Shown: piece by piece, positions 1 to 64,000 of the stretch
Layout of the letters: each line of letters opens with the position of its first letter
How positions within the stretch are numbered: the stretch's first letter is position 1
DNA from: Urechidicola sp.
GTDB taxonomy: Bacteria > Bacteroidota > Bacteroidia > Flavobacteriales > Flavobacteriaceae
DNA: 64,000 nt
Assembly (NCBI GenBank): GCA_028599075.1
Contig: JAQRMW010000119.1
Span: 1 to 64,000, forward strand
Direction: 5' to 3'
Notes under the pieces: generated by a model
Told to the model about the DNA's origin: nothing
What the model saw: only the letters and a program-made list of their open reading frames with translations
The model's database searches: none
Made by a program: the position numbers and the translations under genes

Positions 1-202
1 AGCTTTAAAATTTGTCTAAATTTCTTCTCAGAAATTCGGGAACGGAAAATATACTTGTTCTTCATTGTTTCTCAATAATTTACAAAGATATAAATTTCCC
101 TAAACTATCTTGAACCTAATATTATAAATAAGTATATTATAATTAGTGAAGAATAAACAATTTTGATATTCTTTTTGTGTTTATTTTTGAAAGGATAATT
201 AA

Positions 203-655
203 CTAATAACCAACATGTTCAACATCTAACTGCTTGCCTTCTTTTGCAGCTTTCTTATCGAGGTTTGTACCTATTGCAATTCCGAAAAACATTCCAAATA
301 CCAATCCCAAACCGTTGTATCCAAAGCCATCAAAAGGGAGTGTGACTATGGGGCCGAAAAACATTCCTATAATCATTCCTACATTTCGGTAATGGTGTTT
401 AGCAACTAATTTTAATTTGGTATCAACCAATTTTAAAATTTTTGAAATTGTTTTTTTAGTCAGTTTTATAAGCTGTTTGTCAGTCCCAACAAATAGGTTC
501 AGTGTTTTAATATCTTCATTAATCACACGAATGATTTCATCAGAGATTTCCTTTTTGTTTAAAGCAGCTATTAAATCTTGCATTTTGCTAGAAGCTTTCT
601 CATACTTTTTGTTTTGCGATAATTCTGTTCTGTTTTTTAAATTTTCTATCATCAT
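203..655 (-). CDS. Hypothetical protein with C-terminal glycine-rich membrane segment
   Basis: Supplied 150-aa ORF; hydrophobic Gly-rich C-terminus (GMIIGMFFGPIV...GLGLVFGMFFGIAIGTNL); co-directional with the next two genes. Confidence 0.6.
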   Translation of the reverse strand: MMIENLKNRTELSQNKKYEKASSKMQDLIAALNKKEISDEIIRVINEDIKTLNLFVGTDKQLIKLTKKTISKILKLVDTKLKLVAKHHYRNVGMIIGMFFGPIVTLPFDGFGYNGLGLVFGMFFGIAIGTNLDKKAAKEGKQLDVEHVGY

Positions 656-662
656 AATCTGT

Positions 663-1325
663 TTAGTTATTTCTTCTTAATTCTTCCATATCTGCTAAAA
701 GGGTGTCTAGTCTTTTTAAGATTCTACCATAGCCAATTTTTAAATCCCATTCTCCGATTCTACCTCCAAAATAGGCTAGTAATCCAACAATTATAATAAT
801 GGCTATAATTCCGAATAACGGAACTCCAAAAAACACTATCATATCAGGATATTTTGTGAGTAATAGGTTTACCATATTTTCTCCGGGAATATCTCCTCCA
901 ATACTCCCAAACCAAAACCCAGCTACCATCGATAAAAATACATATGGATATAAATAACGTGATAATTTAGTGTTGAAACTTGTCATCTCTTTGGTCCAAT
1001 CATCAAAAGTTTTAAGGTATTCATAGCTGTTAGCATTCTTATTTATATTGTCTAATTTCTTTTTAAATCGTATAGCAAAAAATACAAGTACACTAAATAG
1101 CAGAAAGAATGACATCCCCATATAGGGTATTTTGACAAAGGTTGCTACGGGTAATAAAATCAAAGCAAATAAAACAATAGCGATGATGTTAAATTTATAC
1201 ATTCTTCTAAACTTTTCTACAATATCTATTGATTTTTGATTGTACAAGTCATTCAGTTTTGGTGCTACTAAGGCATTGTTTTCTATAAAGCCTTCTTTCC
1301 AAATTGATTCAATTGATTTTTTCAT
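663..1325 (-). CDS. Multi-TM membrane protein paired with an ECF sigma factor (possible anti-sigma or regulated protein)
   Basis: 220-aa ORF with several TM stretches; overlaps the sigma-factor ORF. Confidence 0.6.
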   Translation of the reverse strand: MKKSIESIWKEGFIENNALVAPKLNDLYNQKSIDIVEKFRRMYKFNIIAIVLFALILLPVATFVKIPYMGMSFFLLFSVLVFFAIRFKKKLDNINKNANSYEYLKTFDDWTKEMTSFNTKLSRYLYPYVFLSMVAGFWFGSIGGDIPGENMVNLLLTKYPDMIVFFGVPLFGIIAIIIIVGLLAYFGGRIGEWDLKIGYGRILKRLDTLLADMEELRRNN

Positions 1326-1800
1326 CTAATAATTTTTTTAATCGTTCTTTAATTCTTGTAATTCTCACCGCAATATTGTTGTGGCTAGTACCTATTATTT
1401 CTCCAATTTCTTTATAGGGTTTCTCTTCTAGATACAATAAAATAACTGCCCTGTCAATTTCTGACAACTGCTTAATGGCATCGTATAATAGATTTAGAGA
1501 TTCATCTGCAAAGGCATGATTGTCTTCAGAGTTTTCTAAAAAAGAAATATCTGTTGTTCTGTGTTGTTTGTTATTGTTTTTCTTTTTGATTAAGGTCAAA
1601 CAAATATTCAACGACAGTCTGTAAATCCAAGTAGACCATTTAGATTCTCCTCTAAACTGATCTCTACTACGCCAAATTTGCAGACAAACTTCTTGATAGT
1701 AATCTTCAAAATCTTCTTGCGAATTGGTATATGCTCTACATATTTTTATGATGATGCCCGCATAAGGCAAAATGGATGCTTTATAAAAATCGCTGCTCAA
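1309..1800 (-). CDS. ECF-type RNA polymerase sigma factor
   Basis: Sigma-70 region 2 (DYYQEVCLQIWRS..FRGESKWSTWIYRLSLNICLTLIKK) and region 4 (LSEIDRAVILLYLEEKPYKEIGEIIGTSHNNIAVRITRIKERLKKLL). Confidence 0.88.
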   Translation of the reverse strand: MSSDFYKASILPYAGIIIKICRAYTNSQEDFEDYYQEVCLQIWRSRDQFRGESKWSTWIYRLSLNICLTLIKKKNNNKQHRTTDISFLENSEDNHAFADESLNLLYDAIKQLSEIDRAVILLYLEEKPYKEIGEIIGTSHNNIAVRITRIKERLKKLLDEKIN

Positions 1801-2066
1801 ATCTGTTGTTTTCTTGATTAGTGGCTCAAGTTATAAATTATTACAGGGAGTTGAGATTTTTATTTTTTATGAAGTTAACGCTTAAATTTTAGGAGTGTTT
1901 TTTGATTTAATGATTGGCTTATATGAACGCGATACAATCTCGCACTAGCGGGGGTTAATTGAAGTTGAAAATAAGGTATTAAAACAAGCATTTGCAATAG
2001 CTAAATCAGGAAAACCTTATGATGAAAATTTTGTTTTTTAACTCAGTTCTTTGTTGTAGGTAGTTT

Positions 2067-3155
2067 TTATTCCTTTTTATACAAATGCAAACTCAATGAA
2101 TAATTATTATATTTTTCATTCATATATAAACTTAACTTAGCTAAAACATCATCTTTTTTAAACCAAATGATTTCATATAAGTTTGAATTATGATTTGGAT
2201 GCTCATTTTTATCAACTGACATAAATTCGGATAATGTGTTCTTTAAAAACTCATACTTTTTGGTGTAATTTTTAGAAATACTTGAGTAATCCTTAGATTG
2301 CCAACCATCTACCCATCTTAATTTCCATTCGAACATTACAAGCTTTATATCCTTTTTGCGCTTTGTAAAGTAATATGCTGTATTTCTTTTAAGAAAAGGA
2401 CATTCTGTTATTTCAAAAACTAATGGTTGAGCAATCTTTCGACTATTTATGTAGCCATCCATATACCTTCCGTCCTTTTTAATCAAAAGGTTATTCAAAT
2501 ATCCCCAATTTGACTTAGTCAAAGAATTTAGTGAGTCTTCATAATTTTTAATTTGATTAATTTCAATTTTTTTCTTTGGGTTTGAAACTATATCTAAAAC
2601 AAAAGGTAATTGTTCTTTAAAAAGTTTATTTCCTTTTAATATATTAAAATCACTATAACAAGTTGTATCGATTTGAATTTCTGGAATGAATGATTCAAAT
2701 GGTACTTTTTTGAAATCTAAAATTTTTAATGAGGTAAGTTCTTCTTGCCAAATTTCAACATTGGGTAATTTACTTATATTAATTGTAGATGTTTTCTTGA
2801 AATTCCTTTTTCCACTACGCTTAATATATAGATTGTAATCTACAAGATTATCACTTCCAGTTTTAATAGTTAATAATGTAACTATTTTATTTCCAAAATA
2901 CCCAGTTGTAAAAATACCTTGAACTTGATTAAATTCAAGACTGTCATTAAGAGTTATTCTTGCCGAATCCGAATCTTTATTATTGCTATAAGGTTCTGAT
3001 TTTAAAATCCGATAATCATATCTAGTAGAATCTTTGGGTATTAATTCAAGTGTAAATTTTGTGTGAATTATTATTTCAGGTTTCTTATCTATTTTCTGAG
3101 CGTTTAAACAGTTAGCAAAAAAAATAAAAACTAAAAAGGGTAAAATAAATTTCAT
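2067..3155 (-). CDS. Secreted hypothetical protein
   Basis: 362-aa ORF with N-terminal signal peptide (MKFILPFLVFIFFANCLNAQ). Confidence 0.55.
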   Translation of the reverse strand: MKFILPFLVFIFFANCLNAQKIDKKPEIIIHTKFTLELIPKDSTRYDYRILKSEPYSNNKDSDSARITLNDSLEFNQVQGIFTTGYFGNKIVTLLTIKTGSDNLVDYNLYIKRSGKRNFKKTSTINISKLPNVEIWQEELTSLKILDFKKVPFESFIPEIQIDTTCYSDFNILKGNKLFKEQLPFVLDIVSNPKKKIEINQIKNYEDSLNSLTKSNWGYLNNLLIKKDGRYMDGYINSRKIAQPLVFEITECPFLKRNTAYYFTKRKKDIKLVMFEWKLRWVDGWQSKDYSSISKNYTKKYEFLKNTLSEFMSVDKNEHPNHNSNLYEIIWFKKDDVLAKLSLYMNEKYNNYSLSLHLYKKE

Positions 3156-3286
3156 AAATATTCTTTTGTGTAAATGACCTTCAATATTTAGGATATAAAT
3201 AGTTTCAATTAGTTACATCCAACGATAAGCGAATCTCGTGTATTTTTAAGAAAAAGTCAAGTATATAAGCTTATAATTTTAGAAAA

Positions 3287-5056
3287 TTATCGACTCACAT
3301 ACACTCGGTCTTGTATGGGTTTATAGCCTTCGTCATTTAAGTGTAAGACATAATAGTAAATACCAACAGGTACCAACTCTTTGTTATTTTTAAGGCGACC
3401 ATTCCATTTTAAAGTTTGTTGGTTACCTTCATAAACTAAAGCACCCCAACGGTTATAGATTTCTAATTTAAAGTTGACAAAAATATCATAGAGTCCAACA
3501 ATATTAAATTCTTCATTAATACCATCTCCGTTTGGAGAAAACCCATCTGGAATTGTTGGAGGGCAATTATAAACAGCTATTAAAAAAGTAGTATTAGAAA
3601 AACAACTTGTTAAGGTGTTTGTAGCTTTTACATAAATAGTTTGCGGATTGGCAATACTTTGATATTCAAACGCCGGATTAATCTCAGCAGTATCATTTAA
3701 AAAGTCTTCTTCTGATGGATAAAAAGAAAATTCTGTATCGCTATCAGAATTATCAATAAGTTCATCATAAATTTGACCAAAATCAAAAAGCCCAGTTTCA
3801 AAACCGATGTTGCATTCTAGCAAATTTTCTGGTTGTTGTACAGTAGGAGGTAAGGGGTAATCAATTTCTAATTCATATGTATTATTATCAGACCTAATTT
3901 CTAAAACAGGATTCAGTTCATTTACAACAGCAGTTAATGTAAAACTTTGTAGCTCAGACTCAGGGATTAAAAGTTGCATTTCAAAACTTTCAGAACCGTT
4001 AATAGGGATATCAGCAGTTGTATATGTTGTTCCAATCAATTGCTGATTTGCGTATAGCGTTATAGATGTATTGGCAGGTAAAAAGTTAGTGCTGTTGTTA
4101 TTGTAAACTGTTAAGTTTATTAAAGTTTCTAATTCGTTACAAGCAGCAATTTCAAAATTATCAATGCTGATAGTTGCATCTGGTAACTGGCTATTTAGTT
4201 TGGTAATAACCGTATTAATCATGACAAAATCTTGACCAGAAGTCAACTGTATTGTCGCTTCTGTATCTCCAATGGCAATATTGTCTTGAATGTTATACGC
4301 ATCAATATCCATATTATAAAGAGTACTCTCTCCTGTAAAACTATTTGTGCCGTTAAAAGCATTGTCAGTTGGGTTTAGTGGTGGATTCCCGATAAGGTTT
4401 CCATTTACAAACAGCGATTCATTTACGCGTAAAGCAGCATCGCCTTCCCAGGCAATAAAACCTATTTTAGCATCATTGTTGTCAATTACATCAATATTGT
4501 TTAGTGCTATTGTAAGTGCAGTTGGTACATGCTCTAAGCCATCATATATATTGATTTGATTTAGAGGTAAAGTATCATTTTCATAAACAACTAAAATTGC
4601 CCAACCACCAAAATTTGTTCCGTTAGGGCAGTAGGTAGCAATCACATCATTTAAATCGAATTCTGAAAGTGTGTAGCTTGTATTTCCTTCTGATATGATT
4701 TGTTCGGTAACATCATAAAATGCACTAAAGAAGGGTAAGGCATCTGTAAGTGAATCAGAAAAAGTGCGTTGGGCTGTAATATCAATATCATTTAGTTTTA
4801 CATCAAATTCTCCTGTTCCAGAACCAGCCCAATACAGATAAGCCGCAATGATTGTGTCATCAGGATTTAAATTTAATGTGGCAGATGAACTTGTATTGAT
4901 AGCACAATTGGCGAAGAGCCCGTTCTCTTCAATATTCATTGTATTACCAATCATGGTAAAATCTATGTGGCCTCCAAACTGTTGGTATAATGAGACTTCT
5001 TGCGCAAAAAAATGTAAGTTAAAAAATAGGGTAAGATAGAGCAGTGTTTTTTTCAT
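3287..5056 (-). CDS. T9SS type B sorting domain (gliding-motility-associated C-terminal) secreted protein
   Basis: Signal peptide; C-terminal IPDGFSPNGDGINEEFNIVGL...LEIYNRWGALVYEG...WNG...GIYYYVL... Confidence 0.8.
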   Translation of the reverse strand: MKKTLLYLTLFFNLHFFAQEVSLYQQFGGHIDFTMIGNTMNIEENGLFANCAINTSSSATLNLNPDDTIIAAYLYWAGSGTGEFDVKLNDIDITAQRTFSDSLTDALPFFSAFYDVTEQIISEGNTSYTLSEFDLNDVIATYCPNGTNFGGWAILVVYENDTLPLNQINIYDGLEHVPTALTIALNNIDVIDNNDAKIGFIAWEGDAALRVNESLFVNGNLIGNPPLNPTDNAFNGTNSFTGESTLYNMDIDAYNIQDNIAIGDTEATIQLTSGQDFVMINTVITKLNSQLPDATISIDNFEIAACNELETLINLTVYNNNSTNFLPANTSITLYANQQLIGTTYTTADIPINGSESFEMQLLIPESELQSFTLTAVVNELNPVLEIRSDNNTYELEIDYPLPPTVQQPENLLECNIGFETGLFDFGQIYDELIDNSDSDTEFSFYPSEEDFLNDTAEINPAFEYQSIANPQTIYVKATNTLTSCFSNTTFLIAVYNCPPTIPDGFSPNGDGINEEFNIVGLYDIFVNFKLEIYNRWGALVYEGNQQTLKWNGRLKNNKELVPVGIYYYVLHLNDEGYKPIQDRVYVSR

Positions 5057-7482
5057 CAGCGTCTTATCAAACTAAAATGCCCCCTTTGTTCGCGTATGTT
5101 TCCGTTGCTATCAACCAATGTTGCCGTGAACCAATAATCGGTTTCAGGTAATTTCTTATTGTTGTAGAATCCGTCCCAACCATCACTTTGAGGTAAAATA
5201 TTCGCAACCATTTTTCCGAAGCGATCAAAAATTCGAATGGTAGAAGAAGTGTAGAAATTTCTGTTCACTCCTAAAATATGCCAAGTATCGTTATAGCCAT
5301 CATCATTTGGGGTAAAGAATTTTGGAAAGCCAATAATAGGGACTTCCAAAGTAAAATCATCACAACCATAAATATCTCTGATAAAAATTGTACGTACTCC
5401 AGGAATTACATTTTCAAAAACGGGACTATTTTGGTAATCTCCAATTCCGCCTTCTGTATCATCTAAGGCAAATTCATAATCATCTAAATTAAAACTTGGA
5501 TCTTGTGGGCTTATGGTGATGGTATTGTTATCAGTTAAATCTTCAATAAAAATATCATCAATTGTTAAAAGGCCAATTTCAAATTTTTCTACAAATACAG
5601 GAGTTATAGTTTGGCAATTGTTAAAAGGGTCGGTTGCAGTAAGTGTAATTGTAAGTCCTCCATCAGGAATAAAATCTAATGTAAGTATATCTAATGTTTC
5701 TGTGTTAGATAAAACACTAGCATCATCTAAAGTCCAAACATAATCATAAACCCCAGCTGGATTTTTTACTGAAATAGCATCGGGTAAATTATTAGAGCAC
5801 ACTATTTTTCCATCAACCAATTCATAGATTGGTACGTTGTTTACAATTAAATTAAATTCAACTGTATCAAAGCAAGTATCATTGTCGATGTTAAAAACCT
5901 TAGCATAGATAAGCTGTGCATTTGCTATGTTATTTTCGTAAGGATTATTTTTATCAATAGGAATTGTAAATGCGATATCTTCGTAATATTGCACATCAAA
6001 CTGATTGATATCCAAAGCACCCAATATTTCGGTATCTTTATCTGTTAATAGTAAAGATTGGATGATGCCATTCTCTACATCATCATCTTCATCGTCATCA
6101 CACATTATTAAATCTGTTGGAATCGTTGCTACAGGTGTTTCAGAAATAATCACATTAGTAATAGTAATTGCAGATTCTCCTAAAAAGTTGGTAGATTCAA
6201 CTTCAACAGCATAGGTTCCTGGTGCCGTAAATATATATGTTGGACTTTGAAGGGTAGAAGTATTGTTTGCACCAGAGGCAGGGTCGTCAAAATTCCAGAT
6301 TTGACTCACTTCGGGGTTTACAATATTGAACTGAGTATTTTCTCCATAACACAAATTTTCACTTGTAACTTCTTTCCAAAAATAGGACTGAATGAACGGA
6401 GGGAGTCCAAGTTTTGAACGTCTATCATTTAATGAAATTCCGATATCTTGATAATTACAGCCAGTTCCTAAAACATTAGGGTCATTAATTACACTTAAAT
6501 ACGAATAAAACTCTCTAGCAATATATATTTTACCGTTTGGGGCAATTTGTAAGGCACCAATACCAGCAACATTATTCATTATTTCTAATTTAGAATTGAT
6601 AATGTCAGTTGGTGTTGCTAATTCTAAATTATATTGATATAAAGAACCTCCAAAATCTGTTACAAATAATAGCTTGCTGTCTAATGAGAATTCGACACCA
6701 TATACATTTGCTGTTGCACCATTAAAACCAGATAGAGTTATTAGGTTTGAAAGAGTTCCTGTTAAATCATCAAAGTCAAATAATTGAACCTCTCTGTTGT
6801 CGTAACTGTTTGCTATAGCAACTTTACGACCGTTAGGAGAAAACTTCATTGCACCAACAGTGTTAAATGTATTCCCTGTAATTGTAGTACCAATATTTGA
6901 TATTTGAGGAGAACTAACACCAGAACTAGAAACTCTATATGCCGCAAATTCTTGGCTATTAAATTTATGTGATAGCACCCACCAATCTGTATCGTTTTGA
7001 TGTTTTACAGCTGTAATTTTTTCGGTAGTAGGCGTGTGAAGTTGATTGTTTTTGCTTGATGTTACACCACCTTGTCCTCCATCTAATAGCATATTAACTT
7101 CAGAATATTGAAGTCCATTGCCTCCACCTAAATCATCAACGGTAAAAATATAATAGATGTCAGGGTTTTCAGGTTTTGGAATAATAATAGCAGAATTTGT
7201 GCTAGAAATATCGCCGTTTAAATCTTCGCCATTCAGCATGATGTCGTGGTTTTTATTCCAAACAGTACTACCATCTGTATAAAATAGTAAATCACCTTCA
7301 TAACTAGAAATTGCAGCACAGCCTTCATTGGTTGTTAGCAAACCATCAGATAAAGCAACAGGGCTCCCTGAATTAAAATCGAGACCAGCTAAGTCGCCAA
7401 AATACCAAAAGGCAGTTTGTTTTTGAGCAAAAGATTGAATGCTCATTGTAATTAAAAATATGATTAATAAACCTTTTTTCAT
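5056..7482 (-). CDS. T9SS type B sorting domain protein (paralog 1 of tandem family)
   Basis: N-term FWYFGDLAGLDFNSG...; C-term FFTPNDDGYNDTWHILGVNRNFYTSSTIRIFDRFGKMVA... Confidence 0.8.
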   Translation of the reverse strand: MKKGLLIIFLITMSIQSFAQKQTAFWYFGDLAGLDFNSGSPVALSDGLLTTNEGCAAISSYEGDLLFYTDGSTVWNKNHDIMLNGEDLNGDISSTNSAIIIPKPENPDIYYIFTVDDLGGGNGLQYSEVNMLLDGGQGGVTSSKNNQLHTPTTEKITAVKHQNDTDWWVLSHKFNSQEFAAYRVSSSGVSSPQISNIGTTITGNTFNTVGAMKFSPNGRKVAIANSYDNREVQLFDFDDLTGTLSNLITLSGFNGATANVYGVEFSLDSKLLFVTDFGGSLYQYNLELATPTDIINSKLEIMNNVAGIGALQIAPNGKIYIAREFYSYLSVINDPNVLGTGCNYQDIGISLNDRRSKLGLPPFIQSYFWKEVTSENLCYGENTQFNIVNPEVSQIWNFDDPASGANNTSTLQSPTYIFTAPGTYAVEVESTNFLGESAITITNVIISETPVATIPTDLIMCDDDEDDDVENGIIQSLLLTDKDTEILGALDINQFDVQYYEDIAFTIPIDKNNPYENNIANAQLIYAKVFNIDNDTCFDTVEFNLIVNNVPIYELVDGKIVCSNNLPDAISVKNPAGVYDYVWTLDDASVLSNTETLDILTLDFIPDGGLTITLTATDPFNNCQTITPVFVEKFEIGLLTIDDIFIEDLTDNNTITISPQDPSFNLDDYEFALDDTEGGIGDYQNSPVFENVIPGVRTIFIRDIYGCDDFTLEVPIIGFPKFFTPNDDGYNDTWHILGVNRNFYTSSTIRIFDRFGKMVANILPQSDGWDGFYNNKKLPETDYWFTATLVDSNGNIREQRGHFSLIRR

Positions 7483-7485
7483 ATA

Positions 7486-10305
7486 CTATTCTAAAATTCT
7501 ACGGACTAAACTAAAATGTCCTTGCCTTTTTCTAATACTCCCATCGTTCTCAACAATTTCTGCCTTAAACCAATAATCTGTTTCAGGTAATTCATCTCCG
7601 TTATAAATGCCATCCCAACCATTTTCAAATGGTTTTATGACTGCCATTATTTTACCATAGCGGTCATATATTTCAACGGTTGATTCTGTATAAAAATTGC
7701 GATTTACCCCTTTTACTGTCCATGTGTCATTCCAACCATCATTGTTTGGTGTGAAGAATTTTGGGAATCCAATTACTGAAACTTCAAGCGCTGTTACACC
7801 ACATCCGTTTTTATCTTTTACAAAGATAACATGAATTCCGATTTCTACATTATCAAAGAAGGGTTCGTCTTGATATTCTCCAAAGGCATAATCCAACGCA
7901 AATTCATAATCACCAATTCCTAAGTTTCCAGGCGAATTATTTATTGTGATTGTATTATTTGTTGCATCATCTGTAATTGAAACATCCTCTAATGTAATTG
8001 TTGCTACATCAGATTCTCTAACATTCACAATTTTTTCAAACGAAGGACATCCCAAATTAGAGAATGCCGTTACAGTATAAACTCCACCCGATGTTACAGT
8101 AGCAGTTATATTGGTGCTAAAGATAAATCCGCTTTCGTTTTTCCACTGATAAGTATAGTTGTCTACCGGGTTTAAAGCTTCTAATATCAAGATAGGGTTC
8201 AAATTGATACATAAACTTAGATCTGATTCTACATCAAAATCGGGTCTAGGGTTTACTCGTAAAATTACAAAAGGACCTATACCAAAGCAAGCACCATCAT
8301 CGTCATTTTCGACTCTTACATAAATCACTTCTAAAAAAGGAGTAGTACTCATATATTCATTTGAAATATCAATTTCATTCAATTCTAATTGTGCATCAGA
8401 AAGAGAATTGTAATAGTGTACACTTAAATTTTGACCAACTGGAAATTGTGCTAATAAATTTGCTGAAGCTGAAGATAAATCGAATAAATGCAATCCATCT
8501 ATAGTATCATCGTCATCACAAGTTGTCATTTGTTCACCAGTATAGCTTGGAGGAAATGTAGTAGTTGAAACCATTAAGTCTACCGTAGTTACACTATGGC
8601 AACCATTGGGGTTTTCTATGCGAGCATAGATTGTTGCTGCTGTTGCATTGTTATAAGGTACAGGATCTAAGGGATTCATACCTGTACCTGCTTCTAAATA
8701 GGATAAATAATAAGTGACTGTTAACTCCGAGTCTCCATTTGTTAAATAGGTAGAAATCTCGTCTAAATTAAAATCTGTAAATCCATCTGCAATACCATCC
8801 ACATCGCAATTGTTGAATTGGATAGAGGGAGGTAAAGCTAAAGGGTCGTAAACGTCAATAATGAACTCACCAATTAATAAACTGCTATTTCCGCATAGGT
8901 CAATATGTGTAACCTCTAATGTATATTCTCCGTTAAGTGCTGATGTTGCATTTGTAAATGAGAGTACTGGATCCGTTGAAAACGGAAATCTTGCACCATT
9001 GAAAAACCATTCATAGGTAGCTGTGCCTCCTAAAACTTCAGAAAAAATATCGAAATCTTCTCCATCACATAAATAAACAGTTTGACCATTGACAACTTGT
9101 GTATCCCCATTTTGACTTTCTCCAATAATTTGAACTTGTGAGAAAATGGAAGCAATAAAAGGAGGTAACCCTTGGGTTGATAGGTTACCTAATAAACCAA
9201 CAGAGGCATGTGAGTAATCACAAGCAGCCCCGGTTATTTCAGGATTATTTATAACCCCCAAAAGAGGTAAGCCCTCAGTATATTCATATGCTAAAGAACG
9301 ATATATTCTTCTATCTGGCCCTAATTGCAATGCTCCTCTAAATAATGTGCTCTCATGAATAATTGTTATTGAACTATTGATTGTATTGGCATTGTTTGAT
9401 GAAATATCAAATTGAAACAGGGTAGAGAAATGTTGTAAAGGTGGTTGTTCTTCTGGAGGACCATCTAATAATGAATTGAAAGCATCATTAGATGCTACAA
9501 CATAGAACATTTTACTATTGGCCGAAAATTCAACCCCATATGGTCTATCACCTTCTGTAATTAAAGGCAAACTTATTTGGTTAGAAACTTTACCAGTACT
9601 ATCATTAAAGTCGTACAATAGAAAACCATCTTCCATTTGATGTGCTAAAGCTAATTTAGTGCCGTCAGGAGATAGTTTTAAATATCCTCTTCTGTCTGTT
9701 GCATTAAATGCTGATGAAGATGTTACTGGAGTTTCATCAACACCATCTTCGGTAACTTTATATGCATAAAAATCTGGAAAAACATATGATACCACCCAAA
9801 ATGTTCCAGTTTCTGCTCCTTTCACTGCAGCTACTTTTTCTGACCAATCACTAAAACGCCCATTTGATAAATCGATGGGGCCCTCTATAATATCTCCCAT
9901 GCCTGCATCTTCGTCCATATCTAAGGTATAATAATTAAAACCTTCATCGCCAGAATTATCATCTACAGTAAAAATATAGTAGATGTTTGTACTTCCTGGT
10001 TTTGGAATAATCATAGCAGACTGTGAGCTAGAAGGATCTCCTAAAAGATCTGTTCCATTTGGCATTATATCATGGTTTCTATTCCAAACAGTGCTGCCAT
10101 CAGAATAGAACAAAAGACTCCCTGAGGCATCAGAAAAAGAAGAGCATCCTTCAATTGTATTTAATTCACCATCGGTTATTGCAAAAGGGTCACAGTTATT
10201 AAAATCTAATCCAGCATTTTCTCCAAAATACCAAATATTAGCTTCTCCTTGCCCAAACATGCAAAAAGTATAAAGAATGGCTAATATGTTAGTAATATAT
10301 TTCAC
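7486..10305 (-). CDS. T9SS type B sorting domain protein (paralog 2 of tandem family)
   Basis: Same N- and C-terminal domains as the neighbours; two CDDD-type internal repeat units. Confidence 0.8.
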   Translation of the reverse strand: MKYITNILAILYTFCMFGQGEANIWYFGENAGLDFNNCDPFAITDGELNTIEGCSSFSDASGSLLFYSDGSTVWNRNHDIMPNGTDLLGDPSSSQSAMIIPKPGSTNIYYIFTVDDNSGDEGFNYYTLDMDEDAGMGDIIEGPIDLSNGRFSDWSEKVAAVKGAETGTFWVVSYVFPDFYAYKVTEDGVDETPVTSSSAFNATDRRGYLKLSPDGTKLALAHQMEDGFLLYDFNDSTGKVSNQISLPLITEGDRPYGVEFSANSKMFYVVASNDAFNSLLDGPPEEQPPLQHFSTLFQFDISSNNANTINSSITIIHESTLFRGALQLGPDRRIYRSLAYEYTEGLPLLGVINNPEITGAACDYSHASVGLLGNLSTQGLPPFIASIFSQVQIIGESQNGDTQVVNGQTVYLCDGEDFDIFSEVLGGTATYEWFFNGARFPFSTDPVLSFTNATSALNGEYTLEVTHIDLCGNSSLLIGEFIIDVYDPLALPPSIQFNNCDVDGIADGFTDFNLDEISTYLTNGDSELTVTYYLSYLEAGTGMNPLDPVPYNNATAATIYARIENPNGCHSVTTVDLMVSTTTFPPSYTGEQMTTCDDDDTIDGLHLFDLSSASANLLAQFPVGQNLSVHYYNSLSDAQLELNEIDISNEYMSTTPFLEVIYVRVENDDDGACFGIGPFVILRVNPRPDFDVESDLSLCINLNPILILEALNPVDNYTYQWKNESGFIFSTNITATVTSGGVYTVTAFSNLGCPSFEKIVNVRESDVATITLEDVSITDDATNNTITINNSPGNLGIGDYEFALDYAFGEYQDEPFFDNVEIGIHVIFVKDKNGCGVTALEVSVIGFPKFFTPNNDGWNDTWTVKGVNRNFYTESTVEIYDRYGKIMAVIKPFENGWDGIYNGDELPETDYWFKAEIVENDGSIRKRQGHFSLVRRILE

Positions 10306-10504
10306 AGAATAAGCAATATACTAAATATGTCGTAGTAAGATAATTAAATTACTAAGAATTAATTTATAATATTTTAATTTATTTCTAGCTACTTAATTGG
10401 AGGGGTTAATTTTTTGCAAGACTGTAATGCAAAGCAGTATTAGTAATCAAAAGGGGTGTACATGGGCATTAGTAATAGTCATACGAATCTATACTCTAAA
10501 GAGT

Positions 10505-13500
10505 TTATCTTCTTACTAAACTAAAATGTCCTTTACGGTTTCGGATGTTACCATCTCGGTCAATAAGTTCTGCTGTAAACCAATAATCATCAGAAGGTAA
10601 TGTTTTTCCATTATAGTAACCATCCCAACCTATACCGGTTGCATCAACATCAGCAATTAATTTGCCAAAACGGTCGAAAACATAAATGGTAGAATTTACA
10701 AAAAAACCATCACTAACACCTTTAACTTGCCATGTGTCATTTTCTCCATCATTGTTTGGAGTGAAAAATTTAGGGAATCCGACTACTGCAACTTCTAATG
10801 TTGCCACACCACAATTGTTTTTGTCTTGTACATAAATGGTGTGTATTCCGGGAGCAACATATTCAAAATAGGGATCGTCTTGGTAAAAGCCAATTCCGCC
10901 ATTGCCGTCACCTAAAGCAAATTCATAATCGCCAATTCCTAGATTATTTCCGGTATTGTTAATTGCGATGGTATTGTTGTCAGAGTCGTCTGTAATTGTA
11001 ACATCGTCATAATCTATATTGGCAATGATAGATTCACTTACCGTAGTTGTTCTTGGTTCTGATTGACAAACAGTACCATCAGGATAGGTATAACTTGCCA
11101 CTACGGTATAGACTCCACCAACTGAAACATCTGCAGTAGGATTGTTGCTAATAATAACATTGTTTTCATCTGTCCAAACATACGAATAAGTGTTTTGTGC
11201 ATTGTAAGTTTCTAAAGTAATCGGTGGTAGGTTTAGGCAGACAATCCGCTCATCATCTACATCAAACTGAGGGAGTGGATTTACATATAAAGTTATATGA
11301 TGTCCGTTACCTAAACAATCATTTCCTAATTGACTATCAGCTCTTACCCAAATTTCTTGCATTCCAGGTGAACTGGTATTTTGATAATTGCTAGGGTCAA
11401 CTATTTCATTAATCTCACTTGTAGCATCTGCCTCATTTTGATAATAGTGAACGGTTACAGTAATAGGAAATATAGTTTCTATTTGAGCAGTAACAGAACT
11501 AAAGTCAAAAGTGGCAATACCATCTGTTGTATCTACACCATCATCACAGGCATAAAATTCTTCTAAGAAATTTGTTGGTATTGCAGATGGCTTTACTACC
11601 AATTCTATTTGAGTTGTTCTAAAACAACCATTGTCATTTTCTATCCGCACCCAAACAGTATTATCAACATTGGCAATTTGATTGGTATAGATTATAGGAT
11701 CTGGTATAGGAGAGTTTCCAGTATTGGCATCTGCTAATGATTCGTAATAGGTAAACACTTCGGTGTTAATGTTAGTAACAATTTCTGTATTGATTTCTGT
11801 AAGGTTAAATGTATTAAACCCATCAAAATCATCATCACACTGTTCTAGTACAAAAGGAGGTGTGTTAAGAACAGGCAATTCAAAAACTTCAATTTCAAAT
11901 TCAGTGTCAGCATAACAAGAGCTTTCTAAATTATTAGTCATGCGTACATAAATGATTTGACCACCAGAAAAACCAGAATTATCATAGTTATTAGGAGTGC
12001 CAATCAAACTTGTATAACCAGCATCAGTAAAATAGGTCAAGGTAAAATCTGAGTTAGCTTGTCCATTTAAAATATCAGTTTCGTTTTGAGTTAAATCAAA
12101 CAAAATGAATCCATCGGTATCTGTCCCAACCGATGTGTTGTCACAATTTTCTATTGATGATATACTCGCCGCATCTAACGGGAAAGCTGAGTTATATACT
12201 TCAATATCAAAAGAAGATGTGTCGTAACAAGATGTAGGGTTTAAATCATTTTCTACTCTTGCATAAATAGTGGTTGTACCACTTTCAAAAGGACTAGATA
12301 TTGGATTGGCATTTGTATCAGCATCTGCTTGAGTTGGATGATAAGTAATTGTCATTCCTGCTGAAGTATTGATAAATGCATCTTGGTCGGTCAAGGTAAA
12401 TGGCATTGTACCATTATTGTCATCGTCACATAAAATCATTGTTGGAGCTATATTAGCTACAGGTTGTTCGTAAATAATTAAATCAAATGAGGTGGTTGCA
12501 AAACATGCAGCATTTAAATTATTTGTCATTTGTACATAAATGGTCTGTCCTCCTGCAAAACCAGTATTGTCAAATGTATTAGGAGTGACAATTTGATTGA
12601 GATAACCCGCATCCGTAAAATAGGTTAGTGTAAAGTCTGTTGTAGCTTGTCCGTTTAAGATTTCTAATTCTTTTACTGATAAATCGGTAATAAGCAATCC
12701 GTCATTTAAAGTTCCAATACTCGTATCATCACACAACTCGAGTGTTGTCATTGTTGCCGAATCTGTTGGAAATGCAGATTCATATAACTCAATATCAAAA
12801 GAAGTGGTATCGTAACAATTTGGATTTCCTGTAGGGTGAATACGAGCATAAATAGTTGCACTACCACTTTCATAAGGGATAGTTAGTGGGTTACTATTTG
12901 CATCAGCATCTGCTTGAGAGCTAAAATAAAGAACTTCCATATTTCGTTGAGCTCCAATTAATAATGCATCATTTATGGATAGGTCAAAAGGAAAGGTGCC
13001 ATTGTTATCATCATCACATTCGATAAGAGTCTGAGTTGCAAGAGCAATACTATAATCGTAAACTGCAATGGTAAACTCACCTTCTAAAGTATTCGAATTG
13101 CCACAAGTATCCGTATGCTCCGCAACCAATTTATATATTCCATTATCTGCTGGGGTAACATTTGTAAAACTTAAGTTTGGCAAAGTTGAAAAAGGAATAG
13201 GATTGCTATCTAAATACCATTTATATGAAATAGAACCTGCTGGAGAATCTGGTGCTATATCAATATTATCGCCAGTACACATGTTAAAAGTTTGATCATT
13301 TACAACAGATGTGTTACCCATACCATCATCAGCAAGTAAAGGTATTGATGAAAAGATGGATGCAATAAATGGGGGCAAGCCTTGAGAAGAATTAAATCCA
13401 CTTAAGCTAATGGCATTATGTTGGTAATTAGCAGCAGTTCCATCTTCATTTGGGTTTTCTATCACTCCTAAAAAAGGCAAGCCAACATTGTATGACTGAG

Positions 13501-14527
13501 AAACAGCACGGTATATTTTATGATCTGGACCTAACTGTAATGCTCCTCTGTACATATTTTGAGCATCAACAATTTGTCTCGAATTTATAATATCAGCTGC
13601 TGTAGGTAAGCTTACATCAAATTGGATAAGAGAAGAATAATGAGCACCAACAGAGTCGTCACCAAATGGCCCACCATTAGAGGCATGTACATATACTTTT
13701 TTACTGTTGGGCGAAAACTCTACACCATATGGTTGGTTAGGTTGTAAAAAACTACTTATACCACTTATAACTGGCATTTGTAAATTCAATTCATTAGTTA
13801 CTGCACCTGTTGCATCGTCAAAATCGTACACTAAAAAACCACCAATTTGCATGTGAGCTACACCAACTTTAGTGCCATCTGGAGATATTTTTAAGTAACC
13901 TCTTGGGTCACTAGAAAAATAAGGAACAAGAGATCTTTGTGGGTTATTAACATCAACACCTTGATCGGTAATTTCATAAGCAAAGAACTCATTTTGAGTT
14001 AATGATAGTACCCAGAAAGTTTCACAATCAGCTCCTTTTACAGCAGCAACTTTTTCAGTCCAACTTGCAGGACTTCGTTCTTTTGTTAAATCAACTGGTC
14101 CTGAGATGATATCACCTAATCCACCATTGGCAGACATGTCTAATTCATAATAATTAAAGCCAGCATTTCCATTAGATTGGGCACCCACCGTAAATATATA
14201 ATAGATAGTGGTACTTCCTGGTTTAGGAATAATCATAGCTGATTGCGAGCTAGAAGAATCACCAGCCAACCCAACACCATTGGGCATAGGGGTGTGATTT
14301 CTATTCCAAACAGTTGACCCATCAGAATAAAAAAGTAAATTTCCTAAGGGATCAGAAAACGAAGAACACCCTTCAAAAGTATCTATTTGCCCACCAGTTA
14401 AAGCAGTTGGAGGGATGTTGTTAAAATCTAAACCTGCATTGTGACCAAAGTACCAAACATTGGCTTCGCCTTGTGCAAAGGTTGAAAATGTAACAGAGAA
14501 TATAAAGAAATATAATAGGTTTTTCAT
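10505..14527 (-). CDS. T9SS type B sorting domain protein (paralog 3, expanded internal repeats)
   Basis: 1340 aa; same N- and C-terminal domains; about six CDDD/CDDT internal repeat units. Confidence 0.8.
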   Translation of the reverse strand: MKNLLYFFIFSVTFSTFAQGEANVWYFGHNAGLDFNNIPPTALTGGQIDTFEGCSSFSDPLGNLLFYSDGSTVWNRNHTPMPNGVGLAGDSSSSQSAMIIPKPGSTTIYYIFTVGAQSNGNAGFNYYELDMSANGGLGDIISGPVDLTKERSPASWTEKVAAVKGADCETFWVLSLTQNEFFAYEITDQGVDVNNPQRSLVPYFSSDPRGYLKISPDGTKVGVAHMQIGGFLVYDFDDATGAVTNELNLQMPVISGISSFLQPNQPYGVEFSPNSKKVYVHASNGGPFGDDSVGAHYSSLIQFDVSLPTAADIINSRQIVDAQNMYRGALQLGPDHKIYRAVSQSYNVGLPFLGVIENPNEDGTAANYQHNAISLSGFNSSQGLPPFIASIFSSIPLLADDGMGNTSVVNDQTFNMCTGDNIDIAPDSPAGSISYKWYLDSNPIPFSTLPNLSFTNVTPADNGIYKLVAEHTDTCGNSNTLEGEFTIAVYDYSIALATQTLIECDDDNNGTFPFDLSINDALLIGAQRNMEVLYFSSQADADANSNPLTIPYESGSATIYARIHPTGNPNCYDTTSFDIELYESAFPTDSATMTTLELCDDTSIGTLNDGLLITDLSVKELEILNGQATTDFTLTYFTDAGYLNQIVTPNTFDNTGFAGGQTIYVQMTNNLNAACFATTSFDLIIYEQPVANIAPTMILCDDDNNGTMPFTLTDQDAFINTSAGMTITYHPTQADADTNANPISSPFESGTTTIYARVENDLNPTSCYDTSSFDIEVYNSAFPLDAASISSIENCDNTSVGTDTDGFILFDLTQNETDILNGQANSDFTLTYFTDAGYTSLIGTPNNYDNSGFSGGQIIYVRMTNNLESSCYADTEFEIEVFELPVLNTPPFVLEQCDDDFDGFNTFNLTEINTEIVTNINTEVFTYYESLADANTGNSPIPDPIIYTNQIANVDNTVWVRIENDNGCFRTTQIELVVKPSAIPTNFLEEFYACDDGVDTTDGIATFDFSSVTAQIETIFPITVTVHYYQNEADATSEINEIVDPSNYQNTSSPGMQEIWVRADSQLGNDCLGNGHHITLYVNPLPQFDVDDERIVCLNLPPITLETYNAQNTYSYVWTDENNVIISNNPTADVSVGGVYTVVASYTYPDGTVCQSEPRTTTVSESIIANIDYDDVTITDDSDNNTIAINNTGNNLGIGDYEFALGDGNGGIGFYQDDPYFEYVAPGIHTIYVQDKNNCGVATLEVAVVGFPKFFTPNNDGENDTWQVKGVSDGFFVNSTIYVFDRFGKLIADVDATGIGWDGYYNGKTLPSDDYWFTAELIDRDGNIRNRKGHFSLVRR

Positions 14528-14554
14528 GTGTTCTATATTATTGTCTTTTTAATA

Positions 14555-14707
14555 GTCACATGGAACATCCAATTAATTACTTCCTTATGTATCAAGGTTT
14601 AGTTATGGATGTTTCATTAGCTAAAAAAATAGAAATCAAATATATGAAACATCCTTAATTAAAACATAATACCGCAGCAAAAGTTTAAAAGGATGTTCTA
14701 ATGTGAC
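14555..14707. repeat. Nested inverted-repeat element upstream of the 1340-aa gene
   Basis: Outer GTCACATGGAACATCC (14555-14570) / GGATGTTCTAATGTGAC (14691-14707); inner GGATGTTTCAT (14607-14617) / ATGAAACATCC (14644-14654). Confidence 0.7.
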
Positions 14708-14769
14708 CTTTGAAAAATAATAAAAGATACACATAAAAACCCTATTGCATTTAGCAGAATTTTAACAGT

Positions 14770-15615
14770 TTATAAATCTCTACGTTTTAATAATCTATAA
14801 GAAAGGTAAATGAATACGAATGTCCAAACAGATACGATTAAGATATCAGTAAGATGAACTGAATAATCTTTACTTAAATCTTCACCAATTTGATTGGCAA
14901 CAGACTTAACTGCCGAGAGTCTTGTACCTGGTTCTTTGATCAAATTACTCATGGATTCTAAAGGGAAGAATTGCATGATTGAATCAGTCATATCGTTATC
15001 TGAATTACTATCTCTATATTTCCAAAGTAATGATAAATAAACTATTTTTTCGACAATATATACAACTATAATTCCTCCTACTGCAAAGGCAGATCGTTTT
15101 ACTAAAATACCCATAAACAAACCGAAAGAGAAAAACCCAACGAGTTTAACAAAAAAGGCTAGCAAATATTCTAAGTCAGAAAACACAATTGAGGGTTCAT
15201 TAAAATCAGAATAGATATAACCTAAAGTTAATGAAACAATAAAAACAAATAGCGTAGAGATTAGAGCAAATACGATTACAGTATAAAACTTTGAAAGCAC
15301 AAATTCTTTCTTGCTGAATCCATCAATTAAGTTTTGTTTTAAAGTTTTGTTACTATATTCATTTGACATCATCGATACAATAACCATCAATAAAAAGAAT
15401 TTGATAGTTGCAGAGACATAAGTGTTTAAATGCCAAATGTATGGGAAGTTAAAAATACCCATTTCTGCCAAATGGAAATCTACACCTGCAAAATCAAAGT
15501 GTATCATTGCAATTAGAGCTGTTGAGGTCAATAACAAAAAGTAGATGATGATTAAGGCCTTACTTGCCGTATTGTGTTTTAGTTTATGGAATTCTATATT
15601 TAGTAATCTAAACAT
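14770..15615 (-). CDS. ABC-2 type transporter permease
   Basis: 281 aa, about 6 TM segments, adjacent to an ABC ATPase. Confidence 0.75.
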   Translation of the reverse strand: MFRLLNIEFHKLKHNTASKALIIIYFLLLTSTALIAMIHFDFAGVDFHLAEMGIFNFPYIWHLNTYVSATIKFFLLMVIVSMMSNEYSNKTLKQNLIDGFSKKEFVLSKFYTVIVFALISTLFVFIVSLTLGYIYSDFNEPSIVFSDLEYLLAFFVKLVGFFSFGLFMGILVKRSAFAVGGIIVVYIVEKIVYLSLLWKYRDSNSDNDMTDSIMQFFPLESMSNLIKEPGTRLSAVKSVANQIGEDLSKDYSVHLTDILIVSVWTFVFIYLSYRLLKRRDL

Positions 15616-15617
15616 GA

Positions 15618-16520
15618 TTATTTGTCGTTAGTTAGTGTTAAAAATTGTTGTTCTAGACTTGGTTTGCGTTTGACCAAATGCGAAACAACGATACCTTTAT
15701 CAAAAAGGAATTGATTCATTTCGCTTGCAGTTACATTTCTGTTTAAAGTTGTAATCAGCATTCCATCAATTTCTGTTTTTACAAAATCAATTCCATCAAA
15801 TGTTTCTAAAACTTTTAATAAATCATCGTTTTTATTTTCGGTGTTTAAATCTATAAATCCGTGCGATGACGTTATCTCATCAGTTCTACCTTCATACAAT
15901 TTTACACCTTCTCTAATCACCACAACATGCGAACAAACTTTTTCAACTTCGTCTAGTAAATGTGATGCTAATAAGATGGTTGTTCCATTGGCAGCAATCG
16001 TTTTTATGATTTGTCTAATCTCATGAATCCCTTGAGGGTCTAGTCCATTGGTGGGTTCATCTAAAATTAAAACTTCAGGATCGTTTAACAAAGCAGAGGC
16101 AATTGCCAATCGTTGTTTCATCCCTAAAGAATAAGTTTTGAATTTATGATCTTTGCGCTTGTATAGGTTTACAACTTTTAATTTTTCACCTATATTAGCT
16201 TCAGTAACTCCTTTAATTTTGCAAACCAATTTTAAATTTTGGCTAGCTGTCATGTACGGGTAAAAGTTTGGGCGTTCAATAATAGCACCTACTTTTTTTA
16301 AAGCTTCGTGCGTAGATAATTCTCCGTCGAACCAACTGAATTCACCCGAAGTTTTATTAACTACATTCAGGATGATTCCGAGCGTAGTAGATTTTCCGCT
16401 ACCGTTGGGTCCAAGAATTCCGTAAACATTTCCTTTTTTTATTTCGAACGATAAATTATTGACGGCATGTACTTTGCCGAATTTTTTATCGAGATTTTTA
16501 AGTGATAAGATAGTTTCCAA
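15618..16520 (-). CDS. ABC transporter ATP-binding protein
   Basis: Walker A GPNGSGKST, signature YSLGMKQRLAIA, Walker B LILDEPTNGLD. Confidence 0.92.
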   Translation of the reverse strand: METILSLKNLDKKFGKVHAVNNLSFEIKKGNVYGILGPNGSGKSTTLGIILNVVNKTSGEFSWFDGELSTHEALKKVGAIIERPNFYPYMTASQNLKLVCKIKGVTEANIGEKLKVVNLYKRKDHKFKTYSLGMKQRLAIASALLNDPEVLILDEPTNGLDPQGIHEIRQIIKTIAANGTTILLASHLLDEVEKVCSHVVVIREGVKLYEGRTDEITSSHGFIDLNTENKNDDLLKVLETFDGIDFVKTEIDGMLITTLNRNVTASEMNQFLFDKGIVVSHLVKRKPSLEQQFLTLTNDK

Positions 16521-16691
16521 TTATAAAGTTGAATTTGGTTGTTAACAAGTTAAACGACTAAGATACAATTTTGTTACAAGAAAATAATGAGATAAAGAAG
16601 AAAGATAAAAGATGTAAGACAAATACTAACTTTGTTATTCTCGTTCGTACTTAAATTGGATTTTAGTTTTTAAATGATAAAAATTTATTTT

Positions 16692-16909
16692 TTAGAATGA
16701 TATAGGTAATCCAATTAAATACTTATACCCGACAGCAGTTACTATTGCTATTCCAAAACTTAAAAGTGTTCCAATTAATATATATTCTGTTAGATTTCGG
16801 TCTTTGGCATTCGATAAATCACCAAATCTAAATACAGATTTTGCGGCTAACAGAAAACCTATTCCTTCCCAATAATCTAAAATTATAAAAGAAAAAATAA
16901 ACAGTCGTT
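16692..16909 (-). pseudogene. C-terminal fragment of DUF3307 membrane protein, separated from its N-terminus by the prophage
   Basis: LFIFSFIILDYWEGIGFLLAAKSVFRFGDLSNAKDRNLTEYILIGTLLSFGIAI...; joins in frame to the fragment at 54541-55040. Confidence 0.85.
16906..16909. repeat. Target-site duplication, left copy (CGTT)
   Basis: CGTT directly abuts the prophage TATA end; the same 4 bp are at 54541-54544. Confidence 0.75.
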
Positions 16910-16939
16910 TATAATCGGCGAAACCAAAAGTACACTTTT

Positions 16940-17404
16940 TTAGACTAATGCGGGACAACTATATGTTTCTTTTTTAATGCCATTTAAACACTGTTTAATC
17001 ATCTCTTTAGTGATGTGTGCAATCATAAGTGGCGGCACACTCATCCCACATACATATCTCACATTATAATCAAGAAAATCATAATCAATAGGAAAGCTAC
17101 TCATGCGCCGATATTCAAGGTCATTAACTGCACGCTTCTCTTCATAGTACACCCATATCCCACCACTTGTTAATGCTCCTGGCACTATGTTATCATATAA
17201 TATTTGAGTACTAAAGAATGCATTAAATGTGTTCTTATTGCGATATTTTGCATCTGCAAATTTTAGGTTCTGATCACCGCGCTCTACATAAGGCAATCGA
17301 GTTTCTATCGATGGCCATAACTTCTGATGTGTAGTTGAGCCCTTATCTGCTATCGAACCAAAATATATAGGTGCGGCATCAAAATCTAATACTAGTTTTG
17401 GCAT
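16940..17404 (-). pseudogene. C-terminal fragment of a phage cytosine-C5 DNA methyltransferase
   Basis: ...THQKLWPSIETRLPYVERGDQNLKFADAKYRNKNTFNAFF...LEYRRMSSFPIDYDFLDYNVRYVCGMSVPPLMIAHI resembles the C5-MTase C-terminus; the PC and ENV motifs are absent. Confidence 0.6.
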
Positions 17405-17891
17405 GTTCTATATTCACATTCTGGATCCTAATCGAATACTCTTCAGTAAACGAGTTTCTTTTTCTTGTAATTTTTGACGATGTTGCTCCCTTTTTCCTAT
17501 CATACCCAAACGACCCATCTAGCATAGAGCTGAACGACTGTGCTGCTAAATTCCAAACTGCCCAAGCTCTTTGTATTCTACTAAACAAATGAGGGTTGTT
17601 ATAGATTACTGTAGCATCATTATGTAATGACCGGGAGTGTAGTGATATTCTGATCATCTTCTCCAGGTCCACAAATTCATTTTGTACTATCTCATAAAAA
17701 TTAATGAGTTCTCTATTGGTATCATTAATCACTTCTACATCACTTCTTTGCTTTGCCCAAAAAATTGCACCGCCACCAACAAAAGGCTCTGCATACAAAG
17801 TATGTTTAGGAAACAAGGGCAAAATAGTGGTAATTAAATTTTGTTTACCTCCGTAATAACTAATAGGTGTTTTTAAATTTTCTGTACTCAA
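17379..17891 (-). pseudogene. N-terminal fragment of a D12-class adenine-N6 DNA methyltransferase (Dam-like)
   Basis: TPISYYGGKQNLI...LYAEPFVGGGAIFWAK; ORF ends at NVNIEHAKTSIRF, before the expected DPPY motif. Confidence 0.75.
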
Positions 17892-17910
17892 TTTTTATTA
17901 TTTTTGTGGC

Positions 17911-18014
17911 GTTCGCCAAAACACAAACACCGATTAACTCAAAAGACTCTTGTCCTCTGTAGTGCTTAATCGGTGCTTTTATTTTTAGTTTTGGCGAACT
18001 GAAGACAGAGGACA
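17911..18014. other. Three interleaved perfect inverted repeats (pseudoknot-capable element)
   Basis: A: GTTCGCCAAAAC 17911-17922 / GTTTTGGCGAAC 17988-17999; B: CACCGATTAA 17928-17937 / TTAATCGGTG 17966-17975; C: TGTCCTCTGT 17951-17960 / ACAGAGGACA 18005-18014. Confidence 0.8.
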
Positions 18015-18044
18015 TTTTTACACCGCTCCTCTAGCGGTTACGTA

Positions 18045-18908
18045 TCATCCTATAAACATCATATAAGCTGTTGTAAAATAAGGGGGTCTATTCTCATGCG
18101 CCTCACTAGATCCTTTATTAGCAGTAACAATATTTACACTCTGATCTGGCGACATTGATGTTTCGGTAACATCAACAGCTCCTGTGTTGTTACTATTTGA
18201 AAACGTATTGTCATCACCAGACGCACCAACTTTAGAATATACAGTTGCAGGCATTGAATGTTTATGTCCTGGTACCACAACATTACCATCATGATTATGC
18301 TGTGGCATTTGAGCTTCAGTAATAGCAATCTCTTTTGCGCCACCCTGTTTTCCAATAGCATCATAATCTACATCTGCAGGGTCATAACCTACCATAAAGG
18401 CTCCTGTCATATCTGGTGTACCATTTGTACCATCGCACAATTGAAATCCTGAAGGGATATTAGCAATAACCCCAACATAAGGTAGTATTACATTGCTCAA
18501 ATACTTGCTTAAAAAATTGTGGAAAGCAGGTTTTAAATCTGTAAATGGAAACTCTAAAACAGAGTTGGCTAATCCAGCACCACAAATTGCTTTTCTAGTA
18601 ACGTACCCATCCTTTAAGTCTAAGTTTCCATCAACATTTAAGTCCTCATTATATGGTATTTGCTCAATGGTTTCAATTATCGAAACTGTGGCATGTGCAG
18701 CAGACTCATCAAAAGGTAAAACTTCGCCCTGATAAACAATGAAACCTGCACTAATAGTTCCTGCAGTATCTTCTACACCATTTAATATATAGGTTGTACC
18801 TCCAAATGATGTAAGTGCTTTTATTGCTGATTCATGAGCTGAATGCAAAAACTGAATTGATTTCGTAGTTAAAGGAAATCCTCCTGATTGTAATATTATG
18901 TGATCCAT
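18045..18908 (-). CDS. Phage tail collar / tail fibre protein
   Basis: Tail-collar-like ...VGVIANIPSGFQLCDGTNGTPDMTGAFMVGYDPA...HNHDGN...AHENRPPYFTTAYMMFIG. Confidence 0.8.
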   Translation of the reverse strand: MDHIILQSGGFPLTTKSIQFLHSAHESAIKALTSFGGTTYILNGVEDTAGTISAGFIVYQGEVLPFDESAAHATVSIIETIEQIPYNEDLNVDGNLDLKDGYVTRKAICGAGLANSVLEFPFTDLKPAFHNFLSKYLSNVILPYVGVIANIPSGFQLCDGTNGTPDMTGAFMVGYDPADVDYDAIGKQGGAKEIAITEAQMPQHNHDGNVVVPGHKHSMPATVYSKVGASGDDNTFSNSNNTGAVDVTETSMSPDQSVNIVTANKGSSEAHENRPPYFTTAYMMFIG

Positions 18909-19411
18909 TCTATTCTGTAGGTTTTAGATGCTAGTTTGTAATAATTTAATAGTGATTTCATTCGGCTTATATACGCATTTAAAGCAACCGTATTCGATGG
19001 CTTTAATTCAATGGGCACACAAACAATAAAATCGGTATCGTTATTAGTTAAATCTTCAGGACTATACAGCCAAACTGGTTTGTTGTCCGCTTCTGGGTAC
19101 AACCAAACTGGTTTATCTTCTAGTGGTGTATAGATATAAACAGGAGCAAGAAACAATCCGTTTTTTATAACAATACGTCTAAGTGTATTGTCGAAGGAGT
19201 CATTTAAAGCGCCTTGTAAATAACATACTTGAGAGGTGTGCCTAACTTTATATTCAATATTAATTCGGAATAATGTAAACGATTGCCATGATTCTTTTAG
19301 TGGTTGTAGCAGTACTTGTAACCACGCTACCATTTTAGTAGTTCTAAGTGCTATTGGTAAAAGCCAAATAGATAAACGCCTCCAATTAATATTGTAAATA
19401 TTAGAGTTCAC
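18896..19411 (-). CDS. Phage baseplate/tail protein (positional gpI-like)
   Basis: 171-aa ORF between the baseplate-J-like and fibre genes. Confidence 0.4.
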   Translation of the reverse strand: MNSNIYNINWRRLSIWLLPIALRTTKMVAWLQVLLQPLKESWQSFTLFRINIEYKVRHTSQVCYLQGALNDSFDNTLRRIVIKNGLFLAPVYIYTPLEDKPVWLYPEADNKPVWLYSPEDLTNNDTDFIVCVPIELKPSNTVALNAYISRMKSLLNYYKLASKTYRIEWIT

Positions 19412-20279
19412 GTGCTTTAAAGTTTAAAGTTAAATCCACATCTTCTATAATCATATACCCTGCATCAGCAATGTAGTACTCATCAAAAGTTGTAAAGGCC
19501 AATGCACCGTATTTTGCTTGAGACAATTTTGATACTGGTTCCTCAACACCCTCAACTAATTGCAAGTGGTCTATTAATTTTGTGATGCTCAGCTCTCCGT
19601 TAAATTTTAGGTTGTATAAAAATTCACGTATTGCATCTTGTATAGGCTCGTTACTTGTACCATCGATACGAACTCCTTGCTCAGTTAGAACTAATGGATT
19701 GTAATGGATATCCAATTCTAGTTTTAAGTTATCAGGTGCGCTAGATCTAGGTAGTATTAAAGTTCCTGCATCACCTACTTTAAACATGTAATTATCAAAA
19801 GCTGTGAGCTCTCCTACGGTTAATGGTTCTAAAACCGAATCAGTTTTTTTTGCCACTTTTACATGTAAGGTTCCACGTCCATTTGCTATGATTCTAACAA
19901 CAGCAGCATGTGATATAATTTTACTGTTTGCTATCTCTTCAGCTGTCAATCCTTCATCAGAATATAGATCAGTATCTTCGATTAAGTTCTGGCCATACCT
20001 AAAGGCTAATGCCTTATCTTCATACCACTCAAAGTTGTGAATTCTCTTAGCAGCAATCAATGCTTCCATGTCACTTTTAAAAGTGTCCTGGAGTATTTCA
20101 AAACTCCAAATTGCAAACGCAACAATATACACCCACAACCTCCAAAGTGATACTTTAGAATCACTCGTTACATCGCCAACAACTTCATCAGATGTCAACA
20201 CATCCAAAGCATTTAATTCTGATGCCTCTGCTTTTTTAAGTAGTATCGATTGTTGTATTTCGTTGAGTTTGCGTGCCAT
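19401..20279 (-). CDS. Baseplate J-like protein
   Basis: 292 aa; C-terminal ...EQGVRIDGTSNEPIQDAIREFLYNLKFNGELSITKLIDHLQLVEGVEE; position in tail operon. Confidence 0.6.
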   Translation of the reverse strand: MARKLNEIQQSILLKKAEASELNALDVLTSDEVVGDVTSDSKVSLWRLWVYIVAFAIWSFEILQDTFKSDMEALIAAKRIHNFEWYEDKALAFRYGQNLIEDTDLYSDEGLTAEEIANSKIISHAAVVRIIANGRGTLHVKVAKKTDSVLEPLTVGELTAFDNYMFKVGDAGTLILPRSSAPDNLKLELDIHYNPLVLTEQGVRIDGTSNEPIQDAIREFLYNLKFNGELSITKLIDHLQLVEGVEEPVSKLSQAKYGALAFTTFDEYYIADAGYMIIEDVDLTLNFKAREL

Positions 20280-20280
20280 A

Positions 20281-21897
20281 TTATGGGTTGTTATTTGTTA
20301 GTGTGATAACACCATTATTTGATTGAACTAAAGGCAATGGGTAAATACTGTTTTTAACCGTAATACTATCAGATGAACGGATGTACAATGTGTTTAAAAA
20401 AGTAGTGCCGTCGATTGTAAACCCTGTTGCTCCTTTTCCGTTTACCTTAAAAATATCAGCTCCATAGGTAACACCATCATAAGAGCCTCCACTTATGGTT
20501 ACATTCTCTAAATCTTTTAATACTGGAAATACATATATCCCTTTATTTGTGATACCATTGGCAATGACTGTATTGTTTGTCCAGTTTATATTTTTACCTT
20601 TTCGCAGTACTATACCATTGACTGTTGCATTTGTGATAGTATTATTGTAGATATCATGATTGTCGCCACCTACAACAATTCCACTTTCAAAACCTGTAAT
20701 TGTATTGTTATAAATCTGATAGTTAAGATTTTCTTCAACTCCAGTTTCTGGTCTAACAAACTCTTTCATATAAATCGCAGTTGCCAAAGCTGTTAGAGTA
20801 GGATCATGCGTAAATGTATTGTCATGGATATATACATCTTGGGCGTTCAGATTACTAATACCTGATGTAAAAGTGTTGCCATAAATTTGTAACGAATCGC
20901 AGGTGTATAAGTTCAAATCACTAATCCAAGCATTTGTAAAAGTGTTGTTTCTGATAATTACATCTGTAACTATCTGGCTCAGATTCATATTTCCTAGTGT
21001 ATCAAAACTACGAGTTGCTTCTAAATCTATATTGCATCTAGGTAAAACTCCTCGCCAACTTCTTGGCGCTGTATAATCGTAGTCACCACCTTCTCCAGCA
21101 TCGGCAATTATTGAGTTTTCTAAAATCAACTTTTCTACCTCTATAAAAGATAAATTATTTCTCCGAGCTCCTCTGAACTCAACATTCTTAATAAGGATAT
21201 TTTTTGAATAAGATTCACCTTCAACTTCTGAACCATCAGGATTACGATTTCTAGTTGAATGCACTCCAAAACTATCACCTGTCATATCATCTACAAAAAC
21301 ACCATCTATTTCAGAATTAGTAACTCCAACAAAATAAATACCTGTGCCAAATTCATGTGTGTCTTGTTCAGTACCTGTAGCATATGTATGTTCATATTTA
21401 TCTCCAATTAGATTACCTCCAGATATCTTTACATTGTCAGCTGCTCTAGCTGATAAAATAGCATACGAAATCCTATTATTAGGCTGTACTCTGAAAGTAA
21501 TTGAATCGTGCATTTTAAAATGCGTATTGCTAGGTATCTGTATTGCTTCTCTATGAGTATAGTTTCCAAAATGCCACGCTTTCACATTTACAAATGCATC
21601 TAACTTACCTGTAAAGGAAATAGTATCTGCTCCTAAACTTTTAGCCAGTGAAATTTTAGCATTCATTATAGAGCGATTGTCGTAAGCAATTGTATCTGTT
21701 ACAATACCTTGTGTAATACCACTATTCGCTACATCTATATAATAAATGCCATTTATAATAGTATCACCAACTTGAATGACAGGAGCAACATATTCTGGTC
21801 TATGCTTTTTTAATCGCTGAATGATTCGCCTTCTGCTTTGCGAGTTTGCTTCAACAAAAAATAGCGTTATTATAGATATGATTATTAACTTTTTCAT
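20281..21897 (-). CDS. Right-handed beta-helix protein with N-terminal signal peptide (tailspike-like or exported moron)
   Basis: MKKLIIISIITLFFVEANSQ leader; repeated N-x-I/D-N beta-helix turns (IYGNTFTSGISNLNAQDVYIHDNTF...YNNTITGFESGIVVGG). Confidence 0.65.
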   Translation of the reverse strand: MKKLIIISIITLFFVEANSQSRRRIIQRLKKHRPEYVAPVIQVGDTIINGIYYIDVANSGITQGIVTDTIAYDNRSIMNAKISLAKSLGADTISFTGKLDAFVNVKAWHFGNYTHREAIQIPSNTHFKMHDSITFRVQPNNRISYAILSARAADNVKISGGNLIGDKYEHTYATGTEQDTHEFGTGIYFVGVTNSEIDGVFVDDMTGDSFGVHSTRNRNPDGSEVEGESYSKNILIKNVEFRGARRNNLSFIEVEKLILENSIIADAGEGGDYDYTAPRSWRGVLPRCNIDLEATRSFDTLGNMNLSQIVTDVIIRNNTFTNAWISDLNLYTCDSLQIYGNTFTSGISNLNAQDVYIHDNTFTHDPTLTALATAIYMKEFVRPETGVEENLNYQIYNNTITGFESGIVVGGDNHDIYNNTITNATVNGIVLRKGKNINWTNNTVIANGITNKGIYVFPVLKDLENVTISGGSYDGVTYGADIFKVNGKGATGFTIDGTTFLNTLYIRSSDSITVKNSIYPLPLVQSNNGVITLTNNNP

Positions 21898-23762
21898 TAT
21901 GGTAGTGTATAGTAAAGTTTCAATCTATAAACCATATACCTAGTTGCCGTGAGTGTTCCAACAGGCTTAAATGCGTATGTAAGGGTTCTGTTCCCTGTCA
22001 TCGTATAGTCAGCTAAATCAATGGTTGTAAACAAGCCATTAGAACCTACTGTCGTAGGGCTATTTAATGATACAGGAGATACAATTACGGTTTCTACCAA
22101 TCCATTTGTTTCTGCTGTATAATCAGTTCCAATTGCTGACATTGTAAAATCCATATCAGTAATTTCAGCACTAACAGAAATTAACATTATTTCAAGTCTA
22201 TCTAAAATTGCACCAGTTGGTAATTGTGTTAATCCAATATCTGCATCGTTATAAACTGGAGCGGCCGCAGTACCTTTTGAAGTTGCAAGGTTGTTATTAG
22301 TTAAACCATAAGTTCCTAAACCTGTCCAATCATTTGTTGTAAGGCAATACACCCTATTTTGATGTTCCGCTATATATGTTTGAGTAGTTGAAGTTGCACC
22401 TGTACCATCTGTACGATCAAAGTAATATTGAACACCATCTGTATCATTGTCATAATAAACATACATATCATATTCTGCATTTGCCACAAAGGCTGAACCT
22501 GTTAAAGGATTTGCACCTGCAATTGTTGGAAAATCAACCAAACCAGTTGTACTGATAGGTGCTTTTGCATTACCACCCTCTACTGAGCCTATTTTAATTG
22601 TGTAGGCTATAGCTGTGCTTCTTGCACCGTTATTGTGCAAATTTCCTGCAGTATTAGATAAGTCTATTTCCGTACCGGTTTTTGTTGTAAATGGCAAATC
22701 TTGTTTATTGTCTAAGTCTACTGACAAAGCATAGCCAGACAAATTACTTTCCAAAACGACAGTTCCGCTTTCATTTGGAAAACTAATTGTGGTATCGGCA
22801 CCATTGTTTAATGATGTCAGTTGAGAATATCCGACTGTTCCTTCTATTCTAATTTGACCACTTGTTGATATACTTGTGGATGAAAATATTCCATTATCAA
22901 CCAGCAATCCTGCATCTGCCTTAATATCAACGGCATAAGCATCTGAACCTATTACAATATTCCCTGTCGATGCATCAATAAATTGTTTATCCCCACCAAC
23001 ATCAGAAAGATGAAGTCTTGTACCTAAAATATTTAAGGGTTCATTAATTCTAAATCCCCTAGTTAAAATATTATCATCGTATGTAATTGTACCTGCTCCT
23101 CCACCAAAATTAATTTGAGATGTTAAAGACCCATTTAAACCCATATCTAAAACACCTGTCATTGTACCTCCAGATAAAGGCAAGTAATTTGTTGCTAAAG
23201 CAAAATCACTTAATGATTTATTTCCCCCTCCATCTAGCAGTACATTTAAGTTTGTACCCGTTGGTGTTTTAAAACTATCCGCAATGAATGAATTTGCATA
23301 AACATCATTTAATAGGCCTGTTTCCCCCTCTACAAAATAGTGATTTACTGAAGAGCCATAAATGTTTCCACCACCACCATTAAAACCATAGCTATTATTA
23401 TCGTCAAATAGAAAAAAAGAAAATTCATCATTGAAAAAATCTAAATGTATTTTGTGGTTAGCACTCACACCCAAAGTTCCATTAGAAATATTAAGATTTC
23501 CAGTAAATGTGTCGGTTGTGTTTAAAAGATAACCACTCAAATCAACACCACCAGAACTAATGGGTGCCCATGATACTCCATTCCAATACTCAAATTGCAC
23601 ATTAGAAATATTGTAAATAAGCCGTGCATCTGTTGTAGCAGGTAAAGCATCTCTTTGTACAGTTGTTAGCGTAATAAAATCTACGGCTTTTACTTTGGCA
23701 GCCTGTCCAAATGAAAGGCTTGTAAAAAACCCAATTACTAAAATTAAAATTATTTTTTTCAT
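21897..23762 (-). CDS. Tail-fibre-like structural protein with N-terminal signal peptide
   Basis: MKKIILILVIGFFTSLSFGQ leader; repetitive Gly/Ser/Thr fibre-like sequence; overlaps neighbouring tail genes. Confidence 0.55.
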   Translation of the reverse strand: MKKIILILVIGFFTSLSFGQAAKVKAVDFITLTTVQRDALPATTDARLIYNISNVQFEYWNGVSWAPISSGGVDLSGYLLNTTDTFTGNLNISNGTLGVSANHKIHLDFFNDEFSFFLFDDNNSYGFNGGGGNIYGSSVNHYFVEGETGLLNDVYANSFIADSFKTPTGTNLNVLLDGGGNKSLSDFALATNYLPLSGGTMTGVLDMGLNGSLTSQINFGGGAGTITYDDNILTRGFRINEPLNILGTRLHLSDVGGDKQFIDASTGNIVIGSDAYAVDIKADAGLLVDNGIFSSTSISTSGQIRIEGTVGYSQLTSLNNGADTTISFPNESGTVVLESNLSGYALSVDLDNKQDLPFTTKTGTEIDLSNTAGNLHNNGARSTAIAYTIKIGSVEGGNAKAPISTTGLVDFPTIAGANPLTGSAFVANAEYDMYVYYDNDTDGVQYYFDRTDGTGATSTTQTYIAEHQNRVYCLTTNDWTGLGTYGLTNNNLATSKGTAAAPVYNDADIGLTQLPTGAILDRLEIMLISVSAEITDMDFTMSAIGTDYTAETNGLVETVIVSPVSLNSPTTVGSNGLFTTIDLADYTMTGNRTLTYAFKPVGTLTATRYMVYRLKLYYTLP

Positions 23763-23917
23763 GTTTTCTTAATTGTTAAAATTTCGTTTTCGTTTTTGTC
23801 TTTAATAGTGTACTTTGTTGCAGTTTCCTCTACAGAAACTGAATTTTTCGATCCTTTAAAAAAGGTGTACAGCGCAACTCCTAGAGCCGACACTGATAGT
23901 AAAATTGCTAGTATCAT
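23759..23917 (-). CDS. Small single-TM protein
   Basis: Manual translation MILAILLSVSALGVALYTFFKGSKNSVSVEETATKYTIKDKNENEILTIKKT; stop overlaps the next start (below the ORF-track length cutoff). Confidence 0.5.
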   Translation of the reverse strand: MILAILLSVSALGVALYTFFKGSKNSVSVEETATKYTIKDKNENEILTIKKT

Positions 23918-24567
23918 ATTATTGCATTTTCTAAAATTGGTGTTAAATTAGCAGGAGTTGTATGTGGTAAAGCATTTACTTTATACACAAACAATCCGTT
24001 ATCTTCTTTGGTAATAATGTTATTTACTTCAATTGCATTGATATCAGTATTACCAGTTGTATCAACCCAATAGCCATCAATGTATTTTTTTGCACGTGGC
24101 TTATTGGTTAAATCGTCAAAGTCGCCACTAATAGCAACCGCATGTAAATTGGCTAAAATTGCATAGCTGTCTAGCAATGCTTGTAAACCATTTACTTCAG
24201 ATATTTGGTGTAATGCAGGATGAACATAATTTACAAGTCCATCGAGCTTGGCTTTAAGAACTGCTGTAAAATCATTTGTACTCAATTGCTTTCCTGCCAC
24301 CTTATCTACTTTAGCATCCAAACTGCTTTGCAAATCAGTAATAAAGCTAATCGGCATATTTGGAGGTAACGAGTAAATTGGTATCACTAATTGTGATCCG
24401 TCTGACAATGTTAATGTGATGCCAGACCCATCTGTTTGGTTATCTGTAATAATCGTTCCTGCATCGATGTGATGAAATGAGTCGATTAAATTCTCGAACT
24501 GTGCTTGGGTTGGTTTATCCCCAGTCTCAAACCATGTTTTTAAAATTTCTATTGATGTTGTTGCCAT
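23914..24567 (-). CDS. Phage tail/baseplate structural protein
   Basis: 217-aa ORF in the tail operon; ...TWFETGDKPTQAQFENLIDSFHHIDAG... Confidence 0.5.
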   Translation of the reverse strand: MATTSIEILKTWFETGDKPTQAQFENLIDSFHHIDAGTIITDNQTDGSGITLTLSDGSQLVIPIYSLPPNMPISFITDLQSSLDAKVDKVAGKQLSTNDFTAVLKAKLDGLVNYVHPALHQISEVNGLQALLDSYAILANLHAVAISGDFDDLTNKPRAKKYIDGYWVDTTGNTDINAIEVNNIITKEDNGLFVYKVNALPHTTPANLTPILENAII

Positions 24568-24869
24568 TATTCTATAATTAAAGTTTGTTCTATTATCATT
24601 GCGCCAATACCCTCAAGAGCTTCATCGGTTGTAATGCCTTCAGGTTCATCGGCTGTTGCAGGTACTATTCCGTTTTTGGCATAGTAGTTTGCTATTTCTT
24701 TTTGCTGAAATTCACTCGCTTCAGGCAATTCAATTTCCTGTCCTGGTGTTAACTGATCTGTTACGCTCAATAAATTTTGGTTTGCAACCTCAAACACAGC
24801 TTGAGCAGTACCAAAGTATTGGATTGCAATGTCAAATAGCGATTTATTATTTTGAGCGATTACGATCAT
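24567..24869 (-). CDS. LysM-like tail protein
   Basis: SLFDIAIQYFGTAQAVFEVANQNLLSVTDQLTPGQEIELP resembles LysM/tail protein X. Confidence 0.6.
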   Translation of the reverse strand: MIVIAQNNKSLFDIAIQYFGTAQAVFEVANQNLLSVTDQLTPGQEIELPEASEFQQKEIANYYAKNGIVPATADEPEGITTDEALEGIGAMIIEQTLIIE

Positions 24870-25396
24870 TCGTTGATATCTAAGTCTTTTAGTTTATAAA
24901 ACTTTTTGTTTATTACTTTTATGAGTTTAGAGGCAAATGCGAACCCTAACACATCTAAATTTTCAAGTAAACTCACAAATAGTTGCCAAATAATTACCAA
25001 TAAGGACATCCAATACAACCAATGAAATGGATCTAATTCATAACCAAATACTACAGGGAACTGTGTATAACCTCTAAACATGTTTAGCAAAAATATAATC
25101 AGCGTATAGACCAGGATCTTAAATAGCATTCGCCCTAATTTTCGGCTCTCATGTTTTTGTCCTTTACGAGCAGAGGCCTTAACTCCAGTTATCCACTCAA
25201 ATATTACAAGCAATACATATGCAAGTAAAAATTGCCATGAAAAACCAAATATGGCTTGTACAATTGAGGTTAAAAATGCGGCAACACTTGCCCACTTTAA
25301 AAACTTTACTGAAATGATAAACCCAAATGTGCTTATCTTAAAATCTGTAACATCGGCAAAGCCAAATGCCTGAAATAAAAAATTGATTGTTTTCAT
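24866..25396 (-). CDS. Phage holin family protein
   Basis: Multiple TM helices with ...FGFSWQFLLAYVLLVIFEWITGVKASARKGQKHESRKLGRMLFKILVYTLIIFLLNMFRG... Confidence 0.65.
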   Translation of the reverse strand: MKTINFLFQAFGFADVTDFKISTFGFIISVKFLKWASVAAFLTSIVQAIFGFSWQFLLAYVLLVIFEWITGVKASARKGQKHESRKLGRMLFKILVYTLIIFLLNMFRGYTQFPVVFGYELDPFHWLYWMSLLVIIWQLFVSLLENLDVLGFAFASKLIKVINKKFYKLKDLDINE

Positions 25397-25410
25397 TTTT
25401 AATTATTAAA

Positions 25411-25692
25411 TTATACTTCTATATTAATTTGTTCATATCCTTTCGATAGGTCAATGTTAGGGCTGTACCCATCGTTTTGCAACTGCACTTTTAAATTGCG
25501 TTTAAATGCACTTTTATTAGCCACTCCTTTTAAATATTTTACAGCAGCAAAACCAACAAGTGGAAACTCTTTAAACTCTCCTGGACTCGCAATAAAAATT
25601 TGTTCAACATTTTGCTGATCACTTTGGCCAATGGCAAAATCACCATTCTCAATTTTTATATCATTGTCTTCTAATAAAAAATCAGTTCTCAT
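25411..25692 (-). CDS. Baseplate wedge gp25/gpW-like protein
   Basis: MRTDFLLEDNDIKIENGDFAIGQSDQQNVEQIFIASPGEFKEFPLVG... Confidence 0.6.
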   Translation of the reverse strand: MRTDFLLEDNDIKIENGDFAIGQSDQQNVEQIFIASPGEFKEFPLVGFAAVKYLKGVANKSAFKRNLKVQLQNDGYSPNIDLSKGYEQINIEV

Positions 25693-25904
25693 ACATTTTG
25701 TATTATTCCAGGAGCAGTACCCGATCCAACTTGCACACCTGTTACTTGCGTGGTTCTACCCACCACAAAATCATTAATCGCGCTCGCCAACTCATCTGCT
25801 AAATGTTGTCTAGCATCTACAGTATTAACACTTGGGTCATCACTTTTTGCATCAAGAGCTGCCTTTATTCTGGCCGATAATTGTGGTTCTGTTATAGCTG
25901 CCAT
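25689..25904 (-). CDS. Small phage tail-operon protein
   Basis: 71-aa ORF overlapping its neighbours. Confidence 0.45.
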   Translation of the reverse strand: MAAITEPQLSARIKAALDAKSDDPSVNTVDARQHLADELASAINDFVVGRTTQVTGVQVGSGTAPGIIQNV

Positions 25905-26374
25905 TATTTTAAAATTAATTTCATTCGGGTTTGTATTTCTATCAGTTTTACGTGGTCCACATCATTACCATAAATCACCACTATTTTATTTATCTCATCA
26001 ATCAAATCGCTTAATACCACTTTAAGACTCTCACCTTTATTATCAATTTGATGTCCTTTGGTATCACATTCCCAAACCAGATCATCAATCTTTAAGCTCA
26101 CTTTTTCTACTTCACTTACACCTAATAAATAGGCTTCACTCTTGTCATTTTCTATGATACCACACAAAACTGTACTGCCTTCTTTTGGCACTATCTTAAA
26201 CTCGTTTTGAACGCTTGTTAAAATGCTCGTAAACCGCACATCTATCAAATCTGGCATCTCATCTCGAGTAACATCTATAGTTGTATCTGTAACTTTACTT
26301 ACGACACCAGATGTAATAATCATCTTTTCATTTTTTTTGATGATTTGCTCTACGGCTTGTTCAAACGCGCTCAT
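25904..26374 (-). CDS. Baseplate assembly/spike protein (gpV/gp5 OB-like)
   Basis: ...GVVSKVTDTTIDVTRDEMPDLIDVRFTSILTSVQNEFKIVPKEGSTVLCGIIENDKSEAYLLGVSEVEKV. Confidence 0.5.
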   Translation of the reverse strand: MSAFEQAVEQIIKKNEKMIITSGVVSKVTDTTIDVTRDEMPDLIDVRFTSILTSVQNEFKIVPKEGSTVLCGIIENDKSEAYLLGVSEVEKVSLKIDDLVWECDTKGHQIDNKGESLKVVLSDLIDEINKIVVIYGNDVDHVKLIEIQTRMKLILK

Positions 26375-26844
26375 ATTGGTTTAACAAATTTTAGTACTAT
26401 TTTTATGATAAAAAACAATATTACACCCCCACCGAGCCATGCTAAATACTTTATAAATTTTGGCACATACCTCACAAAATTATTGATGGTGGTTTTCTGC
26501 TCTACATAGAGTTCTTTTCGTATTTCAATTTCTTTTTCTAACAGAGCTATTTGTAATAAGAGTTCATCTTCGTGGCAATCAGCAATTATTTTATCACCTT
26601 CTCTCCGTAAACTTATCCGGAGACGATTCACCTTTTTAGTAATGGCTTTTTCAGTAATATCTTCAATTCTTGCCTCTAGCTGTAATGAATCTGCAGGTAC
26701 AACAATAAGGGTGTCTCTTGGTATAATGCGTTCTTTTACATAGGTAGAATCTAAAGTTGTTGTAGTTACAGAATCTACAACAGGCTTTCTAGCATTGCAT
26801 CCAGTCAAAAAAATGACTAAAATTATAAATACAGATATTCGCAT
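26371..26844 (-). CDS. Putative unimolecular spanin (lipobox plus C-terminal TM)
   Basis: MRISVFIILVIFLTGCNARK lipobox; coiled-coil middle; C-terminal YLAWLGGGVILFFIIKIVLKFV; overlaps the amidase gene. Confidence 0.55.
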   Translation of the reverse strand: MRISVFIILVIFLTGCNARKPVVDSVTTTTLDSTYVKERIIPRDTLIVVPADSLQLEARIEDITEKAITKKVNRLRISLRREGDKIIADCHEDELLLQIALLEKEIEIRKELYVEQKTTINNFVRYVPKFIKYLAWLGGGVILFFIIKIVLKFVKPI

Positions 26845-27368
26845 ATTAGTTCTTTTATTAGTTCAGCATATTTTTCTTCAGCATCATAAAAATTCACACA
26901 GTCAGCAGGGTTGCTACCAAAAAAGGGTTCTAGCAAAAGTGCTGGTGCATTTATATTCATTATTAAAGCACCACCTCTTTGGTACTTACTGGTAATTGGT
27001 ATTAAGTCTCTTTGAGCGACTCCAAACCAAAGATTTATAAGTTGTGTAAATCGTTGACCTAATCTTTTTGTGCGTTTGTTGGTTACATAATGTAGTGCAG
27101 TAGAACCATGAGCATTATCGTCTTTAAAGGCATTAAAATGTAGTGATAAAACCAAGTCATACGATTTCTTATTTACCTTATTGGTCAGCTGCTTAATTCT
27201 ATAAGCCTCAGTTACAAATGGTGTATTTGGACGTTCATAAACGTCAGCCACATCTTTTAAATGTAAGGCTACCGCTTTCATGTAGTCATACTCATTTGTA
27301 CCTAACCATTCACTTTTTGCTCCTTTGTTACCACTTCTGTGGCCAATAATAATTGCTACTTTTTTCAT
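26823..27368 (-). CDS. N-acetylmuramoyl-L-alanine amidase (Amidase_3-type endolysin)
   Basis: IIGHRSGNKGAKS...TEAYRIKQLTNKVNKKSYDLVLSLHFNAFKDDNAHGSTALHY... Confidence 0.85.
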   Translation of the reverse strand: MKKVAIIIGHRSGNKGAKSEWLGTNEYDYMKAVALHLKDVADVYERPNTPFVTEAYRIKQLTNKVNKKSYDLVLSLHFNAFKDDNAHGSTALHYVTNKRTKRLGQRFTQLINLWFGVAQRDLIPITSKYQRGGALIMNINAPALLLEPFFGSNPADCVNFYDAEEKYAELIKELICEYLYL

Positions 27369-28357
27369 AATTGTAATCCTAATTTATTTACGCGTTTAAA
27401 ACCATCATTACTATTAAACTTGATATTGACCCCTTCAATTAAATACTTACCATCATGCTCACTATTTTCATAGTTTGGGTCAGTAATATCTACACTCTCA
27501 CCACTTTTGGTTCTTGGGTTACCCCACGTTGGGATACTACCCTGATAACCGTCAAAATTTAAACTCTTAAAGTTCTTTTCAGCTAAATCTTTTAATTCAG
27601 CTTTCGACTTGTCAGTAAAGTGTAATGTACGTTGAGCGCCTCCAGAATCTCCATAAGATTCATGAATCCGCTTACCATCTTTATTAATAGCAATTGCCTT
27701 TAACAACAGTTTAAAATCTTCTTTACGAACAAATTTTAAATCATTGCTTAGGGCCCTAACATTTCTGTTAATAATAATTTCGTGTACTTTTTGGGGTTTA
27801 AAACTTATAGGGAAGCCGACCTCGAGAACCTTGTCTTTAAAACGTGCATGTAGTCCATAATTTTTACGGAGTCTACTCAATACTTTGTATGCGCTCTCAT
27901 TGTCAATAGTAAACTTTCCTAGTTTTACATTGTCAATCAGATCATACGAATAGTCAGGAGCAATCATTTTTACTAATTGCTCTAAAGTTGCCTCTTTAAG
28001 AACAGCCGTATGATTGGTTTTTCTTAAAAAATGCATCTCATCTTCACAGTCTATCTGAAGTGGTATGTCAGCACCTATGCGCTTAACATAACCTTCAAAT
28101 TCTAGCTGTAAATCATCATCATATCCAAGCCAAATACTTACAGGATCGTCAACCTTAATAAATTCTAAAATATTGCGACCAGCAAAAGGAGTTGGTTTTC
28201 CATCACTAGTAGATTCAAGATATTCACGAGGTAAAATTATAGTTGCTTTATTCTCAAGCAACTTTATACTATCTTCAATACTAATACTATTTACATAATC
28301 AAGACTGATTGTACCAATATTGACCTTACAAACCATATTGTAATAAAGCGGTATCAT
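27365..28357 (-). CDS. Phage baseplate hub / late control D-like protein
   Basis: 330 aa; gpD/gp27-like layout (SIEDSIKLLENKATIILPRE...VDDPVSIWLGYDDDLQLEFEGYVKRI...). Confidence 0.6.
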   Translation of the reverse strand: MIPLYYNMVCKVNIGTISLDYVNSISIEDSIKLLENKATIILPREYLESTSDGKPTPFAGRNILEFIKVDDPVSIWLGYDDDLQLEFEGYVKRIGADIPLQIDCEDEMHFLRKTNHTAVLKEATLEQLVKMIAPDYSYDLIDNVKLGKFTIDNESAYKVLSRLRKNYGLHARFKDKVLEVGFPISFKPQKVHEIIINRNVRALSNDLKFVRKEDFKLLLKAIAINKDGKRIHESYGDSGGAQRTLHFTDKSKAELKDLAEKNFKSLNFDGYQGSIPTWGNPRTKSGESVDITDPNYENSEHDGKYLIEGVNIKFNSNDGFKRVNKLGLQL

Positions 28358-28959
28358 TGACTTGGATTTAACAACGTGAATGCCACAGGTTTAATGCTTC
28401 TGGCTGTTAAAGTATATTGTATGGTATCTTCAAACCCTTGTACACCATTAATCTCAATACTCTTAAAATAAATGTCAGAAATAGATTTGTCAAAGAACTG
28501 TGTGCCGTAAACACTTACTACTTTATTATATTCGAATAAGGTATTTAAAGCGTCTATTTTGTCTGTAGGATATGTCCTATTTTCAATGTCAATCAATAAG
28601 CCTCGCATTCTAATATTCCAAGGCTTTGTACCCCACCTTTCTACTACTTGAGTATCTGTACCATTAATTTCGGTTTCTACATGGCTCTTATCTCTAGCAA
28701 AACTTATTAATGGCGGAGGAGCAAAAATGTTATCATTTACCTTTTGGCCTGCAAGTAATGTTGTAGAGCCAAAGTTGATTTGATTAATCCCAAACTTAAA
28801 AGAGGTTTGTTCAAAATCATCGGTATCATAATCATAGTATTCAAGGTCATATCCTTTATCGGTTTTGCTTAAACCAACAGCATTCGGCTTAATTGCACCT
28901 GCAACTCTACCAAATGCCGCTTGATATCTATGTGATAATTGAAGTGTTACTAATGTCAT
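28354..28959 (-). CDS. Phage tail protein (DUF6046-like)
   Basis: 201 aa between the tail chaperone and hub genes. Confidence 0.4.
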   Translation of the reverse strand: MTLVTLQLSHRYQAAFGRVAGAIKPNAVGLSKTDKGYDLEYYDYDTDDFEQTSFKFGINQINFGSTTLLAGQKVNDNIFAPPPLISFARDKSHVETEINGTDTQVVERWGTKPWNIRMRGLLIDIENRTYPTDKIDALNTLFEYNKVVSVYGTQFFDKSISDIYFKSIEINGVQGFEDTIQYTLTARSIKPVAFTLLNPSQ

Positions 28960-29461
28960 TCTAGTTGCTTTTTTATGGTGGATCCTAGCACACCAGAATC
29001 AGCTAAAAATTTCACTTGCGCCCATTTCATAGACCACTCTTCATCACTTAAAAACTCTGGAAAAGGAATATGTAAAAAGTGGCTTATAAAAGCATCTATT
29101 TTAAATACCGAATCCTTTTCTGCCTTATAGTGAAGACCTGAGCAGTCTAAAAGAACTTTTTTATGTTACCCTGGCCTATTGGAATTAGGTCGGCTAATAA
29201 AGCCACCGTGGTATTAAACATAAAATCATCTGCTTCAATTTGCTCTTTATGACTTAACAAACAGCCTCGTAAAAGAATTTCTTGAGCCTTTTTAGGATTA
29301 CTGTCTGTCCATTTCATGTACTGTCCTAAGACGGTTCTCGATGGCACTACAGCTGTAGCTTCAATCATTTCTGTTTGTTTTTCATCAACAGGTATTTCAA
29401 GTATTCTTAACTTGTCTTTACCGTACTTTGCCACTAAGGCTTCTTTCTCTTTTTTGTCCAT
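28956..29461 (-). CDS. Tail assembly chaperone, long form by -1 frameshift (short form 29147-29461)
   Basis: A AAA AAG heptamer (29156-29162) six nt before the zero-frame stop; the -1 frame runs open for 67 more codons to a stop overlapping the next ATG. Confidence 0.7.
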
Positions 29462-29466
29462 TATAA

Positions 29467-29877
29467 TTACGCATTGTTATATTTAATATCTAACACAAAT
29501 AAGGCATATTGCTTTTGCAATCCCATATCGCCAGTTACATCTCTTCCTTGATCCTGGAACTTCGCCAAAATGGTGTCGTTCACAATATCATTAAACTCAT
29601 TTACCAATGACACATTGATATAAAATGGTTTTACGTTCAATAAATTACCACCTGCAGCTTTCTCAATTGGCGCAATGTCGTGCACCATTAAAGTTACCGA
29701 TGCAGTATCAGTAATCTTACCTTTACTCCACGAGTTTGCTTTTGATTTAAGCGTATGATTTAACTGATGTTCTTGTTCTGTGTTGTAAGAAATTTCAACA
29801 ATATCAGTTGGTATTCCTGCAATTACTGCTTCTACATCTGCCGAGTCATAGGCTTTGTTATTCTTTATCGCTGCCAT
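29467..29877 (-). CDS. Phage tail tube protein (putative)
   Basis: 136 aa directly after the sheath gene and before the chaperone. Confidence 0.55.
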   Translation of the reverse strand: MAAIKNNKAYDSADVEAVIAGIPTDIVEISYNTEQEHQLNHTLKSKANSWSKGKITDTASVTLMVHDIAPIEKAAGGNLLNVKPFYINVSLVNEFNDIVNDTILAKFQDQGRDVTGDMGLQKQYALFVLDIKYNNA

Positions 29878-29878
29878 C

Positions 29879-31126
29879 TTATAAACTGTTTTTTAGATTA
29901 GATGTACCCTCAATAGCATTAACATTGCCATAAGGCACTATTCTAAATTTTACTTTTAAGAGTTTTTCGGTAATTAAATCACTGTCAGGATCAACTGTTG
30001 TTTTACCAACAGAAATCTCACGTCTAGTTTCCATATCACCCAAAACGGTGTCACCTAAATTCTCAAAGTATTTTATAACTCCGATTGGTAGCTTTCCTGT
30101 TTTTGGATTTACTGGTTGCTTCGTTTTTACCTTTGGTAGTAATGCGGTTCTTAAAACTCTACGCGCTTTGTCATGGGTTCTACCATAAGCAATAGTGTGT
30201 TCGTTTATGTTACCCTCATTATCAATAATGACCTCAGTACAAGTGTGGTCGTTATTCCAACGTACACCATCTAAGCCATTATAAGTAACTCCAAAAATAA
30301 AACCTTTATCTTCTAAGGTTTGTAGAGAGCTTTTAACCGTTTTAATCGCAACATGATTAGACAATCCTGCAACGATCCAAATACCTCTAAAGGCATTGGT
30401 TAAGTTAAAGGCTTCATTGTCACCAATATTCTGATTTACATCAGCTTTGGCAACAGTACCTAAGGCAGTTCCTACTTCAGCAAACTTCTGAGCGTTTCCA
30501 TTCAACGTCTCAGCATAGTCATAATCTTGACCAATTACTACAGATACATTTGTAGCATTAACACCTGCAATAGCTCTTAAATCTGCTACAGTAGCAGAGT
30601 CGCCACCATAGTCATATCCTTCTAACACAATATTTAAAGGCATAAACCTATCTGCTGCCCAATCATATAATGCTTGAGCTTTAGGTATTGCGTTATACAC
30701 ATCGTCAGGAATTCCGTTTAACTGTACAGTTGCACCAGTTGGGTTAACACTTACTGCCAATTGTCTAATGTCGCCTTCAGCTTCATTCAACATTTTTTTA
30801 GCAAATACCTCTCCAGCATCGTCACAAATATCAGTCATAGTTGTGGCTTGAGGTACTAACAGTAAATACAGTTTAGTACCCTCACCAGCCATACGGTAAA
30901 ACTCTGAAATATGACGGAAAACAGTTACATCGTTATCACTATCATAAGCAGCGTCTATTCCTAAATTTTCAGCATCAACAATATTGTATATTGTTGTAAC
31001 TGTACCAAGGGCTAAACTGGAGGTAGCAACAGCAGCAGCAATCAACCCCGAAAAGCTATCGCCAATTGCCAACGTATTCGCTCCAATTTTACCCCTGTTT
31101 ATTTTTACACCGTCTAATGTTGCCAT
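29879..31126 (-). CDS. Tail sheath protein (DUF2586-like)
   Basis: 415 aa; sheath-like N- and C-terminal organisation; followed by tube-like gene. Confidence 0.65.
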   Translation of the reverse strand: MATLDGVKINRGKIGANTLAIGDSFSGLIAAAVATSSLALGTVTTIYNIVDAENLGIDAAYDSDNDVTVFRHISEFYRMAGEGTKLYLLLVPQATTMTDICDDAGEVFAKKMLNEAEGDIRQLAVSVNPTGATVQLNGIPDDVYNAIPKAQALYDWAADRFMPLNIVLEGYDYGGDSATVADLRAIAGVNATNVSVVIGQDYDYAETLNGNAQKFAEVGTALGTVAKADVNQNIGDNEAFNLTNAFRGIWIVAGLSNHVAIKTVKSSLQTLEDKGFIFGVTYNGLDGVRWNNDHTCTEVIIDNEGNINEHTIAYGRTHDKARRVLRTALLPKVKTKQPVNPKTGKLPIGVIKYFENLGDTVLGDMETRREISVGKTTVDPDSDLITEKLLKVKFRIVPYGNVNAIEGTSNLKNSL

Positions 31127-31127
31127 C

Positions 31128-31595
31128 TTACTTCAAAAATTTGTTAAAGAATGACCTTACAGCACCATCTTCAAATTTAATTTTGTCTAATTTTCCATTT
31201 TTAAAGCCCATGGTGGTGGTTTTGAATTTAAAAACACCATCAGCAGGTTTGTCATTAAACTCAGCATAATCACCTTGAATAGGCTCTCGTACTTCATCCT
31301 TAATTTTTGTGAAAACCAACTCTTTGTTGTCATCACATTTCAAAATCATACCATCGCCTTTGACAACAGTTTCATCTTGTTTATGGTCAAAATCATCCTT
31401 GTCGTCTTCAGCATCTTCAATAACCGAAGCTCTAGCAATACGAGCAAAGTCCTTTTTTACACCTTTAACACTCACAGAGGCTAAATTTTCATTTGTAAAA
31501 AACTCTCCTTTCTTGTTCACAAATAGTGAGTCAAGAGAATCGTTCGCTTCAAATATTTTGACAGCAGATTCTTTATGTTCTTTTAAAATTTTCAT
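31128..31595 (-). CDS. Phage head protein, unknown
   Basis: 155-aa ORF between capsid and sheath. Confidence 0.4.
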   Translation of the reverse strand: MKILKEHKESAVKIFEANDSLDSLFVNKKGEFFTNENLASVSVKGVKKDFARIARASVIEDAEDDKDDFDHKQDETVVKGDGMILKCDDNKELVFTKIKDEVREPIQGDYAEFNDKPADGVFKFKTTTMGFKNGKLDKIKFEDGAVRSFFNKFLK

Positions 31596-31611
31596 TGTTT
31601 AGATTTTAAGA

Positions 31612-32394
31612 TTAAGCTACTGCATCAGAAACAATTGCTCCATTTGCTCTCGCTTTACGAGGCAATACAATATAATTGTGTCTCATGTTAAATTCCCATT
31701 GTTGTGTTCTTGGCTTTGGTTTTTCATCATAGAACTTAATAAGTCCTTTAGCCTTGAACATGTCTGGAGCATAAAAAGATACTGAAGCCTGATAATCGCC
31801 AGCAACAGGTACAGAACCATATGCTTTTTTTACCAAAGTTGCCTCAGTAAAGTATGGGCAATCAACATACCAGTACACTTTAAACCCATACAAACGAGCA
31901 GTTAACAATCCGCCTGCATCGTCAGAGAATTGGCGCATATCTACTTTTTTATCCAATCCATCTTCTAATAGATCGTTATAGTAATCACTACATAAAACCA
32001 ACACTCTATTTGCTTGAGGGATTTTATTGTTATCGTATTGACGTTTGTGAGTTAAAATGTCTTTTAGTAACATTTTTCTTCTACCACCACCATCGTCAGC
32101 ACCTGTAGTAACCATTACTGGTGTCGCAACAGTATTGCCTGCAGGAGCAAGTGCATGTGCATCCTTAGAATGCTTTTTAGACATCACCGCTTTGGTGTGT
32201 TTTTCTTGCACTTTACGAATCTTATCGTAAGCGATGTATTGAATCTCATCGTCAGTTACCGTATTAACCTCCGTTTGATACTTATCCAAAGTAATTGAGA
32301 TATCACCGTCAGTTTGTGAAACTGCTGGAATTGGATATGTAGTGTTATTAATTAACACTTCAGGGTCAGCACCGATATCAACTAAGTGTATCAC
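31612..32394 (-). CDS. Major capsid protein (in-frame coding continues upstream to about 32533 without an ATG/GTG/TTG)
   Basis: Position after protease/scaffold; upstream in-frame translation KKLSKIAGLNQEIWTDVAVEQFRATEEASFLNEIPDESRFVSATRGENEVIHLVDIG. Confidence 0.6.
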   Translation of the reverse strand: MIHLVDIGADPEVLINNTTYPIPAVSQTDGDISITLDKYQTEVNTVTDDEIQYIAYDKIRKVQEKHTKAVMSKKHSKDAHALAPAGNTVATPVMVTTGADDGGGRRKMLLKDILTHKRQYDNNKIPQANRVLVLCSDYYNDLLEDGLDKKVDMRQFSDDAGGLLTARLYGFKVYWYVDCPYFTEATLVKKAYGSVPVAGDYQASVSFYAPDMFKAKGLIKFYDEKPKPRTQQWEFNMRHNYIVLPRKARANGAIVSDAVA

Positions 32395-32548
32395 CTCATT
32401 TTCTCCTCGAGTTGCCGATACAAATCTTGACTCATCTGGAATTTCATTAAGGAATGATGCTTCTTCGGTTGCTCTAAATTGCTCAACCGCTACATCAGTC
32501 CATATTTCTTGATTTAATCCTGCTATTTTTGAAAGTTTTTTTTAATGG

Positions 32549-33656
32549 TTATTGTTTAAATTTTGCATCGTACAAAGCATTGTAAGCATCAGCATTCTCT
32601 GTAGCCAACTTCTCTAAAGCACGTGGATCTTCTTTTTGGTACTTGTCCCAGTCCCAACCTGCTTTTGCATCAACAGCACTAGCACCTTCTTTACCTTCGA
32701 TAAAGCTTGCAATAGACTTACGCCCTTTTACCCCTTCTAAAGCTACTTGTAAAGCATCAATTCCGCTTTTTTCACCAATTGCTCTGTAGGTTTCAATTTT
32801 TTTAGCATCAAGTTTGCCCTCAAGAGGCTTTAATAATGCATCAATTTTAGTTTTTGTTTCGCCTTCTACTTTAGTTTTTAAAGCATCGTACTCGGTTTTC
32901 AAACCATCAAATTTGGCTTGCACTCCTGTAGTTTGAGAACTGATATGTTTTTGCATCGCCTCTAATACTGCTGTATCAGATGATTCAGCCGAAACGCCTA
33001 CCAATCCAAACTTTTCAATGAGTTCTTTTTTCATTGTTTGTTTTTGATTTAAATTAGAATTATTGTTATGGGTGAGTAATGCAGAAAAACGACCAAATAA
33101 ATCGTTATCTTCCATTGCTTTTTTATCGTCAAGTTTTATGTCAATTACAGGGTCAACTACCCTGTCAACAATACCCTCTTTAAGAGCTTTAGCGGCATTG
33201 AAATAGTTGTCACCATCAAACCATTTCAATACTGCTTTTCGTGTTTTGCCAGTAATCCGAATCAAACCGTTTATAAAGTTCTCGTTCATATCGTCCAAAA
33301 CGCCTGCGGCTGTTCTATGCTCTTTGGCTGTGCCTCTTGTAGAACCTGAGGCTTGGTGTATCATTACGAAACCATTACTCACAATTACACGCTCATCGGC
33401 GGCAGTTAGTAAGAAGGCTCCCATACTAAAGGCCACTCCATCCACTTGCATCACAATTTTGGCTTTAGAGTTGCGTAAACGGCTTTCTATATAGTTGCCT
33501 GCAAACACATCGCCGCCTTTGGTATGCGTGTGTATGTATGTATATGGTAGAATAGCGATCTTCTAATTGGGCAAAATGATGCTCAAAATAAGTATCATCA
33601 CCATTCCAAATGATACCGTGTAAGGTTAATTTATCGTTTTTTACTCTGATTAACAT
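32549..33656 (-). pseudogene. ClpP-like head maturation protease plus scaffold region, split by a 4-bp frameshift
   Basis: N-part MLIRVKNDKLTLHGIIWNGDDTYFEHHFAQLEDRYSTIYIHTH (ends 33465) and C-part ...THTKGGDVFAGNYIESRLRNSKAKIVMQVDGVAFSMGAF... are restored to one frame by removing one TGTA unit. Confidence 0.75.
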
Positions 33657-33719
33657 TGATTGTATTTCGTATTGAGAGTGTCAAAAATGCGTTATAAAAA
33701 AGCTGAAAACAATTTTTGC

Positions 33720-33752
33720 AGAAACCCTTGCGCACTTCGTAGAAACCCTTGC
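33720..33752. promoter_or_regulatory. Two 12-bp direct repeats (AGAAACCCTTGC), 21-bp period
   Basis: 33720-33731 and 33741-33752, in the divergent intergenic region. Confidence 0.6.
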
Positions 33753-33776
33753 AAACATTGAAAATACACAACACCC

Positions 33777-33800
33777 GTTTGCGTACATTCGTACGCAAAC
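33777..33800. promoter_or_regulatory. Perfect 10-bp inverted repeat GTTTGCGTAC-attc-GTACGCAAAC
   Basis: Read directly; between divergent late transcription units. Confidence 0.7.
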
Positions 33801-33828
33801 TCACTAAAACAAGTGAATCATTTAAACA

Positions 33829-34281
33829 ATGAAATTTAAATTTTCGGTCATTGTATTTGTCATCGGGATGTTGACATTTATGGGTTGTAGTCAAGCTAAT
33901 GCTACCCCAACCAAAAAACAAACCACTGAACAAGTCTGTAATCATTCATTTGATGCAATCGTTCAAAATTTAGCCGTTGAAAATGCTACTGAAGTAGCGC
34001 AAAACCAAACCGTAATTATTAATGTACTTACCGTAGATGAAGCTATGGATCAATACAGGCAGTATTGGCAAAAATTGGCTAAAGAAACCAAGGTAAATAC
34101 CGATAATTATTTTAAGGATCAGATGCATGAATTGACTTCTATTGATATTGGACTAGAAGCTAATTGTAGGGCAATTGAAACTTTTATGAGTACTAACAAG
34201 GTCAGGTATCTTGTTGCGACTTCAGAAGTGAATAAGGTCGATTATACAAAGGTCATACGAGTCACCAAAAATCTAATTTAA
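33829..34281 (+). CDS. Prophage lipoprotein (moron candidate)
   Basis: Lipobox MKFKFSVIVFVIGMLTFMGCSQ; not a recognised structural gene. Confidence 0.65.
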   Translation: MKFKFSVIVFVIGMLTFMGCSQANATPTKKQTTEQVCNHSFDAIVQNLAVENATEVAQNQTVIINVLTVDEAMDQYRQYWQKLAKETKVNTDNYFKDQMHELTSIDIGLEANCRAIETFMSTNKVRYLVATSEVNKVDYTKVIRVTKNLI

Positions 34282-34300
34282 TTACCTATAAATTATATTA

Positions 34301-34326
34301 AAACCTCTTGGCACCCCAAGAGGTTT
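34301..34326 (+). terminator. Strong hairpin AAACCTCTTGG-cacc-CCAAGAGGTTT
   Basis: 11-bp perfect stem, 4-nt loop, 20 bp after the lipoprotein stop and just before the tRNA. Confidence 0.6.
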
Positions 34327-34331
34327 CTACA

Positions 34332-34405
34332 TGGCGAGGTAGAGCAGTGGTAGCTCGTTGGGCTCATATCCCAAAGGTCGCAGGTTCGAGTCCTGCCCTT
34401 CGCTA
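34332..34405 (+). tRNA. tRNA-Met (CAT), initiator-like, with irregular acceptor stem
   Basis: D-arm GAGC-AGTGGTA-GCTC, anticodon arm TTGGG-CTCATAT-CCCAA (three G-C pairs), T-arm GCAGG-TTCGAGT-CCTGC; acceptor TGGCGAGG / CCTTCGCTA needs a bulge. Confidence 0.8.
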
Positions 34406-34418
34406 CAAAAAATTACTA

Positions 34419-34853
34419 ATGGCATTATCAAATCAGAAAAAGAGAGCCCTTGCTGAGCGCATGTTTATAGAAGACGGCGACACAGCAAAGTACATATCAG
34501 AGTTTTTAACTGTATCAGAACAAACACTTTCTAGATGGCGAAAAGGACGAACTGGAGAAAGCTCATGGGATGATCGGCGTGCCGAAAATTTAAGTGCTCC
34601 ACACAAATTAAAAGAAATACTTACAAAGCAACTTCAAATTGTTGCAGAGGGTGGCCAATCTACAATCGATGCAGATGCACTTGCAAAAATTTCTAGAGTG
34701 CTACAAGATGTAAGTTCTAAAACTTCAGTACAAGTTGTATTGTCAGTTTTAAAAGAGTTTGATACGTGGATGGCAGAGCAAGAACCAGAGTTGGCGATTG
34801 ATTTTCTAAAATGGCATAAAAAATTCATAATTCATAAAGCATCAATGCAGTAA
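34419..34853 (+). CDS. Terminase small subunit-like / HTH protein (start corrected downstream of the tRNA)
   Basis: MALSNQKKRALAERMFIEDGDTAKYISEFLTVSEQTLSRWRKGRTGESSWDDRR; adjacent to large terminase. Confidence 0.65.
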   Translation: MALSNQKKRALAERMFIEDGDTAKYISEFLTVSEQTLSRWRKGRTGESSWDDRRAENLSAPHKLKEILTKQLQIVAEGGQSTIDADALAKISRVLQDVSSKTSVQVVLSVLKEFDTWMAEQEPELAIDFLKWHKKFIIHKASMQ

Positions 34854-36424
34854 TGGATAAGAAGTGGGAAAAATTTATTGTTGAATATGAAGAGCATTGT
34901 AAACGTATTGAGCGCTCTACGCAAATTAAATTAGGAGAATCTCCTAAAGATAAAAATGCGCGTATAAAAAATTTAGAAGCTCAATATGACCGATGGTTTG
35001 AGCATTATTTAAATATGTATGCTAAATCAGCTTGCGCAAAATATCACAAACGATTTGCAAGGCTTATCATAAAAAATCCTATTATTTCTGTACTACTAGA
35101 GGTTTTTCGTAGCGGCGCAAAATCAGTACATGCAGATCTAGGCATACCGCTGTATTTGTACTTGGTAAAACGAGAGCTGTTCTTTATGCTGCTTGTGGGT
35201 GAAACCGAGCCAAAAGCAAAGAAGCTACTGTCTGACATTCAGGCGCAACTACAGTACAATCAGCGGTTAATTAACGATTATGGTAAACGATTTAAAAGAG
35301 GTTCCTGGACTGATGGTGATTTTAGAACCACCGATGGTGTAAAATTCTTTGCACTTGGGTTTGGACAATCACCTCGTGGTGTGCGCGAGATGAGTGAGCG
35401 ACCAGATTATATTGTTGTAGATGATATCGATTCTAAAAAACGCTGTAACAATGACCGTTTAAGCCGTTTAGCAGTAGAATGGGTTTGGGAAGATTTACAA
35501 GGTACTTTCGATGAAGGTGCAACTCGCAGACGTTTTGTCGTAGCAAATAACAATTTCCATAAAAACACGGTTATCAATCATCTTAAACGTGAGTTTAAGC
35601 GCATCAATAAAGATGCTAAAGAACATGATGAGCCTAAAGAACATTACACACTTACTGTAAATGCTGTTAAAAATTTAGACACTTTTGAACCTGCGTGGCC
35701 CGAAAAAACATCAGCAGCTTATTGGCGAAAAAAATTTAGAAAAACACCATACCGATCATTTATGCGCGAGTATATGAATACCCACATAATGGATGGTACA
35801 ATTTTTAAAGCTGAACAAATTTTATACAAGCCTAGATTGGCTATAAAAAATTATGATGGTTTGGTGATGTATGGCGATTTATCATACAAAGATGCTGGCG
35901 ATTACAAGGCTATGTTCTTAATTGGAAAAGTAAAAAGAGAATATCACATTTTAGCTGTTTATAACAGGCAAAGTTCAAGAGCTTCTGTAGCAGATTGGCT
36001 GTATAATTTGTATGAAGATAAAAACCTTAGCAAGTATAATATACGCTACTACATAGAAGGGCTTTTTGCCATGGATGAATTTGTAAATGATTTTGATGAA
36101 GAGGGAGATAAACGAGGATATCATATACCAGTTGAAGCTGATACGAGACCTAAAACTAATAAGTTTGATCGGATAGAATCCATGACCGGCCATTATGAAC
36201 GTAAAAGCATATTTATTGATGAGAAGTTAAAAGAAGATCCTGACGTAATGTTATACCTCGAACATCTTTTAGCATTTGAAAAAGGGAGTGGAGCTCCAGA
36301 CGATGCACCCGATGCTCAACACGGTGCTTTAAGCAAATTAAACGAGGTTACTTATGTTGAAAAATTTGAGACCAGGCTTAAAACAAGAGAAGAAATTAAT
36401 AGTAATAAAAAAAATAGATTCTAA
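34853..36424 (+). CDS. Terminase large subunit
   Basis: 523 aa; ...RPDYIVVDDIDSKKRCNN... (Walker B-like), nuclease-like ...MYGDLSYKDAGDYKAMFLIG...DDAPDAQHGALSK. Confidence 0.85.
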   Translation: MDKKWEKFIVEYEEHCKRIERSTQIKLGESPKDKNARIKNLEAQYDRWFEHYLNMYAKSACAKYHKRFARLIIKNPIISVLLEVFRSGAKSVHADLGIPLYLYLVKRELFFMLLVGETEPKAKKLLSDIQAQLQYNQRLINDYGKRFKRGSWTDGDFRTTDGVKFFALGFGQSPRGVREMSERPDYIVVDDIDSKKRCNNDRLSRLAVEWVWEDLQGTFDEGATRRRFVVANNNFHKNTVINHLKREFKRINKDAKEHDEPKEHYTLTVNAVKNLDTFEPAWPEKTSAAYWRKKFRKTPYRSFMREYMNTHIMDGTIFKAEQILYKPRLAIKNYDGLVMYGDLSYKDAGDYKAMFLIGKVKREYHILAVYNRQSSRASVADWLYNLYEDKNLSKYNIRYYIEGLFAMDEFVNDFDEEGDKRGYHIPVEADTRPKTNKFDRIESMTGHYERKSIFIDEKLKEDPDVMLYLEHLLAFEKGSGAPDDAPDAQHGALSKLNEVTYVEKFETRLKTREEINSNKKNRF

Positions 36425-36873
36425 TGGCATTTTTAGACACATCAGATTGGGACGTATTGATACGTGAAGAAATTAGAGACGTACTTATAGAAACTGGAGG
36501 CGATCAAGCGAGCCAAGATTCAAAGTTTTTAAAAGCTGAAGAAATGGCGATATCGCAACTCAAAAATTTTCTGTATGGCCATTATGATACCGATCAGATT
36601 TTTATAGCGTATGACGCGCAAAATGACACCCGAAACGCACATATTGTAATGACAACGATAGACTGCGCTCTGTATCATTTATACACATCTATAGCCCCTG
36701 AACGAATACCTGAACATAGAGCAACTAGATACGAAGATGCACTTAGTTGGCTAAAAGATGTCTCTAGAGGAAAAGTAGCAGCTGATCTACCTCGTAAAAC
36801 AGACGAAGCTGGAGAAGAAGAATTTGGTTTTAGAATTAGCTCAGAGCGTGCAAATGAAGATAACAGGTGGTAA
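36424..36873 (+). CDS. Mu gp36-like (DUF1320) head-tail protein
   Basis: 149 aa; position and AEEMAISQLKNFLYGHYD...TMIDCALYHLY-type composition. Confidence 0.65.
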   Translation: MAFLDTSDWDVLIREEIRDVLIETGGDQASQDSKFLKAEEMAISQLKNFLYGHYDTDQIFIAYDAQNDTRNAHIVMTTIDCALYHLYTSIAPERIPEHRATRYEDALSWLKDVSRGKVAADLPRKTDEAGEEEFGFRISSERANEDNRW

Positions 36874-36931
36874 AAATACCGTTTAAATACCGTTTAAATT
36901 AAACGTACATGAATTATTATAAAAATATACA

Positions 36932-38170
36932 ATGAAGATATTTGGATTTGAAATAAATCGTTCTAAGGGGCTAAATAACGCAAATGCTATAAAAGGTGAT
37001 GGAGGTAGATTAATTGCTGCTGATAAAGATTTGATAATGAAAATTGTCAACGGCTTTAAAGACAGTAGTCGTAAAGACATACAAAAATGGCGAAACGCTA
37101 TTAAGATAACGCAGCTACCCGAAAAACCTCGATACGATGCATTACAAGATTTGTACGACGATTTAATGACCGATGGTCATTTACGTGGTGAGTTAAGATT
37201 GCGTAAGTATTCAATACTCAATACGGCATTTAGTATTGTAGATAAAAGTAGCAATAAAGAAAATGAAGAGGCTACAGAATTCTTTAATCAAAAATGGTTT
37301 TATCAATTATTATCTCATGCCATCGATTCAACAATTAAGGGACACACCTTGGTTGAATTCAAAGCCTTTTATAAAGATAAAATTGAACACGTTTTAATTC
37401 CACGGCGCAATGTTGTACCACAGCAAAAAATTATTGTACCAGACTTAACCAAAGAAGATGTTGTTGATTATACTGACCCTTATTTTGAAGATTGGCTTAT
37501 TGAAATGGGTGGCGATGATGAAGATAGCAAACTCGGAATTTTAAATGACATTATACCAAACCTAATTTGGAAACGAAATGTAGCACAGTCTTGGGCAGAG
37601 TTTTGCGAAAAATTTGGAATGCCTTTAATCACAGCAACAACCAATACTACTGACACTAAAAAGCTCGATAAAATTGAGTATATGCTACAACAGTTAGGCG
37701 AAGCATCTACTGGTGTATTTCCTTTAGGAACTACGGTAGAGATAAAAGAAGCTAGTAGAACAGATGCTTATAATACTTATTTAAACTTTATCAAGTTTAA
37801 TCGTGAAGAGATAAGTGTTGCTTTAGTTGGGGGTACTATGATTATGAGTGATGGTAGTTCTCGAAGTCAATCAGAAGTACACGAACGTAATTTAGATGAT
37901 AAAATTTCTGCAGCTGAAAAACGCTCGCTAGGTTTCTTGGTAAATGATGTTGTTATTCCATTATTACGAAACCAAGGATATTCGTTCCTGAAGGAAAATG
38001 ATAAATTTATTTTCAATCAATCTCATAACCTGGACCTTGATAAATTTTGGAGTATTACTAAAGGAATAATGAAAGACTTTGATGTTGATCCTGATTGGCT
38101 CACATCTACTTTCTACGTTCCTATCGTGGGTAAAAAAAAAAATCCCAACCCAAAATCAAACCTTGAGTAA
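36932..38170 (+). CDS. Portal protein (DUF935, Mu gp29-like)
   Basis: 412 aa; ...DDLMTDGHLRGELRLRKYSILNTAFSI...WKRNVAQSWAEFCEKFGMPLITATTN... Confidence 0.85.
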   Translation: MKIFGFEINRSKGLNNANAIKGDGGRLIAADKDLIMKIVNGFKDSSRKDIQKWRNAIKITQLPEKPRYDALQDLYDDLMTDGHLRGELRLRKYSILNTAFSIVDKSSNKENEEATEFFNQKWFYQLLSHAIDSTIKGHTLVEFKAFYKDKIEHVLIPRRNVVPQQKIIVPDLTKEDVVDYTDPYFEDWLIEMGGDDEDSKLGILNDIIPNLIWKRNVAQSWAEFCEKFGMPLITATTNTTDTKKLDKIEYMLQQLGEASTGVFPLGTTVEIKEASRTDAYNTYLNFIKFNREEISVALVGGTMIMSDGSSRSQSEVHERNLDDKISAAEKRSLGFLVNDVVIPLLRNQGYSFLKENDKFIFNQSHNLDLDKFWSITKGIMKDFDVDPDWLTSTFYVPIVGKKKNPNPKSNLE

Positions 38171-39479
38171 TGTAACTGCATTCGGAGCACGTGTCCCTAA
38201 TTATCCTGAGTCGATATGCTGCGACCACTTCGTTGCAGTTGCCTCAGGGCTTTCAGAACGCATCAAAAAAATACAGGATCAACTCGCTAAAGAAATTTAT
38301 GAGAGTAAGCAAAACCTAGATACTCAAGCACAGTTAATTGCTGAAGAGGGTTTATTAATGATAAACGGTTTGCATAATGGTTATGGTAAATTACGAGTTG
38401 AAGCTGCTTGGGATGCTCCTGATCATTTAATGCTTCAAATGATGGAATTAAACATCATTGAGTTTGCAGCTTCTAAAACCGAAGCGCGTTTTGCTGCCAT
38501 GACAGATTTGATGTTGAACCGTGATAAAAATCAAATTCGCTCATTTAGTGACTTTAAAAGCGAAGTTGATAAGTTAACCAGTAACTATAACAAAACTTGG
38601 TTAGAGACCGAGTATAACTTTTCAATTGCAACAGCTCAAAACTCAGCCGCATATATGCGCCAAAAATCAGAAGCCGAAAGTGTAACGCCGTATGTACAAT
38701 ATCAAACCGTTGGCGATGATCAGGTAAGAGACGAACACGCCTTATTAGATGGCAGAGTTTTTAATCTAAATGATAAAGAAGCAATGCGCCTTTATCCTCC
38801 AAACGGTTACAACTGCCGTTGTGAGATGATACAATATGTTGGTAATAAAGATAAAGTAATCAGTGGTAAATCCGCAGTAAAATTATTAGGTGATCAGTTT
38901 GAGGGCTCTGCTTTTAATTTTAATAGAGCTGATGCTAAACAAGTTTTTAAACGCAGTCAATTTTATACAGATGATGGTGAGGTACTAACAAAAATTAATG
39001 ATATCAGTTACGAGTCTTATAAAAATTTAACCGCTTGGAAATTATTTAAAAGCAAGTTAAAAAAACTAAAAATTGACAAGACGATTGTTCCTGGTAATAA
39101 GGATGAGTTGTTTAGATCTGATGGAAAACGTGGAAAAGTAGATTTTATGGGCTTTACAGACCATTTACAACGTAAAGTTATACTTAAAAAAGATGTTTTT
39201 GATACACATACTTCGGGTAAATACTTACAAAAAGGCGAAGTGAGACACCAGCTTTTTCCACACGTAAAAAGTGTATTGAATGATGCTGATGAAGTATGGT
39301 TAATTTCTGTAAGTGATAAGAAATACATTATGCGATATATCAAGTTTTTTGCAGATGAAGTTTTGATAATCGAAACCGAAATCGGAGCAAAAAGCAATGA
39401 AATTAAAACATGGTATAAAATGAAAACTGACGAAATTGATAGAAGAAAAGGATTGTTATTAAAAAAGCGAAAGGTTTAA
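38161..39479 (+). CDS. Mu gpF-like head morphogenesis protein with C-terminal nuclease-like domain (start uncertain)
   Basis: ...YVQYQTVGDDQVRDEHALLDGRVF...YPPNGYNCRCEMIQYV (Mu F-like) followed by a PBECR-like C-terminal region; no ATG near the portal stop, TTG at 38161 possible. Confidence 0.75.
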
Positions 39480-39589
39480 CTCTGTCTCCCATCACCGGAT
39501 AGTAGGTCGGTTTGTTCGCAATCAGTGACCGTTTAAAACCTATTCAAAGACATGAGTAAAACCCATTAGACAACAAATATATAAAAAAT

Positions 39590-41626
39590 ATGAGTGCAAC
39601 AGCAAAATTAAGATTGATTTTAGAACTAGGAAACAAGCTCTTTAACAATAAATTAGTACAAACTCAACGCAAATTAAGAAAGAGTACTGATAAAATGAAA
39701 GGCAAGTTAAAAAGCCTTAAAATATCATCTATAGATGCTTTTTCTGCTATGCGTAATGAAGTCCCTTTATTTGGCAGGGCAATGGACTTGTTAGGTAACC
39801 CCTATGTTCTTTTAACCGCAGGACTCCTTGCGGTCGTCACGCTGATGGGTAAAGCAACTGTCGAAGCCAAAAAATTCAATCATGAGTTCCTTCAGGTACA
39901 AAACTTGAATCTCGATAAAAACAATGCAGATTTAAAAACCTATAAAGGGCTTATCAGGGATACTTCTTTTGAAACTGGTAGAGGCTTGGTAGAATCAACC
40001 AAGGCATATTACGACATTCAATCTGCTCTTGGATTCTATGGTAAAGATGCCGAAAAAGTATTTAAGCAAGTAGCCAAATTTAGTACAGCTACTGGTGCAG
40101 ATTTAAACGATTCTATAAATCAAACTTCAAAAGCTATTAAAGCCTTTGGCCTAGATGCAAAGGATACCGAAATGCTGTTAGATAGCAATGCTAAAACTGT
40201 GCAAGTAGGTATTACAACCTTTAAAGAGCTGGCAAAAGTACAAACCGAGTATGCGGGTGCAGCTGCAGGTGCTGGACAAGAAGTTGATAGTGCTAATAAA
40301 CTATTTGCTGCCTTTACGTCAATTGCAAAAGATAGTAGAACTGCCGCTACCATGACCAAGACAGCTTTTATGGGATTGACCCAAAAAACAACATTAAAAG
40401 GACTTAAAGATATTGGTGTAAGTGTTTATGATGCAAACGGCGAGGTTAGAGATTTGGGCAAAATTTTGATTGATGTAGATAAGCAATTCAAAAAATTAAC
40501 TCCTAAACAAATTGATGCTGTCATCAATAAAATTGGTGGTCCAGAAGGACTCCGAGCTTTACTAACAAAAATGAAGACTGGAGCTGATGATTTATTCAAG
40601 ACATTTTACGCTTTTGACGCCTCTAAATTTAACTTAAATGATGCTCTAAAAAATGCCCATGCTGATGCAACCGTATTAGGACAGATGGTAAAAAATAGAT
40701 TCAATACTATTATGGCGCGCTTAGGCGAAAAAATTATGCCATTGGTGGTTAAAGTGCTTAATAAAGTAAATATCGTACTCACATGGATTTATGATAATTT
40801 TGAGTTGTTAGAAGATATTGTTGAATCTGTAGCTTTTGGCTTTGGTGTACTCGGTGCAAGATTACTTTATTTTCAAGGAATGGCATTATTATCAACATTC
40901 GCATCTGTTGGCTTAAGTGGTGCATTGGGTATGGTAACTTTAGGACTCCACGCTATTAAAACGGCTATCTTCAGTATTCCTATTGTTGGGTGGATTTTAT
41001 TAGCAGTTTCGGCAGTAGTATTGCTCTATAAACGATTCGATAAATTTAGAGCTGTAATCAATGGGTTGGGTGCAGTTTTAAAAGCATTCTTTGTAAATAT
41101 GTGGGAAGGGTTTAAAGATGTTCTCGGAAGCATTATAGATGGTCTAGGTGCTGTTGGAAAAATGCTTAAAGGTCTTTGGGATATGGATTGGGATAAAGTG
41201 AAAGAAGGTGCTAGTGAGTTTGGAGATGCTGTTAAAAGAGGTGTTGGAGGAGCCATAGATATGAATCCTCTCGGTAGTGCTATTAAAAATGGTAAAGAGT
41301 ATGGCAAGGCCTTTAAGGGTGCTTATGATAAAGAAATGGACAAAAGTGCTGCTGCCAAAAATAAAAAAGAGAAAGAAAAAAACTTACTAGACCCAAACAA
41401 TACTGATGAAGAAATTACAACCACCAATACCAATACTGGAGGCGATATTAATAAAGTGAGTAGTGCGGGCTCTGCACCAAAAACCATCATTATTGAAAAA
41501 ATTACTTTTAACGAGGGTGGTATCAATACCACAAATACGGTACTTAATAACATGTCTAAAGAAGAGATTGAAGAGTGGTTTAACGAGTCTATGATGAGAG
41601 TAATTAGAAATGCAGAAATGAGTTAA
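39590..41626 (+). CDS. Phage tail tape measure protein (TP901-like)
   Basis: ...TSFETGRGLVESTKAYYDIQSALGFYGKDAEKVFKQVAKFSTATGADLNDSINQTSKAIKAFG...; hydrophobic segments. Confidence 0.88.
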   Translation: MSATAKLRLILELGNKLFNNKLVQTQRKLRKSTDKMKGKLKSLKISSIDAFSAMRNEVPLFGRAMDLLGNPYVLLTAGLLAVVTLMGKATVEAKKFNHEFLQVQNLNLDKNNADLKTYKGLIRDTSFETGRGLVESTKAYYDIQSALGFYGKDAEKVFKQVAKFSTATGADLNDSINQTSKAIKAFGLDAKDTEMLLDSNAKTVQVGITTFKELAKVQTEYAGAAAGAGQEVDSANKLFAAFTSIAKDSRTAATMTKTAFMGLTQKTTLKGLKDIGVSVYDANGEVRDLGKILIDVDKQFKKLTPKQIDAVINKIGGPEGLRALLTKMKTGADDLFKTFYAFDASKFNLNDALKNAHADATVLGQMVKNRFNTIMARLGEKIMPLVVKVLNKVNIVLTWIYDNFELLEDIVESVAFGFGVLGARLLYFQGMALLSTFASVGLSGALGMVTLGLHAIKTAIFSIPIVGWILLAVSAVVLLYKRFDKFRAVINGLGAVLKAFFVNMWEGFKDVLGSIIDGLGAVGKMLKGLWDMDWDKVKEGASEFGDAVKRGVGGAIDMNPLGSAIKNGKEYGKAFKGAYDKEMDKSAAAKNKKEKEKNLLDPNNTDEEITTTNTNTGGDINKVSSAGSAPKTIIIEKITFNEGGINTTNTVLNNMSKEEIEEWFNESMMRVIRNAEMS

Positions 41627-41627
41627 T

Positions 41628-42101
41628 ATGAGCCAATTCATTGCCAAATTAAATAAAATCTCTAGGGCAGTAGATCGGATGCCAAATAGACTTGCTGTTG
41701 TAGCAGTAAATTTTTCTAAAGAACGGTTTAGAAACAAAAATTGGGTTGACCGTACTAGACAACCATGGGTAAAAAGAAAGCGAAAAGACCGGGGAAGTTT
41801 AATGGTAAGAACTGGACGATTAAAACGCTCTATTCGTAAAATAGCTGTAAGTCGTGACCGTATTATAATTGGTACAGATGTACCGTATGCAAAAGCACAT
41901 AATGAGGGTAGCACTATTAAAACCAATGCGCGTGTGCGAGGGCACAAACGCCGAACCCGAACAGGAACTAGTAATGTAAAAGAACATACAAGAAAAATGA
42001 ATCTTACATTGCCTCCTCGCAGGTTTATAGGACCAAGTGCTGTACTTATGAGACGTATTGAGCGCCAAGTAGAACGAGAATTTAAAAACGCATTAAAATG
42101 A
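41628..42101 (+). CDS. Phage virion morphogenesis protein (Mu gpG-like)
   Basis: 157 aa; NKNWVDRTRQPWVKRKRKDRGSLMVRTGRLKRSIRKIAVSRDRIIIGTDVPYAKAHNEG. Confidence 0.82.
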   Translation: MSQFIAKLNKISRAVDRMPNRLAVVAVNFSKERFRNKNWVDRTRQPWVKRKRKDRGSLMVRTGRLKRSIRKIAVSRDRIIIGTDVPYAKAHNEGSTIKTNARVRGHKRRTRTGTSNVKEHTRKMNLTLPPRRFIGPSAVLMRRIERQVEREFKNALK

Positions 42102-42661
42102 AAACTTTTTATTTAAAGTTACAAGAAAAATTATTTAGCCAGGAAGCAAAAGATATGCTAACAGCTATCAATTTAAAAGCCGTTAAAACGGTTGATTTTT
42201 ACAAGTCGCAATATTTAGTCCAGGAAGCATTTGAGGTGTTAGCATTACCTGCAGTATTGATGGAGTATAGCATCGATTATGGTAACAATACACAACCCGG
42301 AACAGCAAGTATAAGTATGCATTGTTGTTTTGAGCAAGTTAGGAGTACTGGTGGGCCAAAACAAGTTACTGAAGAGGCCTTACAATTTTTAGATTTTGTT
42401 AAAGTTGTTAATACCTTGGCTAAAACAATTGAAACTGAAGTTACAGGAAAACTTGAGTTAACAAACGAGCAAACCAGTAAAAATGACACGGTTATTTATG
42501 TGGTTATTTTAACGTATAGCACTAGTTATACTGGCATGACAGAAGATGTTACTGACAAATACAATTATACTGAAGATGATAATGAGATTGAAACCGATAC
42601 TGGCTTGGTAGAAGAAATAATAGAGGCCCCTGTTGAGGCCCCTACTTATGATTTTAATTGA
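42098..42661 (+). CDS. Mu gp37-like protein
   Basis: 187 aa following gpG-like gene; position. Confidence 0.45.
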   Translation: MKTFYLKLQEKLFSQEAKDMLTAINLKAVKTVDFYKSQYLVQEAFEVLALPAVLMEYSIDYGNNTQPGTASISMHCCFEQVRSTGGPKQVTEEALQFLDFVKVVNTLAKTIETEVTGKLELTNEQTSKNDTVIYVVILTYSTSYTGMTEDVTDKYNYTEDDNEIETDTGLVEEIIEAPVEAPTYDFN

Positions 42662-42671
42662 GATGTATAAA

Positions 42672-42893
42672 TTACTCTTTTTCTTTTAACAACTCTATAA
42701 AATCGGTTCTACTTGGTAGCATATCTTGTACCAAATCTATAGCATAGTAAGTGGCACTATGGCTCATTACAGCTTCATCTTGCAACTTAATTAAATCTAG
42801 TATGGCAGTAATGCGCATATAATGCACTTCGCCATTAAAAGATTGTTTATCCTCAATAACTACATTTCCTTTTTTATTTACATGCACTGCCAT
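42672..42893 (-). CDS. Small phage protein
   Basis: 73-aa ORF, overlapping gene chain. Confidence 0.45.
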   Translation of the reverse strand: MAVHVNKKGNVVIEDKQSFNGEVHYMRITAILDLIKLQDEAVMSHSATYYAIDLVQDMLPSRTDFIELLKEKE

Positions 42894-43138
42894 TAGTTTA
42901 TGGTTTTTAAACGTTTAACATCAACTGCATTACCGTGTGTATTACACACTTTACATGTTATAAGGCGTTGCCTTATTGTTTCGCCAGTAACTAAAACAAT
43001 AGCTTTACGGCGTTGGTTTAAAACATGGTCGCAACGTAAAGTAGTGCGTATATACCAATTGCTTTTTTGTTTGGCTGTAAAATGTGCAGCAAATATTGCC
43101 ATATCTGTACTGTTTTTAAAATATTTTGTGGCTCTCAT
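42893..43138 (-). CDS. Small phage protein
   Basis: 81-aa ORF, overlapping gene chain. Confidence 0.45.
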   Translation of the reverse strand: MRATKYFKNSTDMAIFAAHFTAKQKSNWYIRTTLRCDHVLNQRRKAIVLVTGETIRQRLITCKVCNTHGNAVDVKRLKTIN

Positions 43139-43797
43139 ATCGCTAAATTTAATTGACTTTCTGCTTTAAATTTACAGGAACCAGATGCTATAAGCTCTAA
43201 ACCTAACTGCGTAGTAAACCAAGATGGATGTGTATTGCCAAACAACCATATTTTGCAACTCAAAACCTGTTTTACATTTAATTTACGTGCTGTTTGGTGT
43301 GCATCTGTAGCACAACATAGCGCCTTATGGCAATCAGTAATACTAAACCAATCTATACCATTAAGGTGTATGACACGTAATTGCTTCTGGTTAAAATTTA
43401 TAGTTTTAAAAGGCACATCACGTGCATCAATAAAATCAGATTTTCGAGTTCGCTTGCCATAATAGCCATTTTTACGAATACTCGGTAAAACCTCACTGGT
43501 TACCCATTTCTGAAATGCTTTTGCTTCTGGCTTAATTGATTTAAAAATCAATCTATAAAGTCCACTCTCTGAAATCACAAGCATTTTCCTGTTTTGACCT
43601 GAATGTACTATTGGTACATTCAACTTTTCATCATTATCTAAAACTTTAAGGGCTTTAGTTGTGTGTGATAGTTCTAAAATGTCGCAAATATCTTTTGCAA
43701 CAAAAAAAGGTTCAGAATCTATGATAAGACTCCGAACCTCTTGGCTGGTAGCGTTAAATTGAAACGCCATTGGTGTACTAATTTTCTCTTTAGACAT
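43135..43797 (-). CDS. BRO-N domain antirepressor-like protein
   Basis: VRSLIIDSEPFFVAKDICDILELSHTTKALKVLDNDEKLN...LVISESGLYRLIFKSIKPEAKAFQKWVTSEVLPSIRKNGYY. Confidence 0.88.
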   Translation of the reverse strand: MSKEKISTPMAFQFNATSQEVRSLIIDSEPFFVAKDICDILELSHTTKALKVLDNDEKLNVPIVHSGQNRKMLVISESGLYRLIFKSIKPEAKAFQKWVTSEVLPSIRKNGYYGKRTRKSDFIDARDVPFKTINFNQKQLRVIHLNGIDWFSITDCHKALCCATDAHQTARKLNVKQVLSCKIWLFGNTHPSWFTTQLGLELIASGSCKFKAESQLNLAI

Positions 43798-43804
43798 AAT
43801 TGAA

Positions 43805-43963
43805 AATTTTGTAAGCGGAGTTACCTTTTAGGATTGTCTAAACGCTCAAAAGAACGAGAATACAATGCTTTCGCTATCGTTATCCATGAGATAACTCCTT
43901 ATCGTGAAAAATTTGTTTTAAGATTTCTCTTGAAACGTTTAGACACGACAAACTTACAAAATT
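43805..43963. other. Interleaved inverted repeats upstream of the BRO-N gene, containing a possible 13-codon leader ORF
   Basis: AATTTTGTAAG 43805-43815 / CTTACAAAATT 43953-43963; TGTCTAAACG 43835-43844 / CGTTTAGACA 43936-43945; GGAGTTA 43817-43823 / TAACTCC 43892-43898. Confidence 0.75.
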
Positions 43964-44402
43964 ATTTCCTTTTACCAAATGTTGATTTTACTGGTTCATC
44001 TAAAACGATACTTAATATGTTAGCCTTTCTATGGTATGTAGCTTCTTTCATACCATATAATTCTGTTGTTTTAGTTTTTCCAAATGCTGGTTGCCAATCT
44101 AAATGTGGTAAATCCCAACCTAAATCATAGTAAAAAATTTCATAATCAACATCTAAATTTTTAAATCTAATAACTTCTGGTAGAATTAAGTTTTTATCAC
44201 GATAAAAAACAGTAACAATTAAATTGTTATCAAGATGCCATTCAGCTCGATTAGTTATGCTATCAATTTCTGGGTGATTATATTTTGTAGTGAGGTCATT
44301 GATTGACTTAAAGACAAAATCATTAACAATTTCAGTTTCATTTGACTTTGAACAAGATACTATTGTCATTCCGATCAATAGTATAAATAATACTTTTTTC
44401 AT
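43962..44402 (-). CDS. Prophage lipoprotein (moron candidate)
   Basis: Lipobox MKKVLFILLIGMTIVSCSK. Confidence 0.6.
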   Translation of the reverse strand: MKKVLFILLIGMTIVSCSKSNETEIVNDFVFKSINDLTTKYNHPEIDSITNRAEWHLDNNLIVTVFYRDKNLILPEVIRFKNLDVDYEIFYYDLGWDLPHLDWQPAFGKTKTTELYGMKEATYHRKANILSIVLDEPVKSTFGKRK

Positions 44403-44435
44403 AATTTCTAATTTTTAAGTTGTTTACAAATATAG

Positions 44436-44777
44436 TTATAAACAACACTTTTTATACTTCTTTTCAGAACCGCAAGGGCAATCTTCATTACGGCCAATTT
44501 TTGCTTCTTTTTTTATGGGCGGAAATTTGGCTTTAAAAACAGCATTCATAGCAGTTTTACGTTTGTTATGCTTCGCCTTTTTGTATTGTGAAATAAAGAA
44601 CTCATTTACTGTTTTTTGTGACACATTAAAGCCTGCATTTTTATAATTGTTTTTTGCTTTCTCTAATGTAGTTACAATACTTGGTACTTCTTTTTTGTCA
44701 ATACCTAAATCTTCTAATTGCTTGGTTAATGAATTCATATTTACCATAAAAATGTAATTATTACTAATGAAACACAA
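44436..44777 (-). CDS. SEC-C motif protein
   Basis: C-terminal [20 protein letters not shown]. Confidence 0.8.
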
Positions 44778-44860
44778 CTAATTATGAGTATGCCTATACA
44801 AACTCCTAACTGAAATCCAAGTTTAAAATCTGGTGAGTTTCTGTAATTTTCTCGTATCAT
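44741..44860 (-). CDS. Tiny single-TM protein (39 aa)
   Basis: Manual translation [39 protein letters not shown]. Confidence 0.45.
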
Positions 44861-45069
44861 AGTTGGCGTAGTTTTCTCATTATAATTTGATGTCTAATAC
44901 ACATTACTGGTACACTTGTAACTACCAGTACTAAAATAAATAGTGTTATTTCTAACCATGTTATCATAAAATAATTTGCAAGTAGCACTATAAAAAGTAT
45001 CAGTGATCCGAGGGCAAGTGATAGTAGAACCCCTAACACTATCTTGTCTGTTGTGTTTAAATATTTCAT
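44857..45069 (-). CDS. Small two-TM protein
   Basis: 70-aa ORF with two hydrophobic segments. Confidence 0.5.
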   Translation of the reverse strand: MKYLNTTDKIVLGVLLSLALGSLILFIVLLANYFMITWLEITLFILVLVVTSVPVMCIRHQIIMRKLRQL

Positions 45070-45070
45070 C

Positions 45071-45190
45071 TTAAAATATAAATATTAAGCCTAGTAAAGC
45101 AATAACTGCTGTTATTACAATCCATTTAGCTGTTTTCCATAATTTGGACAAAAGTTGTCCAAACTGTTCTAAATTAATGTTGTTTTTCAT
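45071..45190 (-). CDS. Tiny single-TM protein (39 aa)
   Basis: Manual translation MKNNINLEQFGQLLSKLWKTAKWIVITAVIALLGLIFIF. Confidence 0.45.
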   Translation of the reverse strand: MKNNINLEQFGQLLSKLWKTAKWIVITAVIALLGLIFIF

Positions 45191-45620
45191 GATGTTAATT
45201 TTTAATTAATAATTGGTGCTGCTTTTTTTCTAGCCTAATAACTTCAATCATCTGGTCAGGTTCATAAGCATATAATTTGATTTATATTCTTTTTAGCATA
45301 TAATTCTACAGTAATTTTTTAAGTTGTGAAATGAAATCTTGATTGTGTGAATACTGATAAGCTTCACCACTCCAATCAAACTCATGTAATATTTTTGGAT
45401 TTGATTCTACTAACTTCTCATTAATTTCTTCATACCATTTAATTAGGTCTTTAATTTTTTCTTCCATCTTATCTACAGTTATTGGTTTTGGCTTAAAAAT
45501 TCTTTAGCTGCTTTTTTAGGGTTATCAAACGCATAAAAAACATCGTTTTTTTGGCTCAACCATTCTACATATTCGATTAATTTTTCTTCTAATTCGTTCA
45601 TAATTTATTATAGTTTTGGA

Positions 45621-45896
45621 TTAATTAGAAAAGCCTAAATTTTCTAAAATTTCTACTTCTTTACATTTTTTGACCGGTAAATTCTCAACCCAATCAATAA
45701 ATTTTTGCTCTTCCTGTAAAACAGCATCTTCTAAATTGAGAGAAGCATCTATTTTTTTTTCTTTGAAATATTCATTATTATTTCCATCTACTACAATCCT
45801 ATGAAATGATTTTCCATTTGGATGTCTCTCCTTTTCTATATTTAAATAAACATAGATGATTGCTGATTTACCTTTGATGTTGATTAATTTGTTCAT
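45621..45896 (-). CDS. Small phage early protein
   Basis: 91-aa ORF. Confidence 0.45.
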   Translation of the reverse strand: MNKLINIKGKSAIIYVYLNIEKERHPNGKSFHRIVVDGNNNEYFKEKKIDASLNLEDAVLQEEQKFIDWVENLPVKKCKEVEILENLGFSN

Positions 45897-45907
45897 TTTG
45901 ATTTATT

Positions 45908-46132
45908 TTAAATTATTGATTTATCCTCCAATTCTTGAAGGTTGATTTTTCCTTTGAGAAACTGATTCATTAAATACTCGTTGTGAATCCTCTTTTTTTT
46001 ATGCTGATTATACGCTTTGTGCGATATATATAAAGCGCGAACCGCCATAGCAATAGCTGTTAATACAACTAATGAATATGCTATACTAAATACAAGAGCT
46101 TGGTAATATTCAATTGAATTTATATCTACCAT
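45908..46132 (-). CDS. Small single-TM protein
   Basis: 74-aa ORF with N-terminal TM. Confidence 0.5.
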   Translation of the reverse strand: MVDINSIEYYQALVFSIAYSLVVLTAIAMAVRALYISHKAYNQHKKKRIHNEYLMNQFLKGKINLQELEDKSII

Positions 46133-46215
46133 TTCATAAAGTTTTTTCTAAGTATTATTACTCCAATTGCAATAATTGTTACTACTACTCCGATAATGAT
46201 TAATGTTGTTTTCAT
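46126..46215 (-). CDS. Tiny single-TM protein (29 aa)
   Basis: Manual translation MKTTLIIIGVVVTIIAIGVIILRKNFMKW; stop overlaps the next start (ATGGTAG). Confidence 0.4.
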   Translation of the reverse strand: MKTTLIIIGVVVTIIAIGVIILRKNFMKW

Positions 46216-46251
46216 AATTTTCTATTTAGTTTTGCGTAGCCTTAACTACAG

Positions 46252-46491
46252 TTATTCGTTTAAAATTTTATCAAGTTGTTTTACTTCATCTAATGAAATT
46301 TGCATACAATTAATTTCTTCAATTGTTATATCTGATGAAACTAACAAGTCATCTTCATAAGTAAACTCCATTTGTAAAATTCCCTTTACATATCGATTCG
46401 TAATAAATTGGTCATGCTCAAATGATTTTTTCAATTCAAAGCCTAAACCCTGTAATTCCCTTTCCGTGATTTTAGAATCTGTATCTGTCAT
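46252..46491 (-). CDS. Small phage early protein
   Basis: 79-aa ORF. Confidence 0.4.
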   Translation of the reverse strand: MTDTDSKITERELQGLGFELKKSFEHDQFITNRYVKGILQMEFTYEDDLLVSSDITIEEINCMQISLDEVKQLDKILNE

Positions 46492-46570
46492 AATAACCCT
46501 CTTTTAGTTTTTTGTATTTTGATTTTTTATATTGTTTTTTGATATATTTTCTTACTGCAACTAACTTCTC

Positions 46571-46690
46571 ATAAACCTCATTAAAACGAGGTTTATCATG
46601 TAGTTATGTACAAGCGCAATATCTGTACGCACTCAAAACGGTTAGTTGCGCCAGTACATAACAATGCGTATAAAAAATGCTATGTACTGG
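46571..46690. promoter_or_regulatory. Hairpin plus a set of mutually exclusive inverted repeats
   Basis: ATAAACCTC/GAGGTTTAT; GTTATGTAC..GCGCAA / TTGCGC..GTACATAAC; CCAGTACATA / TATGTACTGG sharing the middle arm. Confidence 0.65.
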
Positions 46691-46750
46691 TTTAACTATT
46701 AAGGTCAGTTCTCTATCCAATGAAAAATAAACCCTTTTTTCTGCCAACGC

Positions 46751-47083
46751 TTAAAAATCAAGTGCTTTAGTGGTTGCCATTTCAGCCAACTTCTCTTTAA
46801 TAATTTCCCTAATAACTTCATTGTGCTTATAGTCATTTATAGGTTTAGCACTTAATCTGTCAGCCATTCTTGTAGCGTAATCTTCATCAACAGGAGTCAT
46901 ACCATAAACAGCACTTGGTAAATGGTATTTAGTAAATTCAGGCACACTCTTTGTTTTAGGTACGTCAATTCTAACAAATTCTTGTCCTGCAATAGTCTGC
47001 GTTGTTACTTTGCCAGCTAATTGCGTATGCCTAAAGAGTTCAACTACTGCCCACGTTTCAAATTTTGGAGTTACATCTTCCAT
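46751..47083 (-). CDS. Phage early protein, unknown
   Basis: 110-aa ORF flanked by an 18-bp inverted repeat. Confidence 0.5.
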   Translation of the reverse strand: MEDVTPKFETWAVVELFRHTQLAGKVTTQTIAGQEFVRIDVPKTKSVPEFTKYHLPSAVYGMTPVDEDYATRMADRLSAKPINDYKHNEVIREIIKEKLAEMATTKALDF

Positions 47084-47216
47084 TTTTTTTAATTGTATTT
47101 AAGTTATAGCGTTCAATCCCCAACGCTAAAAAAGGGTTTATTTTTTGTGCTTATTTGCTAATTTTAGGTCAACTTTTACGTACTTTTCATACGCAAATAC
47201 GTTAGATTGCAATAAG

Positions 47217-47666
47217 CTAACTCGTACTTCCCCATTGATCGTTAAAATATTTCTGATTCAAATAGGTACTGGCATGTGCTTTTTCCATATTACGCTTTCG
47301 TGCTAAATAGCCATCGTAGTGCTTTATATTAACAAGTGCTTTCATTTTGTCAGAATCTGACAACTTATTCCATGCCTTTATAGACATTTCACGTTTTACT
47401 TTATGCTTATATGCATCCCAAAACATGTCAAAAGTCAAATCAAATTCGCCTTCAGTAACTGTAAAATTTCGGTAAGCTCTGTAATTATTAATCTGACCTT
47501 CTTTGTACGGAAAGTGACGACTGAAGAGCCAAGCAACTTGTTGCTGATTCATTACCACATCTTGCAACTCAAACGCTACTAAAATGCCGTTTAAATCGTA
47601 TTTAAACACCATTACACCTTTAAATGACGAGCCAATAATGTTGTATGTTTTTAGTGGTTGTTTCAT
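47217..47666 (-). CDS. Phage early protein, unknown
   Basis: 149-aa ORF. Confidence 0.45.
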   Translation of the reverse strand: MKQPLKTYNIIGSSFKGVMVFKYDLNGILVAFELQDVVMNQQQVAWLFSRHFPYKEGQINNYRAYRNFTVTEGEFDLTFDMFWDAYKHKVKREMSIKAWNKLSDSDKMKALVNIKHYDGYLARKRNMEKAHASTYLNQKYFNDQWGSTS

Positions 47667-47980
47667 ACGAGCTGTGGGTGTAGTTGGTTTCTAACAATCT
47701 CGCAACAATTAGCTCTATAAACATCTGTTGTTGTAGATAATTTTAAGTATTTCCATAAAGCATAAGCCTCTGCAAAACAAAATGTAATTACAAATGGTTT
47801 GCTATCAAAGGCCAGTGCTTTTTCTATTTGCTTTTTTAGTAATTTTTGAAACGCAGAGGCATATGAATACATTTCACTCTTTTCAACTAATGAGTTAACA
47901 ACTGCCGGTTGACGTTCCTTTTGAAGTACCTGTATTATACTGTCTAATTGTGGTTTCTCTATCTTTATTTTAATTTTCAT
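47663..47980 (-). CDS. Phage early protein, unknown
   Basis: 105-aa ORF, overlapping chain. Confidence 0.4.
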   Translation of the reverse strand: MKIKIKIEKPQLDSIIQVLQKERQPAVVNSLVEKSEMYSYASAFQKLLKKQIEKALAFDSKPFVITFCFAEAYALWKYLKLSTTTDVYRANCCEIVRNQLHPQLV

Positions 47981-48192
47981 AGCTTACTTATAAATTGTTG
48001 GTGTGTAAATTTTACTTCTACTTCTAATAAATCCTTACGCATTTTTCTTTTTCGCATACTACTAGTGTATAGCCTACCAACTTCAGCATGTAGTATCATA
48101 CGTGTAGTTGTATTATGAGGCGATTCGCAAGAAAATTTATCTAGTTCTAGTGCCATGTTCATTTCTTCTATACTTAGTTCTTTAAAGGTCAA
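47977..48192 (-). CDS. Phage early protein, unknown
   Basis: 71-aa ORF, overlapping chain. Confidence 0.4.
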   Translation of the reverse strand: MTFKELSIEEMNMALELDKFSCESPHNTTTRMILHAEVGRLYTSSMRKRKMRKDLLEVEVKFTHQQFISKL

Positions 48193-48309
48193 TTTTTTAT
48201 AGTTTCAACAATTTTATTACACACTTTGCAATGAATTCCGACAACTTCTACCATTGCAAATGCAAAAAGCACTTTTATGGTTTTATCTTTTTTTGAATGT
48301 TGGCAATTA

Positions 48310-48543
48310 CTATTCATTTTCAAACATATTTAACTGCTTTCTAGCAGCTTCATCTAGTTCTTTTAATTCTTTTTTGGCAGGTATGCCCAAGTACTCATCA
48401 AAAGTTCGTTTAGACATATTGAATTGCTCTTTTATATGATCCTTAAAGATTTTAGTGTTAAAGAGTCCTAACTTTTGATACTCTAATGTTATCTCCTGGA
48501 CCTTAATCACTCGCTTCAAAAAATTTCTTCTATTGTATGCCAT
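48310..48543 (-). CDS. Phage early protein, unknown
   Basis: 77-aa ORF, abuts GemA-like gene. Confidence 0.4.
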   Translation of the reverse strand: MAYNRRNFLKRVIKVQEITLEYQKLGLFNTKIFKDHIKEQFNMSKRTFDEYLGIPAKKELKELDEAARKQLNMFENE

Positions 48544-49034
48544 TAATTTAAAATGATTTGAGGTAATTTAAATTTATGGTTGTGTGCTTTTGTGCCTGAT
48601 TTTTTGGCAGAATTATTATAATTACTCTCAATGGCTCTAAACTGCTTTATCAGTTTATCTAGTTCCTCTAAAGAGTAGTTATTTAGTTGTTTCTTTAAAA
48701 TACTACTACGTTTCATAAAGCCATTAAACACACTCCAATCATTAGGTGTATGTATCCCCACGTTTTGAGCAATTTTTAATATAATACTGCGCTTCTTTTT
48801 CTTTTCAAGTTCAATAGCAGCATCAACATTAGTAGCAAACTTAAAACTGGTTTCTAGTTTATGACAAAGCGCATCAATTTCATTAGGACTCAAAAATTTA
48901 GTACTCTTGGTTCTACCTCTAGACCAAGCATACACCAACTCATGACGAGTTAACTCATCAAAGCCATTTTTAGAGAATAATGTCATTAATTTTTTATGTG
49001 TTGCCATTTTGTAAAATTTTAGAAACAAGGTCAT
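48543..49034 (-). CDS. GemA/Gp16-like (DUF1018) regulatory protein
   Basis: KKLMTLFSKNGFDELTRHELVYAWSRGRTKSTKFLSPNEIDALCHKLE; position in Mu-like early operon. Confidence 0.5.
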   Translation of the reverse strand: MTLFLKFYKMATHKKLMTLFSKNGFDELTRHELVYAWSRGRTKSTKFLSPNEIDALCHKLETSFKFATNVDAAIELEKKKKRSIILKIAQNVGIHTPNDWSVFNGFMKRSSILKKQLNNYSLEELDKLIKQFRAIESNYNNSAKKSGTKAHNHKFKLPQIILN

Positions 49035-49309
49035 CTACTCCATTTTCATGCTTTAAGCGTGCATCTGTTGTTGCGCTATAATTATTAAGAATATCAGATA
49101 CACCTTTATGATTTAATCCTGCTACTTTAGAGTATAACTGGTAAGCATCCCAACTGCCTTCTAAAGGCTCTACATCAATATAAATCACATACTTCTTTGT
49201 AAATATTCTATATGCTAATTTTAGCCTAGACTTAAATCTGCGCCATTTAGTTGAAACATCGGTCTGTTTGTAATTTGTAATTTCAATACTCATAACTTTA
49301 TAATTTTGC

Positions 49310-49361
49310 TCCCATGGATGGACTCGAACCATCGTACCTTAGTACTCCTTTTGTCATGGGA
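49310..49361 (-). other. D-armless tRNA-like structure
   Basis: On minus strand TCCCATG(7-bp acceptor)...GTAC-TAAG-GTAC...GATGG-TTCGAGT-CCATC(T-arm)-CATGGGA. Confidence 0.55.
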
Positions 49362-49368
49362 AATCTTA

Positions 49369-49617
49369 CTAAATACTTGAAAAACTCAAATTTATATTGT
49401 CCCATTTATCACCTTCTTTTGGGCGATGCATTAATTGATACCCATAACCTTTCATAACATTGCTGTAACTCTCTTTTACAAGGTGTAAGCCTTCAACCCA
49501 ACGCTCATCAGTATATTTATCTTCATGGCTCAACAAATCCATCACACGGCTATATTCTAAATCACCACTTTTATTTCGGATAAGAAAACTCATCAATATT
49601 TCATACGTTTTTAACAT
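49369..49617 (-). CDS. Phage early protein, unknown
   Basis: 82-aa ORF. Confidence 0.4.
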   Translation of the reverse strand: MLKTYEILMSFLIRNKSGDLEYSRVMDLLSHEDKYTDERWVEGLHLVKESYSNVMKGYGYQLMHRPKEGDKWDNINLSFSSI

Positions 49618-50086
49618 CTCTTTTCTTTACAACATCAGCCAAAAACTCTTTTAACATAGCAACTCCTTTATCGCCACGTTCGTCCCAAGTAGGCTCCGTA
49701 TCTCTACGTCTAATAATACGTTGGTTTCCTTCAGTATTAGTAATACTAAAACCTCCTTTTGAGTTTTTCCGTATTTTACCATATCCTGCTAATTTTTCTG
49801 ATTGTAACACCATAACACGAGCAACTTTTTCTTTAAAAAGTTTTACCTGTTTATTAAGATGTATTGACTCTTCAATTATGCAATCAATATTGTCATCACG
49901 ATCTTTAACATAAGCCTGCTGCTCCGATTCTCTTTTTTTACGCTGGCGTAGTTTTTTTTGAGCTAATATTACCTCTAGCTCTTCAATACTCAAATCTTTG
50001 TTTTTTAATGTCTCACTCATTTGTTTTTGATTTTTATGGTTATTACTAATTTCTTTGTACTCTACTTCTATGTTTTCAGTTTTCAT
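49601..50086 (-). CDS. DUF3164-like protein (Mu-like phage family)
   Basis: C-terminal GGFSITNTEGNQRIIRRRDTEPTWDERGDKGVAMLKEFLADVVKKR resembles DUF3164; location next to MuB-like gene. Confidence 0.55.
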   Translation of the reverse strand: MKTENIEVEYKEISNNHKNQKQMSETLKNKDLSIEELEVILAQKKLRQRKKRESEQQAYVKDRDDNIDCIIEESIHLNKQVKLFKEKVARVMVLQSEKLAGYGKIRKNSKGGFSITNTEGNQRIIRRRDTEPTWDERGDKGVAMLKEFLADVVKKRDVKNV

Positions 50087-50251
50087 GCTCTTATTACGGT
50101 TGAGTTGGTTTCTTCGAGTTCAATTAATTTACCTACATAGTAATTTCTATTTCGCTCTTTTCGTGCATAATTATAATGTGCAGCAGTGTGATGATTTAAC
50201 CAATTATTTAACTCTGCTATTTTTTCTTCTAATCCTAATTTTGAATATATG

Positions 50252-51217
50252 TTAAGCACTTGCAGCCTCCCTTCTTAATTCATTTTTTATAGCAGCTGCT
50301 TTCATGTTTAAGGCTTCTCTTTTAATTGCACGTTTAATTCTACGCATATCCTCAACTACCTTAATATTTACAAGAGTGTTACTAGCAACATCTTTAATCA
50401 CTTTTGATATTGGTGTGGCCTCTTTAAAAATGGCTATTTGTACTGTTGGATCAATAATATTGTTTGCTTGACAAATTTTAACAACATCCTTTTTAGTTGC
50501 CCCTTGAAGTTTTATATATCGGCGACCAAAACGTGAGTCTAATTCATCAAATCCCTTACGATTTAATCGCACACCAGCTCGTATTTCTTTTTCAAGGTTA
50601 TCTGTGCCCAGGATCACTAATCCCATTTTATCCTCAAGCCTATTATATAGAGGAATTAAAAATCGAATTGCAGGTGATTTTAACTTATCTGCTTCATCAA
50701 TTATTAGTAGAGGATTTAAATGTTGGCGCTCTTCAAAAAATTCTACAATTTTTTCACTTAATTTATCTATCGATATAAGACCTTTTGGGCGTTCAATACC
50801 GAGTGTTTGGCATAAGTTCTGTACAAACTCTTTTCGTGCCCATTCGCGCGCTGTAATTGTAAAAACAGCTCTATCGTTATAAGAATCGCTATACACCTTT
50901 GTAATAGCACTTTTTCCGCTACCAGCTCTATTACTTACGGCAATAAATAACTTCTCATCTTTAGCATCGTTAAATACTTGATAAAGCATATTAAAATTGG
51001 TGGTTTGTGCAATTTGCCAACCGCTAAAACTAACATGAAGACCCGAGGCTACTTTATGCCACATTTCTACCGAAATTAATTTCCAGTTGTAGTTAATCAT
51101 TTGGCTAATTGTGGCAGATGATACACCACACTTTACGCTTACTTTTTTTGCACTGCCTATTCTGCTAATTTCATTTTTAACAGCTAGGGTTACTTCATTT
51201 TTTTGTACATTTGTCAT
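50252..51217 (-). CDS. MuB-like AAA+ ATPase (transposition target activator)
   Basis: N-terminal HTH; Walker A SNRAGSGKSAIT; Walker B PLLIIDEADKL; follows transposase. Confidence 0.88.
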   Translation of the reverse strand: MTNVQKNEVTLAVKNEISRIGSAKKVSVKCGVSSATISQMINYNWKLISVEMWHKVASGLHVSFSGWQIAQTTNFNMLYQVFNDAKDEKLFIAVSNRAGSGKSAITKVYSDSYNDRAVFTITAREWARKEFVQNLCQTLGIERPKGLISIDKLSEKIVEFFEERQHLNPLLIIDEADKLKSPAIRFLIPLYNRLEDKMGLVILGTDNLEKEIRAGVRLNRKGFDELDSRFGRRYIKLQGATKKDVVKICQANNIIDPTVQIAIFKEATPISKVIKDVASNTLVNIKVVEDMRRIKRAIKREALNMKAAAIKNELRREAASA

Positions 51218-51227
51218 ATCTATAAAT

Positions 51228-53330
51228 TTAATATTGAGTTCGTGATTGAGTTACGGGATCTATATTATCGCTGTTGGTTGTGACTACATCACTCCCAACA
51301 GTTTTTTTATGTTCAAATACTTCATCTTCAGATTGATTTAATAAGCGAACGGTATCAGCTACTTCAGCCTCTTGTTTTACCGTATATGCACCCATTAATA
51401 AAGCTACTTCATCATGAGATTTCGTTTTAGAATCTAACTCTTTAGTTCTACGATCATCGATGGCTTTATTTCTGCTTTTTGAAGCGGCGAGTTTATTGAA
51501 TTCTGCTTGTGGCCCATAAATTTGAGCAGGCTCATGTTCTTTTGCTTCGCCCAAATAAACAAGTAAATGGTGCTTTTTCTTAAAAATATGTACTTTAGAT
51601 AAGTCATCAAGGTCATAACTCAGTATAATTTCACTTTCTTGGCTTATGATATCATAATTATCTATTAAATACCAGTAGTCTATTTTCTGTATTTCGGTGT
51701 GAATTAGACCATTGTTAGACATTTTTTTCTTCTTTTTAAGTCCAAAAATCATTGATATTTGCCACTCTTTTAAGAATTTTACATGCGGCTTATCACTTTC
51801 TGCGTGTAGTGTTTTAGGTGATTTGTTAATGTCTCGGTATTTACGTGAGTAATAAGAGAACGCTGTCTCACGGTAAGCCTCTACAATCAACATAGACTCT
51901 CTCCAAGAGTCATGCATGTCAAATCCACTTTTATGTGCTGTTTTGCGTACTTCTTTTAAATGTTCTGGACTCCTATGTGCAAATAGTCGTTTAGATTTTA
52001 CACCCTCACCATAGTAGTATTCAGAACAATCCATAAATACAGATTGTAGTGTTCCAAACCAACGCTCAAGTCCTGCTTTCCCTGTAGCTTTGTGAGTAAA
52101 TGTAATTTTAACTCCCATTTGCTCTAAGGTTGCAAACAACCTTTTAGCCTCTTCTGTATTATGACCCGGAAAGCGGTCAAACACAATTTCATAAGGTAAA
52201 TATTGAGCCTCTTTAACTGCCATTTTGACGGCGTTTAAAACAGACCATCTATCTTCTTTATAATCAAAATTATAACCAAGAACATCACCGCTATGAACAT
52301 CACGAACAGCAATTATAAATAAGAAGTTTTTGCCTCCAGCTTCAGTTTTATGTGCTACCAAGTTCATACGAGTAGCATCTACTTGCCAACAATCACCTGC
52401 AAACAATGCGTTTTTAAAAGGGATGTAGCTCTCGTATAAATGTGATCCGCGCTCACCTTTGCCAAATCGAGAACTGGCGGTTAAAAATTTGGTGTTATGT
52501 GTTTCAAACACATTTTGTCCAAACCATCTTCGACTTGGCATTGCTTTATCGGTAAGGCGACATAAAAAGCGTACTCTTCTTATGATAGAATCATTGGAGT
52601 AATTTTGTCCCATAGACCTTAATTGCAAGGCCCATGAATTAACCTCTTCGTCAATATATGTTAAGGCATTATTATTACCACTACGAGGTAATTTTACAAC
52701 TTCAACTATTGGAGTGCTATTTTCAATAACTTCTAAAATTTTTGCTTTAAATTTTCGGTAATTGTAAGGTAGATATCTGATGTCGTATTTTTCGAGTAAT
52801 TCGCTATACTCTTTAAATAATGTGTTTTTTGACAAGTCTATTTCGTTATCATCAATCCACTTAATGCAGCTCTCTATTATTGCACAAGCAATTGAAAGTG
52901 ATTTTTGTTGAATAGAAGTGCAGTCAGAGTAAAAATTAAGGTAGTCTTTATAAGTCTTTTTTTGATGGTATTTAAAATGGAGCTCTAGCGAATTTTGATG
53001 CTGATTATTTACAGAATTATTGTAGTTAATAAGGAGTGTGTCTAAATCACCAAAAAGGTCTCTAATAAAATGAGGTTTACGGTTTGGGAGGTGCTTTAAA
53101 TCGTAGTAAACTTGATTATTAATTTTAGCATACCTCCAACTTTTCCCCGTAGTAGGTAAAATACTATGATGCTGATGGCAAGGTTGTACAGATTTCTTGT
53201 ATCCACTTCTTATACGCCTCATATATCCATCAGATAATTGAACAACATCCATTAATAAACGTTGATTTACCCATACTGTTTGGGTATCTTTAGATTTTCT
53301 AATTAATATGTCATTAATACGAAAATTCAT
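51228..53330 (-). CDS. MuA-like DDE transposase (integrase core)
   Basis: CWQVDATRMNLVAHK...IVFDRFPGHNTEEAKRLF...THKATGKAGLERWFGTLQSVF (candidate D, D, E). Confidence 0.92.
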   Translation of the reverse strand: MNFRINDILIRKSKDTQTVWVNQRLLMDVVQLSDGYMRRIRSGYKKSVQPCHQHHSILPTTGKSWRYAKINNQVYYDLKHLPNRKPHFIRDLFGDLDTLLINYNNSVNNQHQNSLELHFKYHQKKTYKDYLNFYSDCTSIQQKSLSIACAIIESCIKWIDDNEIDLSKNTLFKEYSELLEKYDIRYLPYNYRKFKAKILEVIENSTPIVEVVKLPRSGNNNALTYIDEEVNSWALQLRSMGQNYSNDSIIRRVRFLCRLTDKAMPSRRWFGQNVFETHNTKFLTASSRFGKGERGSHLYESYIPFKNALFAGDCWQVDATRMNLVAHKTEAGGKNFLFIIAVRDVHSGDVLGYNFDYKEDRWSVLNAVKMAVKEAQYLPYEIVFDRFPGHNTEEAKRLFATLEQMGVKITFTHKATGKAGLERWFGTLQSVFMDCSEYYYGEGVKSKRLFAHRSPEHLKEVRKTAHKSGFDMHDSWRESMLIVEAYRETAFSYYSRKYRDINKSPKTLHAESDKPHVKFLKEWQISMIFGLKKKKKMSNNGLIHTEIQKIDYWYLIDNYDIISQESEIILSYDLDDLSKVHIFKKKHHLLVYLGEAKEHEPAQIYGPQAEFNKLAASKSRNKAIDDRRTKELDSKTKSHDEVALLMGAYTVKQEAEVADTVRLLNQSEDEVFEHKKTVGSDVVTTNSDNIDPVTQSRTQY

Positions 53331-53518
53331 GAGGCTTTAGGAACGTATTTATCAGCTTCCGATTTAATATCTTTAACCAATTGAGTATCACGTTCATCGT
53401 GTAACCCGTTAAGCACATCCCTAACATACTTTTCTGACACATTTAATTTTTTTGCAATTAAAGAGCCAATACCGTGGAAATACTCAGTCTTTATCTTCTT
53501 GCGGGTTTCCGTTTGCAT
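53327..53518 (-). CDS. Small HTH (Ner/Cro-like) protein
   Basis: 63 aa, first gene of leftward early operon; IGSLIAKKLNVSEKYVRDVLNGLHDE. Confidence 0.55.
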   Translation of the reverse strand: MQTETRKKIKTEYFHGIGSLIAKKLNVSEKYVRDVLNGLHDERDTQLVKDIKSEADKYVPKAS

Positions 53519-53647
53519 TTATATATTATTTTGTGATATATTTGTGAAATATTGCATTTAGTTGTTACTAAATTCGATAACAAATACATACAGAAAAACT
53601 GTATTAACAAATTATTCTGTATAAAAATAAAGAAATTTTGTATTTCA

Positions 53648-54421
53648 ATGATTGACCAATCACATATCAAAAAAAGATTTAACCTTATATATAGTGCTCT
53701 TAGGTCTAGTGGAGCATTTCATACAGATAAAGAGTTAGCAAAAAAAATTGGTTTTACTCCACAACAATTAAATGAAGTATTAAAAGGTAGGACTAAATTT
53801 AATCTTAATTTTTTACAGAAATTCTGTAATGAATTTGATGTAAGCCTTGATTTTTTAGCCTTAGGAATTCAGAAACCAAATGAACCAGTTTTGTTACATA
53901 AAGAAAGTGTAACAAAAAGTGTAACAAAAAGTGTAACAAACCAAAAGGACAAAAAAAGTTACACTTCAGATATTATTATGAGTCCTGAAGGTAAAGTCCC
54001 TAGGCATTTGTCAAATGATGAACTAGTACCTTATTATGATACCGATTTTGCAGCCAATTCCGATATTAAGATGATAGACGATGCATCTGCTGCACCATCA
54101 TACTACATGGATATACCTGAGTTTAGTGGCTGTACAGCATTTAGAGCGTACTCTGACAGTATGGAAAAACTAATCAAGAGTGGTTCGATTCTTTTCGCTA
54201 CAAAAATTGAATCATGGCTAGAACACTTAGAGTATGGGCAGATTTATGGTATTGTTTGTAATGATGGTAGAAGATATCTAAAATACATCCGTAGAGCAGA
54301 TAAGCACAAAGAAGAGTTTTTATTACGCTCAGAGAATGCAGACTATGATGATTTTGATATGCCAAAGCAATCAATTCGTAATATTTGGCTCATTCATGGG
54401 TGGTTAAACAAGAGAACTTAA
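53648..54421 (+). CDS. S24/LexA-like phage repressor (N-terminal HTH)
   Basis: HTH KELAKKIGFTPQQLNEVLKGRTKF; Ser-Lys dyad region AYSDSMEKLIKSG...GRRYLKYIRR; divergent from early operon; start taken at MIDQSHIKKR. Confidence 0.85.
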   Translation: MIDQSHIKKRFNLIYSALRSSGAFHTDKELAKKIGFTPQQLNEVLKGRTKFNLNFLQKFCNEFDVSLDFLALGIQKPNEPVLLHKESVTKSVTKSVTNQKDKKSYTSDIIMSPEGKVPRHLSNDELVPYYDTDFAANSDIKMIDDASAAPSYYMDIPEFSGCTAFRAYSDSMEKLIKSGSILFATKIESWLEHLEYGQIYGIVCNDGRRYLKYIRRADKHKEEFLLRSENADYDDFDMPKQSIRNIWLIHGWLNKRT

Positions 54422-54540
54422 CAAATTTCGACCAAAAAATAACTAAGATTAAAGATAGTTTAAACGATAATTAAAACAAATTCAACCAAAAAATACTTGA
54501 ATACCTTTATTTTAGTGTACTTTTAGTATTACCCCCTATA

Positions 54541-54544
54541 CGTT
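54541..54544. repeat. Target-site duplication, right copy (CGTT)
   Basis: Matches 16906-16909. Confidence 0.75.
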
Positions 54545-55040
54545 CTAACATACCAATATACTTTCCTGCTTGGTTAGGAGACTTGTCCTTTATTTTCCAT
54601 TTAGAAATGAGTATTTTAATTATAATCGCTGATACATAAGTAGTTATTAAAATAGCTGTTATAAAAAGCAAAGGACCAATGCTAAAAAAAGCAGTTATAT
54701 TTATATTGAAAGGATAATACAAATATACAGCACACAAAATCACCATTATATGTAGAGCTTGATCAATAAAAAATAATATTTGTGTACTAACTTTAGCATC
54801 TAAATTTAGTTTTATTAAATCAATGATGTAATGAGAAATAATAATTAAGGTAATAGCTTTCCAGTAATAGAAATTGAATTGTAATATGATTAATAATAAA
54901 ACTATATGTATTAATAGATGCCAATATAAATAAGGAGATTTGTGTTTCTTTTTTTTCTTGTTAGCTATCCATTTATCGGGTTGAAATAAAAAGTCGCCCA
55001 TTAAATGAGCTAAAATAAATTTTATGGCTAGTGCTAACAT
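54541..55040 (-). pseudogene. N-terminal fragment of DUF3307 membrane protein, truncated by prophage insertion
   Basis: MLALAIKFILAHLMGDFLFQPDKWIANKKKKKHKSPYLYWHLLIHI...GKYIGMLER then runs into the phage end (IGGNTKSTLK*). Confidence 0.88.
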
Positions 55041-55636
55041 TTGCTTTTTATTTTTTGTTGATAATAATCAAGTAGTTTCTGAATTTCATAAAACCCACCC
55101 CTTTTTAAACTTGTACTAATATTACTTTGTTTTTTATGAAGTAAATCAGCCAATTCTTTTTGATTGGTATTAGATTCTATTGCGGTTTTAATGATTAAAG
55201 AAGAATTGGGTGTCCAGTTATCCGTTGTTAGTGAAGCAAGATCAAACATTAAATTCATTGTTTTATTAAAATCTTGCCATATGGTTTTAATGGTAAGCGT
55301 TTGCTTTTTTAGTTTTTCAAATGCTTCTCCGGAATAAATAAATGCACTTCCGTTAGATTCAGTTATTTTTTCCGATTCATACGTTTTTTCTCCAATACCA
55401 ATAGCTATTCTAACATCTAATCCCTTAAATTGCTTTATTGTTGATTTGATTAGTATTGCTGCTATTAAAGCATCGCTTGGTACTATTTCTATTTGAAAGC
55501 TATCACCTCTATAAATTTCCCAATTTTTTGGCTCTGTACCATATTTGTTCAATACCTTTTTTAATTCGGGTATCCACTTATGTGCGTCTATGCTTCTAGA
55601 ATTAATAATATCACCAGTTATAATTGCAATCATCAA
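55034..55636 (-). CDS. SatD family protein
   Basis: MMIAIITGDIINSRSIDAHKWIPELKKVLNKYG...IYRGDSFQIEI...; C-terminal HTH-like region; overlaps the DUF3307 gene. Confidence 0.75.
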   Translation of the reverse strand: MMIAIITGDIINSRSIDAHKWIPELKKVLNKYGTEPKNWEIYRGDSFQIEIVPSDALIAAILIKSTIKQFKGLDVRIAIGIGEKTYESEKITESNGSAFIYSGEAFEKLKKQTLTIKTIWQDFNKTMNLMFDLASLTTDNWTPNSSLIIKTAIESNTNQKELADLLHKKQSNISTSLKRGGFYEIQKLLDYYQQKIKSKC

Positions 55637-55655
55637 CTTTAATTTTTACCAAATA

Positions 55656-55675
55656 TATATGCTTTTTTGCATATA
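55656..55675. promoter_or_regulatory. Inverted repeat TATATGC-tttttt-GCATATA upstream of satD-like gene
   Basis: Perfect 7-bp arms, 20 bp upstream of the start codon. Confidence 0.6.
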
Positions 55676-55795
55676 ATTTAATTTGTATGATTGTAATATA
55701 AGTTTAAAAGTTTGGCAGTCATTACTGACTTCAAAAAATTAAAATGCGATAAAAGAAGAAAGAGAAAAGAGAATTTTTTTAAAAAATAAACATAG

Positions 55796-56299
55796 TTAAT
55801 TGGCTTTGTAAAACTTAGTATAATAGATTGGTTTTATTGCATATATTTTGTCTTCATCGTCAAATATTATTTTAATTTTTTCAAATTTAGGGTTATCTGT
55901 TTCCAAAATGTATGTGTAGTGTAAAATTTTGAATACTTTATTTTCAGGGTACATTTGAATTCCGTAATACGTTATTTTTAATTTATTTTCAGAAGATAAT
56001 AACTCTTTTAAGTAATCTTGTTTATCATCTTTAATTTTATTAACAATCAAATCGGACATGTAATTTTTTGGAATTGAAAAATCATTGTTATTTAACTCTT
56101 CAATAAAATTTTTAAATAGAGAGTCTAACATTAAAATTTTATCATTTTCTAAGTTAGAGGTAAACTTAAGGCTGTCCTTAATTTCAATTATATTCAAAAT
56201 TGGGTTTTCATTCTCCTTTAAAATCAAAGTATCATGTTCTGATTGCCCAAAACCCATAAAATGGATTGCTAAAATTATTATGCAACTAATTTTTTCCAT
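55796..56299 (-). CDS. Secreted hypothetical protein
   Basis: 167-aa ORF with signal-like N-terminus. Confidence 0.5.
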   Translation of the reverse strand: MEKISCIIILAIHFMGFGQSEHDTLILKENENPILNIIEIKDSLKFTSNLENDKILMLDSLFKNFIEELNNNDFSIPKNYMSDLIVNKIKDDKQDYLKELLSSENKLKITYYGIQMYPENKVFKILHYTYILETDNPKFEKIKIIFDDEDKIYAIKPIYYTKFYKAN

Positions 56300-56413
56300 A
56301 TTTATTTATAAGTAAAACAGTTTAATTCTAGTTTCGTCTAGCAAATATAATCAATCCTAAATATTAATTTAGTATTGTTTAAATCCTTTTCTAAATAGTA
56401 AATAAAGAACGTT

Positions 56414-56480
56414 GTCTTTCCCGCGAAAGCGGGAATCCAGAACAGATGTATATATAGATTCCCACTTTCGCGGGAAAGAC
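56414..56480. repeat. REP-like palindromic repeat pair
   Basis: GTCTTTCCCGCGAAAGCGGGAATC (56414-56437) and inverted copy GATTCCCACTTTCGCGGGAAAGAC (56457-56480), one mismatch. Confidence 0.85.
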
Positions 56481-56600
56481 AAATACATATGAGTGTATGT
56501 AAGGCGGCAAAAAAATAGTTTTAAAATAAATCTCACTAATTTGCAACATCCCAATAAATGTATCGTCTTTAATAATGAACACTAACTGATCAAGCGTAAA

Positions 56601-57149
56601 GTGAAAATTCACCATTTAGGAATTATAGAGCAGTGCAAGAAGCACGACCGTAGAGCACAATTAAAATTGTATAATCAATATTGTGGTGCAATGTATAATG
56701 TTGCATTCCGATTTTTGAAAAATTCTCAGGACGCTGAGGATGCGATGCAAGAAGCTTTTATAAAAGCATTTAAGAAAATTGATTCTTATAAAGGTGGGGT
56801 AACATTTGGCGCATGGTTAAAAAAGATAGTGATTCACACAAGTATTGATCTATTAAAGTCAGCAAAGTTAAAATTTACTGATGTAGATGAAAACTATTTG
56901 AATGTGGTTAGTGATGATGATTGGGAAGTTGAAGGTCAAGTTTCTATTGAAGAAGTAAAGTCGGCAATTTCTCAATTACCTCAAAAATACGAATTGGTAC
57001 TCTCGTTATTTTTGATAGAAGGCTATGATCATAATGAAATATCATCAATTTTAGAAATTTCGGAAGTGAATTCTAGAACGCAGTTATTAAGAGGTAAAAA
57101 GAAATTAAAAGAATCGTTAAAACAAACTAGCAATGGGACAGGATATTAA
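56601..57149 (+). CDS. ECF-type RNA polymerase sigma factor
   Basis: RFLKNSQDAEDAMQEAFIKAFKKIDSYKGGVTFGAWLKKIVIHTSIDLL...LPQKYELVLSLFLIEGYDHNEISSILEISEVNSRTQLLRGKKKLKE. Confidence 0.9.
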   Translation: MKIHHLGIIEQCKKHDRRAQLKLYNQYCGAMYNVAFRFLKNSQDAEDAMQEAFIKAFKKIDSYKGGVTFGAWLKKIVIHTSIDLLKSAKLKFTDVDENYLNVVSDDDWEVEGQVSIEEVKSAISQLPQKYELVLSLFLIEGYDHNEISSILEISEVNSRTQLLRGKKKLKESLKQTSNGTGY

Positions 57150-57684
57150 AAAATTATTCGATGAAGCACCAGAAATGGTTTCAAGAGAATTGCCTAAAGG
57201 TCATAAAAGTAGATTTGAAGATCGTTTGGAAGAAGAATTTCCAAAACAAAAACCTTCTTTCTCATGGATGAAGATTGCAGCATCAATTGCACTCATTGTA
57301 AGTTTAGGAATAACAGGGTTTAATTATTTCTCTTTTGAAGATGAAACAAGTAATGGAATCAATTCGATGGCTGATATTTCTCCAGATTTAAAAAAAGTTG
57401 AAGAATATTATTTATCACATATCAATTATCAGTTCTCAAAAATTAAAATAACAGATGATAATAGGACGCTATTAGAAGGGTATTTTATTGAGATGGGAGC
57501 ATTACAAGAATCTTATAAGAGTACTATGGCAAAGATTGATTCTGAAGAAGAAATATCAGAAGAAACAATTGATGCCTTAATAGAAAATTTGCAAATGAGA
57601 TTGAAATTAATGTATCAATTAAAAGCACAATTAAAGAAAATAGACAATTTAAACAAGCAACAAAATGAAGACAATAAAGCATAA
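57133..57684 (+). CDS. Putative anti-sigma factor (single TM)
   Basis: Overlaps sigma gene; TM MKIAASIALIVSLGITGFNYF. Confidence 0.65.
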   Translation: MGQDIKKLFDEAPEMVSRELPKGHKSRFEDRLEEEFPKQKPSFSWMKIAASIALIVSLGITGFNYFSFEDETSNGINSMADISPDLKKVEEYYLSHINYQFSKIKITDDNRTLLEGYFIEMGALQESYKSTMAKIDSEEEISEETIDALIENLQMRLKLMYQLKAQLKKIDNLNKQQNEDNKA

Positions 57685-58627
57685 TTTATTAGCTGTATTA
57701 CTATTGAGTGTATCGGTAGTATTTGCACAAGTCAAGACGCAAAAATCAATAGAATCATTTAATGTAGATAATGATGTAATAGTTGAAATAAATGCACATG
57801 ATAGTGATATTATCGTAGAACATTGGAACAAAAATCAGGTGTTGGTAGAAACTGTTTTAGAAATAGATGGAGTAACAGTAGAAGAGTCAAAAGAAATTTT
57901 TGACGCTTGGAATGTAGAAGCTTTAGGTAATTCAAGCAAAGTAGTTATCAACTCTAAGCCAGATTTTCATTATGCTTTGGCAGGTGATTTTAATTTCGAC
58001 TTCGATATGCCAGATATGGACTTTGATTTTCCAGAAATAGATTTCGATTTTGAACCTGTAATAGCCTATGGTTTTAAGTTTGATTCTGTGAACTTGCCAG
58101 CGCAACCACAAATGCCAAAAATTGTGATAGAACATTTGAATAAAATCGAATGGGATCAAAAAGCGTATGAGAAAGACAAAGAGAAATACTTAGCAGAATT
58201 TGAAAAGCAGCAAGAAGAATGGGCAAAAGAGTTTGAAGAAAAGTTTGAGCCTCAAATGAAAAAGTATGAAGCTGAGATGGAGAAGTGGGAAAAAGAATTC
58301 GAAGAGAAGTATGAGCCTCAAATGGAAAAGTACGAAGCCGAGATGGAGAAATGGGCAGAAGACTTTGAAAAGAACATTGAACCTCAACTAAAGAAGCATG
58401 AAGAAAAAATGGCTAAATGGGAAAAAGATTTTGAGAAAAACATAGAGCCAAAATTAAAGGCCCAAGAGAAAAAGATGAAGAAGTTAGAAGAAGAAATTGA
58501 GGCTAAGCTTGAAAAAAGCATGAAGATGAAAAAGAAAATTACCATCAAAATACCTAAGGATGCTCGTGTGAAAGTTAACACACATGACGGCTCAATTAAA
58601 TTACCTAAAGGAGTAAAGAGAGCTTAA
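57665..58627 (+). CDS. Secreted DUF4097-like protein with long charged coiled-coil insertion
   Basis: Signal peptide MKTIKHNLLAVLLLSVSVVFAQ; repeated EKWEKEFEEKYEPQMEKYEAEM units; follows sigma/anti-sigma pair. Confidence 0.65.
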   Translation: MKTIKHNLLAVLLLSVSVVFAQVKTQKSIESFNVDNDVIVEINAHDSDIIVEHWNKNQVLVETVLEIDGVTVEESKEIFDAWNVEALGNSSKVVINSKPDFHYALAGDFNFDFDMPDMDFDFPEIDFDFEPVIAYGFKFDSVNLPAQPQMPKIVIEHLNKIEWDQKAYEKDKEKYLAEFEKQQEEWAKEFEEKFEPQMKKYEAEMEKWEKEFEEKYEPQMEKYEAEMEKWAEDFEKNIEPQLKKHEEKMAKWEKDFEKNIEPKLKAQEKKMKKLEEEIEAKLEKSMKMKKKITIKIPKDARVKVNTHDGSIKLPKGVKRA

Positions 58628-58639
58628 AATTAAAAACAT

Positions 58640-58699
58640 TGTCAGTCTGAGTCTGTCGAAGACCATTTAATAAAACACTTCGACAAGCTCAGTGTGACA
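58640..58699. repeat. Imperfect inverted repeat TGTCAGTCTGAGTCTGTCGAAG ... CTTCGACAAGCTCAGTGTGACA
   Basis: 22-nt arms with 4 mismatches, intergenic. Confidence 0.75.
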
Positions 58700-58749
58700 T
58701 AGATAATTATATTTGCAATACATTTTATAAAGCTAATAAATAATGTATT

Positions 58750-58774
58750 GTCTTTCCCACGAAAGTGGGAATCC
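58750..58774. repeat. REP-like palindromic repeat, third copy
   Basis: GTCTTTCCCACGAAAGTGGGAATCC. Confidence 0.8.
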
Positions 58775-58809
58775 ATTTTAAAGGTAATTAGTCTATTATT
58801 AGTCTAATT

Positions 58810-59838
58810 TTATTCTGTTACTTTTAATCTAGCAGTTGCAACGGTATCAATATCAGAAAATTTATTTTGTTGATAAGCTAAATAACCGCTTATTCCAATC
58901 ATAGCAGCATTGTCTGTAGTGTATTCAAATTTTGGAATGTAGGTAGTCCACCCAAAGTTAGTTTCTGATTCTTTTAATACTTTACGAATTTCAGAATTAG
59001 CACTCACTCCACCCGCAATAGCAATATGTTTTATACCAGTTTGTTTTACAGTATTTTTTAGTTTATCTAGTAGTATTTCAACAATTGTATGCTGTATGGA
59101 TGCACAGATATCATGTAGGTTTTCTTTTATAAAATTTGGATTTTCTTTTACATTCTTTTCAATAAATCTAAGAATCCCGGTTTTTAATCCGCTAAAACTA
59201 AACTCTAATTTACCCACTCTTGGTTTGGTAAATTGATATGCTTTTGGATTTCCTAATTGCGCATATTTGTCAATCAATGGTCCTCCGGGGTAAGGTAAAC
59301 CCAATATTTTTGCCGACTTGTCAAAAGCTTCTCCAACAGCATCATCTAGTGTTTCTCCAAGAACTTCCATTTCAAAATAATCATTCACTTTTACAATCTG
59401 CGTATGTCCACCACTTATGGTTAAGCATAAAAAAGGAAAGGGAGGTTTGTTGTGATTTTCATCATCAATAAAATGAGCTAAAATATGTGCCTGCATATGA
59501 TTAACACCAATTAAAGGAATGTCTAAACCCATTGCAAATGACTTTGCAAAAGAGGTGCCTACAAGTAAAGAACCCATTAATCCAGGTCCGCGTGTAAAAG
59601 CTATGGCATTTAACTGATTTTTGTCGATATTTGCTTTTTGGATTGCCTGCTGAACTACTGGAATGATATTTTGTTGATGTGCCCGTGAAGCTAATTCTGG
59701 AACCACACCACCATATGCTGTGTGAATTTCTTGATTTGCCACAACATTAGACAAGACTTTTTCGTTGCATAAAATAGCAGCGCTTGTATCATCGCAAGAT
59801 GATTCAATTCCTAATATATATATTGGTTCAGAGTTCAT
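58810..59838 (-). CDS. tsaD: tRNA N6-adenosine threonylcarbamoyltransferase
   Basis: ILGIESSCDDTSAAIL...VVPELASRAHQQNIIPV...ISGGHTQIV...AIAGGVSANSEIR. Confidence 0.97.
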   Translation of the reverse strand: MNSEPIYILGIESSCDDTSAAILCNEKVLSNVVANQEIHTAYGGVVPELASRAHQQNIIPVVQQAIQKANIDKNQLNAIAFTRGPGLMGSLLVGTSFAKSFAMGLDIPLIGVNHMQAHILAHFIDDENHNKPPFPFLCLTISGGHTQIVKVNDYFEMEVLGETLDDAVGEAFDKSAKILGLPYPGGPLIDKYAQLGNPKAYQFTKPRVGKLEFSFSGLKTGILRFIEKNVKENPNFIKENLHDICASIQHTIVEILLDKLKNTVKQTGIKHIAIAGGVSANSEIRKVLKESETNFGWTTYIPKFEYTTDNAAMIGISGYLAYQQNKFSDIDTVATARLKVTE

Positions 59839-59882
59839 TTTAAAACAAATAAGGCACGAAAATTGTCATATAAAATGCAAAG

Positions 59883-62800
59883 TTAAGGCTTATCAAACGA
59901 TTTAAAAAAATAGTATTTCGATTCTTACGATTCCTCGTAATTCTTTTGGTGTTGCTCTCAATTACTTTATCCATTCCTGCGGTGCAAACCAAATTAGGAT
60001 CTATGGCTACTGATTTACTTAATAAAAATTTTGACACACATATTGTTGTAGATAAAATTGATTTGTCCTTTTTAGGAAGAGTAGAGCTTAAAGATATTGA
60101 AATTAGTGATCACCACTTAGATTCAATGATTAATGTGAAAAGTTTAGAAACTTCTATTTTTAGTTATCGCAGTATTTTTAATAATAAATTGGAATTTGGC
60201 GAAATTGAATTAGAAGGCGTTTACTTTATTATTAAAACTTATAAAGGAGAGACTGATGATGCCTTTAGCATTTTTGTTGATAGTTTTGATAAAGAAAAAG
60301 ACACGGTTCCTTCTACTTTTATGTTAACATCAACTTTGGTTAATTTGAGTGATGCTTATTTTGAAGTGCGCGATGAAAATGAGGATGACGACCCAGTAAC
60401 TTTTAAAGAGATTCATGGTCAAGTTTATAACTTATTAGTTGATGGGCCTAATTTTTCTGGAGATATTAGAAAGCTACATTTTATAGACGATCATCAGATT
60501 GAAGTTCAAAATTTAACAACTGATTTTTCCTATACTAGAAAAGAAATGAAGTTGTTGAATTCAACTCTAGAAACTGATACATCAATAGCTAAAGCAGATA
60601 TTACTTTTTTCAGAAATGGCTCTTTTGCAGATTTTAATAATAAAGTAAAGTTCGAAGCAACAATTCACCAAGCTGATATTTCGCTAGGCGATTTAAATAA
60701 TTTTTATGGAGAATTTGGAGATAGAGATGTGTTACACTTTAATGCCAAATTAAAAGGGACTCTAAATAATTTTACTGCAAAACGATTGAAATTAAAATCT
60801 GATTCAAATTTAATTTTCGATGGCGATTTTCATGTGATAAATGCATTTGATACAGACCAAGGATTCTCGGTCGATGCACGATTGTCAAATTTAGTTTCCG
60901 ATTATAATCAACTAAAAGGTTTTTTGCCAAATATTTTAGAAAAGTCTTTGCCAACAATTGTAAAAGATTTTGGTAGATTCGAAATTTCAGGAAATACTTT
61001 CATTACTTCTGATATGATTGATGCTCAAGTGCAAATGAATTCAGATTTGGGGTCAGCAATTACAGATATTGAATTGACAAATATTGATAATATTGATGAG
61101 GCATCATATATAGGGCATGTAAAAGTGATTGACTTAGAGTTGGGTAAAATTATAAAAGATTCATTGGTTGGTAAATTCTCTATTGATGCAGATGTTGATG
61201 GCAAAGGTTTTACTATCGAAAATATGAGTGTTATTGTTGATGGAAAAATTTCTAAACATCAATACAAGAATTATACATATCAAAACATTGATATTTTTGG
61301 AGAACTTGCCAATAAGAAATTCAACGGTAAATTATTTGCCAATGATCCAAATATTAGATTAGATTTTGTTGGCTTAGCAGATTTATCAACTGATGTATAT
61401 CAATTCGATTTTGATGCTATTATAGATTATGTAGATTTTAACAAGCTCAATTTATTTAAGCACGATTCAATATCAGTTTTAAGAGGAGATATAGGCATAG
61501 AGCTAAAAGGTAATACAGTAGAAGATTTATCAGGTAGCATTCATATTACCCAAGCTTCATACACAAATCAAAACGATCAATATTTTTTCAAAGATTTTGA
61601 TATTACTTCTTCTTTTAAAGAGAAAGTTAGAACAATTACATTGAACTCTCCAGACATTATTAACGGAAAGATTGAAGGAGTATTTAAATTTAATGAATTA
61701 GGTAAAATTGCTCAAAACGGGATAGGAAGTATCTATACTAATTACCACCCAAATAGTGTTGGTAAAGGGCAATATTTAGATTTTATTTTTGACATTGATG
61801 ATAAAATTGTCGAAATACTTTTTCCTGAAGTAACCATTGGTCCAGATACTTTTATTAAGGGATCTTTGAATGCCGATACAGATGCATTGGTATTAACTTT
61901 GCGCTCGCCAAGTATTAATGCTTATGGTACTAAGGTAAATAGTATCAGATTACAAATTGATAACCAAAACCCTTTATTTAATACGCAATTGAGTGTTGAA
62001 AATATTGCGATGAAAAATTATGAATTGTCCGATCTTGAGCTAGTAAATATAACCTTGAATGACACCTTATATTTTAGAACACAATTTTTTGGTGGTGTTG
62101 ATAAAACAGAAAGCTATAACTTAGGATTTTATCATACTATCGACGAAAATAACAAGTCAGTTGTTGGGATTCAAAAATCTAACATCAATTATAAAAACAA
62201 GAATTGGTATTTAAACCCAGATGAAAATAAAAAGAATAAAGTTGTTTTTGAAAGTGATTTTTCGGCTTTTGAAATTCAAGATTTTGATATGGTATCTGGA
62301 GTGCAAAAAATTAAATTTTTTGGAACCACTTTTGGAGCCGATGAAAAGAATATAAACGTAACATTTAATAATGTTGATTTAGCAGGTATTACTCCGGATA
62401 TTGAAGATTGGAATTTTGCAGGACTTATTAATGGAGAGCTAAAATACAATGAAAGTCAAAATGATGTCATTCCATTGGCAAATATCACTATTGAAGATTT
62501 CTTTGTAAACGAATCTTATCAGGGTGATTTAAAGTTGGGTATTCAAGGGCAAAATTCTCTACAGCGTTTTGATGTTGATGTATCTATTAAAGAAAACGGA
62601 GATACAAGTTTGCTAGCTTATGGAGTTGTAGATTTTACACCAGAAGAACCAACAATTGGAATGAATATAGACTTTGAGAAACTAAAGTTAGATATATTAA
62701 GCCCGATTGGTGATGAGAATTTTACCAATATGAGAGGTTATGTTTACGGTAAGGCTACATTGTCTGGTTTGTTAGAAAATCCAACGATGAATGGTGAGCT

Positions 62801-64000
62801 AAGAATTGATGAAGCTGGTGTGGCGCTTCCATACCTTAATGTTGATTATGATTTTGAAGGGACTTCTGTTGTAAAGCTACACGATCAAACTTTTGAAGTT
62901 GTAGACATTTCATTAAGAGATATTAAAGAAGGAACAAAAGGTGAATTAAACGGAACTATATCACATACTAATTTTGCTGAATGGAAATTAGATTTGAATT
63001 TAATTACTCAAAACCTACTGGTATTAAATACTGAAGAGTCAGAAGAAGAACTGTATTATGGCGATGCATTTATTGATGGCAGTGCCAAAATTCACGGATT
63101 TACAGATAATTTAACTATTGATGTAAATGGTAAAACGAATAAAGGGACCTACTTTGTAATTCCGTTAAGTGATATAAAAACAATTAGTAATTCTAAACTA
63201 GTTACCTTTATTACAGACGATGAAGAAGTAGATTTTAAATTACCAAATGAAATATTATTAGACAAGTTTAAAGGATTGGCAATCAATTTCGATCTTCAAG
63301 TTACCAAAGATGCTGTTATTGAGATGATTATAGATAAGACAACTGGAAGTTCTTTAAAAGGTAGCGGAACTGGGGATTTGCAAATAGAACTAGATACGAA
63401 TGGAAAATTTAATATGTTTGGTGATTTTGTAATTGATAATGGACTCTATAATTTTAGTTTTGCAGGTATCGCTAACAAAAAATTTGTTGCTGCAAAAGGA
63501 GGGACAATTTCATGGAACGGAAATCCATATACAGCAGAGATTAATATAGAAACACTATATCGTGTTTATGCAAACCCAAAAGTTGTTTTAGAAAGTATAT
63601 ATACCAATAGAGATATTGCTGTTGATTTGGTAGCACGTTTTTCAGGTGAGTTGTATAACTCTAATATTGATTTTGATGTCTTAATTCCTGATGCAGATTC
63701 TGATGTAAAATCAGAATTAGATTTTAAAATAAATCAAAATGACAATAAGATTATGCATTTTGGAAACTTGTTGATTCTTGGAAATTTTTATAACGATCAA
63801 GCTAATTTATTCCAAAACGGAAGAGGTTTAGGAGAAGATACAGCCTATCAAATTTTATCAAGTGCGATTTCAGGATTAATTAGCTCTGGTAATGACAATT
63901 TTAAATTGGCAGTTGATTATAGATCAGCATCTAACCAGTCGGATATAGAAGAACTAAATACTAATGATCAAGTAGATATTTCTGTAAAAACTAAAATCAA
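59883..64000 (+). CDS. tamB: Translocation/assembly module TamB (DUF490), 3'-incomplete at window end
   Basis: Open frame from about 59883 to the window edge; N-terminal TM RFLRFLVILLVLLSITLSIPAVQTKLG; C-terminal DUF490-like ...SDVKSELDFKINQNDNKIMHFGNLLILGNFYNDQ...; start codon unclear. Confidence 0.85.

Follow-up and report, generated by a model that had tools for sequence, protein, structure and literature searches.

A probable pseudoknotted small RNA gene beside the DNA-modification genes of Bacteroidota phages

Introduction

What is encoded at positions 17911–18014 of a Urechidicola contig, where three perfect inverted repeats are packed between a phage tail collar gene and a methylase gene? 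The question comes from a first-pass annotation, made from the letters of the window alone (the whole stretch of 64,000 nucleotides analyzed here), which described the repeats as capable of forming a pseudoknot, with more pairing than chance would give and no known feature to match. As described below, this element is very likely a conserved, pseudoknotted small RNA gene of about 110 nt that lies outside Rfam. The best explanation of its presence, which we consider somewhat more probable than all others together, is a phage small-RNA gene on the plus strand controlling the adjacent DNA-modification cargo.

Inverted Repeats and Their Folding

All three repeats were confirmed at the coordinates originally reported, and the following positions refer to the plus strand. 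Stem A (12 bp) is formed by a 5′ arm, GTTCGCCAAAAC, at 17911–17922 and a 3′ arm at 17988–17999, and stem B (10 bp) by CACCGATTAA at 17928–17937 and its partner at 17966–17975; the spacers between the A and B blocks are 5 and 12 nt, as had been described. The 10-bp helix C joins TGTCCTCTGT in the apical loop (17951–17960) to ACAGAGGACA (18005–18014), whose arm begins 5 nt outside stem A, so that C crosses both A and B as claimed. Folded without the pseudoknot, the minus strand reaches −51.9 kcal/mol (z −7.5 against shuffles) and the plus strand −38.5 kcal/mol (z −3.6), and no shuffle matches the fold energy of either strand: the pairing is indeed above chance. The extent given for the element holds for the repeats and not for its boundaries, since a promoter box at 17899–17906 and a T-run at 18015–18019 also belong to it.

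Some familiar classes of repeat were tried and rejected. The element is present as a single copy in the 3.36-Mb genome, which rules out a dispersed repeat or MITE. The outer boxes of an integron attC site should read RYYYAAC…GTTRRRY, whereas GTTCGCC…GGCGAAC, the reverse orientation, is found; and a hairpin of a diversity-generating retroelement (DGR) was rejected because no reverse transcriptase was recognized in the window.

Relatives in Phages and Prophages

A plain DNA similarity search found no homologue of the element in phages or in 100 relatives, since members have entirely different stem sequences. The closest relative by the collar gene, L028, harbors at the same place an element of the same architecture with other stems and the same apical motif. 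This conserved apical region (17942–17964; family consensus AGAAGACUU..GUCCUCCGUAG) is the motif by which the family was found: searching with it added another 15 viral contigs judged to be true members and 11 such genome contigs, the latter from Capnocytophaga, Epilithonimonas, Kaistella, Halpernia, Mesonia, Flavobacterium and one doubtful metagenome-assembled genome. Six pattern hits (L115, L118, L119, L129, L133 and L141) were judged to be chance.

Covariance models extended the family. Model R1, built from ten motif-found relatives with the window left out, matches the window at 41.6 bits and also finds 13 more divergent loci among 400 family genomes. Model R2, built from 32 sequences, again without the window, matches 17908–18019 on the plus strand at 54.6 bits (E 4e-8, a rough value, as are all E-values of these models), as against 16.4 bits on the minus strand. 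R2 adds members from three other families of the class and also detects hankyphage p00, Flavobacterium phage fF4 and Elizabethkingia phage TCUEAP3. Found by apical motif and models together, the family comprises 43 distinct loci, all in Bacteroidota phages or prophages, and the window, recognized by two models to which it had not contributed, shares their other traits as well: a −7 box bordering stem A on its 5′ side, a T-run after C and a modification gene on the promoter side. Five model hits (L157, L158, L159, L178 and L181) have no promoter box, apical motif or cargo and were regarded as chance. One contig, L132, is binned as Cardiobacteriaceae, yet its RNA resembles the Capnocytophaga forms, possibly a case of mis-binning.

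Covariation and the Strand of the RNA

Covariation in homologues, proposed in the first-pass annotation as a check of the pseudoknot, was examined in 32 distinct sequences. RNAalifold on a plain MAFFT alignment finds helix C and misplaces A and B, and alignments fitted to the structure were therefore used. In these, 93.4% of the cells are paired, and 28 of the 31 pairs show changes on both sides. The covariation score is 0.632, against 0.172 ± 0.012 for shuffled alignments and 0.05–0.10 for slid ones; none of 500 shuffles was as good on any measure, a count that overstates independence because the sequences are related. Stem A is paired in 96.5% and changed on both sides in all 11 modeled pairs, and stem B in 87.9% with such changes in 12/12, figures that lean towards structure for these two stems, to which the alignments were fitted. 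Helix C, which is absent from the model structure, is free of this bias: it is paired in 97.3%, with five pairs changed on both sides. Its variants are CCG/CGG, CTG/CAG (the window), CCAG/CTGG, CCAAC/GTTGG, CAG/CTG and CCCCAG/CTGGGG. The pseudoknot is thus upheld by compensatory change, while the primary sequence of the apical region and the tail is strongly conserved.

The RNA strand is the plus strand, opposite to the flanking genes, although it is the minus strand that gives the stronger simple fold. Three observations lead to this assignment: the asymmetry of wobble pairs, the model scores quoted above, and the promoter box described below. In the interior of helix C, read on the plus strand, there are 22 G-U and no A-C wobbles; in stem A, leaving out the next-to-end positions, the counts are six and zero. 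For helix B taken alone the strand argument is weaker, since an A-C mismatch close to its top is retained in several members.

Promoter and 3′ End

Between −16 and +4 relative to the start of the RNA model, 41 of the 43 loci have a sequence fitting TAnnTTTG, the consensus of the Bacteroidota sigma-A −7 box, against a background of 7e-4 per position; on the cargo strand such a sequence occurs in this region in only 1 of the 43. The box had played no part in the first search motif. In the window this predicted sigma-A −7 box is TATTTTTG at 17899–17906 on the plus strand, and its place is fixed in those same 41 loci. Mapping of transcription start sites in F. psychrophilum supplied this consensus and put the box at −12 to −5 (PMC9723704), and the predicted start in the window is accordingly 17911, the first base of stem A. 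For hankyphage, the RNA is predicted to start about 5 nt after TATCTTTG on the minus strand of BK010646, at about 40550–40680.

The plus-strand T-run at 18015–18019 directly follows helix C, and TTTT is found there in 38/43 loci. A GC-rich helix followed by TTTTT has the form of an intrinsic terminator, which accounts for the 3′ end of the element only. The predicted small RNA gene, the part matched by model R2, would therefore span 17911–18019 on the plus strand, ending in the T-run. Just outside it, a further GAGG/GGAGG copy on the minus strand (18022–18040), present in most members, could pair with the arm of C, giving the late operon a terminator.

Prophage Context and Modification Cargo

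The window holds a Mu-like prophage, with a Mu portal (E 2e-68), a Mu F protein, an rve-type transposase and a MuB-like AAA protein. A host DUF3307 gene is apparently split by it, the start lying at 54507–55040 (PF11750) and a tail piece, recognized by eye, at 16692–16958; the prophage ends are placed on this basis near 16.96 and 54.5 kb, where no target-site duplication could be singled out. Inside the prophage, 38079–39479 encodes a Mu F-like head protein that carries a PBECR2 nuclease-like domain at its C terminus, and a tRNA gene (Rfam RF00005) lies at 34334–34404.

The element is found about 1 kb from the right end of the prophage, between the last late gene, a tail collar/Gp10_C gene (18045–18908, minus strand; PF21939, E 3e-7), and the N-terminal part of a D12-class adenine methylase (17379–17891, minus strand; PF02086, E 3e-16), the cargo gene. 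Directly after the latter lies a C-terminal piece of a C5 cytosine methylase (16940–17404; weak, E 9e-4). The cargo of the window looks truncated or fused by deletion.

A modification-type gene within 2.5 kb on the promoter side is common to all 43 loci, usually at 20–60 nt, while on the late side only one of the 43 has a modification-gene match. The cargo comprises two kinds of D12 methylase, thymidylate-synthase-like proteins (PF00303), C5 methylase, Mom (PF25680), and a cassette of ABC, GNAT-like and formyltransferase genes, and these families (D12, thymidylate-synthase-like, C5, Mom, ABC plus formyltransferase) are mutually unrelated. For example, the RNA directly precedes mom in phage TCUEAP3, and Mom is the second cargo gene of L136 (PF25680, E 6e-60). 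The RNA and the modification gene are separated in hankyphage and in its relative L179 by a short gene, which in related phages carries the annotation of a Mor-domain activator. An ABC-type ATPase cassette recurs beside the RNA (L028 at 6161–7945, L114, L127, L143 and L180), in L028 also with a small GNAT-like protein and a formyltransferase; it is possibly an undescribed, Mom-like pathway of DNA modification.

Among the 400 family genomes, a Mu portal occurs in 6 of the 13 that bear the RNA, against 0.3 expected from the nine genomes with a portal. Several members, however, adjoin phage regions of up to 39 kb without detectable similarity to the Mu-like genes of the window, indicating that the RNA is associated with the cargo more closely than with the type of phage.

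Proposed Function and Alternative Explanations

That the RNA is transcribed is highly probable. Downstream of a host-type sigma-A promoter of its own at 17899–17906, the gene would encode a two-storey hairpin, A and then B, whose apical loop would pair with the 3′ tail as pseudoknot C; the transcript would end in the T-run that immediately follows this helix. Placed between the late structural operon and the modification cargo and pointing away from the latter, the RNA would be made in the lysogen from the host promoter. Any read-through from the late operon would express the modification enzyme from a transcript to whose leader the RNA is antisense, and the enzyme would be kept off until late transcription swamps the RNA, in the way that mom is restrained in Mu. 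The fixed, divergent position beside otherwise unrelated modification genes is most simply read as control of the cargo; taken as a claim by itself, we put such control at a little under an even chance. The antisense mechanism is an inference within that reading. The cargo start codon lies outside the RNA, and in a simple duplex test each RNA pairs with its own cargo start no better than with those of others (p = 0.70), so no specific base-pairing target is supported beyond the antisense leader. The conservation of apical region and tail exceeds the need of a plain antisense RNA and hints at a protein or trans target. Somewhat more tentatively, the loci may represent a class of pseudoknot RNAs, widespread in Bacteroidota phages, that controls any modification (anti-restriction) cassette in a general manner through its conserved fold and a protein or RNA partner.

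The same conservation feeds the main rival explanation, in which the RNA is a phage moron acting in trans on the host, for example on anti-phage defense or a host RNA-binding protein, and shares an anti-restriction island with the modification genes. A promoter and a 3′ end of its own, as predicted, would suit such an RNA, and so would its constant link with anti-restriction-type cargo across phage types. Cargo that is adjoining, divergent and at a nearly fixed distance among the 43 loci speaks instead for a local role, and no target has been found so far; about one chance in a few would be a fair weight for action in trans, which we regard as unlikely. Considerably less probable is a function on the minus strand, with the structure forming part of the cargo mRNA and serving ahead of the modification genes as a leader switch, riboswitch or attenuator. 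The minus strand has the stronger fold, and its GGAGG…CCTCC hairpin followed by T could terminate the late operon, but the G-U over A-C asymmetry, the difference in model score (54.6 vs 16.4 bits) and the promoter box all favor the other strand.

Since late genes give way to exchangeable cargo at the element in different phages, it might also be taken for a DNA site, such as a recombination module boundary or a packaging or transposition site, used in swapping modification cassettes. We hold this to be very improbable: compensatory changes that include G-U pairs belong to an RNA, as do a promoter and T-run specific to one strand, and stems A and B, being wholly different in sequence between members, offer no homology for recombination. 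Least probable of all is that the element is just a bidirectional terminator or that a 51-aa protein starts here. Hairpins and a T-run are present, but a terminator needs neither a conserved pseudoknot nor an apical motif or promoter box. The 51-codon minus-strand ORF pointed out in the first-pass annotation does exist (17860–18015); its start position is ATG in only 13 of 37 relatives, and in most of these 13 a stop follows within 15 codons, so a conserved protein that explains the sequence is refuted.

The preferred reading, control of the cargo by the RNA, has consequences beyond this prophage. A structured RNA absent from Rfam, carried by phages as common as the gut hankyphage and tied to anti-restriction genes in 43/43 loci, points to an unrecognized layer of control over DNA modification. 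It would give a handle on how Bacteroidota phages time their modification enzymes, and public RNA-seq allows an immediate test: stranded reads are available for hankyphage (E-MTAB-14274; PMC12135933).

Comparison With Known Systems

At gathering thresholds, Rfam 15 gave no match at the element in the window, in six relatives and then in eight more loci, which agrees with the initial impression that no known feature fits; at relaxed thresholds the best sub-threshold match in the window scores 19.3 bits against 72.1. Our literature search retrieved no description of the pseudoknot RNA; a survey of human-microbiome RNAs reports phage-linked candidates, and its tables might list it (PMC8040213).

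Structured phage-encoded RNAs with loop-tail or loop-loop pairing are known, namely the phi29 packaging RNA, GOLLD and ROOL, but they differ in size, fold and location, and none is matched by the element at the Rfam gathering threshold. A hairpin near a tail gene recalls DGR hairpins and the RT-3 RNA, and the hankyphage member indeed lies 3′ of a DGR in which RT-3 was found; the present RNA is, however, separate from RT-3, and no reverse transcriptase was recognized beside most members. Closer in presumed action are the plasmid antisense RNAs and the type I toxin-antitoxin systems, where a stable stem-loop RNA with its own promoter lies opposite the leader of a host-harming gene. The present RNA differs from these in its 3′ tail pseudoknot and strongly conserved apical sequence, in leaving the cargo start without overlap, and in sharing no common sequence family with them.

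The control of mom in Mu involves the protein Com, the activator C and Dam sites. As in Mu, whose record has com and mom at this place, a modification gene directly follows at the right end of a transposable phage. Visual inspection of a set of loci showed no Com-like gene next to the RNA; where Mu uses the protein Com as regulator, the phages described here would use an RNA with its own host-type promoter.
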